A stretch of DNA of 64,000 nt. Origin: Psychrobacter lutiphocae DSM 21542. Its GTDB lineage: Bacteria; Pseudomonadota; Gammaproteobacteria; Pseudomonadales; Moraxellaceae. The DNA lies in assembly GCF_000382145.1 (NCBI RefSeq), contig NZ_KB907626.1, positions 1 to 64,000 on the forward strand, written 5' to 3'. Within the stretch, counting starts at the first letter, position 1; each line of letters starts with the position of its first letter. Below, piece by piece: positions 1 through 64,000 of the stretch. The position numbers and the translations under genes were made by a program. Under the pieces are notes generated by a model. It did no database searches. It saw only the letters and a list, made by a program, of their open reading frames with translations, and was not told the DNA's origin.

Positions 1-243
1 CTTGCTGTGACGGCCTCGACGATGACGATCGTAGATGCTTTCAAGTCCTCGTTCATAATATCGCTTCTTAGTACGTCTGGCAGTTTCGGGGTGTATGCAG
101 AGGTCTTTGGCAATATCTATCGTGGATTTGCCTATGCTGTACTGGTGTAAGATCAGCAGTCGTAGGCGGGCTCTGGGATTGCTCTCAGTTTTTGAGTATT
201 TGCCAAAGTCGTGATCGTCTAGGGTATTTGTTAGTTTGGTCAT
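1..243 (-). CDS. IS630-family transposase, N-terminal part (cut by window edge)
   Basis: The first 81 residues of a protein whose remainder lies outside the window. After an ATG at 243 the translation gives a helix-turn-helix segment (ARLRLLILHQYSIGKSTIDI, then a second helical stretch with HPETARRTKKRYYERG) followed by basic residues, the DNA-binding N-terminus of IS630/Tc1-type transposases. The DDE catalytic part is not visible, so intactness cannot be judged. The bases just upstream (about 265-281) carry TTTGGTATAAG, which resembles the termini of repeat family B in this window and may be the element's inverted repeat. It could also be a stand-alone HTH protein, but the spacing to the putative end favours a transposase. 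Confidence 0.7.
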   Translation of the reverse strand, partial: MTKLTNTLDDHDFGKYSKTESNPRARLRLLILHQYSIGKSTIDIAKDLCIHPETARRTKKRYYERGLESIYDRHRRGRHSK

Positions 244-354
244 AATTGAATTATACTATATATTTTGGGTTTGGTATAAGATTTTTAGAGCTGAGATCTT
301 TTTAAATTTGAATGTTTTTAAGGTTGGTTGACTGTTTTTTTGAAGTTGAATGTC

Positions 355-391
355 AAACAGACGCCTTACTTATGACAGTAGGCGTCTGTTT
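355..391. terminator. Hairpin terminator downstream of the dienelactone hydrolase gene
   Basis: Perfect 12-bp inverted repeat AAACAGACGCCT / AGGCGTCTGTTT with a 13-base loop, ending in short A/T tracts on both sides. It sits about 30 bp after the stop codon of the minus-strand gene and could act in both directions, separating it from the transposase. Confidence 0.7.
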
Positions 392-423
392 AATTAGAGG
401 GTATATCGAACTGGGTTATATGT

Positions 424-1164
424 TTATTTTAGCTTGTCACGCATAAAAGCAATCATTTTGTCCCAGCTTTGCTTAGCAGCAGCTTCGTTGTAGCCTAAGT
501 CAACACCATTTTCTGCGGCACGTTTGTCAGCATTCGGGTTGGTAAAACCGTGTTTGGCATTGTCATAAACATCAACCTCATAGTTGACTGCAGCCTTGTC
601 CATTTCTTGTTTAAAGTTTTCGACATCTTGCATAGTTACCATGCTGTCATCACGACCATGAGCTACTAATACATCAGCAGTAAATTTACCCTTTTCGGCA
701 GGTTGTTTTGGAGACAAGTTGCCGTGGAATGCTGCGACTGCTTTGACAGGCATACCTTCACGTGCCATATCTAATACAATTTTACCGCCAAAACAAAAAC
801 CAACTGCGCCCAAGCGATTGCCATCCACAGGCAACTGATCGGCAAAGTCATTTAAGATAGCTTGGCAACGACCCATTAATTTATCTTGGTCATCCAGCAT
901 CTGCGTCATCCATTCGTTGGCTTGGGCAGCATCTGTGGTTAGTTTGCCTTCACCATATATATCCATAGCGATGGCGGCAAACCCTGCTTTGGCAAGACGT
1001 TCGGTAACTTCTTTGGGGTGTTCGACCACGCCCCACCATTCTGGTGCGACTAAAATACCAGGTACGGCATCTTCGTCAGTGGCTGTTTCTGGTAATGCAA
1101 CATAGCTGATAAGCTCCATGCCATAGTCTGCAGTGGTTTTGATTTCGTAGGTCTTGATACTCAT
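424..1164 (-). CDS. Dienelactone hydrolase family protein
   Basis: A 246-residue cytoplasmic alpha/beta hydrolase of the dienelactone hydrolase family, close to the usual 230-250 residues. The nucleophile is Cys124 in the GFCFGG elbow; the acid lies in HGRDD (about D172/D173) and the catalytic His is H205 in KHGFTNP, giving the Cys-Asp-His triad of this family. There is no signal peptide. An AGGAC motif lies before the ATG at 1164. No chlorocatechol or other aromatic-degradation genes are adjacent, so the natural substrate cannot be named; many solitary members are general ester or lactone hydrolases. It is monocistronic, ending at the hairpin at 355-391. Confidence 0.9.
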   Translation of the reverse strand: MSIKTYEIKTTADYGMELISYVALPETATDEDAVPGILVAPEWWGVVEHPKEVTERLAKAGFAAIAMDIYGEGKLTTDAAQANEWMTQMLDDQDKLMGRCQAILNDFADQLPVDGNRLGAVGFCFGGKIVLDMAREGMPVKAVAAFHGNLSPKQPAEKGKFTADVLVAHGRDDSMVTMQDVENFKQEMDKAAVNYEVDVYDNAKHGFTNPNADKRAAENGVDLGYNEAAAKQSWDKMIAFMRDKLK

Positions 1165-1205
1165 GGTAATGTCCTTTTATATCCTTATTGATGTGTTAGT
1201 TTATG

Positions 1206-1340
1206 AGAGTCTGTTGAACATTTGCCATATGTGCTTAATAGTAATTTAGGTTAAAGAAAAATTTCATTTTTGTGCACCTGTTCTTACACAAAAAAAACAG
1301 GCTAAATTTTTCCTACGAAAATGACTGTCCAGCAGACCCT
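1206..1340. repeat. Repeat family D, 135-bp MITE-like element, complete copy
   Basis: The left end AGAGTCTGTTGAACA and right end TGTCCAGCAGACCCT form imperfect 15-bp terminal inverted repeats (12 matching positions). The interior is non-coding and A/T-rich with a smaller hairpin around 1281-1305. The left half recurs in inverted orientation at 61692-61759, which shows it is a dispersed family rather than a local hairpin. Confidence 0.7.
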
Positions 1341-1469
1341 AATTGATTTATTATGAATCGTCAGCTTTTTTGCTAAGTACAAGATAACCATATCAAATAC
1401 TTTTGTTAGTTTCGATTGAAGAAATGTGAACAGAGGCTACTAGAGGGCGCTGATTTATTAGTTATTGAA

Positions 1470-1532
1470 AGGGTCTGTATAGAATTTATTTATTCGTTCC
1501 GTAAATCAATTCTTAGAGTCTATACAGACCCT
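1470..1532. repeat. 63-bp palindromic element
   Basis: The perfect 14-bp termini AGGGTCTGTATAGA / TCTATACAGACCCT enclose about 35 bp, with a second partial pairing (AGAATT / AATTCT) inside. The outer AGGGTCTG matches the right end of repeat D, so this may be a shortened relative. It is not followed by a T-tract on either strand and is therefore not called a terminator. Confidence 0.6.
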
Positions 1533-1642
1533 AGTTGGCTATTAAAACGATTTGATATTGATAAGCGCTGGCTTATCCATTAGTCTAGCGATCATTTGTA
1601 TGTGCGTGTCAGGCATAGTGAATATGGTAAGTTGAGGGTAAA

Positions 1643-2119
1643 GTGGATAACGAGTTGATAAGACCTAAGTTTTGGCAGCAGTATCGCTTAGATGAGCTGA
1701 CCACTGCGGAGTGGGAAGCGCTTTGTGATGGCTGTGGTGCCTGCTGTCTAGAGAAGTTTTTGGAGGATCCAGATGAGCCTTATGAGGTAGAATATACCGA
1801 TGTGGCTTGTCAGTTATTAGACTGTGATACAGGGTACTGTTCTAACTATGACAATCGACATCTGTTTGTACCAGAGTGTATCTCTTTAACAGTAGATAAA
1901 TTACAACATATGATGTGGTTGCCAGAAAGCTGTGCTTATAAGCGCTTATACTTAGGTCAGCGCTTACCAAAGTGGCATTTGTTAATCACACAAGATGCAG
2001 TGAAAACTGAGCAGGGAATGCGACAAGCGGGTGTTGGTGTAGCAGGGCGATGTATCAGTGAGTTACAGGTCAGTGAGGAAGATCTAGAGGAGCGTATTGT
2101 AAACTGGGTGCATGCCTAG
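1643..2119 (+). CDS. ycgN: YcgN family cysteine-cluster protein (UPF0260)
   Basis: A 158-residue soluble protein matching the YcgN/UPF0260 family, which belongs to the wider group of proteins with a putative zinc/iron-chelating Cys cluster. The N-terminal cluster CDGCGACCLEKF supplies C28, C31, C34 and C35, and further cysteines follow at DVACQLLDCDTGYC and PESCAY. It uses a GTG start at 1643 with a GAGGG motif 8 bases upstream; no ATG fits better. The biochemical function of the family is not established. It stands alone, with the amtB operon convergent downstream. Confidence 0.9.
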   Translation: MDNELIRPKFWQQYRLDELTTAEWEALCDGCGACCLEKFLEDPDEPYEVEYTDVACQLLDCDTGYCSNYDNRHLFVPECISLTVDKLQHMMWLPESCAYKRLYLGQRLPKWHLLITQDAVKTEQGMRQAGVGVAGRCISELQVSEEDLEERIVNWVHA

Positions 2120-2289
2120 CTCATACTGATTAACCAAAAAAGCCTGCTATCGTTTTGATAACAGACCTTTGAGATGAGTGCCGTAATGTTACTTAATTAT
2201 CATTTAACTTATTAAATGCTACTTGATTTAAATGTGCATTAATGTGTGATTAGTTAATAATGTGTAATTAGTCAAATTTAAAGCTCTAC

Positions 2290-3561
2290 CTAGTTAACAA
2301 ATTCAGGATAGGCTTCTTGACCACATTCTGACAAGTCAGCACCTTCATATTCTTCTTCTTCTGATATACGTAGCCCGATGACAGCTTTGATGATTCCCCA
2401 AACGATAAGGCTTGCTACAAAGACCCAACCAAAGATAGTTGCTGCACCTATGAACTGACCAAGAAAGCTAGGGCTACCCTCACCAGTCGCTGTAATAGGA
2501 ACAATCATCAAGCCATAGAAGCCAACAATACCATGTACCGAGATTGCACCAACAGGATCATCAATCTTCAACTTATCAAGAGCTAAGATTGAAAGCACAA
2601 CGATAACACCAGCGACGATACCAAATACTGTAGATACAAAAGGTATTGGGGTGTCAGGGCTGGCAGTAATCGCCACAAGACCTGCTAATGCACCGTTAAG
2701 TAGCATGGTTAAGTCAGCTTTGCCAAAGATAATACGAGCAATAATTAAGGCTCCAATCGCACCACCAGCAGCAGCAGCATTGGTATTCATAAATACGATA
2801 GCAACAGAGTTTGCACTGGCAATATCACCAAGCTTTAATACTGAGCCACCGTTAAAGCCAAACCAGCCTAACCATAGAATAAATGTACCTAGAGCAGCTA
2901 ATGGTAAGTTGGCACCTGGAATGGCACGAACTTCACCGTTTTTACCATATTTACCTTTACGTGCTCCCAGTAATAGTACGCCTGCTAATGCTGCGGCAGC
3001 ACCAGCTAGATGCACAATACCAGATCCAGCAAAGTCTTTAAAGTTAAGATCAGCTAATGAGTAGAGCCCAAATACAGATTGACCACCCCATGTCCAGCTA
3101 CCTTCCATCGGATAAATAAAGCCGGTCATCACCACAGCAAAGGCAAAGAATACCCAAAGCTTCATACGCTCAGCAACTGCACCCGATACAATAGACATAC
3201 AAGTCGCTACGAAGACAACTTGGAAGAAGAAGTCTGAAGCCCCTGAATAGACGGATCCTCCATCAAAGCCGTTTTCAGCAGAGGTAGCTAAAGCATCAGC
3301 GACAAGATTATCGCCACCCATAATACCTTTTAAGAAGAAGCCACCATCATACATAAACTGGTAGCCACATATCATATACATGGTACAGGCAATGGCAAAT
3401 AAGCCGATGTTTTTGGTTAAAATTTCTGTGGTATTTTTAGAGCGGACAAGTCCAGCTTCAAGCATAGCAAAGCCTGCCGCCATCCACATGACTAAAGCGC
3501 CACATATTAAGAAGTAAAAAGTGTCGAGTGCGTATTGTAGTTCAAAAATTTGGTTTTGCAT
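2290..3561 (-). CDS. amtB: Ammonium transporter AmtB
   Basis: A 423-residue inner-membrane ammonium channel with about eleven membrane segments. The pore twin histidines are present as H184 (GIVHLAGAAA) and H343 (SVHGIVGFYG). It lacks a clear cleavable signal peptide; the first hydrophobic segment begins near residue 15. It lies 179 bp downstream of glnK on the same strand, the near-universal glnK-amtB arrangement in which uridylylation-sensitive GlnK plugs the channel when nitrogen is plentiful. Expression is probably driven from the sigma54/NtrC-type region at 4233-4337. Confidence 0.97.
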   Translation of the reverse strand: MQNQIFELQYALDTFYFLICGALVMWMAAGFAMLEAGLVRSKNTTEILTKNIGLFAIACTMYMICGYQFMYDGGFFLKGIMGGDNLVADALATSAENGFDGGSVYSGASDFFFQVVFVATCMSIVSGAVAERMKLWVFFAFAVVMTGFIYPMEGSWTWGGQSVFGLYSLADLNFKDFAGSGIVHLAGAAAALAGVLLLGARKGKYGKNGEVRAIPGANLPLAALGTFILWLGWFGFNGGSVLKLGDIASANSVAIVFMNTNAAAAGGAIGALIIARIIFGKADLTMLLNGALAGLVAITASPDTPIPFVSTVFGIVAGVIVVLSILALDKLKIDDPVGAISVHGIVGFYGLMIVPITATGEGSPSFLGQFIGAATIFGWVFVASLIVWGIIKAVIGLRISEEEEYEGADLSECGQEAYPEFVN

Positions 3562-3740
3562 GATGTTCCCCCTTGGAATTTAGTGCATATTGACTTGGCG
3601 TGTGCTCATCTAATCAGTGTTAAGTTCTTGATCTTAAACAATGAGTAATGAGGGCTATTGTTTGCGCTGAGCTATCTTTTCGTTAAGTAGCGGAGTGTTT
3701 TAGGTCTCGCTTTATAGGTTGATAGCAAGGTTAGATGCGC

Positions 3741-4088
<348 letters not shown>

Positions 4089-4232
4089 TTATTAATGATT
4101 TTGATAGTTGTGTGAAAGTAAGTTGTTTGTGACTAAATAGCTGTCAACTTGGTTGTTACAAACTTAGCTGTTGGCATTTAGCCAGCTGAGCTGTTAATAG
4201 CACAGACTATTTGTCTCTTGTGATGACATTGT

Positions 4233-4248
4233 TTCAAGAATTGTGCCA
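4233..4248 (-). promoter_or_regulatory. Putative sigma54 promoter of glnK-amtB
   Basis: Read on the minus strand the site is TGGCACAATTCTTGAA. This matches the sigma54 -24/-12 consensus TGGCAC-N5-TTGCA in spacing and in all positions except one (A for C in the -12 GC). It points toward glnK, about 150 bp upstream of the ATG, with NtrC-like sites further upstream. Confidence 0.6.
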
Positions 4249-4286
4249 ATTAAAAATGAAGGGGGAGGACATTTTTAAGGCAAAAA

Positions 4287-4337
4287 TGCATCAAAGTAGT
4301 GCAAATTACAGATGGTGCACCAAAATAGAATGCACCA
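4287..4337. promoter_or_regulatory. Putative NtrC-binding region upstream of glnK
   Basis: TGCATCAAAGTAGTGCA at 4287-4303 matches the NtrC dyad TGCACCA-N3-TGGTGCA with two changes. Immediately beyond it are TGGTGCACCA (4313-4322) and another TGCACCA (4331-4337). The cluster lies about 65-115 bp upstream of the expected start of the sigma54 transcript, a normal enhancer position. Confidence 0.6.
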
Positions 4338-4627
4338 TATCGAGCAATAACGGAATTATTATAACTAAGTTTGTTGTAAGAGGGTTAGCCAATGGTTAGT
4401 TAATTTGTGAAGTAATAATTAGGGTTGTGGTCATTAATGGAGGTTATGTGATTACTGATTAGCTATAATGGTTACTTTAATTTTCTATTAAATAACAACA
4501 TCATAATCGTCAATACTCATAATCTACAATTACAATAGTAGTAGCTGTGTTAGATTGTAGTGAGTATGTATATTAAGACAGTAAAACCCCATTGGTTGGT
4601 GTAGGCATTAATTAGGGAGGAGATAAT

Positions 4628-5830
4628 GTGTCTATAGATTCTCAAGACAGACAGTCACCACCAGCAGTGATTAAAAAGGATTATATTTCTTGGTTTATCT
4701 TTGGCCTCATGGCCAGTGTCACTTTTGTTGGCATTCTATCAGAGCTGGTGCCGTCTGGCATCTTACCTCAAATGACCGAAGGTTTAGGCATTGAAGAAAC
4801 CCAAGTTGGTTTTTTGGTTGGAGTGTATGCGCTAGCTTCAGCCATATTTGCTATTCCGTTAATTAGTATGACGCTCTCGGTCAATCGCAAAACCTTATTG
4901 CTACTGTTACTGGGTGGCTTTGCACTATCGAATATTATTGTGGGATTAACCAGTTCCTACTACCTGATTGTTGCGATGCGCATACTTGGTGGTATCTGTG
5001 CTGGTATTATGTGGCCGATGATTGCCGCTTATGGTGCAGCGCTGGTAACAGATGACTTACAAGGGAGAGCGATCACCATTATTATGGCAGGCAACACCTT
5101 TGGCGTAAGCTTAGGACTGCCCTTTATGACTTATATCGGTACCCATGTCGGATGGCGCATAGAGTTTATGTTGCTTGGGGCTTTAGGTGTGTTGATTGCA
5201 CTGTTAGCTGCTAAGTTTTTGCCAGCGGTACCTGGGGAGAAGCTGACGCATAGCAATTCGCCAACCGCTATTTTAAAGATACCACAAGTTTGGATTGTGT
5301 TAATTCTGACCTTTTTGTCGGTTGTTGCTCATTATAGCACCTATACCTATATTACGTTATTGGTAGATACCATCAGCTTTAGCGGTGGCATTAGTCTGGC
5401 CTTGCTTATATTTGGTATAGGCTCGGTAATCTCTGTTGTATTATCAGCACGTGTTATTGATACACATCTACGTGGATTAATTGTCTCAATGCTACTAGCA
5501 GGTGCGATTGCAATGGCGATATTTACTTTGTTTGGTGGCACGAGCGGCTTATCTCACCTTGCTTTTTTCTTATGGGGATTGTCATTTGGGCCGCTAGTCA
5601 CTATGTGGCAGACTGCCGTTAGTAAGCAAGTAACGGAAGCTAAGGCAGTAGCCACATCAGTGCAGTCAAGCGTGTTTAACTTCTCAATTATGATTGCCAC
5701 ATGGATAGCTGGATTAATTTTAGTACACATGCCAAAGACAGGTGCTATGGGCATTGTATATTTGTCAATTCTTTGTTTTATCCCTGCCATCATACTGTCG
5801 TATATGGCTAAGCGGACTTTGAAATCTTAA
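4628..5830 (+). CDS. MFS transporter, drug/metabolite:H+ antiporter type
   Basis: A 400-residue protein with about twelve hydrophobic segments and the MFS arrangement of a cytoplasmic N-terminus, a long N-domain ending near RAITIIMAGNTFGVSLGLP, and a central loop around PGEKLTHSNSPTA. It resembles the AraJ/YdhP-type arabinose-efflux-like branch. A GTG start at 4628 follows a strong AGGGAGGAG ribosome site. The cytosine-deaminase-like gene starts about 107 bp later on the same strand. The transporter may therefore move the deaminase substrate or product, but this is only inferred from position. Confidence 0.85.
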   Translation: MSIDSQDRQSPPAVIKKDYISWFIFGLMASVTFVGILSELVPSGILPQMTEGLGIEETQVGFLVGVYALASAIFAIPLISMTLSVNRKTLLLLLLGGFALSNIIVGLTSSYYLIVAMRILGGICAGIMWPMIAAYGAALVTDDLQGRAITIIMAGNTFGVSLGLPFMTYIGTHVGWRIEFMLLGALGVLIALLAAKFLPAVPGEKLTHSNSPTAILKIPQVWIVLILTFLSVVAHYSTYTYITLLVDTISFSGGISLALLIFGIGSVISVVLSARVIDTHLRGLIVSMLLAGAIAMAIFTLFGGTSGLSHLAFFLWGLSFGPLVTMWQTAVSKQVTEAKAVATSVQSSVFNFSIMIATWIAGLILVHMPKTGAMGIVYLSILCFIPAIILSYMAKRTLKS

Positions 5831-5936
5831 TTTTTAACTATGAACTATGAACTGTTAACTCTTAACTATCACTGTTGATAGGTAGTGATTAGCAGCGGCT
5901 AAAGCGACTGAAAAACACATGGAAATGGAGTTTATA

Positions 5937-7181
5937 ATGAAAAAATTTATTAACGCAACTATTTACCGCAATGACAATGCGGATCAGATTTTGGTCAATG
6001 ATCAAGGTGAGATTGAAGCCATAGGTCGTCATTTGCCAGAAGCTACGGAAGAGATAGATCTAAAAGGCAGGCTGGTAGTGCCACCTTATGTTGATGCACA
6101 TTTGCACTTAGATTATGTATATACAGGTCGTAATGAAGGCGCAACCAATGATACAGGTACCTTGTTTGAAGGTATTGCCCGTTGGCATGATGTCAAAAAA
6201 CATCAGACTCTAGAAGATGCTAAAGAGCGTGCTTTAAAGGGAATTAAAGAAGAAGTATCAAAAGGTGTACAGTTTATCCGTACCCATATTGATGTTTGTG
6301 ACCCTAATTTGACGGGTCTTAAAGCCATGCTAGAAGTACGCGAGCGACTCAAAGATAAGGTAACGATTCAGATTGTCGCTTTTCCGCAAGAGGGCATGTA
6401 TGCCTATCAAGGCGGTGATGAAATGGTTGAAGAAGCGCTGAAGATGGGTGCAGATTGTGTTGGCGGTATTCCACACTTTGAATGGGCTTATGAGTTTGGT
6501 CAAGACTCGGTGCGTAAAGCAGTCGAGCTGGCAGTCAAATATGATAAGCTAATCGATATTCATTGTGATGAAACCGATGACCCAATGAGTCGCCATGTTC
6601 AGTTGCTTAATGCGTTGGTGATGATTGAAGGCATAGGTACTCGTACCGCGGCCAGTCATACGTGCTCGTTTGGTTCAGCGGATGATGCTTATGCCTTCCG
6701 TATGATGAGTCTATTTAAGCAATCAGGTATGAACTTTATTTCATTGCCAACTGAAAATGCTTATCTGCAAGGTCGCCAAGATACTTATCCAAAGCGCCGT
6801 GGTCTGACTCGAGTCAAAGAGTTTTGGGAAAGTGGAATTAATGTCTGCTTTGGGCAAGACTCTATCAATGACCCATGGTATCCTGCGGGAAATGGCAACC
6901 TAATGAACATCTTAGATAACGGTATTCACTTAGCTCAGACCATGTCTTTTGAGCAACTTGATACTTGTCTTGATCTTATCACCTTTAACGGTGCCAAAAC
7001 TTTAAATGTTGAAGAACAGTATGGTTTAGAAAAAGGTAAGCCAGCCAACTTCTTGGTGCTTGATGCTGACACACCGTTTGAAGCGGTGCGTCAACGTGCA
7101 GATGTGCTAGCATCAATTCGTCATGGTCAGTATTTGTTTAAAAAGCCTGAACCAAGTTATGAAATTGAGCTAGACTTGTAA
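5937..7181 (+). CDS. codA: Cytosine deaminase-like amidohydrolase
   Basis: A 414-residue cytoplasmic amidohydrolase similar along its length to E. coli CodA. Metal ligands are H55 and H57 (DAHLHLD), H209 (DIHCDETDD, with E212), H241 (ASHTCSF) and D308 (CFGQDS). The ATG at 5937 is preferred over one 18 bp upstream because ATGGAG gives it a ribosome site. The residue after the metal Asp is Ser309 where E. coli CodA has Asp314, a specificity position, and the cytosine-binding segment reads SLPTENAYLQGR. Related creatinine or isoguanine deaminases are possible, so the exact substrate is uncertain. No codB permease is present; an MFS gene precedes it. Confidence 0.85.
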   Translation: MKKFINATIYRNDNADQILVNDQGEIEAIGRHLPEATEEIDLKGRLVVPPYVDAHLHLDYVYTGRNEGATNDTGTLFEGIARWHDVKKHQTLEDAKERALKGIKEEVSKGVQFIRTHIDVCDPNLTGLKAMLEVRERLKDKVTIQIVAFPQEGMYAYQGGDEMVEEALKMGADCVGGIPHFEWAYEFGQDSVRKAVELAVKYDKLIDIHCDETDDPMSRHVQLLNALVMIEGIGTRTAASHTCSFGSADDAYAFRMMSLFKQSGMNFISLPTENAYLQGRQDTYPKRRGLTRVKEFWESGINVCFGQDSINDPWYPAGNGNLMNILDNGIHLAQTMSFEQLDTCLDLITFNGAKTLNVEEQYGLEKGKPANFLVLDADTPFEAVRQRADVLASIRHGQYLFKKPEPSYEIELDL

Positions 7182-7225
7182 GTTAAGCGAATTTTCTCAA
7201 TGATTGTGAGAGTCACATTCACAAT

Positions 7226-7260
7226 AAAACAGCTTTGCTTAGTCAAAGCTGTTTTTTATT
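7226..7260 (+). terminator. Rho-independent terminator after the deaminase gene
   Basis: Stem AACAGCTTTG / CAAAGCTGTT with a six-base loop, followed by a T-rich run. It lies 45 bp after the stop codon. Confidence 0.85.
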
Positions 7261-7330
7261 TAAAGCGATTTTTATTTTTTTGTAGCTCGTCTTTTGTTAG
7301 GCAGTTGTGCGGTTACATCTGTGGATAAAG

Positions 7331-8191
7331 CTACATACGCGGATAAAGTAAATAAGGTGTGCGACTCGTTTTTAATAGCTTACGTGTATTACTACCATGT
7401 AACAGCTCATGCAGGCGTGACTCACCAAAGGCACCAGTAATGAGCAAGTCCAGCTCGTGTTGCTGTTGATAAAAAGTTAAGGTCGCAGTGACATCACGGC
7501 CTTCTAGCAACTCTTTTTTGCAGTCAATACCAACTTGTTTTAGACGAGCATAGGCTTCCCTTAATGCATCCTTATTGCGCTCATTGTCTTCACCGACCAT
7601 GACCACATGTAAGCTTAGATTGCGAATAAGAGAACTGCTACATAGCCAGTCTAATAGCGCCAAACTAGTTGGGCGATTGTTAAAAGCAAATAGCGCCGTT
7701 TTTGGAGTATGAAAGACTTCATGCGTGACCAAGATGGGGCAACGACTGGCTCGTACTAGTTGTGATAAGGTATCTTTACAGGTGACTTGATGACCAATGA
7801 CAATTATTTGTGCACTGTTATCGACATAATCTAAGCTTTCCGCTAAAGACGCATGGCGATGCAGGGTATATATCTGATGTTGATAACGCCCTTGATGCTG
7901 TTGGCAGTAGCTTTCTGCCTGCTTTAATAGTAAGCGTCCTTGATCTCGTAGTTTGCTATTGCTATCTTTTTCTTCTTGTGCCAATTGATTTAATAAGGTG
8001 TCACCATCGTCACCAATGAGGCAACCTGAATAATCGACCGCTGACTTGTGATACACGCTTGGTGCTGCATGTAGAAGACCTATGGGAGCTCGTAGTGCTT
8101 TTGCTGCCCATAAGCTGCCATTAAGTACAGCGTGCACATAATCAGGAAAATCAAGGCAGGCTATCACACTATCTGGTCGTAAGTTACTCAT
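7331..8191 (-). CDS. Universal stress protein, tandem UspA domains
   Basis: A 286-residue soluble protein of two consecutive Usp folds (about 1-150 and 160-286), the usual size for tandem UspE-like proteins. The second domain shows the nucleotide-loop pattern GAFGESRLHELLHGSNTRKLL; the first ends IIVIGHQVTCKDTLSQLVRASRCPILV. No membrane segments. It lies downstream of, and on the same strand as, the SulP transporter, separated by repeat A (8249-8349). Usp proteins commonly sit beside SulP transporters, so joint transcription is plausible. Confidence 0.88.
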   Translation of the reverse strand: MSNLRPDSVIACLDFPDYVHAVLNGSLWAAKALRAPIGLLHAAPSVYHKSAVDYSGCLIGDDGDTLLNQLAQEEKDSNSKLRDQGRLLLKQAESYCQQHQGRYQHQIYTLHRHASLAESLDYVDNSAQIIVIGHQVTCKDTLSQLVRASRCPILVTHEVFHTPKTALFAFNNRPTSLALLDWLCSSSLIRNLSLHVVMVGEDNERNKDALREAYARLKQVGIDCKKELLEGRDVTATLTFYQQQHELDLLITGAFGESRLHELLHGSNTRKLLKTSRTPYLLYPRM

Positions 8192-8248
8192 AATAAGTTA
8201 CTCATAAATAATACTCAACGTCTTAATAGGTTAATATCTTAATACAGG

Positions 8249-8349
8249 TATAGTCGCAGTCAGATATTTGAGGTACAAGGCAACCGAGCGTAAGTACTAC
8301 AAATGTAGGCTTAGCGTGGTTAACGCCGTACCTCTTTTATATGACTATA
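8249..8349 (+). repeat. Repeat family A, 101-bp palindromic element, copy 1
   Basis: The element is bounded by TATAGTC / GACTATA, with a longer inner pairing in which GAGGTAC matches GTACCTC and further partial pairing follows toward the centre. A second copy, inverted and differing at about one base, lies at 45802-45902. It is non-coding and occupies the spacer between the SulP gene and the Usp gene. Confidence 0.85.
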
Positions 8350-8401
8350 ACTATATATAGACTTGCTAAGTGTCACTGACTAGAGGCTGTTTTTTACATA
8401 A

Positions 8402-9919
8402 TTAATCAAGCATACCAATATCACGGCGGTCATGTACCGAGAATTTATCAATAAGGGTGCGACTGGCACTATTTAGTCCAATTACTTTAACATTTATCCC
8501 TTCGCGCTGAAAACGCAGCACCAGTTTGTCTAAGATATCAACGGCAGTCACATCCCAAAAGTGGGCATGAGTCACATCAATAACCACATTGCTCAGTGCT
8601 TCTTTGGTATCAAAACTGTCTAAGAAAAAAGTAGTTGAGCTAAAGAATACTTGCCCGTGCACATAATAATAACGGGTATCAGATTGCTCGTCATACTCAC
8701 TATTAATACTTAAAAACTGACTAATTTTGTTTGCAAAAAATAGTGCTGATAGTAACACACCGACCAATACGCCATATGCCAAGTTATGAGTAAAGACAGT
8801 GGTAATGACAGTGGCCAGCATCACCACGTTAAATGACATTGGATGTGTTTTAAACTCACGTAGTGATTCCCAGTTAAAGGTACCAATAGAGACCATAATC
8901 ATCACAGCTACCAATGCAGCCATAGGGATTTGACTAACCCAATCACTCAAAAACACTACCAGAATCAGTAATACAGCACCAGCAATGAAGGTCGATAGAC
9001 GCGTACGACCACCAGACTTCACGTTAATTACAGACTGACCAATCATGGCACAACCAGCCATACCACCAAAAAACCCAGACACCAGGTTTGCAATACCTTG
9101 ACCACGACACTCACGGTTTTTATCACTTAGCGTATCGGTTAAATCATCAACAATAGTTGCTGTCATCATCGATTCTAATAGACCGACAACCGCTAAGGCA
9201 GCGGAGTAAGGAGCGATGATTAACAAGGTTTCTAGGTTTAATGGGATATCAGGTAATAAAAAGACAGGCAAGGTATCAGGAAGCTCTCCCATATCGCCGA
9301 CATTACGGATATCAATACCCAAATACAAGGCAACTGCAGTTAATCCTACAATACAAATTAGCGGTGAAGGGATGACCTTACCGATCTTAGGAATTAATGG
9401 AAAACCATAAATAATGGCAAGTCCAGCAGCTGTCATGATATATACTGGTAATCCAATCCTATCAGCGCCTTCAGGATTGAGGGCAGGGATAAGCTCGGGT
9501 AACTGCGCCATAAAAATCAGAATAGCTAACGCATTAACAAAGCCAATGACCACTGAACGGGAAACGAAGCGCATCAGATTGCCAAGCTTAAAGACCCCCA
9601 TAATAAACTGTATGACACCACACAATAAGGTAGCTGCCAATAAGTATTGCAGTCCATGATCAGCGACCAAAGTGACCATGACCAATGCCATAGCACCAGT
9701 TGCTGCTGAGATCATAGCAGGACGACCGCCGACAAAGCTGATCACCACGGCGATACAAAAGGAAGCATAAAGCCCTACTTTAGGATCAACACCAGCAATA
9801 ATAGAAAAAGCAATGGCTTCAGGAATTAGTGCTAAAGCGACTACCAATCCAGAGAGTACGTCACCACGCACATTGGAAAACCACTCATCGCGTATTGTAT
9901 TTACAGAAGGTAGTATCAT
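8402..9919 (-). CDS. SulP family inorganic anion transporter with STAS domain
   Basis: A 505-residue inner-membrane protein. The N-terminal 400 residues carry the SulP permease fold ([20 protein letters not shown] near the start, then [20 protein letters not shown] in the middle). The last 75 residues form a short STAS domain containing [20 protein letters not shown]. SulP proteins move sulfate, bicarbonate or dicarboxylates; the substrate cannot be read here. Sodium-bicarbonate BicA-type relatives have similar length. The ATG at 9919 gives a normal N-terminus. Confidence 0.93.
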
Positions 9920-10475
9920 ATTTAGGTTTTAACTTATTCGTTGGGTTGGATATTAACAGGTTATTGATGGCTACCTGCTGTTTTGATGCTTTTCAAATAA
10001 CTTAATGCTATTGATATAACTAGAATTAAGCGTTTTATTTGATTTTGATTGATAGTATTTGGTTTGAGTTGAAATTAATAGCACAACATGAGAAAAATTC
10101 TAAGTATTGCTAGATATAACTACTGATCATGATATAACTACTGATCATAAAGTTATGACAACAACTATGACAACGATAACGACAATACATCCTCTAATTA
10201 TATTAGCAGGTAAGACGCTTTTAATAATATGTGCAATTTAGTGTTATTAATTTACGGCCAATAAGGCTAGGGTCATGATAGAATAACAAAGGTTATTACT
10301 GCCCAATCACTATTTTAGCATTATTTGCCTTTAAGTTTTACACTGGTGCTTAAAAAACAGCAGCATCATACCATAATAAATAGAGAATGAAAGATAAATA
10401 GAGAACGAAAGGTTAAGCGTCCTGACCAAAGTTGAATGTAGATTCATATCCACTACAATACCAAGTCTAACTGCC
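9920..10475. other. Divergent spacer between the SulP gene and murD
   Basis: 556 bp, very AT-rich, with no credible gene. It contains small direct duplications: a 17-bp unit GATATAACTACTGATCAT-like at about 10130-10158, and AAATAGAGAA(T/C)GAAAG repeated at about 10378-10411. Promoters for both flanking genes should lie here, but I could not fix a convincing -35/-10 pair. Confidence 0.5.
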
Positions 10476-12044
10476 ATGTCAATGCCACTTACTATGACAG
10501 ATATAACATCAGATACCACTATGCCTCAAACCAAGCCACCAAAAGCTATGACAACAAATACTATATTATCAAATACTATATTATCAAATACGACATTACC
10601 GAATACTACTGCATCAGATATGACAACAGAGGCCTTTATCCAAAAAGGAGGCGGCTTACAAGTCGTCATTGGCTTGGGGCAGTCTGGACTTGCCACAGCC
10701 AACTATTTGGCACGCCGAGGTTATCGAGTTGCAGTTACTGATGCCAATGTTGCACCAAATTTGGCAGAGCAACTAGAGCCAAATGTTGATATTAGATCCT
10801 TTGGAGCGGTCGATGCAGATCTACTATTAAGCGCAGATCGTATTATTATCAGTCCAGGGGTTGCACTAACGACACCAGCGGTGAAGCAGGCTCAACAGGC
10901 GGGTATTGCTATTGTCAGTGATATCCAACTATTTAAAGAAGCGTGTCAAGCACCTATTGTTGCTATTACAGGCTCCAATGCCAAAAGTACAGTAACTACT
11001 TTGGTGGGACAAATGGCAAAGAATGCGGGGATAAAGGTGGGTGTGGGTGGTAATATAGGCGTGCCTGCTTTAAGCTTATTAGAGGATGGGCTGCTTGGTG
11101 ATAAGATGCAGCTAGCTGTGCTGGAGCTTTCTAGTTTTCAATTAGAAACCATTAGCAGTCTTGGTGCTAAAGTAGCGACAGTATTAAATATGTCGCCAGA
11201 CCACCTAGATCGTCATGGCGATATGCTCAGTTATCATCAAGCCAAACACCGAATTTTTCAAGGCGCTCACTCTATTGTCATTAATCGAGATGATGCCTTA
11301 TCACGCCCATTAGTGGCTGATGATATGCCATGCCTAAGTGTGGGATCTAATGCTCCAGATTTGGATAACTATGGTCTGATTACTGAAGGAGATGGTCAGA
11401 TTTATTTGGCCAAGGGTGCTCAAAAGCTGATTAATGCTGATGAATTAAAAATAAAAGGTAAGCATAATTTGCTCAATGCCTTATCAGCATTAGCACTGGG
11501 CGAGCTGGCGGGCATTCCACTAGAGAGTATGCTAAAAACATTACAAGAGTTTGCAGGACTGCCACACCGCTGTCAGTTTGTGGATAATGTAGCAGGCGTA
11601 GATTACTTCAATGATTCTAAAGGCACCAATGTTGGATCTACACTGGCTGCCATTTTGGGATTGGGTTCTGTTTATGAGCATCGTAGTGATCGTAGGAATA
11701 AGTTGCTGCTTATTTTAGGTGGACAAGGAAAAGGGCAACAGTTTGGTGAGTTGGCACCCTTGATTAATAAATATGTTAGCCAGCTTTTGTTAATAGGCGA
11801 AGATGCTAATATTATTGCCACGCATTTACAGCAAGCACAGATTAGCGATGAAGTTGGCATCCATCATTGTCAGACACTAGAGCAGGCGATGCAAAAGGTA
11901 CAATCGTTAACGACCAATAGTTTGTCACAAGTGGCTGCGGTTTTATTATCGCCTGCTTGTGCCAGCTTAGATCAGTATCCCAATTACAACAAGCGGGGTG
12001 AGCACTTCTGCCAGTTAGTGACACAGCTTGCTAGTGATAAGTAA
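10476..12044 (+). CDS. murD: UDP-N-acetylmuramoyl-L-alanine--D-glutamate ligase MurD
   Basis: Cytoplasmic Mur ligase adding D-Glu to UDP-MurNAc-L-Ala. The Rossmann-like start VVIGLGQSGLATANYLARRG, ATP loop ITGSNAKSTVTTL (near residue 166), MSPDHLDRHG, and the C-terminal YFNDSKGTNVGST and LSPACASLDQY blocks are all present. Taken from the first ATG it is 522 residues, about 50 more than needed. The extra N-terminus is low-complexity Thr/Asn-rich and includes four in-frame 15-bp repeats (10557-10616). No start has a good ribosome site; the ATG at 10620 (MTTEAFIQKGG) would give a family-typical length. ftsW follows 90 bp downstream. Confidence 0.95.
   Translation: MSMPLTMTDITSDTTMPQTKPPKAMTTNTILSNTILSNTTLPNTTASDMTTEAFIQKGGGLQVVIGLGQSGLATANYLARRGYRVAVTDANVAPNLAEQLEPNVDIRSFGAVDADLLLSADRIIISPGVALTTPAVKQAQQAGIAIVSDIQLFKEACQAPIVAITGSNAKSTVTTLVGQMAKNAGIKVGVGGNIGVPALSLLEDGLLGDKMQLAVLELSSFQLETISSLGAKVATVLNMSPDHLDRHGDMLSYHQAKHRIFQGAHSIVINRDDALSRPLVADDMPCLSVGSNAPDLDNYGLITEGDGQIYLAKGAQKLINADELKIKGKHNLLNALSALALGELAGIPLESMLKTLQEFAGLPHRCQFVDNVAGVDYFNDSKGTNVGSTLAAILGLGSVYEHRSDRRNKLLLILGGQGKGQQFGELAPLINKYVSQLLLIGEDANIIATHLQQAQISDEVGIHHCQTLEQAMQKVQSLTTNSLSQVAAVLLSPACASLDQYPNYNKRGEHFCQLVTQLASDK
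10557..10616 (+). repeat. Four 15-bp repeats in the murD N-terminal extension
   Basis: Units begin AATAC(T/G) and encode NTILS, NTILS, NTTLP and NTTAS. The unit length is a multiple of three, so copy-number changes would keep frame. They lie in the dispensable-looking leader before the conserved MurD core. Confidence 0.75.
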
Positions 12045-12134
12045 ATACTGTAAGTAAATATTAAGCTCATTTTATTATCCCATTTTTTATTTTTATTACT
12101 CATCTACATCGTTTATAAGTACAGTTGAATCCCT

Positions 12135-13343
12135 ATGGCAAAAGATACGTCTAAGGCATCTGCCTTTGCAACAAATACAGCAACATCACGCAAACGTGAT
12201 TATTTTAGTATGTTTTCAGTACCAACCGCTGGGGGCGTGCTGATTACTAGCGTAAGCTGTTTATTGGTGTTGAGCCTTATCATGGTCGCCTCCGCCTCTA
12301 TTCCTTTTGCTAATATGCATGATCTTCCACAGCTGACATATTTTAAAAATCAGTTTTTGTATATGATTATTGGTCTAGCTGTGGGTTTTATTGTCTATAA
12401 AACCCCCTTATCTTGGTTTTATGACATGTTGTTTCTGGTACTGTCTTTGGCCGCAGTCTTATTACTACTAATATTAACCTTGGCAATTGGCAATGAAATT
12501 AATGGCGCAAAACGTTGGATACAGTTAGGGCCGTTTAATTTTCAAGTAGCCGAGCTCGCTAAGCTGGTGATGGTATTATTTACCGCCGACTTTGTGGTAC
12601 GGCGCGCTAATGAGGTACGTCAAGGTATAGGTGGCATCATTCGCTTAGGGATTACTGTCGGTGTTTTGATTTGGTTAATCATGTCACAGCCAGACTTTGG
12701 ATCAGCGGTTATCTTAAGTGGGGTCATTTTATCTATTTTCTTTGTGGCAGGTGCTTCTTGGGCACAGATTTCGATTTTGGTCGTCTTGGGTGCAATCGGT
12801 GGTGTTTATGCGATTTTATTCCAAGAATATCGGCTGATACGTTTTGCATCATTTTGGGATCCGTTTGATGATATCCAAGGTTCAGATTACCAGTTGGCGC
12901 GTAGTTTGATTGCCTTTGGTCGTGGTGAGGTTACGGGTGTCGGCTATGGTGAAAGTGTGCAAAAGTTAGCGCATTTACCAGAGGCACATACCGATTTCTT
13001 ATTGGCTATTACTGGTGAAGAGCTAGGTTTGGTTGGGGTGCTGACAGTCTTGTTTTTAGAAGCAGTAGTGGTGATATGCACCATGAGAATTAGTTACAAT
13101 GCGCTGCGTAATAATCAAATGCGTTTAAGTTACACCGCTTTTGGTATAGGTGTTATTTTTATTGGTCAAATTGTAATTAATGCGGGTATGAATATGGGCG
13201 TTATGCCTACTAAGGGTCTGACTTTACCCTTCTTTAGTTATGGTGGATCTTCAATGCTGATGTGTTTAATTATGGTTGGATTGTTATTAAATATTCAAAA
13301 AACCAGCCCCAAGATAGCTCCTATTCGTTGCCGTCATTATTAA
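12135..13343 (+). CDS. ftsW: Cell division protein FtsW (SEDS family)
   Basis: A 402-residue integral membrane SEDS protein that polymerises septal peptidoglycan with FtsI. About ten hydrophobic segments; the signature GKRW-like GAKRWIQLGPFNFQVAELAK, the loop QLARSLIAFGRGEVTGVGYG, PEAHTDFLLAITGEELG, and the C-terminal LTLPFFSYGGSSMLMCLIM all fit. Location directly after murD distinguishes FtsW from RodA. It starts at ATG 12135. The gene ends 35 bp before the convergent gluQ stop, so there is almost no spacer and no clear terminator. Confidence 0.95.
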   Translation: MAKDTSKASAFATNTATSRKRDYFSMFSVPTAGGVLITSVSCLLVLSLIMVASASIPFANMHDLPQLTYFKNQFLYMIIGLAVGFIVYKTPLSWFYDMLFLVLSLAAVLLLLILTLAIGNEINGAKRWIQLGPFNFQVAELAKLVMVLFTADFVVRRANEVRQGIGGIIRLGITVGVLIWLIMSQPDFGSAVILSGVILSIFFVAGASWAQISILVVLGAIGGVYAILFQEYRLIRFASFWDPFDDIQGSDYQLARSLIAFGRGEVTGVGYGESVQKLAHLPEAHTDFLLAITGEELGLVGVLTVLFLEAVVVICTMRISYNALRNNQMRLSYTAFGIGVIFIGQIVINAGMNMGVMPTKGLTLPFFSYGGSSMLMCLIMVGLLLNIQKTSPKIAPIRCRHY

Positions 13344-13378
13344 CAAAATAGCATAAGTATAATGTTTTTTTGAGTAGA

Positions 13379-14365
13379 TTATGCCTTGCCAAGGACGCTA
13401 TGATGTTGTAATGGTACATTTGACCACTGCTGTATAGCTTGTTGTAACATAACCTCTGGGGTATCGAGTTCAACTTTGGGTTGCTTTAATAGTGCTAATG
13501 CTTGTTGAATTAGCAGCTGGCATTTTTTGGTAGTTGAAGTATCAATCGGAGTGGCTAAGTTTTGTTTGGATAGCTTTTGTCCAAACTGATTTTCGACCAA
13601 AGGTAAGTGATACCAATGTTCAACAACTGGTATTTTTAAATAGGACATTATACTGATTTGCGCCACAGTCAACGGCAAAATATCCAAGCCTCGCATTACA
13701 TGAGTGATCCCTTGCAAGCCATCATCTATACTGGCAGCCAAAAAGTAATTGATAGTGCCATCAGCACGGCGCAGTACTACATCGCCTAGGCTTTGTTGCG
13801 GATTTGCCCACTGCATACCTTGGATACCATCCAAAAAACCAATACTATAATTAGGTAGCTGTACTCTAACTTTACGCTGGTTAAATGTGAGCTTGCGCTG
13901 CTGATAGGCTTCATCTGACATTAGCATAGCTTGGGTTTGAGTGTTGGGAGTTGGGCGACAAGTACCAGGATAAATATCATATTGTGCCAGTTGCTTACGT
14001 GAGCAACGGCAGCCATATAAGCGATTGGATAAGCCTGCATATAGTAGCTCATTATAGAGGGACTGACGCTGTGACTGATAGCTGACCTCTTGGTCCCAGT
14101 GAAGGCCAAGGTGTTCAAGATCTTGTAGGATTTGAGCGCTAAATTCTGGACGACAGCGCTCAAGATCGGTATCTTCGATACGTACTAGCCAACTGCCTCG
14201 CAGTGACTTGATATGACAGTAGCTAGCAACGGCTGTGGTTAGTGAGCCTAGGTGTAACTGCCCTGTGGGGGAGGGTGCAAAACGTCCCAAAGTTGACCTA
14301 TGGCTGGTATTTGCTTGTGCACCAGTACAAGGAACACTAGATCGTTTTGTGCGAGCTATTGGCAT
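13379..14365 (-). CDS. gluQ: Glutamyl-Q tRNA(Asp) synthetase
   Basis: A 328-residue truncated class-I synthetase paralogue lacking an anticodon-binding domain. It transfers glutamate to queuosine at position 34 of tRNA-Asp. GRFAPSPTGQLHLGSL contains the HIGH-like motif (HLGS). Cysteines in YGCRCSRKQL and YPGTCRP are the expected zinc ligands, and QKLSKQNLA is the KMSKS equivalent. The N-terminus before GRFAP is about 27 residues long and the true start could be internal. It lies downstream of dksA, a common gammaproteobacterial pairing, but here repeat B separates the two. Confidence 0.93.
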   Translation of the reverse strand: MPIARTKRSSVPCTGAQANTSHRSTLGRFAPSPTGQLHLGSLTTAVASYCHIKSLRGSWLVRIEDTDLERCRPEFSAQILQDLEHLGLHWDQEVSYQSQRQSLYNELLYAGLSNRLYGCRCSRKQLAQYDIYPGTCRPTPNTQTQAMLMSDEAYQQRKLTFNQRKVRVQLPNYSIGFLDGIQGMQWANPQQSLGDVVLRRADGTINYFLAASIDDGLQGITHVMRGLDILPLTVAQISIMSYLKIPVVEHWYHLPLVENQFGQKLSKQNLATPIDTSTTKKCQLLIQQALALLKQPKVELDTPEVMLQQAIQQWSNVPLQHHSVLGKA

Positions 14366-14430
14366 AGGCAGTAATTATCATTTGGTCTAGTAGTCTGCTG
14401 GCTGAGACACTTAAACTATAACTTATATCA

Positions 14431-14534
14431 ATACCTATTCTGAAAAACAAACTATCTTTTTCAAACTTGCTAAACCTACTATTTATAGCGTTTGCACTCG
14501 TTTTCCTCGATATTTTAATTTTCAGATTTGGTAT
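14431..14534 (+). repeat. Repeat family B, 104-bp element, copy 1
   Basis: Termini ATACCTATTCTGAAAA and TTTTCAGATTTGGTAT form imperfect inverted repeats. A second copy of the same length lies inverted at 38376-38479 and is about 80% identical by eye, including a long central identity around GTTTGCACTCGTTTTCCTCG. It is non-coding and sits between gluQ and dksA. Confidence 0.85.
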
Positions 14535-14625
14535 AAGACATTTAAGCCATAATCAAACAAAACAAGTTTAAATGCGCCTAGACTTTAGACTTGTTTTGTA
14601 TTCAAGGTTATGAGTGTTTCCAAGG

Positions 14626-15060
14626 TTATGAGTGTCCCCAGTTTTGACGTTCCTTAATTTCAGACAACGTCTTGCAGTCAATACACTGAGTGGCAGTTGG
14701 TCGTGCTTCTAAACGGCGTAAACCGATGTCAACGCCACAGGTTTCACAAAAACCATAATCACCTGTACTGATATCCGCTAATGATTTATCAATTTTGCGA
14801 ATCAGTTTGCGTTCACGATCTCTAGTGCGTAGCTCTAAAGCAAACTCTTCTTCTTGTGTTGCTCTGTCATTAGTATCCGACAAAGAAGTAGATTCATCTT
14901 TAATGTAGCTTTTAGAGCGATCTGCATCGCCTGCCAGTTGTAGCTTCCATGCTTTCAAGATATTCTCAAAGTGTTTAAGCTGGGCATCTGACATGTATTC
15001 TTCGTCTGCTTTCGCTTCGTAAGGCTTAAAGATTAAGTCGTCAGTAGCAGTTTGACTCAT
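14626..15060 (-). CDS. dksA: RNA polymerase-binding transcription factor DksA
   Basis: A 144-residue DksA of normal length. It binds the RNA polymerase secondary channel and, with ppGpp, reshapes stringent-response transcription. The coiled-coil tip has the expected acidic pair in SDTNDRATQEEEFALELRTRDRERKL, and the C-terminal C4 zinc finger is intact (CETCG and CIDCK). It starts at ATG 15060. A 17-bp segment at its 3' end is duplicated in tandem just past the stop (about 14603-14637), apparently without effect on the protein. Confidence 0.96.
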   Translation of the reverse strand: MSQTATDDLIFKPYEAKADEEYMSDAQLKHFENILKAWKLQLAGDADRSKSYIKDESTSLSDTNDRATQEEEFALELRTRDRERKLIRKIDKSLADISTGDYGFCETCGVDIGLRRLEARPTATQCIDCKTLSEIKERQNWGHS

Positions 15061-15261
15061 GACAGTTTCCTATATCCATTTATTAGGGGCTGAAACAAAA
15101 TAATTGACTCTTATACCATAATTTATTTTATTTGACTAGGGTCAATATATAAATATTGATCGGTATGTATCAAGATGAGGAGCTAATCACCTAGTTAGAA
15201 AGATAAAATTGTGGGCATAATCAGTAAGTTACTAGGGATATGCCCTAGGGTCTTCATGTTT

Positions 15262-16146
15262 TTATTCAGCGATACGAGTGACCCAAGTGTCAATCTCTCC
15301 TTCTGCGGTGAGTGTCAACCAACGATACCCTGGTTTTGCTTCGGTATCGAGGCCAAACTCATCTTGATTGGGTTGAAATTGATAGCTAGTTGACGGTGTT
15401 GCATAGACTGCTACACCTTGTTTACTACTCTCAAAATTCTGATGTACATGTCCAGTTAACACCGCTTTAACCTGTGGAAATTGTTTTATTAATGCCCAAA
15501 AGTCGCTCGAATCTTGAGTAATGTGGGCGTTAATCCAAGCAGAGCTCATTGGAAGTAGGTGATGATGCATGGCAATCATGACAGGGTTATGACAGTTTGC
15601 GAGAGTTTGGCGTAACCATTGCAAGTTTTTGTTACCAAGGCTGCCATATACCTTGCCTGGCACACTGCTATCTAGTAATAGCAATTGCCAATTATTAAGT
15701 GCGATGCGGTGACGAGACAGAAGGCGAGGGTCGGCGTTATGAGCAACAAATTGGCGCTGTTCAAAGCTCATTCCGTTATCGATTTCATCTGTCACATCGT
15801 GATTACCAGCAAGACAGGCAAAAGGAATCCCTGTCTGTTGCAACAATGCAAACACTCTGTCGTAGATTATGGTATCAACTTCGTTAACTAAGTCGCCAGT
15901 TAGTAAGATAAGGTCACAGCGTCTGTCTTCATTCAGTGCTTGATTAAGGCAGGCAACAAAGCTTTGGTGATTATTGATACCAGATGTGGTAGTGCTGGTA
16001 TCAAGATACAAATGTAAGTCTGTCAGTTGTAGAATGTTGATATTGCCATCGTCAGTATTAATAAATGTTGGAGGCTGAAAAACATCTAGGTTAGAAGTCA
16101 TAGTTTTATTATCATTAGCTTTATTGTTATTGATATCAGTAAGCAT
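15262..16146 (-). CDS. cpdA: 3',5'-cyclic-AMP phosphodiesterase CpdA-like metallophosphoesterase
   Basis: A 294-residue calcineurin-like phosphoesterase. All metal-site blocks appear: DLHLY, LTGDLVNE, LAGNHDVTD, AMHHHLLP and LTGHVHQNFE. The extended HHHLLPMSSAWI segment is characteristic of CpdA/Icc, which hydrolyses cAMP in the cytoplasm. The first about 30 residues (Asn/Lys-rich, MLTDINNNKANDNKTMTSN) look like extension, and the start may be the internal ATG at residue 16. It is separate from dksA by a 200-bp spacer. Confidence 0.88.
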   Translation of the reverse strand: MLTDINNNKANDNKTMTSNLDVFQPPTFINTDDGNINILQLTDLHLYLDTSTTTSGINNHQSFVACLNQALNEDRRCDLILLTGDLVNEVDTIIYDRVFALLQQTGIPFACLAGNHDVTDEIDNGMSFEQRQFVAHNADPRLLSRHRIALNNWQLLLLDSSVPGKVYGSLGNKNLQWLRQTLANCHNPVMIAMHHHLLPMSSAWINAHITQDSSDFWALIKQFPQVKAVLTGHVHQNFESSKQGVAVYATPSTSYQFQPNQDEFGLDTEAKPGYRWLTLTAEGEIDTWVTRIAE

Positions 16147-16231
16147 AGCTACTTTTTAATTGCGCAGGTTAAGTGTGGAGGATAAGAAAAGTGCAGTGGG
16201 TCAGAGTAGAGGTTGTGGTTATAAGTTTGAC

Positions 16232-17029
16232 CTACACTCGCGATACAATAAAAGATGCAAAAAAAGCACAAGCGAGTCCCAACACAATAGCTAAGCCAGT
16301 CTGAATGTCTAGCAGTACACTGCCCCAAACCCCACCAGTGACGGCCAATTGTGCCAGAATAATGGCAATAATAACCATTTGTTTAGGTGAATGTGCAAAC
16401 AATCTAGCGGTTAGAGCAGGTAAGATCAACAAACCACTAATGAGCAGGCTACCCACTGCTTGCAAGGCCAACGCACAAAAGCCAGCCAACACTCCCATAA
16501 AAAATAGACGTTGACGAGTAGCATTAATACCAGATACCAAGGCTAGATCACGATGACTGGCTAAGATAACTTGAGAGCGCCAAATAGAAGTCAGCACCAC
16601 AATTCCGATGCCAACACAAGCTGCCAGTATCGGTAAATCATCCCAACCTACTTCTAATAAATTACCAAATAAATAGCTAAGAACATTTGATTGTAGCTGA
16701 GTTAAGTGAGTAAGTGTTAGTAGCCCCAAACACAGCAAGGTAACGGACACCACTGCCAATAGCGCATCATTAGGTAAGCGCTCATCTTCCAGCCAGATTA
16801 AGCCGAGTACTACCAAGATACTGACCAAAGCGATACCGGCAGAAAATGGCAATTGCCATAAAGCGGCTAAGGCAACTCCGAATAAGGTGCCGTGCGCCAA
16901 AGCATCTGCAAAAAATGCCATGCGTCGCCATAAGACAAGACAGCCTAAGGGGGCAGATAGCAGTGCCAAAAGGCTGCCTGCAATCCATGCTGGAGCAATG
17001 ATATTAAGCCATTCTGTTAGCATAAACAA
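16232..17029 (-). CDS. znuB: Zinc ABC transporter permease ZnuB
   Basis: A 265-residue inner-membrane permease of the metal-type ABC-3 family with about eight hydrophobic segments. The blocks APLGCLVLWRRMAFFADALAHGTLFG and ALQAVGSLLISGLLILPALTARL are typical. It is the third gene of zur-znuC-znuB; 206 bp separate it from znuC, and part of that spacer looks like a fragment of repeat C. It should work with ZnuA (19021) and ZnuC to import Zn2+. Confidence 0.95.
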   Translation of the reverse strand: MFMLTEWLNIIAPAWIAGSLLALLSAPLGCLVLWRRMAFFADALAHGTLFGVALAALWQLPFSAGIALVSILVVLGLIWLEDERLPNDALLAVVSVTLLCLGLLTLTHLTQLQSNVLSYLFGNLLEVGWDDLPILAACVGIGIVVLTSIWRSQVILASHRDLALVSGINATRQRLFFMGVLAGFCALALQAVGSLLISGLLILPALTARLFAHSPKQMVIIAIILAQLAVTGGVWGSVLLDIQTGLAIVLGLACAFFASFIVSRV

Positions 17030-17135
17030 TGGGTTCCAAAGTCAGGGTGTTCTAGGTAAGGGTATTCAAAGTAAGGGTAGTTTGTTGCATTAGGTGGCCT
17101 GCGCTTTATCACATAAGATTAAGCCAATAATCCGC

Positions 17136-17215
17136 CTAGGGCACGTCTTTAAGTCGTATAATTATTCTTAAATAGATTGAAAATGCCCTAGAAAAACTAA
17201 ATCTTGGCATACAGC
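17136..17215. repeat. Probable fragment of repeat family C inside the znuC-znuB spacer
   Basis: CTAGGGCACGTCTTTAA at 17136 resembles the family-C terminus CTAGGGCGTGTCTTCA. The later AAACTAAATCTTGGCATACAGC resembles internal family-C sequence near 59410. The opposite end is missing or rearranged. The insertion would explain the unusually wide spacer within the operon. Confidence 0.5.
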
Positions 17216-17235
17216 CTTTGCTCATCATTAACAAT

Positions 17236-18267
17236 TTAATGTAGGTGTGGATCAAGGTGTTGACAATGATGTGGCTGATGAATGTACGGTTGCACATATT
17301 GATGTCCAAATAGCTTTTGAAACTCTTGTGATGTACCAATAGTACTAGGCTGACCTTCACAGCAAATATGTTTATTTAAACAAATTACTCGGCGACTGCC
17401 ACGCATTACCCAATGCAAATCATGAGAAACTACCACCATAGCGCATTGCAAAAAATCAGGTAGATCATCAATAAATTCGTAGAGCCAACGCTCACTTTCA
17501 GGATCAAGTCCTTGCATTGGCTCATCTAGTATTAATAAATTTGGTTTTGCCAAAAAAGAGCGGGCCAACAGCACTCGTTGAGTTTCGCCGCCAGATAAAT
17601 GAATAACCTGCTTTGCTAACAAAGGTGAAATCGACAGGTATTGATATAAAAAATCGAGCTCATCAGTGCTAAGCCTGCTTTTAGTTTGTGCTAATAAATC
17701 CTGTACTCGCAGTGGCAAGATTGGTGGAATGCTAAACTTTTGTGGCACATAGCCGACTTTTAGATCTGGATGACAGCTAATCCTACCAGACGTAGGAGAG
17801 ATAAGTCCCAACATCAACTTCATTAATGTAGATTTTCCAGCACCATTAGGGCCAATAACACTGATTTTTTCATTGGGCATAATTTTCAAGTTAATATTGG
17901 TTAACAGTACTTTTTGTGGTGTGCTGGCATCTGACGTATAACTATGTTTGGTGTGGCTTTTATGTTGCCCGTTCTTTTGCTGTGCAGAGCGTGCGCCAGA
18001 GAGCCAGTTAACTCTTGAACACCAAGTATGACGACCTACATTACTATGACCACTAACCTGATAACCAATAGAGTCTAGGGTCATTAAAGGTGTTGTCTGT
18101 AATTGAGACAGATGTTTAGATTTGGAGTTAGACTGGGACAGAGGGCTAGTGGGTGCCTGCTGTTTTTGGATGTTTACTGGTCTGGATGCGCTCATATTAT
18201 GGCTCATAGGGTAGTTTATATTGTGTTTATACTGATACATTGGTGTAACTTGGTAAGCAGCTATCAC
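17236..18267 (-). CDS. znuC: Zinc ABC transporter ATP-binding protein ZnuC
   Basis: Cytoplasmic ATPase of the zinc importer. Walker A is IGPNGAGKST, the signature LSGGETQRVLLARS, Walker B LLILDEPMQGLD and the switch His VVVSHDLHW. At 343 residues it exceeds the usual 250-280. There is a Ser/Gln/His-rich N-terminus, and an insertion of about 45 residues sits between the first strand (MTLDSIGYQVSG) and VLLTNINLKI. The C-terminus is His-rich (HQPHHCQHLDPHLH), as in other ZnuC proteins. The first ATG overlaps zur by 41 bp; an ATG at 18207 after the zur stop is also possible. Confidence 0.93.
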   Translation of the reverse strand: MIAAYQVTPMYQYKHNINYPMSHNMSASRPVNIQKQQAPTSPLSQSNSKSKHLSQLQTTPLMTLDSIGYQVSGHSNVGRHTWCSRVNWLSGARSAQQKNGQHKSHTKHSYTSDASTPQKVLLTNINLKIMPNEKISVIGPNGAGKSTLMKLMLGLISPTSGRISCHPDLKVGYVPQKFSIPPILPLRVQDLLAQTKSRLSTDELDFLYQYLSISPLLAKQVIHLSGGETQRVLLARSFLAKPNLLILDEPMQGLDPESERWLYEFIDDLPDFLQCAMVVVSHDLHWVMRGSRRVICLNKHICCEGQPSTIGTSQEFQKLFGHQYVQPYIHQPHHCQHLDPHLH

Positions 18268-18802
18268 ATAAGCCCTTTAATTCCATGACACTTTGTTGTA
18301 CTTGAAAGCCAACTTGATGTTTGACGTAGTCAACAATCTGTTGTACTGGTAACCCACTAAATTCTTGTACTCGTTGACAGGCATCACATAACAAAAAAAC
18401 TGCGTTATGCGCATCACGGGGATGGCAGCAGGGGACAAAGGCATTTATCGAGGTTAGCTGATGGATAAAGCCAAACTCTAATAAAAACTCTAAAGTGCGA
18501 TAAATAGTTGGTGGTGCTACCATTTTAGCTTTTTCGCCTTGTTGTTTTGCACGCTTATCTTGTAAACTCTGAATCAAATCATAGGCACCTAACGGTTTAT
18601 CTGCTTGTAAAATAAGCTGATATACGGCTTTTCTTAGTGGTGTAAAGCGGGCACCCTTTAAGCCACACAACTTTTCTGCGGCTAATAGACGTTGCCTGAC
18701 CTCTTGATCTGAGAAGGCCTGTACATCATGTAAATGAGGCCCTGAGTGGTTGTCGCAAGCTGCATCGTGTATATCTGGCTGGGTTATTGACACAGTCATC
18801 AC
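18227..18802 (-). CDS. zur: Zinc uptake regulator Zur (Fur family)
   Basis: A 191-residue Fur-family repressor. The winged helix includes APPTIYRTLEFLLEFGFIHQL. Metal ligands are visible in the CCHPRDAHNAVFLLCDACQ block and the terminal CDSC. Linkage to znuCB and the divergent znuA, with a Zur-type palindrome between them, identifies it as Zur rather than Fur. It represses zinc import when zinc is bound. An AGGAGG ribosome site precedes the ATG. Confidence 0.95.
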   Translation of the reverse strand: MMTVSITQPDIHDAACDNHSGPHLHDVQAFSDQEVRQRLLAAEKLCGLKGARFTPLRKAVYQLILQADKPLGAYDLIQSLQDKRAKQQGEKAKMVAPPTIYRTLEFLLEFGFIHQLTSINAFVPCCHPRDAHNAVFLLCDACQRVQEFSGLPVQQIVDYVKHQVGFQVQQSVMELKGLCDSCLPSYTNVSV

Positions 18803-18920
18803 CTACCTCCTTTGAATTTTATGTTAAGCCTTTAGGGCTCAAGCCATAGCCAAGCTAGGCCAAAAGTTGTGATTGAGAGAATTATTCAATCGGTTAACCT
18901 AAAATGACTTAATTTTATAT

Positions 18921-18938
18921 GAGTTATAGTATAACATA
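18921..18938. promoter_or_regulatory. Zur box between zur-znuCB and znuA
   Basis: GTTATAGTATAAC at 18923-18935 is a perfect 6-1-6 palindrome and matches the core of the gammaproteobacterial Zur operator (GTTATA-N-TATAAC). It lies midway between the divergent zur and znuA starts, so one site could control both. Confidence 0.8.
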
Positions 18939-19020
18939 TCTAGTAAATACTCCCTAATTATCACTTTATCTGACACATCGTATTTATTAATACAAAATAT
19001 ATTGATAAAAAGAGGCCCAT

Positions 19021-20022
19021 ATGTTGGTATCAAAACTGAAAAAAAATAAACTTAATAAAGTTAAAAAAAGTCTCTGCATCGCTTTATTAAGTATAGCACC
19101 AGTACTATCCGCCACTTACCATAGCGCGCAAGCGGTAGAAACGACCACCACCACAAGCAGCAGTTTAGCCAAAAAAGTAAAACCTAAGTCTTGGCGTCAT
19201 ATTAGTATCGATGCTTTGCCAGACAGTATTCGTAATAAGACACAAGTTGCAGTGAGCAACTATCCTTTATTCTTATTAAGTCAGGCAGTGACAAAAGGTG
19301 CTCCGTCAGCAAAATTACTGCTAGAACCAGGTGATGTCGGGCATCACGGCAGTTTAAGTCCAGGCGATATGAAGACGGTAAAAGACAGTCGTTATGTGGT
19401 GTGGTTTGGCAATGAGCTTGAGTCCAACTTGGTCAAGTCTGTGGGTGGCAGTGTCAATAGCATCAGCTTATTTGAATTAAACGCCTTTTATCGTGAGCCG
19501 CTGCGCGATGTTAAGGGTGTGCCAATCAAAGACACCTTAGACCCTCATATCTGGCTTAATCCAGAAAATGCCAAAGCCATTACCAGAGCGTTAGGTGCCA
19601 TCTTCAGTCGAGCCAATCCAGAATATAAAGAGGTTTATGCTGCTAACGTTCGTGAGTTTGCCAAGCAGATGGATGAGGCGGTTCGTCAAGCACAGTTAAA
19701 GTCGAGCACAGCGCAGCCTTATTGGGCTTATCATGATGCGTTTCACTATATCGAGCCCACATTAAAGCTAAATATGGTTGGTGCCTTGACGATAGATCAT
19801 CACCTGCCACCAAAAGCGAGCCAGTTTCATTGGTTAATACAAAACCGACCACAACCAAAGATGTGTATATTATTGCAGGCAGACAGCAATCAAGGTGTAC
19901 TTAGTAAGTTAAAACCAGTGACTAGTAGCGTACAGCAAGAAGATATGAGTAGTGCAAACGACTTTATATCAGGCTGGCGAGAATTAAGCGAAGATATAAA
20001 CCAATGTATTGGGCGAGTATAA
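19021..20022 (+). CDS. znuA: Zinc ABC transporter substrate-binding protein ZnuA
   Basis: A 333-residue periplasmic zinc-binding protein. The N-terminus is very basic, followed by LCIALLSIAPVLSATYHSAQA, a Sec signal peptide cut near residue 38. Candidate metal ligands are the His pair in GDVGHHGSL, H in DTLDPHIWLNPENA, H in YHDAFHYIEP and D in LLQADSNQG. The usual His-rich loop is absent or reduced. It is divergent from zur-znuC-znuB with the Zur box in the shared promoter, and ends at the hairpin at 20145-20192. Confidence 0.92.
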   Translation: MLVSKLKKNKLNKVKKSLCIALLSIAPVLSATYHSAQAVETTTTTSSSLAKKVKPKSWRHISIDALPDSIRNKTQVAVSNYPLFLLSQAVTKGAPSAKLLLEPGDVGHHGSLSPGDMKTVKDSRYVVWFGNELESNLVKSVGGSVNSISLFELNAFYREPLRDVKGVPIKDTLDPHIWLNPENAKAITRALGAIFSRANPEYKEVYAANVREFAKQMDEAVRQAQLKSSTAQPYWAYHDAFHYIEPTLKLNMVGALTIDHHLPPKASQFHWLIQNRPQPKMCILLQADSNQGVLSKLKPVTSSVQQEDMSSANDFISGWRELSEDINQCIGRV

Positions 20023-20445
20023 TGTCATTTACGGAATGAATTAGAATTAATAGTAGAAGGGTCTTTGTCAGGCATGGGGCTTGATTTGAATTATAAAAAA
20101 TAAACAGAGCATAAATAAGATAAGCAGACAAGTAATAATAAATACAAGCGCTAAGTCTCTGTATATTAAGAAAGGTGGCTTAGCGCTTTTGTAATAACTT
20201 ACTTTTAATAACCTGCTTTTAATAACTTACTTTTAATAAACTACAAGGGCAATATGTTTGTAACTTTTACACCCCATTGTTTATGATTGGTTAATACAAA
20301 CAATTGATTGAATAGTAAAATTACAAAAATATCTACAAAGTAGTTAGGTAAAAAATAAGGTAACACCTTGATTACACATGGATATATAAAAACCGTTTGA
20401 CAAATATATACTTTTCTCTTGCTTTACTAGAGGACCATATCTATA
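20023..20445. other. Spacer between znuA and the ATP synthase operon
   Basis: 423 bp. It holds the znuA terminator, then an irregular tandem TAATAACTTACTTT-type repeat (about 20195-20240). TTGACA at 20397, about 20-45 bp upstream of atpI, could be a -35 element, but the matching -10 is poor. Confidence 0.5.
20145..20192 (+). terminator. Terminator after znuA
   Basis: Stem CAAGCGCTAAG / CTTAGCGCTTTTG with a 23-base loop, ending in a short T run. It lies about 125 bp after the znuA stop. Confidence 0.65.
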
Positions 20446-20901
20446 ATGGTTGCGTTTTGTGACACAGACTTAGCTATGGTTACTCATTCAAATACGCCAT
20501 TACGTGCGTCGCAACGAAAAGACTTGCAGCGACAGAAGCTAAAACGACAAGTTCGGCTTAGTTCAACAATGTTACTGTGTATCATTCTGATAACTTGGTT
20601 AATCGATGCGAGCGTATTAAATAGCAAGCTGTTAATTACCCAAGGCATAACACTTGGTGCTTTTATTAACTGGCTAGCACAATCAATTTTTGCTGGGCTA
20701 GTTTTTCGTTATACAGGCGCACAGGCAAAGCACAGCATAGTTGGCCAAATGTATCTTGGTCAAATTATTAAATGGGTGGTGGTAATTTCAGGGTTTGGAC
20801 TGGTGTTTTTCGCCATTAAACCTATTTCTGCCGGCGCTGTTATTTTTGGTTTTATTGCCATGCAGATGGGTCACTTTATTAGTTTATGGAAGTTTCGATA
20901 A
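20446..20901 (+). CDS. atpI: ATP synthase subunit I-like membrane protein AtpI
   Basis: A 151-residue protein with four hydrophobic segments (LLCIILITWLID; GITLGAFINWLAQSIFAGLVF; IKWVVVISGFGLVFFAI; AGAVIFGFIAMQMGHFISLW) after a basic N-terminus. Size, topology and position first in the atp cluster identify it as AtpI, a poorly conserved accessory subunit that helps assemble the c-ring. The start at ATG 20446 has a CTAGAGGA motif upstream; a second ATG at residue 16 also fits. A 656-bp gap separates it from atpB. Confidence 0.8.
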   Translation: MVAFCDTDLAMVTHSNTPLRASQRKDLQRQKLKRQVRLSSTMLLCIILITWLIDASVLNSKLLITQGITLGAFINWLAQSIFAGLVFRYTGAQAKHSIVGQMYLGQIIKWVVVISGFGLVFFAIKPISAGAVIFGFIAMQMGHFISLWKFR

Positions 20902-21427
20902 GTTTACTATTGATGGGCTGTTAATAATAAAGCGCTACTTTAATAAGCCGAGAGTGATGAGATGGGCGATTAAGGCAAACTAATATGTAAACGCAACAGT
21001 CATAAACTATATATAAAGTTATAAAAGACATATAAAGTTATAAAAGAAGTAAGAAATTTAATGTAAATACGCTAGCATCGAATAAGTACAATGTGAGCCA
21101 TCAACGTACAGCTCTAACATAATACAATCATAGTAATACATAGCTATACAAAGCATTTAACAAAAATACAGAGTATATAAATAAGGCTCACTTTAATTAA
21201 AAAAAGCCAGTATTAGCTAAAATGAATATGATTTATAGCTATTCAATGGTGGTCGAAAAAAACAGTCAGTATCACTATGATAAACATGAGTATAAACCAT
21301 GATAACTCTGTATAAATAGTGTATGATATATATACGTTTTTTATATGACTACCGAATCTATAAACAAGGTTTATAACAAATTCAGTAAGATTGAACTTAA
21401 GAACTAAACAAATTCTTTACACTTTTA

Positions 21428-21457
21428 ACAACCTGCATTAATATAGAGGTTGGTTTT
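21428..21457 (+). terminator. Terminator-like hairpin in the atpB leader
   Basis: A short stem CAACC / GGTTG, with flanking A/T pairs, is followed by a run of six T. It is 100 bp upstream of atpB, so it could act as a leader attenuator or end a transcript from atpI. Confidence 0.45.
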
Positions 21458-21466
21458 TTAAGCGCC

Positions 21467-21524
21467 AAATTTATTTAGCAAAGTGTAGGCTTTTAAGAGT
21501 AAATATTTTTTGCTAAATAAATTT
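21467..21524. repeat. 16-bp perfect inverted repeat before atpB
   Basis: AAATTTATTTAGCAAA and TTTGCTAAATAAATTT are separated by 26 bases. The right arm ends 33 bp before the atpB ATG. It could fold as an RNA hairpin or be a protein-binding dyad. Confidence 0.65.
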
Positions 21525-21554
21525 ATGGTTAACACAAACTTATAAGAAGCTTAG

Positions 21555-22424
<870 letters not shown>

Positions 22425-22433
22425 TTTAGTTAG

Positions 22434-22730
<297 letters not shown>

Positions 22731-22750
22731 TTAAACATCAGTTAAGCCTG

Positions 22751-22842
22751 TTGACCATTCGATGTTTCAATAGATAGTACTTGATGTTTCAATTGATAGT
22801 ACTAGATGTTTAAATAGATGGTACTTGATGCCGAATGGTCAA
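22751..22842 (+). repeat. Hairpin enclosing three 22-bp tandem repeats (atpE-atpF spacer)
   Basis: An 11-bp perfect stem, TTGACCATTCG / CGAATGGTCAA, closes a loop made of three consecutive 22-bp units (22761-22782, 22783-22804, 22805-22826) starting GATGTTT(C/A)AAT. It has no T-tract, so it is not a normal terminator. It lies where differential expression of the highly abundant c subunit would be set. Confidence 0.75.
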
Positions 22843-22876
22843 TGAAACTGATTTTTATTAATAAAGAGGTGATCGT

Positions 22877-23347
22877 GTGAATATTAATCTAACCCTTATC
22901 GGTCAGTCCATAGCCTTTGCAATATTTGTTTTATTTTGCATGAAGTTTGTATGGCCTTTCTTATCAGGCGCAATTGATGAACGTCAGAAAAAAATTGCTG
23001 AAGGTCTGAATGCGGCGGAAAAGGCAAAAGAAGACTTAGCAAGTGCAGAGCAATCGGCTGAGCAAGAACTTGCAACTGCAAAAGTAAAAGCTGCCGCACT
23101 TATTGAACAAGCTAATAAAAGTGCAAATCAGCTTATTGAAGAAGCAAAAGCGCAGGCACAAGTTGAAGGCGAACGTATACGCCAGCAAGCACGTGAATCG
23201 ATAGATCTTGAGATCAATCAAGCACGTGAAAGCTTACGCACTCAAGTATCAGAGCTTGCAGTACTAGGCGCAGAGCAGATACTAAAAGAAAAAATTGATT
23301 CGCAAAAGCATGCCAGTATGCTGGAGGAGTTAGCAGCTAAGCTTTAG
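22877..23347 (+). CDS. atpF: ATP synthase F0 subunit b
   Basis: A 156-residue subunit with one N-terminal membrane helix ([23 protein letters not shown]) and a long charged Ala/Glu/Gln-rich coiled coil that forms the peripheral stalk. It uses a GTG start with AAGAGGTGATC upstream. Length matches the family. Confidence 0.96.
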
Positions 23348-23518
23348 TTGATAGTTGCTAATTTTTTAGAGTAACGAATGATGTTGCTATATGGCTTTAA
23401 TATGGCAAAATGAAAAATCAACTGCCAGTCAATCATAATTTTTCAATTAATCGATGCTCAATTTTTGTTATCTGGTTTGTTAAAATAAGTTTTTCAAAAA
23501 AGTGGCTAAGAGGACATA

Positions 23519-24148
23519 ATGGCTGAATTATCTACACTAGCGAGACCCTATGCTAAAGCAGCATTTGACTATGCCCATGAAAACTCGGTCATCGGTGAGT
23601 GGGAAGATTTCTTGCTTATCGCAAGTAGCGTGGTTAGTGATTCTGCCTTCGAGCATATGTTAGACAACCCAGCTATTACGGCCCAGCAAAAAGCAAAAGC
23701 ACTTGTCAGCATTTACGATGAACAAGTTACCTCAACTGAAGCAACTGCGCTTAAGTCATTGCTTTTTAGTGCTCAAGGTCATAATAGAGGCGGACAGGCT
23801 AACGATCCACTGCCGGCGGCTTCTACTCAAATTCAAAATTTTGTGCATCAATTAGCCGAGCAAGAGCGTTTAAGCTTACTACCTCAGGTTTATGAGCAAT
23901 TTCGCTTGTATCGTGCAGAAGCACTCAAGCAAATTGATGCATATGTGACGTCTGCATATCCGCTACAAGAAGCTCAGCGTAACTTGTTAAAGCTAAGATT
24001 AGAAAAGAACTTTAACGCATCTGTAATCCTTCATGAGGATGTAGATCCTAGTTTAATAGCGGGTGCTACTATAAAAATTGGCGATAAGCTTATTGATGAC
24101 TCGGTGCGTGGTAAATTAAAACAGTTAAAAACACAGCTAACTGCTTAA
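23519..24148 (+). CDS. atpH: ATP synthase F1 subunit delta
   Basis: Peripheral-stalk subunit joining F1 to the b dimer. TLARPYAKAAFDYA opens the protein, and the C-terminal LIAGATIKIGDKLIDDSVRGKL is diagnostic. At 209 residues it is about 30 longer than usual. The extra residues lie in the middle, around AQGHNRGGQANDPLPAASTQ, between the N-terminal helical domain and the C-terminal domain. An AAGAGGA motif precedes the ATG. Confidence 0.95.
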   Translation: MAELSTLARPYAKAAFDYAHENSVIGEWEDFLLIASSVVSDSAFEHMLDNPAITAQQKAKALVSIYDEQVTSTEATALKSLLFSAQGHNRGGQANDPLPAASTQIQNFVHQLAEQERLSLLPQVYEQFRLYRAEALKQIDAYVTSAYPLQEAQRNLLKLRLEKNFNASVILHEDVDPSLIAGATIKIGDKLIDDSVRGKLKQLKTQLTA

Positions 24149-24381
24149 CGCATATTTAATTAATACTCATAATTAATACTAATGAAAAGTGATAAGCGTT
24201 AATTACGAAATGTAATCATAGCTCACTGACATTATATTGCTTATTAATTATATTGCTTATTATTTGTAGTGACTGAGACAGTGAGTATAGACACAAATGA
24301 ATACTTACATGCCAAACAGTCACTAGAGCATTAATAAACCAGCGAGTAAGCAGGCAATCACAAATTAAAGGAAACAAGGCA

Positions 24382-25926
24382 ATGCAACAATTGAATCCAG
24401 CAGAGATCAGTCAGCTGATTAAGCAGCGAATTCAAGACCTTGATACGGGTGCGACCGCAAAAAATGAAGGCACTATCGTCAAAGTATTTGATGGTATTGT
24501 TCAAATTCATGGTCTTGAAGATGCAATGTACGGTGAGATGATTGAGTTTGAAGGTGATGTCTATGGTATGGCATTGAACCTTGAACAAGACTCCGTAGGT
24601 GCCGTTGTTTTGGGTGATTACCTAGGTCTGCAAGAAGGTCAAAAAGCTTACTGTACTGGCCGTATTCTTGAAGTACCAGTAGGTCCTGAGTTGTTAGGAC
24701 GTGTGGTAGACGCTTTAGGAAACCCAATTGACGGCAAAGGTCCAATCAATGCGAAGTTAACAGATAAAGTAGAAAAAATTGCGCCAGGTGTTATTGCTCG
24801 TCAATCAGTTGATGAGCCTGTAATGACTGGGTATAAGGCAGTTGACACCATGATTCCAATCGGACGTGGTCAACGTGAACTTATCATTGGGGATCGTCAA
24901 ACTGGTAAAACTGCGTTAGCAATTGACGCCATTATTGCTCAAAAAGATTCAGGCATTAAGTGTATCTATGTTGCAGTAGGTCAGAAGCGTTCGACCATTG
25001 CTAACGTTGTACGTAAGCTTGAAGAAACAGGTGCTTTAGAATATACAACAGTTGTTGTGGCATCAGCTTCTGAACCAGCAGCTCTTCAGTATATTGCGCC
25101 TTACTCTGGTTGTACAATGGGTGAGTATTTCCGAGATCGTGGTGAAGATGCCTTAATTGTTTATGATGACCTATCTAAGCAAGCAGTTGCATATCGTCAA
25201 ATTTCACTATTATTACGCCGTCCACCAGGTCGTGAAGCTTATCCAGGTGATGTCTTCTATCTTCACTCACGTCTACTAGAGCGTGCATCACGTGTTAACG
25301 CTGACTATGTTGAAGAGTTCACTAATGGTGAAGTAAAAGGTCAGACAGGTTCTTTAACTGCGCTACCAATTATTGAAACGCAAGCTGGTGACGTATCTGC
25401 ATTCGTACCAACCAACGTAATTTCGATTACAGACGGTCAGATTTTCTTAGAATCTAACCTATTTAACTCAGGTATCCGACCTGCTGTTAACGCCGGTATT
25501 TCAGTATCTCGTGTTGGTGGTTCAGCTCAGACTAAGATCATCAAAAAGCTATCAGGTGGTATTCGTACTGCACTAGCCCAATATCGTGAGCTAGCTGCCT
25601 TTGCTCAGTTTGCCTCGGATCTTGATGATGCCACTAAGCAACAGCTAGATCATGGTGAGCGTGTGACTGAGCTGATGAAGCAAAAGCAGTATCAGCCTAT
25701 GTCTATTGCTGAGCAAGCTGCTGTTATCTATGCATCGAACGAAGGTTATCTAGCAGATATCCCAGTCGAAAAAATTGGTGCATGGGAAGAAGCATTCTTA
25801 CGCTATATGCATGACGAGCAGGCTGATTTTATGAAAGAGATCGACGAAACAGCAAACTATAATGATGATATTGCGGGCCGTTTAAAAGCTTCAGTTGAAA
25901 CATTTTTACAAAACCACACATTCTAA
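24382..25926 (+). CDS. atpA: ATP synthase F1 subunit alpha
   Basis: A 514-residue regulatory nucleotide-binding subunit. The P-loop [15 protein letters not shown] and the downstream [22 protein letters not shown] block match the family. Length is standard. AAAGGAAACA precedes the ATG. A 233-bp AT-rich spacer lies before it; the gene otherwise follows standard order. Confidence 0.98.
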
Positions 25927-26036
25927 TTTAATGGGTGCGATTGGCTAGGCTGGTCGCACTATTGAATTGTGTGAATTTGTGATTTATCTGAGCTTGAGAT
26001 TTAACCTCATTTAAACCCCGCCGAATTGGAAATGTT

Positions 26037-26915
26037 ATGGCAAGTTTAAAAGAAATTCGTGCTAAGGTTACCAGTATTAAAAGTACGCAGAAAATCACGC
26101 GTGCGATGCAAATGGTAGCCGCCAGTAAGATGCGCCGTGCTCAAGAGCGTATGGAAGTGGGTCGTCCTTATGCCGAGAGTATGCGTCGCGTGGTTTCCCA
26201 CTTGGTCCATGCGTCTTCAGATTATAAGCATCCATATATGAACAGCCGTGCGATTAATCGTGTGGGTTATATTCTAGTTACTTCTGATCGTGGCTTAGCT
26301 GGTGGATTAAATATCAACTTGTTCAAAAAGTTGATGAAAAATGTACAAGAATTTGAAAACCAATCTGTCGAACCTGAATTTGCAGTGATAGGCTCGAAAG
26401 GTGTTGGTTTTTTTAAAAGCTTTGGTGGCAAAGTAACCTCAGCGATAACAGATTATGGTGATAATCCAACATTTGAGCAAATTAATGCTCCTGTACAAGC
26501 CATGCTTGATGATTATGCAAATGGCAATATAGATCGTATTTATATTGTTTATAATAAGTTTGTGAATGCGATGACTCAGGAGCCTACCGTAAGCCAGCTT
26601 GTGCCACTTCCTGAAGATGCTGTAGAACCAAGCTCAGGTGTTCGTACTGAAAGTAATTGGGATTATATCTACGAGCCTGATGTGAAGACTTTGATTGATG
26701 GTCTTTTAGGTCGTTATATTGAATCTATTGTCTATCAAGCGGTTATGGAAAATATCGCTTCTGAACAATCAGCACGTATGGTCGCTATGAAAGCGGCAAC
26801 GGATAACGCTGGTGACTTAATTGATGATTTACAGTTAGTTTATAACAAGCTGCGTCAAGCGGCAATTACCCGAGAGATTTCGGAAATTGTCGGCGGTGCT
26901 GCTGCTGTTTCCTAA
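26037..26915 (+). CDS. atpG: ATP synthase F1 subunit gamma
   Basis: A 292-residue central-stalk subunit. It has the two terminal helices that form the rotating coiled coil: [20 protein letters not shown] at the start, and [14 protein letters not shown]-like [20 protein letters not shown] near the end. Length is normal. It lies between atpA and atpD. Confidence 0.98.
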
Positions 26916-26948
26916 TTGACCCACTTATTTAGAAAGCCCATATTTTAG

Positions 26949-28394
<1,446 letters not shown>

Positions 28395-28640
28395 TGTACC
28401 AGTTAAATTAAGTGTAGATAAAGCTTATTAAGTTAATAGTTGGTTGTGCTATATAGTCGGTTAGTAAGGCGTTTGTTAATTTAACGTATGTACTAACCTG
28501 ACAGCCAACTAGGCAAGTATCTACTAACCAAATATTTTACTATCTAAATCGCTTTGTTTATTAAAAGTAGTTATGTTTTTTATTATATCAAGTGATTTAA
28601 ATTAAATTATTTAATTAATGCGTTAATAATGGAGAGTCGC

Positions 28641-29057
28641 ATGGCAACCTTACAGTGCCGAGTAGTTAGTGCTCGTGAAGAGATATATGCTGGTGATATC
28701 AGCATGTTAATTGCGACGGGTGTTGATGGTGAAATTGGTATATTAGCAGGTCATACGCCACTTATAACTCTACTTAAACCAGGCTCAATGCGTATTCAAA
28801 CTCCAGATGGAAATGAAGAAATTGTTTATGTGTCTGGTGGCGTTCTTGAAGTTCAACCAAAAATGGTAACTGTGTTAGCAGATACAGCTGTACGAGCTGA
28901 TGACTTAGACGAAGCTAAAATCATCGAAGCCCGTAAGAAAGCGGAGCAAATGCTGGTGAATCAATCTGAAACCCTACAAACTAATGCAGCTTTAGCATCA
29001 CTTGCAGAGTCTGTTGCACAGTTACAAACGATTCGTAAGTATCGTAACCGAGCGTAG
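28641..29057 (+). CDS. atpC: ATP synthase F1 subunit epsilon
   Basis: A 138-residue subunit with an N-terminal beta sandwich (ATLQCRVVSAREEIYAGDIS, GEIGILAGHTPLITLLKPG) and a C-terminal helical pair that can inhibit ATP hydrolysis. The ATG at 28641 is chosen because the upstream in-frame ATG overlaps its GGAGAG ribosome site. It is the last gene of the operon and is followed by a strong terminator. Confidence 0.96.
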   Translation: MATLQCRVVSAREEIYAGDISMLIATGVDGEIGILAGHTPLITLLKPGSMRIQTPDGNEEIVYVSGGVLEVQPKMVTVLADTAVRADDLDEAKIIEARKKAEQMLVNQSETLQTNAALASLAESVAQLQTIRKYRNRA

Positions 29058-29102
29058 GCTGGTTAAATATTTTTATATTACATAATAGTGACTGATAAAA
29101 AT

Positions 29103-29130
29103 AACAGCCTACATTAGGCTGTTTTTTTTT
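29103..29130 (+). terminator. Terminator of the ATP synthase operon
   Basis: Stem AACAGCCT / AGGCTGTT with a five-base loop and a run of nine T, 46 bp after the atpC stop. Confidence 0.92.
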
Positions 29131-29275
29131 ATGCTAATATCGGTTATATTAACATTTACATTTCAATTCTATGAAAATTATATATACTGAACTAAACAGC
29201 AATCATTTTAGCGCATAAAACAGCTTGCTTTTAAAGATTGCTATTAAGAGTTTACAATTTTTGAGGAAAATAATA

Positions 29276-29992
29276 ATGTCCACTATTGATGAAGAACAAG
29301 CCCCAAGAATTTTGATTGTCGAAGATGACGAGCGGTTAGCTATGTTAACTCAAGATTATCTGATAAAAAATGGTATGGATGTTGCTATTGAAACTGATGG
29401 TAACCGTGCTATTCGCCGTATCATTAATGAGCAACCAGATCTAGTTGTGCTAGATGTGATGTTACCAGGAAGTGACGGACTAACTGTTTGTCGCGAAGTG
29501 CGTCCACATTTCCATAGCCCAATTTTGATGTTGACAGCACGTACCGAAGATATGGATCAGGTATTGGGTTTAGAAATGGGTGCTGATGACTATGTCGCTA
29601 AGCCTGCTCAACCTCGAGTTTTATTAGCCCGTATCCGTGCACTACTACGCCGATCAGAAAATACACCGTCAGAAGAAGTACAGCAACGCTTAGAATTTGG
29701 TGAGTTAATTATTGACAATGGTGGTCGTTCAGTAACCCTAAACGGCGAGTTGGTTGATTTCACCAGTGCTGAGTATGATTTGTTATGGTTACTAGCCTCT
29801 AATGCTGGCCGTATCTTGTCACGTGAAGATATCTTTGAGCGACTACGTGGTATTGAATATGATGGTCAAGATCGCTCGATTGACGTACGTATTTCTCGCA
29901 TTCGTCCAAAGATTGGTGATGATCCAGAAAATCCAAAACGTATTAAAACAGTTCGCAGTAAAGGCTATTTGTTCGTTAAAGAAGGTAGCTAA
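29276..29992 (+). CDS. rstA: OmpR-family response regulator, RstA-like
   Basis: A 238-residue regulator. The receiver domain is RILIVEDDERL through the phospho-Asp in LVVLDVMLPGSDG and the Lys in DDYVAKPAQPRVLLARIRALLRR. The winged-helix domain ends RTVRSKGYLFVKE-like (IKTVRSKGYLFVKEGS). The ATG at 29276 has GAGGAAAA upstream and is preferred over an earlier in-frame start. The receiver signature and the partner kinase favour RstA over OmpR. A strong terminator follows, before the kinase gene. Confidence 0.88.
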   Translation: MSTIDEEQAPRILIVEDDERLAMLTQDYLIKNGMDVAIETDGNRAIRRIINEQPDLVVLDVMLPGSDGLTVCREVRPHFHSPILMLTARTEDMDQVLGLEMGADDYVAKPAQPRVLLARIRALLRRSENTPSEEVQQRLEFGELIIDNGGRSVTLNGELVDFTSAEYDLLWLLASNAGRILSREDIFERLRGIEYDGQDRSIDVRISRIRPKIGDDPENPKRIKTVRSKGYLFVKEGS

Positions 29993-30088
29993 CTCTGCGC
30001 TGGATGTAAGTGATACACAGTCATTCGATTTAATACACCGTATATTCGTGAATGTGAGTATTTAATTAGACTGTTTGTGTTACAAAAT

Positions 30089-30120
30089 AAAAAAGCCAGC
30101 TATCAAGCTGGCTTTTTTAA
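30089..30120 (+). terminator. Strong terminator between the rstA-like and rstB-like genes
   Basis: Stem AAAAAGCCAGCT / AGCTGGCTTTTTT with a short loop and T-tract. It stands between a response regulator and its presumed kinase, 47 bp before the kinase ATG. Confidence 0.9.
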
Positions 30121-30166
30121 GTTAAAATGATAACTTAAAACACTATTGTATGTAATAAGATGCCAT

Positions 30167-31858
30167 ATGCCAATCTTCTCATCATTAAAACATAGTATAT
30201 TCTTGCGTATCTATGCTGGGCTGTTATTGGTCTGTTTGTTTGTGGCCATGTTTGCGCAGTTGTTAGTTGATACCATCAACAAAGAGCGAATCCAATCATA
30301 TCGAGAAAACGTTGCGACTGGCGCTTTATATCTTATTGGTTCAGGATTACAGCAGCAGGCATCAGATGTGCAGCGGGAGTATTGGTTAAATGATATTAGT
30401 CAGCTGTTTGGCAATAACTTTAGTATTGAGCCTGCATCGAATATTGATTTTAAGGCCAGTGAGCTAAAGCGCTTAGAAGAAGAAAAAACAGTAGTGCGCT
30501 ATGTAGCACAGCCCGCTTATGCAGATATCTTCCATCCTATTGAGGGTGAAGATAATGTGATTACAGTGCGTATAAGTAAGGTAACCGAGCAGCAAGTTCG
30601 GGCGATGGCTGTATTGCTACTCAATGACTTATCTTACTACAAGGGCTTAGCAGCCAAACAACATCGCCTTGCTGAGATATCAGAAAAATTTGCTTTCCCA
30701 TTGAGCATAGAAACCATTGAAGCGTTAGAGCTAGATGACGATCAGATGCGTCGGTTAGAGCGTGATGAAGTGGTGATGTTGTTCCGTGATAGTACCCGTA
30801 CAGATGACTCCTCTATCAAGATTATCGCCCCTTCTGAATTAGAGGGTATGGTAGTGGTTATTGGTCCTGTCAGCTTGTTTAAGTGGTTTCCGTTCAATCT
30901 AATTATCAGTGTGGTGCTGATCAGTATGTTCCTGATTAGTTTGGGTGTTTATGCCTTGATTTTTCCGTTAGAGCGCAAGTTACAGCTGATTCAGTCTGGT
31001 GTTAATGAAGTGGGTGAGGGTAATCTAGAGACTCAGGTGCAAGTAGTGGGTCAAGATGAAATCGCCCGTTTGGCGGCCACCTTTAACACCATGACCGAAC
31101 ATATTAAGCGCTTAATTGAATCCCAACGTGAGCTGACCCGTGCGGTATCCCATGAGTTAAGAACGCCAGTGGCGCGTATTCGTTTTGCAGTAGATATGTT
31201 GGCTGATACTGATGATCCTGAATCACGGCAAATGCAACGTGATTATATTGATGAAGATATTGAGTCACTTAATAGCTTGATTGATGAGATTTTGACCTAT
31301 GCTAAGCTAGAAGAAGGCTCGCCTAAGCTAGACCTTGAGCCAGTCAACTTACGGGAATTGGTCGAGCAAATCGTGCGTGAGACCAATGCGTTAGGCAAGC
31401 CGATTGAAGTGATTGGCGATCCACCTTCTGCCAAAGTCACAGCGGTTGCTGACAGACGCTACTTGCATCGAGTCGTACAAAACTTAGCCGGTAACGCACT
31501 GCGCTATGCCGAAACCAAAATCATCATCAGCGCAGGTGTGAATAAAGGTGATGCCTTTGTTTGTGTTGAGGATGATGGTCAGGGTATTCCTGAAGAAGAT
31601 AGGGATAAGGTATTTGTACCTTTTGCTCGTCTTGATGACAGTCGTACCAGAGCATCAGGTGGTTATGGCTTGGGTCTGTCTATTGTGTCACGTATTGCGT
31701 TCTGGTTTAATGGTAAAATGTCAGTCGATGAAAGCCCAGATTTAGGCGGTGCTCGCTTTATTATGCGTTGGCCGGTGCGTCCATTGACTCAGACTATTGC
31801 CGCTGATCAGCTGACCCAAGAGAAGGGCGAGCGTAAGATTATTGCTGAAGACAGCTAG
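30167..31858 (+). CDS. rstB: Sensor histidine kinase, RstB-like
   Basis: A 563-residue inner-membrane kinase. One membrane segment near residues 15-33 (IYAGLLLVCLFVAMFAQLLV), a periplasmic domain of about 210 residues, a second membrane segment (FNLIISVVLISMFLISLGVYALIF), and a HAMP linker follow in order. The phospho-acceptor His is in AVSHELRTPVARIRFAVDML. The ATPase domain has N-box LAGNALRYAE, VEDDGQGIPEED and GGYGLGLSIVSRI. The ATG at 30167 is preferred to an upstream TTG. The 3' untranslated region carries 42 bases identical to part of icd. Confidence 0.9.
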   Translation: MPIFSSLKHSIFLRIYAGLLLVCLFVAMFAQLLVDTINKERIQSYRENVATGALYLIGSGLQQQASDVQREYWLNDISQLFGNNFSIEPASNIDFKASELKRLEEEKTVVRYVAQPAYADIFHPIEGEDNVITVRISKVTEQQVRAMAVLLLNDLSYYKGLAAKQHRLAEISEKFAFPLSIETIEALELDDDQMRRLERDEVVMLFRDSTRTDDSSIKIIAPSELEGMVVVIGPVSLFKWFPFNLIISVVLISMFLISLGVYALIFPLERKLQLIQSGVNEVGEGNLETQVQVVGQDEIARLAATFNTMTEHIKRLIESQRELTRAVSHELRTPVARIRFAVDMLADTDDPESRQMQRDYIDEDIESLNSLIDEILTYAKLEEGSPKLDLEPVNLRELVEQIVRETNALGKPIEVIGDPPSAKVTAVADRRYLHRVVQNLAGNALRYAETKIIISAGVNKGDAFVCVEDDGQGIPEEDRDKVFVPFARLDDSRTRASGGYGLGLSIVSRIAFWFNGKMSVDESPDLGGARFIMRWPVRPLTQTIAADQLTQEKGERKIIAEDS

Positions 31859-31899
31859 TGTTTGGGTCTTGAGTTAAGCGACCAAGCTCAGCTAGATTG
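31858..31899. repeat. 42-bp exact copy of an internal icd segment
   Basis: These 42 bases are identical to plus-strand positions 58754-58795, which lie inside icd (a minus-strand gene, codons about 66-79). Similarity stops abruptly at both ends. The copy starts at the last base of the rstB stop codon and ends 9 bp before the rstB terminator stem. A plus-strand rstB transcript would thus carry a perfect antisense match to icd mRNA. Confidence 0.9.
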
Positions 31900-31907
31900 C
31901 TATTAAT

Positions 31908-31944
31908 AAAAGCCAGATGTGCAAAATGCGTGTCTGGCTTTTTT
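31908..31944 (+). terminator. Terminator of the rstB-like gene
   Basis: Stem AAAGCCAGA / TCTGGCTTT with a 15-base loop and six T, 50 bp after the stop codon. Confidence 0.85.
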
Positions 31945-32008
31945 GTTGGTGGCGGTTTTGTGGATCGTGCAAGTATCGAATTACGAAAACCCTTGCATGG
32001 TAAGGCAT

Positions 32009-32096
32009 GTAGGCTGGCATGGAGGTAACGACACCCAGCGATATTCAAATTTGTTATTTATAACATGTTGGGTATCGTCCCTCGACACCAACCTAC
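32009..32096. repeat. 88-bp imperfect palindrome
   Basis: The left arm GTAGGCTGGCATGGAGG and right arm CCTCGACACCAACCTAC pair over most of about 35 bases per side, around an AT-rich centre. It looks like a REP/MITE-type unit. No second copy was noticed in this window. Confidence 0.6.
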
Positions 32097-32237
32097 AAAT
32101 CGTGCAATCAATAAATGACGTAGAGTTTTGCACGATGCAAAGTCGCCCTTTCTGAAAGGGAGATTAGGGGGATTTTCAACGTGAGTGTGAATTGAAGGGG
32201 CGGTTTAGCCTCGATTGTAGCGGATATCCTTGGTGAG

Positions 32238-32361
32238 GCACAGGGTTACAGGCGCTTGGCTAGAGGCGGTATCGCTGAGTCAGGAACGCCTCTGGCCTTA
32301 GTGCCTGTCCCTGTGCAAGCCAAGATAGGAGCGTAAAGCGAGATGGGCTCCTGTTTGGCTT
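32238..32361. ncRNA. Two abutting GC-rich hairpins: candidate structured RNA or palindromic element
   Basis: Hairpin 1 (32238-32316) has three paired blocks: GCACAGGG/CCCTGTGC, ACAGGC/GCCTGT and GGCTAGAGGCG/CGCCTCTGGCC. That is 25 pairs with a single G-U. Hairpin 2 (32317-32361) starts at the very next base, with AAGCCAA/TTGGCTT and AGGAGC/GCTCCT. There is no T-tract on either side, so these are not ordinary terminators. The sequence is non-coding. I do not recognise it as a known RNA family; a REP-like element is the main alternative. Confidence 0.45.
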
Positions 32362-32411
32362 GGTGTGTGGTTTGGTTCGGCTAGGGGTGGCTGCTTGTCT
32401 TATTCTAGGTG

Positions 32412-33908
32412 CTAAATGTCTGTATCTGGTTTTTGTTTTTTAAGGTTTAATTTGTCACTTGAAGCAGTTTCTGTTTGGTTGGTGTCTTCAGCTTCTGGCA
32501 ATGTTTCTGACAGCAGTGGAATACGGACACATACTTGCAGTCCGCCTTCAGGATGATTGATGGCTTCGACGGTGCCGTGGTGCAGGGCTGCAATACGCTG
32601 AACGATAGCCAGACCCAATCCGCTGCCTTGGGTGGTACGAGCGGATTCACCACGCTCAAAAGGCTGCATAATGCGCTCTAGGTGGTCGTCTGCCACGCCA
32701 GGACCACAATCTCGGACACAGATGATGAGCTGTTCTTTGGCTTTGCGCACCATGCCAGGAGTTGAAACGGTGCTTTCTTCGTCTTGATCGAGAGTGTCAT
32801 GAGCATTGAAGGTTGGATTGATAGTAGCGGTAAGATAAATAGGAGGCTTGCCGTAGCGCTGAGCGTTGACAATGAGATTAATAATGAGACGTTTAATAGA
32901 TAAGGGGCGTACGGGAACTTTGCGTAGACCTTCTGACTGGTAAATAAACTCTAAAGGTGCAAACTGAACCATCACTTCATTGAAAATGTTATCCAGGTCG
33001 GTGAGGCGAACGGCTTCATCGGAACCATCCTTCATAAAGGAGATGAATTGTTCTAAAATAGCATCCATGTCTTCAATATCATAGATGAGACCTTCACGGA
33101 AAAACTCGTCTGGTAGCATTTCAGCGGTCAGGCGCATTCGAGTTAAAGGGGTGCGCAGATCATGCGAGATACCAGCTAGCATGATGGTACGCTCTTTTTG
33201 TGCTTGACTGAGCGTGGTAAATAGACGGTTAAATGCCATGTTGACGCGGCGAATCTCTGTTGCTCCTTTTTTGGTCGGCAAGCTGGTGGCGGTGCCTAAG
33301 CGCATATAGTTAGTGGCGGCCTGTTGCAGTTTACGTAACGGGCGATTGAGCTGACGAACTAGCAGTAAAATGGTGATCAAAGTGAACAATGGAATGCCAA
33401 GTAAGAAGAAAGCGAAGGTACTTGGACTGTATTGTGCATAAAATATAACAGGTTCACGTATCCAAAACTCTGGAGATGCTGTATCCTGAACCCAGAGCTG
33501 GGGTGTTGGTTTGAATTTAAAGTAAACCACACTCTCGCGACCAAGCTGTTGGCTGATTTCTTTTTGAATAACATCAGTAAAGAATTCAACCACAGCTTTA
33601 TCTGAAACGTCAGGAAACTGGCTTGGATCGTCGACAACCACGATATGATTGTTAGCGAGAATCCAATTGCTGACTTCTTCGTTGTCTGCCCAATGCTCAC
33701 GAGTTGCTGTCACTAGCTTTAACTCAGTGGTTAAGTAACGAGCATGGTTTTTTAACTCAGGTAGATACAAGCTACGCCAAAAGAACCAGATAGAAACAAC
33801 CACGCTAATACTCACCATTAGCATCACTGCTATGGTGGTTTGCCACGTGTTGGATCTGGGTCTTAGGCTGAGCCGAGATAAAAATGAGCGGAACGAAGTA
33901 TTGGTCAT
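32412..33908 (-). CDS. envZ: EnvZ-like osmosensor histidine kinase
   Basis: A 498-residue inner-membrane kinase. The first membrane segment is near residues 25-45 (TTIAVMLMVSISVVVSIWFF), followed by a periplasmic domain of about 130 residues, then FAFFLLGIPLFTLITILLLV and HAMP. The phospho-acceptor His lies in GISHDLRTPLTRMRLTAEML, typical of EnvZ. The ATPase domain has NLIVNAQRYG, DCGPGVADD and GSGLGLAIVQRI. An ATG at 33908 is preferred to the TTG two codons upstream. No ompR gene is adjacent: the upstream neighbour is rpsP on the other strand. Confidence 0.85.
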   Translation of the reverse strand: MTNTSFRSFLSRLSLRPRSNTWQTTIAVMLMVSISVVVSIWFFWRSLYLPELKNHARYLTTELKLVTATREHWADNEEVSNWILANNHIVVVDDPSQFPDVSDKAVVEFFTDVIQKEISQQLGRESVVYFKFKPTPQLWVQDTASPEFWIREPVIFYAQYSPSTFAFFLLGIPLFTLITILLLVRQLNRPLRKLQQAATNYMRLGTATSLPTKKGATEIRRVNMAFNRLFTTLSQAQKERTIMLAGISHDLRTPLTRMRLTAEMLPDEFFREGLIYDIEDMDAILEQFISFMKDGSDEAVRLTDLDNIFNEVMVQFAPLEFIYQSEGLRKVPVRPLSIKRLIINLIVNAQRYGKPPIYLTATINPTFNAHDTLDQDEESTVSTPGMVRKAKEQLIICVRDCGPGVADDHLERIMQPFERGESARTTQGSGLGLAIVQRIAALHHGTVEAINHPEGGLQVCVRIPLLSETLPEAEDTNQTETASSDKLNLKKQKPDTDI

Positions 33909-34125
33909 TGGCAAGGTCGCTGTATTGATGTATATCTGTATTATGTATTAAATGTTCATGGCTAACGCATGGTTTGATTATATAATATAATGTACATGAT
34001 AAATCGTATAGGTGGCTGCGGATATAACTGATATTAACAGTTTTGTTAACTTAAAGGTTTCCAAGTCATTAGTATTCTGATATAATTATGCCCTTTTTGG
34101 TATACCTACGGAAGAGAGAACTCAA

Positions 34126-34389
34126 ATGGTTGTTATTCGTTTAGCACGGGGCGGTGCCAAAAAACGCCCATTCTATCAAGTTGTTGTAGCAGATCAGCGT
34201 CGTTCACGCGATGGCCGTTACATCGAAAATCTAGGTTTTTATAACCCATTAGCGAAAGGTCAAGAAGTTGAGCTTCGCTTGGATATGGAAGCTTACAATG
34301 CTTGGATCGCAAAAGGTGCACAACCTTCAGATCGCGTTAAAGCATTGGCAAAAGGTTACAAGCCTGCAACTGAAGAAGAAACTGCATAA
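34126..34389 (+). CDS. rpsP: 30S ribosomal protein bS16
   Basis: An 87-residue ribosomal protein with the standard start [20 protein letters not shown] and [14 protein letters not shown]. It is the first gene of rpsP-rimM-trmD-rplS, the usual order. TATAAT at about 34082 upstream could be its -10 element. GGAAGAGAG precedes the ATG. Confidence 0.98.
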
Positions 34390-34545
34390 TTCAAATCTAA
34401 TTTTTGTAATTGGCGAGTTCAGTAGATCATAACCGATTGCAAGGTAGATTTGAGCATTTCTTTTTTAATTAACTATTGTGAAAGAGGGTGTGTTTTTAGA
34501 ACAACACCTGTATTTTATAATAATTATTGTTGCTGAGAAGGTCTT

Positions 34546-35076
34546 ATGACAACCCCAAACGCTGACAGTCTTATGCAAATAGGACAGCTAAAGAAACCAT
34601 ACGGCATTAAAGGCTGGTTATGGGTATTTAGCGAAACTGAGGAGCGAGAGGCTATTTTTAGTTACTCACCTTGGTGGATAAAAACGGCAACAGGCTTTAA
34701 GCCTTTAACCGTTGTCAACTGGAGGAAGCAAGGATCAGGAATTGTGGCTCAGTTTGAGCAGATTCCAGATCGTAATGTTGCTGAAACCATGAATGGCGTG
34801 AGCATTTGGATTGACAAAGACAGCTTACCTGAGACTGAAGAAGACGAGTATTACTGGTCTGATTTGGTTGGTCTAACCGTTATTAACCAGCAACAGGAAT
34901 GTCTTGGCCGTATCAAAGAGCTGTTCGAAACCGGTGCCCATCCTATTATGAAGGTAGTACCGACCAGTGACAGTATTGATGATGAAGCACGACTCATTCC
35001 TTGGCACAAGCAAACGGTTGGCGAAGTCGATTTGCCGACAGGACAGATGATTGTTGATTGGGAAAAAGATTTTTAG
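34546..35076 (+). CDS. rimM: Ribosome maturation factor RimM
   Basis: A 176-residue factor for 30S head assembly that binds uS19. The N-terminal beta-barrel opens with IGQLKKPYGIKGWLWVFSET. The PRC-barrel part contains YYWSDLVGLTVINQQQECLG and ends PTGQMIVDWEKDF, the usual RimM terminus. It lies 156 bp after rpsP and 108 bp before trmD. Confidence 0.97.
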   Translation: MTTPNADSLMQIGQLKKPYGIKGWLWVFSETEEREAIFSYSPWWIKTATGFKPLTVVNWRKQGSGIVAQFEQIPDRNVAETMNGVSIWIDKDSLPETEEDEYYWSDLVGLTVINQQQECLGRIKELFETGAHPIMKVVPTSDSIDDEARLIPWHKQTVGEVDLPTGQMIVDWEKDF

Positions 35077-35184
35077 TGCTAGTTTCTAGTTGCTTCAAGC
35101 TATTAGTTAGTTATCTGTTCTAAGTCTGACAATAAATCGCTGTTATTGATTATTTTGACCCATTCATAAGATGGAGGTGACCTA

Positions 35185-35940
35185 ATGTACTTTGCTGTCA
35201 TCACCATATTACCAGAAATGTTTAGTGCCATCCGTGACTACGGCATTACTGGGAGAGCGGTACAAAATAAGCAAGTCGTCATCGACTGTATAAATCCACG
35301 TGATTTTACGACCGATAATTATCGCCGTATAGATGAGCGCCCCTTTGGCGGTGGTCCCGGTATGGTGATGATGGCAGAGCCACTGGCGAAAGCCATTCAA
35401 TTTGCTAAGTCGCAAGCCAGTCAACACGGCTGCCGTACGCAAGCTGAGTATTGTCCGGTTATCTATCTGTCCCCGCAAGGCGATAAGTTAGATGAAAAGA
35501 CAGTAATGTCGCTGCATGATTATGACGCTATGATTTTATTATGTGGTCGTTATGAAGGCATAGATGAGCGACTTTTGCAGCGTTATGTTGATATGGAAAT
35601 CTCGATTGGAGATTTTGTATTAACGGGAGGTGAGCTACCTGCGATGGTGCTAATGGACAGTGTGATTCGACGATTGCCCGATGTGATGGGTGATGCAAAG
35701 TCTGCTGAGCAAGACTCCTTTGTTGAAGGATTACTTGATTGTCCACACTATACCAAGCCTCATGAATTTGAAGGTTTGACGGTGCCAGAAGTGTTGTTAT
35801 CTGGTCATCACGCCAATATCGCAATGTGGCGCTTTACACAGCAAGTCAATCGCACCAAGCAAAGGCGACCTGACTTGTGGCAAAACTTTAAGCCAAATAC
35901 AGAGCAAGCCCGCTTGCTCAAAAAAGTGAATAAAAAATAA
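35185..35940 (+). CDS. trmD: tRNA (guanine-N1)-methyltransferase TrmD
   Basis: A 251-residue SPOUT enzyme that makes m1G37 in tRNAs reading CNN and some GG-N codons. It starts with [19 protein letters not shown]; the [12 protein letters not shown] loop, [13 protein letters not shown] knot and [16 protein letters not shown] cofactor loop are intact. ATGGAGGTGA gives a strong ribosome site. Confidence 0.98.
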
Positions 35941-36127
35941 AGGATATAACTTAAAAAGACAAGGCCGATAGACCTTTTCTTGCTTATAGTCTTTATTTTA
36001 ACCATCACTTATATGCTATTTCTTATTCCTGTTTCCATCTTTTGACTCTGGCGGAGCAAAAGAGGTAATTATTATAAACGGGTGGTACGCGCCTTAGCCT
36101 ATGCCATCCCATGTGAGGAGCAATCTC

Positions 36128-36499
36128 ATGAGTAATGTACATCCACTAGTACAAGCAGTTGAAAATTCTCAACTATTAGAGCGTCCAAAGTTCTCTACTG
36201 GTGATACAGTAGTGGTTCAAGTAAAAGTTCGTGAAGGTGAGCGTGAGCGTCTTCAGGCCTTTGAAGGTGTGGTTATCGCTAAGCGTAACCGTGGTCTGAA
36301 CTCAGCTTTCACTGTTCGTAAAATCTCAAGCGGTATCGGTGTTGAGCGTGCATTCCAGCTACATTCACCAATCATTCACAGCATTGAAGTGAAACGTCGT
36401 GGTGCTGTACGTCGTGCGAAACTTTACTACTTACGTGAGCGTTCAGGTAAATCTGCACGTATTCGTGAGAAGCTTGCTGTACGTCGTGAAGAAGCTTAA
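36128..36499 (+). CDS. rplS: 50S ribosomal protein bL19
   Basis: A 123-residue ribosomal protein. [40 protein letters not shown] and the [18 protein letters not shown] tail match the family. The ATG at 36128 has GAGGAG eight bases upstream and is preferred to an in-frame ATG at 36101. It ends the operon, with a terminator 60 bp downstream. Confidence 0.97.
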
Positions 36500-36557
36500 T
36501 AAATATATTATTAATATTTTGATATGTTAATTAAATATAAATTAAATAGGTTTCCAC

Positions 36558-36594
36558 AAAAAACCCTTATCCCTTATGGCATAAGGGTTTTTTT
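36558..36594 (+). terminator. Terminator of the rpsP-rplS operon
   Basis: Stem AAAACCCTTAT / ATAAGGGTTTT with a nine-base loop and T run. Confidence 0.9.
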
Positions 36595-36749
36595 GTATAA
36601 GCTTGTTTTTTTTACCATTAAATCATCAGGTTAGGCAAAATTTTTCTCGTATTTTTTGTCATGTTGGCATACAATAAGGGCACAAGTGTACTGAATTGAT
36701 ACGAATTACAATTCCGAGCAGGGATGAAATTAGTGTACAAGGAGAAACT

Positions 36750-38252
36750 ATGAGTAAGGACTCAGAACAGACCTCTATCCACGAGGGTGCACCTGTTATT
36801 TCAGGTACCTATCAAGAGCTTCATAAGCCAAGTTCTAGCTTTGCTAGCCGTGATGAATATTTAGATCATGAGCTACAGATTATGCAGCCTAAGCGCTGGC
36901 GACCCAACCTACCTTTCCGCGATTACCGTTTTGAATATGAAGACACCATTCCTGCGTTAGCGGCGACCATTGGTAAAGTTGTGATGGTGGGCGCTATTGC
37001 CGCTACCTTTGCAGGTGCACTAGGTCTTGGTGATCACTTTATTTTAGAAAACGTACGTTATGAATTATTAATCGTTTCGTTCTTCGTTATTTTGTTTTCA
37101 GGTTTTATCCTACCGACGGCCAACTTGGCTGGTACCCATGGTCCATTGATTCCGCTGATTCCGATTGTGGTGTTGGCTGGTGGGCATCCAATGGCCTTTG
37201 GTCTGTTAATTGGTTTGTTTGGACTGCTGTTAGCGATTAGTAAAGGGGGCAGTTTGCTGGCAAACCTGACCAGTAAAGGGGTGTGTGGTGGCTTGCTGCT
37301 GTATCTCGGCTTTATTGGCACCACCTCGCAGGTTAATAAATTATTGGCTTGGGCAGAAACTATTAATATGCCACACATTGCCTTCATTGTAATCTTGGGC
37401 ACCATTGTGTTGTATGCCATATTAGAAAATTATAATAAACGTTGGTTGGCAGTGCCATTAAGCTGTTTTTTAGGTGGTGTAACTGCCTATTTGTTGGGGG
37501 CACCATTCCACTTTGAGACAGGTCCTGGTATTCCAGAGTTAAGCCCTATGTATTGGTGGGGTGAAACGACAGGCTGGAAATTGGGCCTGCCAAATTTAGA
37601 AAGCTTTATGGTAGTATTGCCGTTTGCGGTATTGGCCGTTGCCATGTGGTCACCTGATTTCTTAGGTCACCAGGTTTTCCAAAAGATCAGCTATCCTAAG
37701 CGTACCGAAAAAGTCATCATGAACATTGATGACACTATGGCCAGTGCGTCTATTCGTCAGATTGCTGGCTCAGTATTGGGTGGCGCCAACTTTACCTCAT
37801 CTTGGGGTACCTATATTGTTCCTGCTGCCATTGCTAAGCGTCCTATCCCAGCAGGGGCTATTTTAACCGCATTGCTTTGTATTATTGCTGCGCTGTGGGG
37901 CTATCCAATGGATTTGGCTATTTGGGAGCCTGTAATGTGTGTGGCGCTTGTAGTTGGCGTGTTTATTCCATTACTTGAGGCAGGTATGGAGATGACACGT
38001 GAAGGTAAAACTACTCAATCGGCAGCGATTGTTGTATTCGCCTCGGCATTGGTTAATCCAGCCTTTGGTTGGTCATTGACCGTACTACTGGATAACATGG
38101 GCCTAATTGGTTCTAAAGAGCGCAGTGCTGGCTTAAGCCGTATGAGCCGCTGGATTATCCCAGCCTTTATGTTTGTATTGTTAACGGCAGTAATGGCGAT
38201 GGTTGGTATGTTGCCAGGTATTCCTGCGCTGATGTCTAGTTTTAGACATTAA
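36750..38252 (+). CDS. DUF3360 family multi-pass membrane protein
   Basis: A 500-residue protein with about a dozen hydrophobic segments after a 70-residue polar N-terminus that includes WRPNLPFRDYRFEYEDTIPA. The sequence matches my recollection of DUF3360, a family distantly resembling NCS2/SulP permeases; transport function is inferred from topology only. Blocks such as ANLAGTHGPLIPLIPIVVLAGGHP and GGANFTSSWGTYIVPAAIAKRP are strongly conserved in character. The ATG at 36750 with AAGGAG is preferred over an earlier ATG. It is monocistronic, with its own terminator. Confidence 0.75.
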   Translation: MSKDSEQTSIHEGAPVISGTYQELHKPSSSFASRDEYLDHELQIMQPKRWRPNLPFRDYRFEYEDTIPALAATIGKVVMVGAIAATFAGALGLGDHFILENVRYELLIVSFFVILFSGFILPTANLAGTHGPLIPLIPIVVLAGGHPMAFGLLIGLFGLLLAISKGGSLLANLTSKGVCGGLLLYLGFIGTTSQVNKLLAWAETINMPHIAFIVILGTIVLYAILENYNKRWLAVPLSCFLGGVTAYLLGAPFHFETGPGIPELSPMYWWGETTGWKLGLPNLESFMVVLPFAVLAVAMWSPDFLGHQVFQKISYPKRTEKVIMNIDDTMASASIRQIAGSVLGGANFTSSWGTYIVPAAIAKRPIPAGAILTALLCIIAALWGYPMDLAIWEPVMCVALVVGVFIPLLEAGMEMTREGKTTQSAAIVVFASALVNPAFGWSLTVLLDNMGLIGSKERSAGLSRMSRWIIPAFMFVLLTAVMAMVGMLPGIPALMSSFRH

Positions 38253-38340
38253 GGTTAATGTTGTCATATTAATTTAATTGGATGGTTGAGTTAAACGCTT
38301 TATGACAACAATGAGTGTTTTCAGTACCAAACGATAAACT

Positions 38341-38366
38341 AAGCTGGCCTCTGTGCCAGCTTTTTT
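38341..38366 (+). terminator. Terminator after the DUF3360 gene
   Basis: Stem AAGCTGGC / GCCAGCTT with a six-base loop and six T. Confidence 0.85.
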
Positions 38367-38375
38367 GCGCTTGTA

Positions 38376-38479
38376 ATACCAAATCTAAAAATTAAGCTAT
38401 CGAGGAAAACGAGTGCAAACGCTACAAGTAGTAGGTTTAGCGAGTTTGACAAAGATAGGTTATTTTTTAGAAAAGGTAT
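38376..38479 (-). repeat. Repeat family B, 104-bp element, copy 2
   Basis: Inverted relative to the copy at 14431-14534 and of identical length. The ends ATACCAAATCTAAAA and TTTTTAGAAAAGGTAT are the family termini. It lies directly after a terminator. Confidence 0.85.
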
Positions 38480-38699
38480 AACTTTCTTTTCTGACAACAG
38501 GGCTATTTTAAAAACTGAGTTATTCTAAAACTGAGTTATTCTAAAAACTGAGTTATGCTGACAGCTAGGTTGCGATAATAATTAGATGATGTGTGCAGCT
38601 CGCTGGGTTAGGTTTAGAAGCTGTGCTTGTAATAAGTAGCTTAGCCCCCCATAAATATACTATCTGTTTAATTATTTTATCAGGTTGGTATTGGAAGCA

Positions 38700-40541
38700 A
38701 TGGTGAATAAAATGGCATCAGCAACTGATGACAAACAAGCCCGTCTCAAGCATTTGATTAAGCGCCTGCCCAATTTTCCAGGGGTTTATAAAATGTTGGG
38801 TAAAAATGGTGACATTCTATATGTTGGTAAAGCTAAGTCACTAAAAAATCGGGTGAACAGTTATTTTGCGAAGACCATTGATCATCCTAAAACACGGGCA
38901 CTGGTATCAAGAATACATAATATTGATACCATTATTACTCGCAGTGAAACCGAAGCTTTATTGCTTGAGCAAAACCTGATTAAAGAGCATCGCCCACCTT
39001 ATAATGTCTTATTGCGGGATGATAAATCTTATTTATATGTGTTTATCTCAGCTGATAAGCCATATCCTCGCTTGGCTTATGGGCGTGGTAAAGCCAAGCA
39101 TCAAAAGGGTAAGTTTTTTGGTCCTTTTCCATCGGCAACGGCAGCCAAAGAAACTCTCACTTTGATGCAAAAAATGTTTCAAATGCGGCAATGCACCAAC
39201 ACCTTTTTTCGTCAGCGCAAGCGTCCTTGCTTGGAATATCAAATCAAGCGTTGCCGTGCGCCCTGTGTGGGCTTGGTCACGCCTGAAGAATATGCCGAAG
39301 ACGTGAGTAATACCATTCGCTTTTTAAAAGGGGATTCGAGTGATATTCACAAGGTATTGATTGAGAAAATGGAAGCGGCGGCAGAAGATATGGCGTTTGA
39401 AAAAGCTGCGCTTTATCGAGATCAATTGTCAATGCTGCGTGAAGTGCAGTCAAGGCAGGCGGTATATACGGTGGCTGGTGAGGCTGATATCATTTCCATT
39501 GCCAGTCAGGCGGGTATTACCTGTGTCAACGTGCTGACTGTGCGTGGCGGACGGGTATTGGGTGGCAAAAACTACTTCCCAGATGTGGACAGCAGTGAGC
39601 CATTGGCAGACAACTTATCTGCCTTTATCAGCTCATTTTACTTTCAGGTAACCGATGATTTACCACCAGAGATTATTATTAGCCACGAATTACCAGATCA
39701 AGATGCAGTACAGCAAGCACTAATCACCCATTTCGATAGTAAAACGGTGATTAAAACGGTGGTGCGTGAGCACCGTGCAGAATGGTTAGAATTGGCAAAG
39801 TTAAATGCCAATAATGCGCTTAAAACCAAGCTGGGTGATTATCTTGAGCTGCATGCCAGATTTATAGCGTTAAAAGAAGTGCTTGAGCCAGTTAGCCAAA
39901 GCAATATTAATACTATTGAGTGCTTTGATATCTCACATACTATGGGTGAGGCAACGATTGCTAGCTGTGTGGTGTTCGACCAAGGCGGGGCACGCAAGCG
40001 TGATTATCGCCAATATGCCATTCATGGCGTGCAAGATGGCGATGACTATGCAGCCATGGCGCAAGCATTGACACGGCGTTATAAAAAGCATCCACTGCCC
40101 GATATTTTGTTGGTGGATGGCGGCAAGGGTCAGTTGAATATGGCAAAAGAGGTGCTTACTGAGCTGGGTATTTTAAATGAAACCTTGCTGATTGGTGTTG
40201 CTAAAGGTGAAGGTCGAAAAGCTGGGCTTGAAGTGCTACACTTTATTGAGCATGAGCCATTAGACTTGCCTATGGATTCTAAAGCGCTGCATTTAATTAT
40301 GAATATTCGAGATGAGGCGCATCGATTTGCAATCACTGCCCATCGCAAAAAGCGGGACAGACGGCGCTCGTCTTCTGTGCTTGAGGCAATACCAGGTTTG
40401 GGCGAGAAGCGTCGCCGTGACTTGCTGAATCATTTCGGTGGTTTACAGCAGTTACTTGGTGCATCACAGCAAGAACTAGAGGGGGTAAAAGGTATTGGCA
40501 AGGTATTGGCCAGTACTATCTATAAGGTGCTACATGAATAG
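38700..40541 (+). CDS. uvrC: Excinuclease ABC subunit C
   Basis: A 613-residue endonuclease that makes both incisions in nucleotide excision repair. The GIY-YIG domain is at the N-terminus ([20 protein letters not shown]). A Cys-rich [10 protein letters not shown] / [13 protein letters not shown] block, the UVR helix [17 protein letters not shown], the RNase-H-like domain ([33 protein letters not shown]) and C-terminal helix-hairpin-helix ([19 protein letters not shown]) follow. The ATG at 38700 has GGAAG before it; ATG 38712 is an alternative. Confidence 0.97.
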
Positions 40542-40575
40542 CACCTTATTTTGACTTTTGCTTTGTGGTTTTGGT

Positions 40576-41211
40576 TTATTTTTTAGACTGTTTTTTAAGA
40601 CGGTTTTCAATGGCTTCACGCAGCCAAGACTTTAGATCTTCTGACATGCTGCTTAATTGATCACTTAGATAGTCATCAATACTGCACTCTAAATCTTTGA
40701 TAAACTCAGCATCTAGCTCGCCTTCAGTGCGCTCAAAGTTAAAAGCAGGTGGTACGGATGCAGCAACTGGCTGTTGGGCAGGGCTTGCTGCTTCTGAATG
40801 CTCGTCTGAATGTTGACTGTCACTGCTTGCTGATTCAGTCTCAGTAGTTTGTACAGACGCTTGCTCTGTTACTTCTTCCGCCTCATCAATATCGACGTCG
40901 AACGCTTCTACTTGTTCAGCTTGTTGCTCAGCTTGCGCTTGCTCTTCTGCCGCTGCTTGTTCAGCTGCTGCACGCTCTGCTTCAGCTTGTGCCTCAGCTT
41001 GTTTTTCTGCTATTTCAGTGGCCATTTGTGCATATAGATCATCTAGATACCCATCTAAATCTGCAATACTAAACTCAAAGCTATCTAAATCAGTGTCTTC
41101 ATCTAACAGGCGGACGATGTCATCTAGCCTTTGTAATAATGCATTTTTTATTTCTGCAGGCGTATCAATCCAGCGCTGTGAAAACTGATGCGAGAAAGCA
41201 ACTTGAGTCAT
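40576..41211 (-). CDS. Unrecognised acidic coiled-coil protein
   Basis: I do not recognise this 211-residue soluble protein. Residues 1-60 are a conserved-looking helical region (QRWIDTPAEIKNALLQRLDD). Residues about 62-100 are an Ala/Glu/Gln-rich segment, probably coiled coil. Residues 100-155 are acidic and Ser/Glu-rich, likely disordered. The C-terminal 45 residues (ECSIDDYLSDQLSSMSEDLK) end in a basic tail. No signal peptide. An AGGAG motif precedes the ATG, and codon use resembles neighbours, so it is probably real. It could be an adaptor or assembly factor, but nothing in context assigns a job. uvrC is convergent; fabF lies upstream on the same strand. Confidence 0.75.
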   Translation of the reverse strand: MTQVAFSHQFSQRWIDTPAEIKNALLQRLDDIVRLLDEDTDLDSFEFSIADLDGYLDDLYAQMATEIAEKQAEAQAEAERAAAEQAAAEEQAQAEQQAEQVEAFDVDIDEAEEVTEQASVQTTETESASSDSQHSDEHSEAASPAQQPVAASVPPAFNFERTEGELDAEFIKDLECSIDDYLSDQLSSMSEDLKSWLREAIENRLKKQSKK

Positions 41212-41331
41212 CTAGGAGTATCTCCGTATTTTGAGTATTATGAATTGGGAATTAGAATCTGTTCAATAGACCCTAAATGTTTTTCTAACCTGTGCCTAAA
41301 AACAGTGCTGACTGATACATTATACAACTAG

Positions 41332-42672
41332 TCAATGTTGCCAACGTGCAAATAACAAGGAGCCATTAGTACCGCCAAAACCAAAGCTATTGGATAAGGC
41401 ATAGTTTAGGTCAGTGACAGAGCGTGCGGTATGGGGTACATAGTCTAAACGGCATTCTTCATCGACATTATCCAGATTAATAGTTGGCGGTATCACTTGT
41501 TCTTGTAGCGCTTTTACAGTAAAGATGGCTTCTACCGCACCAGCAGCACCTAGCAAGTGACCAGTCATTGATTTTGTCGAGCTGACTAAAGGCATTTGTG
41601 GACAGTTACTAAATAATCCTTCTATCGCTTTTGACTCTGCAATATCACCGACAGGGGTACTGGTGCCATGTGCATTCACATAACTGATCTGACAGGTATT
41701 AATACCTGCATCGGCAATGGCTGTTTGCATCGCACGTGCTGCACCATCACCATCAGTTGGTGGGGCAGTGATATGATGTGCATCATCACTCATACCAAAG
41801 CCAACTAGCTCAGCTAAGATGGTTGCCCCCCGAGCTTTGGCATGTGCTAAGCTCTCTAGTACCAAGATACCAGCACCATCACCTAGGACGAAGCCATCTC
41901 TGTCTTTATCAAAAGGACGACTCGCACGGGTTGGGTCTTCATTGCGGGTAGATAAGGCGCCCATAGAAGCAAAGCCAGCCATACCCAGCTGGCTAGAGCC
42001 TTTTTCACTACCGCCAGCCAACATCACATCACAGTCACCATAAGCGATTAGGCGTGCTGCCAGACCAATGGCGTGAGCGGCAGAGGTACAAGCAGTGGCA
42101 GTCGCTAAGTTTGGACCACGAAGGGTGTGCTTGATGGCGACCATACCAGAGGCCATATTGACGATGGAGCCTGGTAAACAAAATGGCGATACTCGGCGCG
42201 GACCTTTATTTGCTAACACATCACGGTTGTCTTCGATGGTCTGGATACCACCAATGCCTGACCCGATAATGACACCAAAGCGATTGGGATCAACACTTTG
42301 CACTGGCGTAGGATCTACAGAAACTGTATCAATAAAGCCAGCTTGCTTCAACGCCATACTAGAAGCAGCAATACCATAATGGATAAAGGCGTCATAGCGG
42401 CGTGCTTCTTTAGCGGCCATATACTGTGTGGCATCAAAGCCTTCGATACTGCCTGAAAATCGAGTACGATAGTCAGACGCATCAAAGTGGGTGATGGGTC
42501 TGATGCCACTTTCACCTTTTATTAAGCGTTGCCAAGTTGTTTCGACATCCAACCCTAAAGGTGTGATTGCACCCATACCAGTAATAACCACACGTTGGCG
42601 ATCATCACGTTCAAAGTGGGCAGGCTTGGTCGATGCTGTGTTGTTTTTCGAGTTTGATATGGGCTGATTCAT
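41332..42672 (-). CDS. fabF: Beta-ketoacyl-ACP synthase II (FabF-type)
   Basis: A 446-residue condensing enzyme of fatty-acid elongation. The catalytic triad is Cys in ATACTSAAHAIG, His in NAHGTSTPVGD and His in KSMTGHLLGAAGAVE. The chain ends NSFGFGGTNGSLLF. It carries about 25 extra residues before RVVITGMGAITPLG. No acpP or other fab genes are next to it, so it may be a second copy (FabF2-like) rather than the one in the main fab cluster. Confidence 0.92.
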   Translation of the reverse strand: MNQPISNSKNNTASTKPAHFERDDRQRVVITGMGAITPLGLDVETTWQRLIKGESGIRPITHFDASDYRTRFSGSIEGFDATQYMAAKEARRYDAFIHYGIAASSMALKQAGFIDTVSVDPTPVQSVDPNRFGVIIGSGIGGIQTIEDNRDVLANKGPRRVSPFCLPGSIVNMASGMVAIKHTLRGPNLATATACTSAAHAIGLAARLIAYGDCDVMLAGGSEKGSSQLGMAGFASMGALSTRNEDPTRASRPFDKDRDGFVLGDGAGILVLESLAHAKARGATILAELVGFGMSDDAHHITAPPTDGDGAARAMQTAIADAGINTCQISYVNAHGTSTPVGDIAESKAIEGLFSNCPQMPLVSSTKSMTGHLLGAAGAVEAIFTVKALQEQVIPPTINLDNVDEECRLDYVPHTARSVTDLNYALSNSFGFGGTNGSLLFARWQH

Positions 42673-42851
42673 AGTGTTACTGCCTTATAACTTAGTCTTA
42701 GTGCTAATTTAATCCTAGTGTTACTGTTATGGCAATGCTAATGAATACTTATTATTATTTTAAGAGTTATTAGACATTGCGGGTGGTTTTGCTTAACGTA
42801 ATGTTCTAAATGTATTACCAAAAAAATTATTATTAAAATAATGAGCGCTGG

Positions 42852-43274
42852 TTACTTTTGACCATAAACCTTTAGGTTATTGGCAAATGCACAGCGCTTC
42901 ATATGTGCTGACTGAATAACAGCATCACGCTCACCGTATAGACGTGATAATTTTGCATTGCGAGCGTTGTTGCTGTTACTGCGTCCTAAGCCTACGTTGA
43001 TATTTGGTGAAATACCCCAGCGTCCTGCTGAGATACCCACACCAACCCCTGTGGTGGTGATGCCTGATGATGAGCCAGCGCTTTGCTCATTGTTGATATA
43101 TGAGTTTAAGCGGTTGAACTCTTGTGACAGGGCAGAGCAGTCATAGCTTTGATAATTGCTAGGTGGAATATATTGAGGTGTGACATTGCCAGTGCTGGCA
43201 CAGCCGCTCATTAGAAGTAGACCACCGACAGCCATACTGGTTAACGATACTGATTTTAAAGTTAATTTTGACAT
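42852..43274 (-). CDS. Small glycine-rich lipoprotein of unknown function
   Basis: A 140-residue predicted lipoprotein. The signal peptide has the lipobox LLMSGC, after which mature Cys is lipidated. The ATG at 43274 (MSKLTLKSVSL) is chosen because it starts a normal signal peptide, unlike an upstream in-frame start. The mature part includes DCSALSQEFNRLNSYINNEQ, a Ser/Gly/Thr-rich middle (GITTTGVGVGISAG) and SRLYGERDAVIQSAHMKRC. Small metal-independent envelope proteins of this kind are common; the family is unknown to me. Confidence 0.75.
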   Translation of the reverse strand: MSKLTLKSVSLTSMAVGGLLLMSGCASTGNVTPQYIPPSNYQSYDCSALSQEFNRLNSYINNEQSAGSSSGITTTGVGVGISAGRWGISPNINVGLGRSNSNNARNAKLSRLYGERDAVIQSAHMKRCAFANNLKVYGQK

Positions 43275-43384
43275 AAGAGGTTCTCGTATTGTTTGTTCAA
43301 TGGGGTAGTAGAGTGTGGGCTTATTAATTTTGCTAGACACTATTTGCTAGACATTATTTGCTAGACATTAAAAACGACTAGATT

Positions 43385-43744
43385 CTAGATAAAGTTCGCT
43401 GGTTTAATCACAGCCAACCCAATAATGCCAATATAAGCGATACTTGCAACAAACACACCTGCCTTTACTTGTGCTGGCTCTACCGAAGCCTTAAAGGCTT
43501 TCATACTAGCACTTATTGCGACTAGGAGTAATATAATTTTGGCCATCACCCATTGCAGTGGCGCATTGGTTGATAATAAAGGTAACACCATCATGACGCC
43601 AGAAATGACCAATAAAGTATATATAACATGGGTGGCTATTTTGGTCTGCTTGCTGAATCCAGGCGACTGTGACAATGCCAAAGAGGCTTGCCACACGAAT
43701 AGCGATAGAGTAATGAACACCATAAGTAGGTGAAAGTGTTTCAT
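43385..43744 (-). CDS. SirB2 family inner-membrane protein
   Basis: A 119-residue protein with four hydrophobic segments, beginning MKHFHLLMVFITLSLFVWQA as SirB2/YchQ proteins do. Function is unknown. In enterics the gene neighbours prfA-prmC; here it lies between a lipoprotein gene and bolA. Confidence 0.85.
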   Translation of the reverse strand: MKHFHLLMVFITLSLFVWQASLALSQSPGFSKQTKIATHVIYTLLVISGVMMVLPLLSTNAPLQWVMAKIILLLVAISASMKAFKASVEPAQVKAGVFVASIAYIGIIGLAVIKPANFI

Positions 43745-43853
43745 AAGTTATCCACATCAAGTTGGCTGGCTTGGTATATCCATTTGCACTGCTATACGGG
43801 AGGATAAACACAAGGAGCAAGATTGTATCGAATTATGAGACTAAGCGCTTGTC

Positions 43854-44189
43854 TTATTCGGACTTATTTTGCCCAGCACATAGTGGGCTAGCAGGCACAG
43901 TCCCTTTATCCTGAGTCAACTGTTGCCACTCATCTGGTGTATAAGCATGAATTGCCAGCGCATGAATCGTACCACCTTGCGAAGTCATCAATTCATCAAC
44001 CAACTTATAAATTAATTGATGTCTTGCGACCGCACGTTTACCAGCAAACTGCTCGCTTACCACAGTCAGCTTAAAGTGACTTTCTTTACCTTCAAAATAG
44101 CCAGCATGGTTCATCGATTCGTTCACCAGTTCAACATGTTCAGGCATAAGCGCTTGTATTCGCTCAATCACTGCATTATGTACTTGCAA
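43854..44189 (-). CDS. bolA: BolA family protein
   Basis: A protein of about 111 residues related to BolA, the glutaredoxin partner in Fe-S/iron homeostasis and a morphology regulator. The core VELVNESMNHAGYFEGKESHFKLTVVSEQFAGKRAVARHQLIYK includes the class II KH-like motif and conserved His residues. The C-terminal tail PLCAGQNKSE is additional. No ATG is suitable; a TTG at 44189 follows GGGAG at good spacing, while a GTG at 44210 has no ribosome site. Confidence 0.85.
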   Translation of the reverse strand: MQVHNAVIERIQALMPEHVELVNESMNHAGYFEGKESHFKLTVVSEQFAGKRAVARHQLIYKLVDELMTSQGGTIHALAIHAYTPDEWQQLTQDKGTVPASPLCAGQNKSE

Positions 44190-44210
44190 AATTAGTCTCC
44201 CAAAAATCAC

Positions 44211-44688
44211 TAAAAACAGTTAATCATCTGTTAAAACAGCAATAAACATAAGCCTATAATAACAGCTAATACCTGCTTTTCTCTAGTATCTGAATGCAAC
44301 AGAATCCAAGGCAAGTAACCCGAACGTAACGCAAGCCTACCGCTAATGGCAACCTATACCCACTTCCACACCGAATGTAACAATACATTTCAGTAAACAA
44401 GTGTAAACTATTTTATTCAAAAATAAAAGCATTCGTCCAAAAAATTATTCGTATTTTCGTATTAACGTTAACGTGACAGGCACGTAAAAAAAAACAGCCA
44501 ATCGCATTGGCGTTGGCTGTTTGTCCTGTTGTTTGTTTTATTGACTGTCTGGTTGCTTGTCGTGATAGGCTTATTTTTAAATGCTGGCTATCTTCTTGCA
44601 CTCTGATAAGGCGTTGGCTGTTTGTCCTGTTGTTTGTTTTATTGACTGTCTGGTTGCTTGTCGTGATAGGCTTATTTTTAAATGCTGG
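44211..44688. other. Spacer between bolA and the M48 peptidase gene
   Basis: 478 bp. It holds a minus-strand terminator (44486-44522) and most of a two-copy 101-bp tandem duplication (44509-44710). The rest is AT-rich with no credible gene. Confidence 0.6.
44486..44522 (-). terminator. Terminator of the M48 peptidase gene
   Basis: On the minus strand, stem AAACAGCCAA / TTGGCTGTTT followed by a long T run. It overlaps the distal end of the tandem duplication, so only the outer copy is followed by a T-tract. Confidence 0.8.
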
Positions 44689-44710
44689 CTATCTTCTTGC
44701 ACTCTGATAA
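44509..44710. repeat. Two-copy 101-bp direct tandem duplication at the 3' end of the M48 gene
   Basis: Copy 1 is 44509-44609 and copy 2 is 44610-44710, apparently identical. Copy 2 includes the last codons and stop of the M48 peptidase gene. It appears to be a recent local duplication, since no differences are visible. Confidence 0.95.
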
Positions 44711-45501
44711 TAAGGCATTACACTAGGAATCAAAGACTTGAGTGTATTGATACGAGTTGAGCTGGATGGATGGGTACTCAAGAATTGTGGTGGCGCACCC
44801 TGACTGGCCCGACTCATTTTTTCCCATAAGCTAACCGCTGCATTCGGATCATAGCCAGCCTTAGCCATCAATACCAAGCCTATCTTATCTGCCTCAGCTT
44901 CTTGCGTACGGCTATGCGGTAAGCTAATGCCTAGATCACTTAGGATAGAAGCAGCTTGTGTCTGACCTTGTGACAGACCAAACACGCTGGCGGCAATACC
45001 GAGACCAACCTGAGTTAACTGTTGGCTTGAGGCTCTTTCACGAGAGTGCTCACGAATCGCATGTGCCATTTCGTGACCCATAATGGCCGCAATTTCAGCA
45101 TCAGTTAACTGTAAACGATCTATAATACCAGTGTAAAACATAATCTTACCACCTGGCAGAACAAAGGCGTTCATCTCATTAGATTTAATGGTATGAACTT
45201 CCCATTTCCAATTAAGCGCATCGGCACGATACAAGCCAACTTGTTGGATCAAATTGCGTGAAATGCGATTGAGACGGGCTGTCATCGCAGGGTTGGTATC
45301 GAGCTGACCTTTGGCTCTGGCTTCTTGTAGCAGTTGGTTATAGCCTTGAGCAGATGCCTGCATGATTTGCTCATTAGACACCAGCAGTAATTGCTGTCTT
45401 TCACTACCAAGCACACCTGAGTTGGTAGTCGAGCTACATCCTGTTAATGCCATAACCGACATTGAAGCGGCTAAGGTACTACGAATTAAAAATCTTTTCA
45501 T
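44689..45501 (-). CDS. M48 family metallopeptidase, lipoprotein
   Basis: A 270-residue periplasmic or outer-membrane-attached zinc protease resembling E. coli LoiP/YggG. The lipobox is VMALTGCSS near residue 22. The zinc site is HEMAH in AAIMGHEMAHAIREHSRER, with the third ligand Glu in RTQEAEADKIGLVLMAKAGYDP. The terminal LSTHPSSSTRINTLKSLIP is typical. The stop codon lies within a tandem duplication. Confidence 0.92.
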   Translation of the reverse strand: MKRFLIRSTLAASMSVMALTGCSSTTNSGVLGSERQQLLLVSNEQIMQASAQGYNQLLQEARAKGQLDTNPAMTARLNRISRNLIQQVGLYRADALNWKWEVHTIKSNEMNAFVLPGGKIMFYTGIIDRLQLTDAEIAAIMGHEMAHAIREHSRERASSQQLTQVGLGIAASVFGLSQGQTQAASILSDLGISLPHSRTQEAEADKIGLVLMAKAGYDPNAAVSLWEKMSRASQGAPPQFLSTHPSSSTRINTLKSLIPSVMPYYQSARR

Positions 45502-45561
45502 AACTGTCCTCGTTAGTGGCTTGCATCCTTTTTCTTTAATTTGAAATGAAGTTGTTAATAT

Positions 45562-45910
45562 CTAGGGCGTGTCTTACATTCGTGCCATTGCTTTCACATG
45601 TGTACATCCCTTATACATGGAACTACATGGATAAAAATACATGAGTAAAAAGCTAAATCTTGAGATTTGGTGTTAAATAACGGCCTAATATGATCACGTT
45701 AATACGATGACGTTATCTGCGTTACTTTTCTCGCTTAACTGTGATGTCTGACTGTGATTGGTCTTTTGTTTATCTTTTTATCATTATCCTCAACATGAAG
45801 ATATAGTCATATAACAGAGGTACGGCGTTAACCACGCTAAGCCTACATTTGTAGTACTTACGCTCGGTTGCCTTGTACCTCAAATATCTGACTGCGACTA
45901 TACGACCTAG
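45562..45910 (+). repeat. Repeat family C, copy 2, interrupted by a repeat A element
   Basis: The left end CTAGGGCGTGTCTTAC is the family-C terminus. The inner blocks TTATCTGCGTTA and AACATGAAG correspond to 59459-59520 of the complete copy. After AACATGAAG the sequence becomes repeat A for 101 bp, then resumes with CGACCTAG, the expected right terminus (family CGCCCTAG). Without A, the element is about 248 bp. Confidence 0.75.
45802..45902 (-). repeat. Repeat family A, copy 2, nested in repeat C
   Basis: Inverted copy of 8249-8349, same 101-bp length, differing at about one base. It begins TATAGTCAT and ends GCGACTATA and interrupts the right end of a family-C element, which shows that family A is or was mobile. 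Confidence 0.88.
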
Positions 45911-46152
45911 TGTCAATATTTCTAATTAAAACGAATTTTAGCGAATTCTAATGAAGAAAACAGCCTGTTTATTGTAAATAGGGAATGACTTTGTTGCTAT
46001 TAGTTATCCTTAATGTGCCTGTCATACCAAGCAGACAGTTTGCACTATTATGATAACTGTAATTAAAAATAAAAAACTATAATTAAAACATATAGTTGGA
46101 TGGGTGTTGCTAGTGAAAATATTGAAAAAAGCGCATGGATTAAAAAAAGGGG

Positions 46153-46180
46153 TTGACAGAATAAAAATATAATCTATAAT
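46153..46180 (+). promoter_or_regulatory. Sigma70 promoter of the tRNA-Gly genes
   Basis: TTGACA (46153-46158) and TATAAT (46175-46180), both perfect consensus hexamers, separated by 16 bp. About 75 bp upstream of the first tRNA. Confidence 0.85.
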
Positions 46181-46255
46181 AGCCCACCTATCAAGACACA
46201 TTGTGGTTTTTGTAATTTAAAAAGCCTCTTGATTAATAATCTAACATTAGATTAA

Positions 46256-46331
<76 letters not shown>

Positions 46332-46399
46332 AACTTTCTATTGACAGTTGTTTATTTTCAACTATAATGTCAAAAACAGATAGCACAATCTATACCAAT

Positions 46400-46475
<76 letters not shown>

Positions 46476-46484
46476 TATTCTAAA

Positions 46485-46524
46485 TAAGCCTCACACTCTA
46501 ATTAAGAGTAGTGAGGCTTTTTTT
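46485..46524 (+). terminator. Terminator of the tRNA-Gly operon
   Basis: AAGCCTCAC / GTGAGGCTT stem with inner pairing ACTCT / AGAGT and a T run. Confidence 0.9.
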
Positions 46525-46618
46525 GTGTGTAAAATTAAGGGTTTGGCTTGATATTTCATTAAACTTATAAAGTTTATGTATTCGCTATATTTATAAATCA
46601 AATTATAAGGTTTTTGAC

Positions 46619-46648
46619 GGTGCCCATTTGGTGCCCAAAATGTGCCCC
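46619..46648. repeat. Three GTGCCC iterons spaced 11 bp
   Basis: GTGCCC at 46620, 46631 and 46642, on exact 11-bp spacing, about 95 bp beyond the tRNA terminator. The pattern could be a phased protein-binding site, for instance arm-type sites left by a tRNA-targeting integrase. No integrase gene is present. Confidence 0.45.
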
Positions 46649-46769
46649 TGCCAAAATTCGCTAATTTAATTTTGACCCCAGCCTTCCTATTTTATAGGTT
46701 GGAATCAAAGATTTTACGGCGGATTCTCATCAAAAGTGAATTTTCAACTGAAAGGAAGTGGATAGCTCG

Positions 46770-47381
46770 ATGCCAATAACTGAAAACAAAAATATTAGCA
46801 ACATCAGCATTGACGAGGTCACCCATTTTCTATTAGAGCTGGATGCCTTAAAGCGTGTCAATCGCCGCAGTTATGTCACCCAGACCACAAGGCTTGAGAA
46901 CTCCGCTGAGCATTCTTGGCATTTGGCAATGGCGTGTTGGTCGATTGCTGAGCTATTTGAGCTAGATATCAATCATGAAAAGCTGCTTAAGCTTGCCTTG
47001 GTGCATGATTTGGGTGAAATCGATGCCGGCGACACCTTTTTATATGCCAGCAGTCGCAGTGACGCCCATCTTGGGGAGCGTGAAGGTATTGCCCGTTTGC
47101 AAGCAGAGCCAGGCAATGGCATCAAGGATTTGCTTGCGGTGTGGGATGAGCAAGAAACTGGTGACAGTAAAGAGACGCAGTTGTTAAAAGTGGTTGATCG
47201 TTTGTTGCCGTTTTTGTTAAACCTAAATACCGATGGCAAAACTTGGCGTGATCATGGCATCAAGCGTTCGCAAGTGGCAGGCATGCACGCCTTTATTGCC
47301 GATAGCTTTCCACCAATTCATGACTGGCTGGCCAAACAAATTGATTATGCGACACGGCAAGGTTGGTTAATTGATGAGTAG
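46770..47381 (+). CDS. HD-domain hydrolase (YfbR/HDDC2-like)
   Basis: A 203-residue soluble metal-dependent phosphohydrolase. Metal ligands are H in ENSAEHSWHLAMAC and the HD pair in ALVHDLGEIDAGDTF, with a later Asp in VVDRLLPFLLN. The layout matches HD proteins related to 5'-deoxynucleotidases, although the substrate is not determinable. The ATG at 46770 is preferred to a GTG at 46758, which directly abuts the AAGGAA ribosome site. Confidence 0.85.
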   Translation: MPITENKNISNISIDEVTHFLLELDALKRVNRRSYVTQTTRLENSAEHSWHLAMACWSIAELFELDINHEKLLKLALVHDLGEIDAGDTFLYASSRSDAHLGEREGIARLQAEPGNGIKDLLAVWDEQETGDSKETQLLKVVDRLLPFLLNLNTDGKTWRDHGIKRSQVAGMHAFIADSFPPIHDWLAKQIDYATRQGWLIDE

Positions 47382-47472
47382 GGTTAATTGATAAGTGCTA
47401 AAGATGAATGTTAAAGAGTGGCGAAACGAACTTTCCTATTAAAGCGAACATGGTTATATATAAATCGAAAGC

Positions 47473-48087
47473 TTACCAAACGATTTCGATGGGTGTGCCC
47501 ACCTTCACTGCACTCATGATTTCGTCCATTTCTGCATTGGTGACCGCCATACAGCCGTCTGTCCAGTTGCGCTTTTGAATCACACCAGCCAAGTGCCCGT
47601 AGCCATTCATTTGTCCGTGTATCATAATATCACCACCTGGTGAGACGCCACGGGCTTCGGCGTTGGTAATATCGGTATTATTGGGATAGCTAATATGGAT
47701 AGAGCGATAGGCAATCGAGTTCTCGTTTTTATAATCTAAAATATACTCACCTTCTGGCGTCCGCTCATCGCCTTCTTGCTGTTTGCGGCCTTTTGGTGCG
47801 TCGCCAAGCGCAATGTGATAGCTTTTGACCGCTTTACTATCTTGCAATAGATACAGTATTTGTGAAGACTTATCGACATAGACTTTATCTATATGGGCTT
47901 GCTCTAGAGTGTATGGGGAGGGCGGAAAGTAGATGTCGTTTGATCTAGTTTGTTGATAAAGCTGGTCGTAATACTGTTGCATCTCATCGAGGTCATTAGG
48001 AGGATTAGCGATGATGACAATCACAGCAAGCGCAAATATGATAAAAAATACGGTTTTTAATAAGCCGGTCTTTTGTTGCGGCATCAT
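47473..48087 (-). CDS. L,D-transpeptidase family protein (YkuD)
   Basis: A 204-residue envelope enzyme. An N-terminal hydrophobic segment (LLKTVFFIIFALAVIVIIAN) acts as signal or anchor. The YkuD domain contains GGDIMIHGQMNGYGHL and the catalytic Cys in NWTDGCMAVTNAEMDEI, the HxxG...(S/T)xGC motif. Family members make 3-3 peptidoglycan crosslinks or attach proteins to the wall; a muramyl-peptide carboxypeptidase role is another option. Confidence 0.9.
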   Translation of the reverse strand: MMPQQKTGLLKTVFFIIFALAVIVIIANPPNDLDEMQQYYDQLYQQTRSNDIYFPPSPYTLEQAHIDKVYVDKSSQILYLLQDSKAVKSYHIALGDAPKGRKQQEGDERTPEGEYILDYKNENSIAYRSIHISYPNNTDITNAEARGVSPGGDIMIHGQMNGYGHLAGVIQKRNWTDGCMAVTNAEMDEIMSAVKVGTPIEIVW

Positions 48088-48187
48088 CAGTTATCCTGTC
48101 TTATAAAGTATAAAACAGGATAACGCTTTGATATGTAAGGATAACGTAGAAAGTATGGATTTTAGATGTAAGGGTGTTACATTAAGA

Positions 48188-49084
48188 TTAAGCGTTTGCC
48201 ACGCCTAACAGCTCGCCCATACGCACCACAGAGCCATGCTGCATGTCCTGTGACCATTCAACACTGGCAGACTCTGGCATTACCACAATGGCGGTGGAGC
48301 CCAGATAGAAGCGTCCTAACTCATCGCCTTTTTTTAAGCTAATATTGTGCTCAAGGGTCTCAATCTGCTCGGTACGTTCAATTTTACCAGTCGCCACAGT
48401 TTCGATACCAGCAACAATCATGGCGCCGACCAATACCACAGAAGCTTTGCCAAACTCAGTCTCAAATATACAGACCAAACGTTCATTGCGAGCGAACAAG
48501 TCTGGCACATTTTCTGCGGTGACATTATTCACTGAAAACAAAGTACCTGGGACATAACGGGTCTTGATCAGTTTGCCATCAAACGGCATGTGTACTCTGT
48601 GATAGTTGCTGGGCGCAAGATAGACAGTGGCAAAGCTTCCGCCGTTATAATAACTGCTTTCTTTATTTTCGGTATCAGCAAGCAAATGACTGACTGAATA
48701 ATAACGGCCTTTTGCCTGTAGTAATTGACCTTGCTCAATCTGCCCAATTTGTGAAACCATGCCATCGGCTGGCGAGACGATACCGTTTGCACTGTCATCA
48801 ATCGGACGTGCGTTGTCCTCTAGTTCACGGGTAAAAAAGTCATTAAAGCTGGCAAAATCATCTAGATTTTTGCGTGCATATTCATCTAAAGTGATGCCAT
48901 AGGCTTTAGCAAAAGTATGGACAAAGGCTTTTTTGACAATTGGGTTTTGGCTGCCTGCCAAGCGCCCTGCGGTTTCGCTAAGCTTTTGTTGTGGCACCAG
49001 ATGCTGTACTGTAGTAAACAGACCGTCACGGGTTAACAGGTGGCTGGCTTGTTTTTTTAGAGCGTCTTTAATCGTATTTTTCAT
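48188..49084 (-). CDS. psd: Phosphatidylserine decarboxylase proenzyme
   Basis: A 298-residue inner-membrane-associated enzyme making phosphatidylethanolamine. The self-cleaving LGST site is in GRFYLGSTAIVV near the C-terminus and yields the pyruvoyl group; upstream PADGMVSQIG and SNYHRVHMPFDG carry the Asp and His of the catalytic set. Standard bacterial Psd length. The YkuD gene lies downstream on the same strand. Confidence 0.96.
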   Translation of the reverse strand: MKNTIKDALKKQASHLLTRDGLFTTVQHLVPQQKLSETAGRLAGSQNPIVKKAFVHTFAKAYGITLDEYARKNLDDFASFNDFFTRELEDNARPIDDSANGIVSPADGMVSQIGQIEQGQLLQAKGRYYSVSHLLADTENKESSYYNGGSFATVYLAPSNYHRVHMPFDGKLIKTRYVPGTLFSVNNVTAENVPDLFARNERLVCIFETEFGKASVVLVGAMIVAGIETVATGKIERTEQIETLEHNISLKKGDELGRFYLGSTAIVVMPESASVEWSQDMQHGSVVRMGELLGVANA

Positions 49085-49229
49085 AGTTGCTATCAGTCGT
49101 TGGTTGTCTATTTGTGGTTAATTGTGTATGAATAGAAGGGAGTGGTGTCAGGCGTTAGAATCAATAATTATAATTAACCTTTAGTTTAGCACAAACCGAG
49201 TTTAACAAAATCAGGAGTCACAACAGAGT

Positions 49230-49667
49230 ATGAAAGCTTTAATTCAGCGTGTCACCAGTGCCAGCGTCAGTGTCGATGCCAACATCGTGGGTGAAATTGA
49301 GCACGGCATCCTAGCTTATATCGGTATTGGTCATGACGATGATTTACAAAGCGCTCAAAGAATGATCGACAAAATATTAACCTATCGCATTTTTGATAAC
49401 GACGCAGGTAAATTGGATAAAAACGTTCAGCAAGTTGCTGGCGGGTTATTATTGGTATCGCAGTTCACCTTAATGGCAAAAACCGATAAAGGACGGCGCC
49501 CAGACTTTGGCGGCGCTATGCCGCCAGATGCCGCCAATGCCTTATTTGGGCAATTGGTTGCTTATGCTCAAAGTCAGCATGACAAAGTCGCTACTGGTGA
49601 GTTTGGTGCTAATATGTTGGTGCAAGCGGATAATGATGGGCCATTAAATTTTATATTGGAAGTTTGA
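49230..49667 (+). CDS. dtd: D-aminoacyl-tRNA deacylase
   Basis: A 145-residue DTD that removes D-amino acids from tRNA. The start MKALIQRVTSASVSVD, the SQFTLMAKTDKGRRPDFGGA block (SQFTL motif) and the C-terminal NDGPLNFILE (the GP motif variant) are intact. AGGAG lies upstream. It is divergent from psd. Confidence 0.96.
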   Translation: MKALIQRVTSASVSVDANIVGEIEHGILAYIGIGHDDDLQSAQRMIDKILTYRIFDNDAGKLDKNVQQVAGGLLLVSQFTLMAKTDKGRRPDFGGAMPPDAANALFGQLVAYAQSQHDKVATGEFGANMLVQADNDGPLNFILEV

Positions 49668-49742
49668 TTTTCAATACGGTATAAGGGATAAGCTAGACTA
49701 TAACGGATACCATAAGGGCTATTCAGCCCAGTATCGGCATGG

Positions 49743-49775
49743 TGTCAAATAGGTGTCATCGAATTGTCATAATTA
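49743..49775 (+). promoter_or_regulatory. Pho box upstream of phoB
   Basis: Three TGTCA direct repeats at 49743, 49754 and 49765, exactly 11 bp apart, as PhoB binding requires. Degenerate repeats TGTAA (49781) and GGTCA (49792) continue at the same period in a shifted register. Ends about 60 bp before the phoB ATG, supporting autoregulation. Confidence 0.8.
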
Positions 49776-49833
49776 TCGGGTGTAATAGAACGGTCATATT
49801 TCTATAAAGTGGTTAATATAAGGCAGTGATGAG

Positions 49834-50529
49834 ATGAATACGGATACAATCTTGGTGGTGGAGGATGAGCCGGCTATACGTGAGATGATAGTCACGACTT
49901 TGGAGATGGCGGGCTATGAGTGCTTGCAGGCGGAGGAGGTCAGTGAAGCACACGGTCTGGTGGTGGATCATCGACCAGCATTGATTTTGTTGGATTGGAT
50001 GTTGACGGGGAGTTTGTCGGGGATTGATCTTTGTCGGCGTTTGAAAAAAGATGAGCTGTTGTCAGAGATCCCGATTATTATGCTCACTGCACGTGGGGAA
50101 GAAGATAATAAAGTACAGGGGCTGGATGCGGGGGCGGATGATTATATCACTAAGCCCTTTTCGACACGTGAGCTGGTGTCTCGTATTAAGGCGGTGTTAC
50201 GCCGTAGCAATGCATTATCTGGAGAAAAACCGTTGCAGGCAGAGGGACTGAGCTTAGATCCAGTAAGTCAGAGGGTGTCTGCCGATGGGATTGCGGTTGA
50301 GATTGGGCCGACTGAGTATCGTCTATTGGCCTTTTTTATGAGTCATCCTGAGCGTGCTTATACCCGCACTCAGCTGTTAGATCAGGTGTGGGGTGGTAAT
50401 GTATATGTGGAAGATCGTACTATTGATGTGCATATTCGCCGTTTACGCAAAGTGCTAGAGCCGTATAGCTATGCAGGCTTTATTCAGACGGTTCGAGGTA
50501 CAGGTTATCGCTTTTCAACCAATGTATAG
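49834..50529 (+). CDS. phoB: Phosphate regulon response regulator PhoB
   Basis: A 231-residue OmpR-family regulator. The receiver carries VVEDEPAIREM, phospho-Asp in LILLDWMLTGSLSG and Lys in DDYITKPFSTRELVSRIKAVLRR. The winged helix ends RTIDVHIRRLRKVLEPYSYA...VRGTGYRFS, as in PhoB. A Pho box lies directly upstream and phoR follows. Confidence 0.95.
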   Translation: MNTDTILVVEDEPAIREMIVTTLEMAGYECLQAEEVSEAHGLVVDHRPALILLDWMLTGSLSGIDLCRRLKKDELLSEIPIIMLTARGEEDNKVQGLDAGADDYITKPFSTRELVSRIKAVLRRSNALSGEKPLQAEGLSLDPVSQRVSADGIAVEIGPTEYRLLAFFMSHPERAYTRTQLLDQVWGGNVYVEDRTIDVHIRRLRKVLEPYSYAGFIQTVRGTGYRFSTNV

Positions 50530-50615
50530 TAGGTGTAAGATAGAGGGTAAGTGATATGTGAACAGCAGTATTCAAATAGCAATAAAGCTGATATTAAGGT
50601 ATTAAGAGAACTATA

Positions 50616-51983
50616 TTGAACCTAGATAATAGACATCCTGAAGCACCACGCCAAGAGCGACATACCGCCACGTTATTTTGGACTGATTTTAAGTGGTTGG
50701 TATTTATGATTGCGCTGGGTGCTGTGTTTGGGTGGTATGCTGGCTCCATCGAGTGGGGAATTATTATTAGCTTGTTGCTGTATTATGGTTGGCGTTTGTA
50801 TGCGGTGCAGCAGTTTTATCTTTGGATGAGTCGCTCACTGACGGTACCACCACCTGATTTTTCGGGTAGTTTGACCTTTATGGCCAATCAGTTGTATGAA
50901 AGCAAGAAGCAAAAACAAAAAGTAGATCAGCGGATAACTGCTTTGGTTACCAAGATTCGTAGCTCACTCTTGGCGCTGCAAGATGCAGTGATTTTGCTGG
51001 ATAAAGAAGATAGAATGGATTGGTGGAATCAGTCAGCTGAGACTCTATTGGCATTAAGCTCTGAAGATCAGGGACGCAGCATCTTGCAGGTGATTAATGT
51101 ACCAGAGTTTCATCAATATTATGTGAGTGCAACTTCGCCTAATGAGGGCATACGTCTGCGCTCGTGGCGCAATTCTGAGCGCTTTTTGCAATGTGAAGTG
51201 ACCCACTTTGGTCATGAAAAGCTGTTAATTATTTATGATGTCACTCGATTGCAACATTTGGAGAAGATGCGCAAGGACTTTGTGGGCAACGTGTCGCATG
51301 AGTTAAGAACACCGTTGACAGTATTAATGGGTTATATAGAAACTTTTTCGGATCAGCCAGATCTGGATCCTAAGTGGCAACGTGGCTTTCAATTGATGAC
51401 GCAACAGACGAGTAGGATGAATCGTATCATTAATGACTTGTTGCTGTTATCACGACTCGAAAACGAAGAGACTATCCCAGTTGAGTATGTGGATATGCCT
51501 CGCTTATTGGTCAATATCTTTGATGATGCACAAGTGTATAACAAGGAGTATGGTCATGTGATTAATTTGCATCTAGACTCTCAAAAAAGTGTCTATGGAT
51601 CTGAAACTTATTTGCACAGCGCCTTATTAAACCTGGTGACCAATGCCATTAAATATACGCCTAAAGGAGGAGAGGTTAATATTGGTTGGCAAGATAGCAA
51701 GGAGGGTTGTTTGTTTTCGGTATCGGATAACGGGATAGGGATTGCGAGAGAGCATATTGAGCGTTTGACTGAGCGTTTTTATCGGGTTGATAGTGGGCGC
51801 AGTCGCAATACTGGCGGCACTGGATTGGGCTTAGCCATTGTAAAGCATGTGCTGTATCAGCATCAGGCAACGTTAAGTATTGAGTCAACTGAAGGCAAGG
51901 GCTCGACCTTTAATATATTTTTTCCCAGTCAGCGTATTTATACAGAAGACAAAGGCAACGAGGATGATAAGAAGCCCACTTAG
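50616..51983 (+). CDS. phoR: Phosphate regulon sensor kinase PhoR
   Basis: A 455-residue inner-membrane kinase. Two close membrane segments (WLVFMIALGAVFGWYAG and IIISLLLYYGWRLYA), no large periplasmic domain, a PAS domain around VILLDKEDRMDWWN, the phospho-acceptor His in GNVSHELRTPLTVLMGYIET, then NLVTNAIKYTPKGG, VSDNGIGIAREH and GGTGLGLAIVKH. This architecture is PhoR. It uses a TTG start at 50616 after AAGAGAA. Confidence 0.93.
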   Translation: MNLDNRHPEAPRQERHTATLFWTDFKWLVFMIALGAVFGWYAGSIEWGIIISLLLYYGWRLYAVQQFYLWMSRSLTVPPPDFSGSLTFMANQLYESKKQKQKVDQRITALVTKIRSSLLALQDAVILLDKEDRMDWWNQSAETLLALSSEDQGRSILQVINVPEFHQYYVSATSPNEGIRLRSWRNSERFLQCEVTHFGHEKLLIIYDVTRLQHLEKMRKDFVGNVSHELRTPLTVLMGYIETFSDQPDLDPKWQRGFQLMTQQTSRMNRIINDLLLLSRLENEETIPVEYVDMPRLLVNIFDDAQVYNKEYGHVINLHLDSQKSVYGSETYLHSALLNLVTNAIKYTPKGGEVNIGWQDSKEGCLFSVSDNGIGIAREHIERLTERFYRVDSGRSRNTGGTGLGLAIVKHVLYQHQATLSIESTEGKGSTFNIFFPSQRIYTEDKGNEDDKKPT

Positions 51984-52020
51984 CAGACTTATGTTGCTTT
52001 AGTTGTAGCGCATCTGAACT

Positions 52021-52092
52021 ATAATAAACCGCTAAGCTATAATAAACCGCTAAGCCATAATAAACCGCTAAGCCATAATAAACCGCTAAACT
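52021..52092 (+). repeat. Four 18-bp tandem repeats after phoR
   Basis: Units of ATAATAAACCGCTAAGC(T/C), four in a row, the last slightly diverged. There are no spacers, so it is a simple variable-number array and not CRISPR. It lies between the phoR stop and the shared terminator. Confidence 0.9.
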
Positions 52093-52141
52093 AACATGCT
52101 GTTAATGAAGCAAGCTGTTAATTAAATAAGTAATAGCCAAT

Positions 52142-52180
52142 AAAAAAAGAGCCATTCTGATCATGAATGGCTCTTTTTTT
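52142..52180. terminator. Bidirectional terminator between phoR and slyD
   Basis: A symmetrical stem AAAAAAGAGCCATT / AATGGCTCTTTTTT with a nine-base loop; T runs on both strands serve both convergent genes. Confidence 0.92.
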
Positions 52181-52227
52181 ATACAGCTAATAGGGACTAT
52201 CTATACAACCCCTTAGCCAAATAGCGA

Positions 52228-52710
52228 TTAGTGTTGAACACCACCAGCACCGTGTACGTGGCCATGGCTGATTTCTTCTTCAGTGGCCGGACGTACGTCA
52301 ACGATTTCAACATCAAAGCTTAGCTTTTTGCCTGCTAGAGGATGATTAGCATCAACAGTAACCGTATCATCAGTGACGTCAGTTACTGTGACCAGCATTA
52401 CTTGGCCTTCAGCTTCTGACTGAAACTGCATGCCTGGCTGAATATCATCAACGCCTTGGAAGTTTTCGCGAGGTACTTTTTGAACGGCTTGCTCTTGGTA
52501 TTCGCCATAAGCATCAGCAGGTTCAATAACTGCAGTTAGTGAATCGCCTGCAGACTTGCCTTCTAGTTCTTTTTCAAGACCTGGAATGATGTTGTTGTGG
52601 CCGTGAAGATAAGCTAATGGCTCACCTTGTGATTGGTCAATAACGTTGCCATTTTCGTCTTTTAAAATGTAGTTAAAGCGTACAGCAGTATCTTTTGCAA
52701 TTGTTGTCAT
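52228..52710 (-). CDS. slyD: FKBP-type peptidyl-prolyl isomerase SlyD
   Basis: A 160-residue folding helper. The FKBP domain (VRFNYILKDENGNVIDQSQG, LAYLHGHNNIIPGLEKELEG) has an inserted IF chaperone domain (DAYGEYQEQAVQKVPRENF ... ANHPLAGKKL), the SlyD pattern. It ends SHGHVHGAGGVQH and lacks the long His/Cys metal-binding tail of E. coli SlyD. The ATG at 52710 with AGGAA is preferred to an upstream start. Confidence 0.93.
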   Translation of the reverse strand: MTTIAKDTAVRFNYILKDENGNVIDQSQGEPLAYLHGHNNIIPGLEKELEGKSAGDSLTAVIEPADAYGEYQEQAVQKVPRENFQGVDDIQPGMQFQSEAEGQVMLVTVTDVTDDTVTVDANHPLAGKKLSFDVEIVDVRPATEEEISHGHVHGAGGVQH

Positions 52711-53033
52711 AAATATTCCTAATATATAAGGGGTCGATAAGTGAAAAATACAATACAGCAGGGCAGTCTTTTTTGACATGATAAATTGTGTTTATGCCAT
52801 CAATGCCATACCGCTACTCATTGCCTTGCCTACTAGATTGCGATTGTAGATCAAGTTTTCAAGACTATACTCTCAAATTAATGCGTTAATTGCTAATTTT
52901 TTTTACGTTTTTTAGAATTATTAGCCACTCAATTGCTGTGGATGGTTGAAAAGACAGTACATAGCACGCAAATAAAACAAAAGCCCATAACATATGATAA
53001 ATCGCTAAAGTTTAATTGATAACGAGTATAACA
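52711..53033. other. Divergent spacer between slyD and the M61 peptidase gene
   Basis: 323 bp of AT-rich sequence with no repeat or gene that I can support; promoters for both genes are expected here. Confidence 0.5.
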
Positions 53034-55019
53034 ATGACAACGACAACCCTAAACGCCCATTTACATGACAGCACAGAAGCACAAGTCACAGGATCTCCAG
53101 AACCGCATTATGTATTAGACTTTTGTCGTTTTAAGCAGCATCTGGTGGATGTGACCTTATATTTTGAGGCCAATCAAGATGCCCCAATCTTGTGGCTACC
53201 AGCGTGGATACCAGGCAGCTATTTTATGCGTGAGTTTTCGCGCAATATCACCGCTGTCCATTATCATACGGGTAACAGCCACAACAGCCCTAATTCCAAC
53301 AAGGCTAATGACTGTCAGCAGCAACACAGTCAAAATGACCAATACAGAGCTATCAAGCTCAGTAAAAATGAATGGCAACTGCCTCAGGTTAAGGCTGGCG
53401 AGCAAGTGCAAGTGCAGTACGAAGTCTATTGTTATGACTTATCCGTCCGCAGTGCCTATGTCGATCAGCAGCGCTTATATGGCAACTTTACCTCATTAGC
53501 GTTAGCAGTCGCCAGCTTAGAAGATAATCCAGTGGCGGTTACCTTGAGCGTACCCACCAGCTTTTATGACGGGCATGACTCATCACCTGCCCAAGTGAGA
53601 ATTGCCTGTGGCTTACAGCATACTTATTTATATACAGATAACACGCACCATTACCAGCTACATGCCGAAAACTATCATGAGCTTATAGATTACCCCTTTG
53701 AAATTGCACCACAAGATGAGTTTGGCTTTATCGTCCATGACGACAAGCACACTGCCATAGCGCACCGTTTTTATTTGTCTGGCAAACACAATGCCAACTT
53801 AGGAAGACTGCAACAAGACGTACAACAAATCTGTCAAACCTATGTCAACTGGCTTGGTGATGCGCCCTTTGGTAGTGATGGCACCTCCATCAGCCAAAAA
53901 AATAATGGTTACACCTTTATGACCTATGCCAGTGGCAATGACTATGGTGGTCTTGAGCACATCAACTCTACCAGTTTAGTGACTCCTCGTAGCGACTTGC
54001 CGACAGCGCAAGAAGCTGACGAACCAAGTGACAGTTATCAGCGCTTTTTAGGTTTATGTAGCCACGAGTATTTTCATTCATGGTGGGTAAAAACTGTCCG
54101 CCCCGATGTGATGATGGATGTCAACTTGCGCCAAGAGGCTTATACCCCACTGCTTTGGGTATTTGAAGGCTTTACCTCTTATATTGATGATTTTATGTTA
54201 CAAGCGTCCGGCGTGGTCAGTCAGGCAGGCTATCTTAAACTTCTACAAACCCAGATTAATCGCTACACCCAAACCCACGGGCGCAGCTTGCAAAGCGTGG
54301 CAGAGTCTAGCTTTGATGCGTGGATTAAGCTGTACCGAGCTGATGAAAATACAGGCAACGCAGGTATCAGTTACTACAACAAAGGGGCTTTAGTCGCCCT
54401 TTGTCTGGACTTAACTTTAATGCAACACAGCGCTGGCAAATATCGTTTATTTGACGTGGTCAAAGCCTTTTATCAACTGGCCAAAGCGCAAGGCGAAGCT
54501 GGCAACCGTATCCGGATTGGTATGAATGATGATAATTTAGATGAGGTAATCACCCAGTTTATCGATATCGAGCTATGGTACGACTTCAAAGCCCGTTATG
54601 TTGATGGCGTAGATGAGCTACCCATTTACAAGCTACTAAAAGCCAATGGCATTGATGTCAAGCCAGATACAAAAGATAACACCTTGCCATGGGGGATAAG
54701 TATCACTGAGACCTCAGAAGGACTGAAAGTCAACAAGGTATTACGTGACAGTGTTGCAGCGGAAGCAGGACTTTCTGCCAAAGATGTGATTATCGCCATT
54801 GACGGCATCAAAGCAACCAAAAAACAGTTACAAATGGTGGCGGAATCCAACCTTAACTCTATGACTTGTCATGCGTTTCGCCGTGATGAGCTGATGACAT
54901 TTGAGGTAATGAATAATACCCAGTCAGGCATTAGCGCCAATCCGAGTCTAGAAAAAATCAGCTTGAGTCTGGCAGAGTCAGGTTATGAAGACTGGTTACG
55001 CCCAAGCTTTGTTTGCTAA
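53034..55019 (+). CDS. M61 family aminopeptidase with PDZ domain
   Basis: A 661-residue peptidase of the M61 (glycyl aminopeptidase) family. The N-terminal beta domain includes LWLPAWIPGSYFMREFSRNI. The gluzincin zinc site is HEYFH in GLCSHEYFHSWWVKTVRP, with Glu in LWVFEGFTSYIDDFML. Substrate-binding YGGLEH precedes it. A C-terminal PDZ domain is visible at VLRDSVAAEAGLSAKDVIIAIDG. No signal peptide, so cytoplasmic. The ATG at 53034 is preferred to a TTG six codons earlier. Confidence 0.92.
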   Translation: MTTTTLNAHLHDSTEAQVTGSPEPHYVLDFCRFKQHLVDVTLYFEANQDAPILWLPAWIPGSYFMREFSRNITAVHYHTGNSHNSPNSNKANDCQQQHSQNDQYRAIKLSKNEWQLPQVKAGEQVQVQYEVYCYDLSVRSAYVDQQRLYGNFTSLALAVASLEDNPVAVTLSVPTSFYDGHDSSPAQVRIACGLQHTYLYTDNTHHYQLHAENYHELIDYPFEIAPQDEFGFIVHDDKHTAIAHRFYLSGKHNANLGRLQQDVQQICQTYVNWLGDAPFGSDGTSISQKNNGYTFMTYASGNDYGGLEHINSTSLVTPRSDLPTAQEADEPSDSYQRFLGLCSHEYFHSWWVKTVRPDVMMDVNLRQEAYTPLLWVFEGFTSYIDDFMLQASGVVSQAGYLKLLQTQINRYTQTHGRSLQSVAESSFDAWIKLYRADENTGNAGISYYNKGALVALCLDLTLMQHSAGKYRLFDVVKAFYQLAKAQGEAGNRIRIGMNDDNLDEVITQFIDIELWYDFKARYVDGVDELPIYKLLKANGIDVKPDTKDNTLPWGISITETSEGLKVNKVLRDSVAAEAGLSAKDVIIAIDGIKATKKQLQMVAESNLNSMTCHAFRRDELMTFEVMNNTQSGISANPSLEKISLSLAESGYEDWLRPSFVC

Positions 55020-55046
55020 TTTTATAAGATATTTAGAAGACAACCT

Positions 55047-55888
55047 ATGACAGCACACCACCCTCTACAAGGGGCATTTTGGATGGTGGCAGCAGGCGCG
55101 ATGTTTGCCATTATCAACACCACCTTACAATACTTGGGCATCAATTATGGGCTAGGCTCAGGGGCGGCTGTGCTGTTTCAATATGGGATTGCCTTAATCT
55201 TATTTTTGCCCATGATGCGCACTGGTGCGATTCGCTCCGCAGTTAGCTCAGACTTTCGACTGTTGCATATTTTGCGGGTTGGGTTTTCTGTGATTGGTAT
55301 TCAGCTGTGGACTTGGGCGCTGGCGTATCCAGTGCCCATCTGGCAGGGTATTGCACTGCTGATGGTCTCGCCTTTGTTTGCGACCATGGGGTCAGGATTG
55401 TTGTTACGTGAGTCGGTGAGTGGTGTGCGCTGGATTGCCACTTTGGTGGGTTTTGTGGGTGCGCTGTTGGTGTTACAGCCTTGGTCGGATGAATTTGTAT
55501 GGGCGAGTTTATTGCCAGTAGCAGCGGCCTTTTTTTGGGCGAGCGCTTCTTTATTGACCAAGTTTACGGTCAGTCGTGATAGCCCAACCACTATCGTTTT
55601 TTACTTATTGGTATTGATGTTGCCCTTTAATTTATTATTCGGGTTACCTACATTTGCCTTACCCACAAACTGGCAGGTCTGGGTGCTATTAATCTTGATA
55701 GGAGCGTTGACCACCTGAAGTTGCCGCTTAACGTACTGGCAGGATTTTTGGTATTTGGCTGGGTACCACCTGGCATGTTATGGCTTGGTTCTGCGCTGAT
55801 TATTGCTTCTGTTGTCTTTGTCACTCATTATGAGCGTCGCCGCAACCCTGTCGAAGTGTTGTGGGAAGAGACGCATAAAGAGAAGTAA
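55047..55888 (+). pseudogene. EamA/DMT-family transporter, broken by an internal deletion with frameshift
   Basis: The first 223 codons encode a drug/metabolite transporter with about seven hydrophobic segments (GAFWMVAAGAMFAIINTTLQ at the start) and stop abruptly after LILIGALTT. Reading continues in another frame from about 55717 with LKLPLNVLAGFLVFGWVPPG, then LGSALIIASVVFVTHYERRR, to a stop at 55888. This is the natural last helix and tail of the family. The part between, roughly the ninth helix and following loop (about 25 residues), is missing. A frame-shifting deletion best explains this; a sequencing error alone would not remove the block. Confidence 0.85.
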
Positions 55889-55962
55889 GCTAAGTCGCTA
55901 ATGTATCTGGATCTATGTAAATCTAGCACGATGTCAATCCAGTATCTGGTGGGGATATTGAC

Positions 55963-56568
55963 TTAATCAATGCCCAATTGCCGTAAGCGTTTTTTATTCA
56001 AATGCACCCGCACAAACTCACCCACGCCCAAATTACCCAGCTCAAAGCCCGCAACCGACCAGCGGATTAAGCGTAAGCAGGGCAGACCAACATGCGCTGT
56101 CATGCGTCGAACTTGACGATTTTTGCCTTCATAAATGGTCAACATCAGCCACGAATCAGGAACATTTTTGCGTTCTCGTATTGGTGGATCACGTTGCCAT
56201 AACGGCATCGGCAACTCGTCTTCACTTAGATGCTGTACTTCGGCTGGCAGGGTTTTGCCATCTTTTAACATCACACCTTGGCGTAGCTGCTCAAGCTGTG
56301 CAGTTGTAGGAATGCCTTCCACTTGTACCAGATAGGTTTTGCCTTGTTTACGGCCATCATTGGCACGTGGTGGGTGGGTAATGGCTTTGTTGACTTGTCC
56401 ATCACTGGTTAATATTAGCAGACCTTCACTGGTGGCATCGAGTCGGCCGGCAACCCGTAATGATTTGTCACTAAAAAATGTAGATAAGGGCGCAAACTTA
56501 TTATTCGCATCTTTGCTAAATTGGCTTTGTACACCATAAGGCTTATTAAATAGAACGAGGCTTGGCAT
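55963..56568 (-). CDS. rluE: 23S rRNA pseudouridine synthase, RluE-like
   Basis: A 201-residue RsuA-family pseudouridine synthase without an S4 domain. LVLFNKPYGVQSQFS opens the protein. The catalytic Asp is in VAGRLDATSEGLLILTSDG, and the tail has YEGKNRQVRRMTAHVGLPCLRLIR. The short, S4-less build matches RluE (23S U2457). The ATG at 56568 is preferred to a GTG at 56583. It ends next to the DMT pseudogene, convergent with it. Confidence 0.9.
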   Translation of the reverse strand: MPSLVLFNKPYGVQSQFSKDANNKFAPLSTFFSDKSLRVAGRLDATSEGLLILTSDGQVNKAITHPPRANDGRKQGKTYLVQVEGIPTTAQLEQLRQGVMLKDGKTLPAEVQHLSEDELPMPLWQRDPPIRERKNVPDSWLMLTIYEGKNRQVRRMTAHVGLPCLRLIRWSVAGFELGNLGVGEFVRVHLNKKRLRQLGID

Positions 56569-56663
56569 AAATGAGTGAACCACTATTAAGATAAGAAGTG
56601 ACAGGCTTAACTGTCAGTCAAAAGCTAATTAGTCAAAAGTTAATCAATAAAAGACTGATAAAT

Positions 56664-56698
56664 AAAAGCGCCGCCAAAACGGTTGGCGACGCTTTTTT
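56664..56698. terminator. Terminator downstream of icd
   Basis: A stem formed by AAAAGCG / CGCTTTT and GCCAA / TTGGC with T/A tails on both sides. It lies between the icd stop and the rluE start. Confidence 0.75.
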
Positions 56699-56760
56699 CA
56701 TGCTAAAACACAGTCATAAACTAAGGCAATCGATAGTGATTGGGCAGTTTAGTTCATGAA

Positions 56761-58989
56761 TTAAAATGACTCGATTGCGTCATTGAAGGTCTTACTTGGG
56801 CGCATTACGCTTTCAGCAACCGATTCATCAGCAAGGTAGTAGCCATGTAAATCGACAGGTTTGCCTTGAACCTCAAGTAGCTCTTTCACGATTGCGTCTT
56901 CGTTACTTTCAAGAGTTTGTGCTAATGTTGAGAACTTCTCTTTTAGCTCAGCGTCTTGATCTTGAGCGGCAAGCTCTTCTGCCCAGAATTTGGCTAAGTA
57001 AAAGTGGCTACCACGGTTATCAAGCTCACCTGTCTTGCGTGAAGGTGACTTGTTTTCTACCAACAGTTTTTCAGTTGCTTTATCTAGTGTATCTGCCAAT
57101 ACTTGGGCTTTTGGATTGTCTTGGGTTTTTGCTAGATGCTCTAAGGAAACTGTCAATGCTAAGAACTCACCTAGTGAGTCCCAACGTAAGTGGTTTTCTT
57201 CAAGTAGCTGCTGAACGTGTTTTGGTGCAGAGCCGCCAGCGCCTGTTTCGAACAAACCACCACCTTTCATTAAAGGAACAATCGATAGCATTTTAGCACT
57301 GGTACCTAGCTCTAAAATTGGGAATAGGTCGGTTAGGTAATCTCGTAAGATATTACCAGTTGCAGAAATGGTATCTTGACCACGAGCGACACGCTCTAAT
57401 GTATAACGCATTGCACGAACTTGAGACATAATTTCAATTTTTAAGCCCTCAGTGTCATGATCTTTTAGGTAGGTTTTAACCTTCTTGATAAGCTCATTTT
57501 CGTGTGGACGGTATGGGTCTAACCAGAATACAACAGGGGTATTTGACTCACGAGCACGAGTAACGGCAAGTTTTACCCAGTCTTGGATCGGCTCATCTTT
57601 TACCTGACACATACGCCAGATATCGCCTTTTTCAACCGCTTGTTCCATTAATACTTCATTTGTATCAACATCAACAATACGAGCTATACCCGCATCGCTT
57701 GACTCAAAGGTCTTGTCGTGGGAGCCGTATTCTTCTGCTTTTTGTGCCATCAGACCTACGTTTGGTACCGTACCCATAGTGGTTGGGTCAAAGTTACCAT
57801 GCCATTTACAGAAGTTAATCATTTCTTGATAAATACGTGCAAACGTCGATTCTGGCATGACGGCTTTACAATCATATAGCTTGCCATCAGCACCCCACAT
57901 CTTACCACCATTACGGATCATCGCTGGCATTGAGGCATCAACGATCACATCGCTTGGAGAGTGGAAGTTGGTAATACCTTTTGCAGAATCCACCATCGCC
58001 AATCCTGGACGGTGTTCTTGACACGCATGTAAGTCGCGTTCAATTTCATCACGAGTTGATTCAGGTAGGGACTTGATTTTGTCATATAAGTCAGCCATAC
58101 CGTTGTTGACGTTGACACCAAGCTCTTCAAATAGCTTACCGTGTTTTTCAAATGCATCTTTATAGTAAATACGAACGGCGTGACCAAAGACGATGGGGTG
58201 TGATACCTTCATCATAGTTGCTTTAACGTGTAATGAGAACAAGATACCGGCTTCACGACAGTCTTCCATTTCACGCTCATAGAATTCAAGCAGTGATTTT
58301 TTGCTCATCGACATAAGATCGATGACTTCTTTATCTTGTAACGCAATTTCAGGCTTGAGTACTTGAGTCTCTCCATTGTCAAGCAACAGCTCCATGCGTA
58401 CTGTACGTGCCTTATCTAAGGTCATTGATTGCTCACCGTGGTAGAAGTCGCCACCATGCATATGTGAGACGTGAGTTCTTGACCATTGTTTCCATTCACC
58501 CATTGAATGAGGGTGTTTGCGCGCATAGTTTTTGACTGCTTTTGGTGCACGGCGATCTGAGTTACCCTCACGCAGTACTGGGTTGACCGCACTACCTAGC
58601 GCCTTACCATAACGCTTACGTAGCTCAATCTCTTCTTCTGTTTGGGGGTCTTCTGGGAAGTCGGGAAGAGCATAACCTTTGCTTTGTAACTCTTTGATAG
58701 CAGCTTTTAATTGTTGAACAGAAGCACTGATATTAGGTAGTTTAATGATATTTGTGTTTGGGTCTTGAGTTAAGCGACCAAGCTCAGCTAGATTGTTAGG
58801 AACGCGCTGATCTTCTGTTAAGTAATCTGGAAATTCAGCCAATACACGAGCAGCAACTGAGATATCGCTGGTTTCAACTTCGATATCTGCTGTCTTGGCA
58901 AAGGCTTTGACAATTGGTAAAAAGGATAAGGTTGCAAGTGCAGGGGCTTCATCAGTTTTGGTGTAAATAATTTTTGACATTTTTGACAT
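56761..58989 (-). CDS. icd: Monomeric NADP-dependent isocitrate dehydrogenase
   Basis: A 742-residue TCA-cycle enzyme of the monomeric IDH type (usual length 735-745), unrelated in layout to the dimeric E. coli Icd. Blocks include [40 protein letters not shown] (isocitrate/Mg site), [38 protein letters not shown] and [17 protein letters not shown]. The ATG at 58989 has AGAGGAA upstream. Codons about 66-79 ([14 protein letters not shown]) are duplicated base-for-base at 31858-31899. Confidence 0.98.
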
Positions 58990-59631
58990 TATAGTTATTC
59001 CTCTAGGCTGTAGTGAGATAATAAGACTTAAATGATTTGTATATAGTTCAAGTAATTGTATGTCATAGGCAGTGTCATAATATCCATTGTATGTGACTGA
59101 CTATTTGTATTTCACTGACTATTTGTATTTCGCTTCTATTTTTCAAGGATAAATTTTCAAGAATAAATTTTTTCATGAATACGTATTCTTGAATCTATCC
59201 CTCTATTCTAGCGATTTTTGTTTTGTTTTAAAGTGGGTTTTAAAGTGAACAGTTGTTTTTTAACATAAATCCAACGACTAACATCCTTTTATTTTACAGT
59301 ATAGTGACGAGTTATTACAGTTTATCCATATAAACTCGAAACATTGTCAGTATTATACTAGGGCGTGTCTTCAATTCGTGCAATGATATTTAAATGGGCT
59401 AAACAGAGCTAAATTTTGTCATACAGCGTTAAATAACTAATTAATATAATGATATTATCTGCGTTATCTTTCTCACCTGACTTCGATTTATTTTATTTTT
59501 ATCACTATTTTTAAAATGAAGACACGCCCTAGCAAACATTGCTATGGGATAAGAGGTACTGCCATCATGTTCGATGTTAGATGGATTTAATTATAAAGTT
59601 GAAGTTATAAGTTTGAGCAGTTCCGTTTATT
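58990..59631. other. Spacer between icd and the GNAT gene
   Basis: 642 bp with no gene. It holds a short tandem CTATTTGTATTTC(A/G)CTGA-type duplication at about 59095-59132, an AT-rich palindrome around 59160-59215 (AAGAATA / TATTCTT arms), and the complete repeat C (59358-59532). Confidence 0.6.
59358..59532 (+). repeat. Repeat family C, 175-bp MITE-like element, complete copy
   Basis: Perfect 16-bp terminal inverted repeats CTAGGGCGTGTCTTCA / TGAAGACACGCCCTAG enclose non-coding AT-rich sequence. Related copies are at 45562-45910 and, as a fragment, 17136-17215. The ends look like those of a DNA transposon whose transposase is not in the window. Confidence 0.88.
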
Positions 59632-60930
59632 ATGATTTATAGTTATATCATCACAGAAGATCTAGGATGGCAGTCGCTGTCACAGTGGCAACCACCAGAT
59701 ACGCCCTTCATGTCATTCGCTTATTGGCAAGCATTGACTGATACTGGCGCAATCGGTGAGGCATCGGGTTGGGTGCCACTTTATATTGTCATTTATCGGT
59801 CTCAGCCACAGAATCAGTCACAAATTACGCCAGTTGCAGTGATGCCAGTTTTTATCAAAGAGCACCATCAAGGCGAGTATGTATTTGACCATGTGTGGGC
59901 AGAAGCTTATGCTCGCTATGGAGTAGCGTATTATCCACGGCTTGTGACCAGTGTGCCTTATACCCCTGTGAGCGGCCAGCGATTATGGTTGGCTCAAGGG
60001 GTGACTTTGAGTACAGAGATATTACAAACTGCAATGGCGGCTATTGATTCGGTGGCGGCGCAAGTGGGTGCTTCAAGTTGGCATGGGTTGTTTGTCGGTG
60101 ACGAGCAATATAATATCTTTCATAGTGTGTCTCAAACCTTTAACGTGTCTCAAACTTCAGTTGACAATCAACAGTTTGAGCGCCAATCACTTGAGTATCC
60201 GTTGTTTGAGCGTGAAGGTTGCCAGTTTTTATGGCAAAACCAAAAGTTAACGGAGTGGGATGCTGCGGGCAAGTCAATACCCTTTAGCAACTTTGATGAC
60301 TTTTTAATGACACTGACTGCCAAAAAGCGGAAAAATATCCGTGCTGAACGAAAAAAAATAGCCAAACATAACTTAACTTGTCAGATTAAAACTGGTGCAG
60401 ATATCAATGCCAGTGATTGGGCAGTATTTTATCACTGTTATGCGATGACTTATGCTGTACGTGGTCGCCATCCTTACTTGACGCCAGCGTTTTTTGAGCA
60501 AATTGCAAAGAGTATGTCAAAGTGTCTCATGTTGGCACAGGCACTTGACGAAACTGGCGAGGTGGTTGCCAGTAGTTTGTTTTTTTATGATGATCCCAAT
60601 CGGCCTAATGCTACTTTGTATGGTCGCTATTGGGGTGCATTGGCAGAGTATGATAGTCTGCATTTTGAGCTGTGTTACTATCAAGGCATTGAGTTTGCGA
60701 TTGCGACAGGCTTGCAGTATTTTGACCCAGGTACACAAGGTGAGCACAAGCTGATTCGAGGTTTTATTCCTCAAAAGACACACTCGTTACACCGTATTTA
60801 TGATCTGCGTTTTCAACCAGCGATTGCTAAGTTTTGTGAGCAGGATAGGACATATATGCGTCAATATCGTCAGCAGGCACATCGGGCACTGCCATTTAAT
60901 GTGGATAATATGCCTGAGTTTAACGGCTAA
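59632..60930 (+). CDS. GNAT/FemAB-like acyltransferase (COG3146 type)
   Basis: A 432-residue soluble protein matching the family often labelled peptidoglycan biosynthesis protein or GNAT N-acetyltransferase. FMSFAYWQALTDTGAIGEASGW starts the first GNAT-like half. The second half carries KKRKNIRAERKKIAKHNLTC, SSLFFYDDPNRPNATLYGRYWG and YFDPGTQGEHKLIRGFIPQKTHSLHRI. No direct biochemical role is established for the family. The ATG at 59632 gives the conserved N-terminus. Confidence 0.85.
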   Translation: MIYSYIITEDLGWQSLSQWQPPDTPFMSFAYWQALTDTGAIGEASGWVPLYIVIYRSQPQNQSQITPVAVMPVFIKEHHQGEYVFDHVWAEAYARYGVAYYPRLVTSVPYTPVSGQRLWLAQGVTLSTEILQTAMAAIDSVAAQVGASSWHGLFVGDEQYNIFHSVSQTFNVSQTSVDNQQFERQSLEYPLFEREGCQFLWQNQKLTEWDAAGKSIPFSNFDDFLMTLTAKKRKNIRAERKKIAKHNLTCQIKTGADINASDWAVFYHCYAMTYAVRGRHPYLTPAFFEQIAKSMSKCLMLAQALDETGEVVASSLFFYDDPNRPNATLYGRYWGALAEYDSLHFELCYYQGIEFAIATGLQYFDPGTQGEHKLIRGFIPQKTHSLHRIYDLRFQPAIAKFCEQDRTYMRQYRQQAHRALPFNVDNMPEFNG

Positions 60931-60953
60931 TTATTAGGTGTTAATTAGCTGCG

Positions 60954-61066
60954 ATATTTTTTAACAATCTATATTTTTTAACAATCTATACTTTTTAACA
61001 GCTCATACTTTTTAACAACCCATACTTTTTAACAACCCATACTTTTTAACAACCCATACTTTTTTT
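60954..61066 (+). repeat. 17-bp tandem array upstream of ubiC
   Basis: Six full units of ATA(C/T)TTTTTAACAA(C/T)C(C/T)-type sequence plus a partial seventh. The last three full units are identical. The array ends 22 bp before the first possible ubiC ATG, within the promoter or leader region. Confidence 0.92.
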
Positions 61067-61088
61067 ACCAACAAATACTGTGGTCTTT

Positions 61089-61694
61089 ATGATGCCATCG
61101 CACACCAACACAGCCTTGCCAGTCGCCGGTATGTATAGCCGAATAGAGGATCTGTTGACGACAGAGGTCGCCGATTCAACACAGTCAAAACAAATTGCTT
61201 ATTGGCTTACCAGTAATGGCTCATTGACTGCACTACTTGAGCAGCAAGCAGGACAGCGACTAAAGGTTGAGCGTGCTTTTGAAGGCTATCGGCCGTTAAC
61301 TTTGGCACAAAAAAAGCAGTTGGGTTATCAAGGAACATGCTTAACCCGTCCGATGATGGCGTGGGTGCGAGAGGTGCTATTGTATGGCAATAGTAAGCAA
61401 CCTTGGGTTGTGGCTAGAAGCCTATTTCCACTGCCTAGCTTACAAGGGGAAGCCAAACGATTACAGAGTTTGCAAAATACACCCATTGGTTATGTATTGT
61501 TCAAGCGACAAAATAAGCTGCCTTCCATACGCTACTTTCAGAGTATTAAGTCTCAATCGCAACAAGCACCGATAACAGAAAAAACAACGACAACTGCAAC
61601 AGTGGATGTGAAATGGTGTCGGCATACCCTATATGACTGGTACCGAAGACCGTTATTAATTAGTGAAACTTTTTTGCCAGATTTTTTTGCATGA
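61089..61694 (+). CDS. ubiC: Chorismate lyase UbiC
   Basis: A protein of about 201 residues that splits chorismate into 4-hydroxybenzoate and pyruvate, the first step of ubiquinone synthesis. The core matches: LTSNGSLTALLEQQAGQRLK; the Arg in MMAWVREVLLYG; PWVVARSLFP; PIGYVLF; and the C-terminal RRPLLISETFLPDF with the catalytic-site Glu. A 25-residue polar segment before the tail is extra. Starts are unclear: GTG 61080, ATG 61089 or ATG 61092, none with a strong ribosome site. ubiA is not adjacent. Confidence 0.87.
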   Translation: MMPSHTNTALPVAGMYSRIEDLLTTEVADSTQSKQIAYWLTSNGSLTALLEQQAGQRLKVERAFEGYRPLTLAQKKQLGYQGTCLTRPMMAWVREVLLYGNSKQPWVVARSLFPLPSLQGEAKRLQSLQNTPIGYVLFKRQNKLPSIRYFQSIKSQSQQAPITEKTTTTATVDVKWCRHTLYDWYRRPLLISETFLPDFFA

Positions 61695-61759
61695 AAATAA
61701 AATTTTTCTTCAGACCTAATTTGATACTCATCATATGTGGTGAATGTTCAACAGGCTCT
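61692..61759 (-). repeat. Repeat family D, half copy
   Basis: Read on the minus strand this 68-bp segment starts AGAGCCTGTTGAACATT and follows 1206-1275 with scattered differences, through AAGAAAAATTTTATTTT. The other half of the element is missing. It starts at the ubiC stop codon. Confidence 0.65.
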
Positions 61760-62014
61760 TAGCTAAAAAAAGCAAGACCCTAAGCTAAAAAGAGCAATTG
61801 GTGAGTTGTTTTTTAGGTTTCGATATTTGAATTTCATGTTACACTTATTGCCTACTGTGCAACGTTGCCGTTTTTCACTGGTATCTCTTATTTTACTGGT
61901 ATATTTTGTTGGTATGGCTATGGGATACAGTCCAATAAAGTGTTTGGTAGGTAGGGGTTAGGCGGTGTAGCGCTTTTTTATTGTCACTTTTGATATGCCA
62001 TTATAGGACTCACT
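61695..62014. other. Spacer between ubiC and glyA
   Basis: 320 bp. The first 65 bp hold a half copy of repeat D (61692-61759), followed by a short AGCTAAAAA(A)AGCAA duplication at about 61761-61795. The rest is the glyA leader; I see no recognisable glycine riboswitch. Confidence 0.5.
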
Positions 62015-63271
62015 ATGTTTAAAGATATTAGCATTAAAGATTATGACCCAGACTTGTATCAAGCCATGGTGTCAGAAACCAAGCGTCAAGAAAGCCATAT
62101 TGAACTGATTGCGTCAGAAAACTACTGCTCACCAGCAGTAATGGAGGCGCAAGGTTCAGATTTGACGAACAAATATGCGGAAGGTTATCCAGGCAAACGC
62201 TATTATGGCGGTTGTGAATTTGTCGATATCGTTGAGCAATTGGCCATTGACCGTGCCAAAGAGTTGTTCGGTGCTGAATATGCAAACGTACAGCCACACG
62301 CTGGTAGCCAAGCAAACTCAGCGGTATTCTTAGCGCTATTAGAAGCAGGCGATACCGTACTAGGTATGAGCCTTGACGCTGGTGGCCACTTGACTCACGG
62401 TGCACACGTCAACTTCTCAGGCATCAATTACAATGCGGTTCAGTATGGTCTGGTTGAAGAAACAGGTCTTATCGACTATGACGAAGTTGAACGTCTTGCC
62501 AAAGAGCATAAACCAAAAATGATTATCGCTGGTTTCTCAGCTTATTCGCAAGTGGTCGATTGGCAGCGCTTCCGTGACATCGCAGACAGTGTTGGTGCCT
62601 ACCTATTTGTCGATATGGCGCACGTAGCAGGTCTAGTCGCTGCTGGTGTCTATCCAAGTCCAGTACCTTTTGCAGATGTGGTAACGACCACCACCCACAA
62701 AACGTTACGTGGTCCACGCTCAGGCCTTATATTATCTCGTGATGACAAGCTGGCTAAAAAGCTAAACTCTGCGGTATTCCCAGGCAACCAGGGTGGTCCA
62801 TTGATGCACGCAATCGCTGCCAAAGCGGTTTGCTTTAAAGAGGCGTTACAGGACGACTTCAAAACTTACCAGCAGCAAGTGGTCAAAAACGCACAAGCGA
62901 TGGCCAAAGTCATCCAAGAGCGTGGTTATGACATCATCTCTGGCGGTACCGAAAACCATCTCATGCTTATTAGTCTAGTTAAGCAAGAAATGACGGGTAA
63001 AGAAGCGGACAAATGGCTGGGCGATGCTGGCATTACTGTTAACAAAAACGCCGTACCAAATGATCCTAAATCACCATTCGTAACTTCTGGTATCCGTATC
63101 GGTACACCTGCTATCACCACTCGTGGTTTTAACGAAGCACAATCTGCTGAACTAGCAGGCTGGATCTGTGATGTATTAGACAGCCGTGGCGATGAGCAGG
63201 TACTGGCAGATACTCGTGCGAAAGTTGAGAAAATCTGTGCAGAATTGCCAGTATATGAGCGTAATCAGTAG
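62015..63271 (+). CDS. glyA: Serine hydroxymethyltransferase
   Basis: A 418-residue PLP enzyme interconverting serine and glycine with tetrahydrofolate. Blocks: [38 protein letters not shown], the PLP Lys in [20 protein letters not shown], and [15 protein letters not shown]. Length is standard. ATAGGA precedes the ATG. It is monocistronic with a terminator 55 bp downstream. Confidence 0.98.
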
Positions 63272-63326
63272 TTCGCTATATTGTTTCTTGTATGCGTTAA
63301 ACTGCGTAAACGATTGATATAAAAAG

Positions 63327-63356
63327 ACCGCTTAGCTTATGGCTAAGCGGTTTTTT
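63327..63356 (+). terminator. Terminator of glyA
   Basis: Stem ACCGCTTAGC / GCTAAGCGGT with a five-base loop and T run; it may also serve the convergent OsmC gene. Confidence 0.92.
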
Positions 63357-63393
63357 GATTAAAAGGTAAAGATTTATTGGGAGACTTGTGAGT

Positions 63394-63840
63394 CTACTTT
63401 AGCTGCCAATCTTCTGTAATCTCAGTTCCTGCAGCAGTAAATAAATTATGCAGTGGGCAGTATTTTCGTACTTCGTCCTGCATTTTTGCGAACTGCTCTT
63501 GAGTCATGTCAGCATCTACCATTACAGATAAGTTTATGTTTTTAAAAGGGTTTCCTGTTTCTGCTACAAACATCACACCACGCATATCAAGGCCAAAGTC
63601 TGCATTGATATCTACCGCATTAACGGTGATGTCCATACGCTTAGCCACTAAGCTAACCATAATAGATACACAGCCTGATAATGCAGCGACAGCAGCTTCC
63701 ACGGGAGATGCGCCTTTGTTAGTACCGCCAAGCTCGGTTGGCTCATCTAAGGTCATGCCCAAGTCACGCATGTCTAAATCGACACGCATCTTACCATCAG
63801 AGTGACTGTTGACATTAAACTGTGCTAATTTTGAACTCAT
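63394..63840 (-). CDS. OsmC family protein
   Basis: A 148-residue soluble OsmC/Ohr/YhfA-type protein. The two redox cysteines are in EAAVAALSGCVSIMVSLVAK and VRKYCPLHNLF, the spacing used by peroxide-reducing members. The bulk resembles the YhfA branch more than Ohr. The ATG at 63840 follows AAAGGAT. It lies convergent with glyA. Confidence 0.88.
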   Translation of the reverse strand: MSSKLAQFNVNSHSDGKMRVDLDMRDLGMTLDEPTELGGTNKGASPVEAAVAALSGCVSIMVSLVAKRMDITVNAVDINADFGLDMRGVMFVAETGNPFKNINLSVMVDADMTQEQFAKMQDEVRKYCPLHNLFTAAGTEITEDWQLK

Positions 63841-64000
63841 GACTTGTTATCCTTTGGCTTATTGTGATTAAGTTAAGTTATCGAATTGATTTAACAGCTG
63901 ACTTTAACCAGTTTTGTAATGCTTTTTTGTATGGTATCAAAGGTTATCTTGTATTACATAAACGGCAGCTTGGTGAAAATCTGCAATACCGTGGCGTTAA

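Follow-up and report, generated by a model that had tools for sequence, protein, structure and literature searches.

The window analysed here comprises 64,000 nucleotides from Psychrobacter lutiphocae DSM 21542 (contig NZ_KB907626.1, positions 1 to 64,000). A 42-nt sequence occurs in it at two places, once behind a gene for a sensor histidine kinase and once within the gene for isocitrate dehydrogenase, icd. The features that matter for what follows are:

30146..31858, + strand: gene for an RstB-like sensor histidine kinase with HAMP, HisKA and HATPase_c domains; the start is that of a mechanical listing of open reading frames
31858..31899, + strand: 42-nt copy of icd in antisense orientation, located after the rstB stop codon and ahead of the terminator; exact match
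31908..31945, + strand: terminator-like hairpin and T run of rstB, from sequence and fold; a similar hairpin is found in the nearest relative
56761..58989, - strand: icd, monomeric NADP-dependent isocitrate dehydrogenase (PF03971, TIGR00178)
58754..58795, - strand: the part of icd that was copied (mRNA nt 195-236, codons 65-79)

The identity of icd is clear from its score with TIGR00178 (1333.4 bits, above the cut-off of 950). The best NCBIfam model for the kinase is RstB, with 298.7 bits against a curated cut-off of 478, and the proteins that we call RstA-like (272.8 bits, cut-off 330) and EnvZ-like (306.4 bits, cut-off 415) likewise score below the NCBIfam cut-offs. The stem of the hairpin behind rstB is unbroken over about 15 pairs, which include G-U pairs, and TTTTTT comes after it. 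The rstB gene and the EnvZ-like gene are convergent wherever both were identified (33 of 33 loci), the aligned ends lying 90 to 866 nt apart; the survey took in 35 loci, one of them our own and some genomes being represented twice, and two loci were without the second gene. The gap would seem a tolerant place, where an event of the kind discussed below may do little harm. Beyond the terminator the gap contains high-copy dispersed repeats (31964-32119 and 32166-32373), which have at least 65 matches in the same genome, self included (40 of 62 candidates scored). An Rfam match to Flavo-1 (RF01705; 45 bits, gathering threshold 42) at 32203-32349 perhaps reflects no more than the palindromic shape of the repeat.

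The 42-nt copy and its source

An exact search of the whole window bore out the central observation of the initial annotation, that 31858-31899 and 58754-58795 are identical on the + strand at 42 of 42 positions. The sequence has no other match on the + strand of the window and none on the - strand. The copies are thus direct repeats, 27 kb apart on one contig. The annotation had also stated that similarity ends with the 42-mer on either side; this holds except to the right, where identity runs three bases further with one mismatch (45 nt, 98%), which is nothing special. When 301 bases around the copy were compared with the same genome, the matches were the query itself, icd, and a single place belonging to a repeat further right.

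The placement given in the annotation was likewise correct at both ends. The first base of the copy is the G of the rstB stop codon, TAG, and 8 nt separate its last base from the A-run of the hairpin. The corresponding part of icd, described earlier as codons about 66-79, runs from the third base of codon 65 to the second base of codon 79. The two genes are encoded on opposite strands, so transcription through the end of rstB would yield a segment complementary to icd mRNA.

The match is a duplication and not a product of chance, as had been claimed: each of 20 sequences simulated from the window with a fourth-order Markov model had 15-19 nt as the length of its longest exact repeat, direct or inverted, which rules out a chance match of 42 nt. 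Four repeats in the window are longer. They are a tandem duplication (101 nt), a dispersed inverted repeat (88 nt), two tRNA-Gly genes (76 nt) and a tandem array (44 nt). The first is an exact duplication of a 101-bp unit (44509-44710) that overlaps the end of an open reading frame at 44689..45501 on the - strand. The second is an exact 88-nt inverted repeat with a MITE-like look, in two intergenic-looking places (8248-8335 and 45816-45903), and the third consists of identical tRNA-Gly(GCC) genes (46256-46331 and 46400-46475). Tandem arrays with a unit of 17-18 bp lie at 52019-52093 and 60954-61064. A further exact match, of 27 nt (14486-14512 and 38398-38424), belongs, as its exact core, to a family of dispersed repeats about 100 nt long, of which the sampled stretches contain many.

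Pairs of this kind were also sought in 463,270 sampled bases of the 3.17-Mb genome, made up of the window and 20 other stretches. With E values up to 1e-3, 17 pairs had exactly one match per place. Exact identity was seen in two of them, the icd pair and one of 91 nt starting at the first base of another contig (C3); three more were 27-40 nt long with 92-96% identity, and the remainder were longer and diverged. That two exact pairs turned up suggests that such scars are rare, though the sample covered only a small part of the possible pairs. Contig C3 also holds a CRISPR-like array (L085, 3541 to about 5310) with a 28-nt repeat at a spacing of about 60 nt, which resembles type I-F.

Distribution among relatives and age of the copy

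At the protein level, RstB is 88-89% identical to its counterparts in the named relatives P. phenylpyruvicus, P. piechaudii and P. pasteurii. With up to three mismatches allowed, the 42-mer was found in three of 105 Psychrobacter genomes, twice in our own and once each in two others (G081 and G013), where it lies within icd in both; a second copy is thus confined to our genome. The end of rstB was found in 104 of the 105. In a further search, 16 of 35 other genomes of the genus had one match to the segment, always away from the match to rstB. Loci were available for 30 of the 40 genomes matching in the segment-region search and for 30 of the 104 matching in the rstB-end search, own included, and the remaining ones were judged from match coordinates and the pattern search. 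The match was confirmed inside icd for G081, G013 and the nearest relative, G035. As the segment lies within icd in the relatives examined, icd is the source and the stretch behind rstB the copy.

In G035, 85% identity over the end of rstB gives way at the stop codon, where similarity to the window stops; the spacer that follows is unrelated to icd and leads to a terminator like that of the window. When 43 distinct 120-nt spacers, own included, were scored against the 42-mer, the score was 41 for our own and at most 13 for any other. The scoring left out six loci anchored on an envZ-like paralogue (L018, L027, L029, L030, L032 and L033), and no copy was seen by eye in the spacers of L018, L027, L029, L032 and L033. 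The initial annotation had proposed to compare the spacers of related genomes for a segment kept complementary to icd, and would have taken its absence from close relatives as a refutation; the copy is indeed absent from them. G035 has a further stretch (L101, 266-719), about 390 nt past the end of its icd, that matches the first 459 nt of icd at 75% and is possibly a second icd gene; in the window, no second icd-like reading frame was seen adjacent to icd.

The draft status of the genome, with its 78 contigs, would allow the copy to be an error of assembly. Against this, rstB and a like terminator occur in the same order in G035, so that an error would need two false joins within about 40 nt, and we regard it as very improbable.

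The icd gene of G035 differs from ours at five of the 42 positions, indicating that the donor was the icd of the same species or one nearly identical to it. Between the two icd genes 269 of 740 third positions differ, whereas the copy and our icd differ at none of the 42, which shows the copy to be young. With a simple Jukes-Cantor estimate in which third positions of icd are taken as neutral, the probability that 42 unconstrained nt remain without a change is 4.6e-5 for a copy dating from the split between the two genomes and rises to 5% for one of 0.3 times that age. By this measure the copy probably has less than a third of the age of the split. The lack of drift from icd follows from youth, and it is no sign of selection.

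Origin of the copy

We consider the copy to be a recombination scar, with a probability of roughly 85%. The initial annotation had allowed that it might be a mere scar, and this is now the best explanation. Icd DNA of the species itself, either from a sister cell through transformation or from within the cell during repair or replication, would have been joined at both ends into the gap behind rstB by homology-poor (illegitimate) recombination or by template switching. A single short-patch event would suffice, and it probably replaced a large part of what previously lay between stop codon and terminator. The copy is recent and most likely neutral, as it disrupts neither the reading frame of rstB nor the terminator. 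We infer each of the mechanism, replacement over insertion, and neutrality.

Replacement is favoured by the length of the spacer. The distance from stop codon to terminator is 49 nt in our genome. In relatives it is 59, 94 and 108 nt (three measured by script) and 34 and 63 nt (two others, measured by eye). A pure insertion implies an older spacer of 8 nt, against 34-108 nt in these five. This bears on a variant counted within the scar reading, a template switch inside the cell that inserted the segment with no loss of spacer and no uptake of DNA. Such a switch would leave an identical scar; source and target, moreover, share one contig at a distance of 27 kb, and any uptake of DNA is hypothetical. 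The variant nevertheless needs the 8-nt older spacer, which sits poorly with five relatives that have a like terminator, and we hold it to be unlikely, with a minor share of the probability of a scar.

No excess of microhomology was found between the 42-mer and the spacer of G035, a result that speaks to a limited extent against short-patch recombination, though this spacer has diverged too far to serve as the ancestral sequence; against it, 54% of random 42-mers from the window (39% when matched for G+C) scored locally at least as well as the copy. The genome encodes ComEC and DprA domains. These were also found in 10 and 11, respectively, of 14 control genomes, E. coli included, so their presence proves no competence.

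Direct repeats on one contig could also be the attachment sites of a mobile element or repeats carried as its cargo. The four tyrosine integrase matches of the genome, however, are all on other contigs, none (PF00589) being found on the contig of the window. A search of viral contigs with a 26-nt pattern gave no match, and neither did one of plasmid and phage collections with the 42-mer. A mobile vector or att repeat was rejected on these grounds, and we consider the mobile-element origin exceedingly improbable.

Possible effects on icd mRNA

The copy might be more than a scar if it acted on the gene from which it came. The rstB mRNA, or a 3' piece of it, would be a putative antisense RNA private to the species, which would pair with icd codons 65-79 and lower or cleave icd mRNA. 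The complementarity is perfect over 42 bp, with a computed duplex energy of -80.8 kcal/mol that would make for a very stable pairing, and the position between stop codon and terminator would include the segment in the transcript. To judge from the sequence, pairing between the two mRNAs is physically possible.

Several points speak against such a role. The pairing segment is not kept among relatives, and the lack of drift is accounted for by youth alone. The target lies deep within the coding region. No Rfam family covers the segment: a scan of 29000-34500 with E values up to 0.5 gave six matches, none of them on the copy. Antisense orientation itself would have had a prior chance of one half. 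Among the literature matches listed, none dealt by title with an antisense or UTR-derived sRNA for icd or RstB. With no conservation in relatives, a conserved antisense regulator was rejected, and the proposal of the initial annotation, that an antisense segment in the 3'-UTR links a two-component system to the TCA cycle, finds no support where a second copy occurs in one of 105 genomes and the spacer of the nearest relative is unrelated. We therefore think it very improbable that the segment regulates icd. The same low probability applies to its evolutionary form, that a short-patch copy gave rstB mRNA a 42-nt antisense arm through which rstB expression would now lower icd mRNA in this species alone. 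If true, a trans-acting antisense link would have been born in a single mutational step and be seen directly.

Comparison with known systems

The 3'-UTR-derived trans-acting sRNAs of enterobacteria are transcribed, usually conserved, and pair by short imperfect stretches. The segment behind rstB resembles them in that a potential pairing segment follows a stop codon and precedes an intrinsic terminator. It is unlike them in being private to one species and a perfect copy of part of a gene.

The scar has a closer counterpart in Acinetobacter, in which a short segment from within the genome reportedly comes to lie at a site unrelated to it, probably by substitution. The resemblance is that the copy is a short ectopic segment identical to another place in the genome (42 of 42) and that the bacterial order is the same or near; the length of the spacer favours a substitution in our genome. 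The two differ in that junction microhomology was not detected here and that the end state alone is seen, no event having been observed. Short-patch double illegitimate recombination (SPDIR) is the name given to the process for Acinetobacter baylyi (PMC7192050). As a scar, the copy matters little; it is a clear natural example in Psychrobacter of the sort of short ectopic gene copy described experimentally in Acinetobacter.
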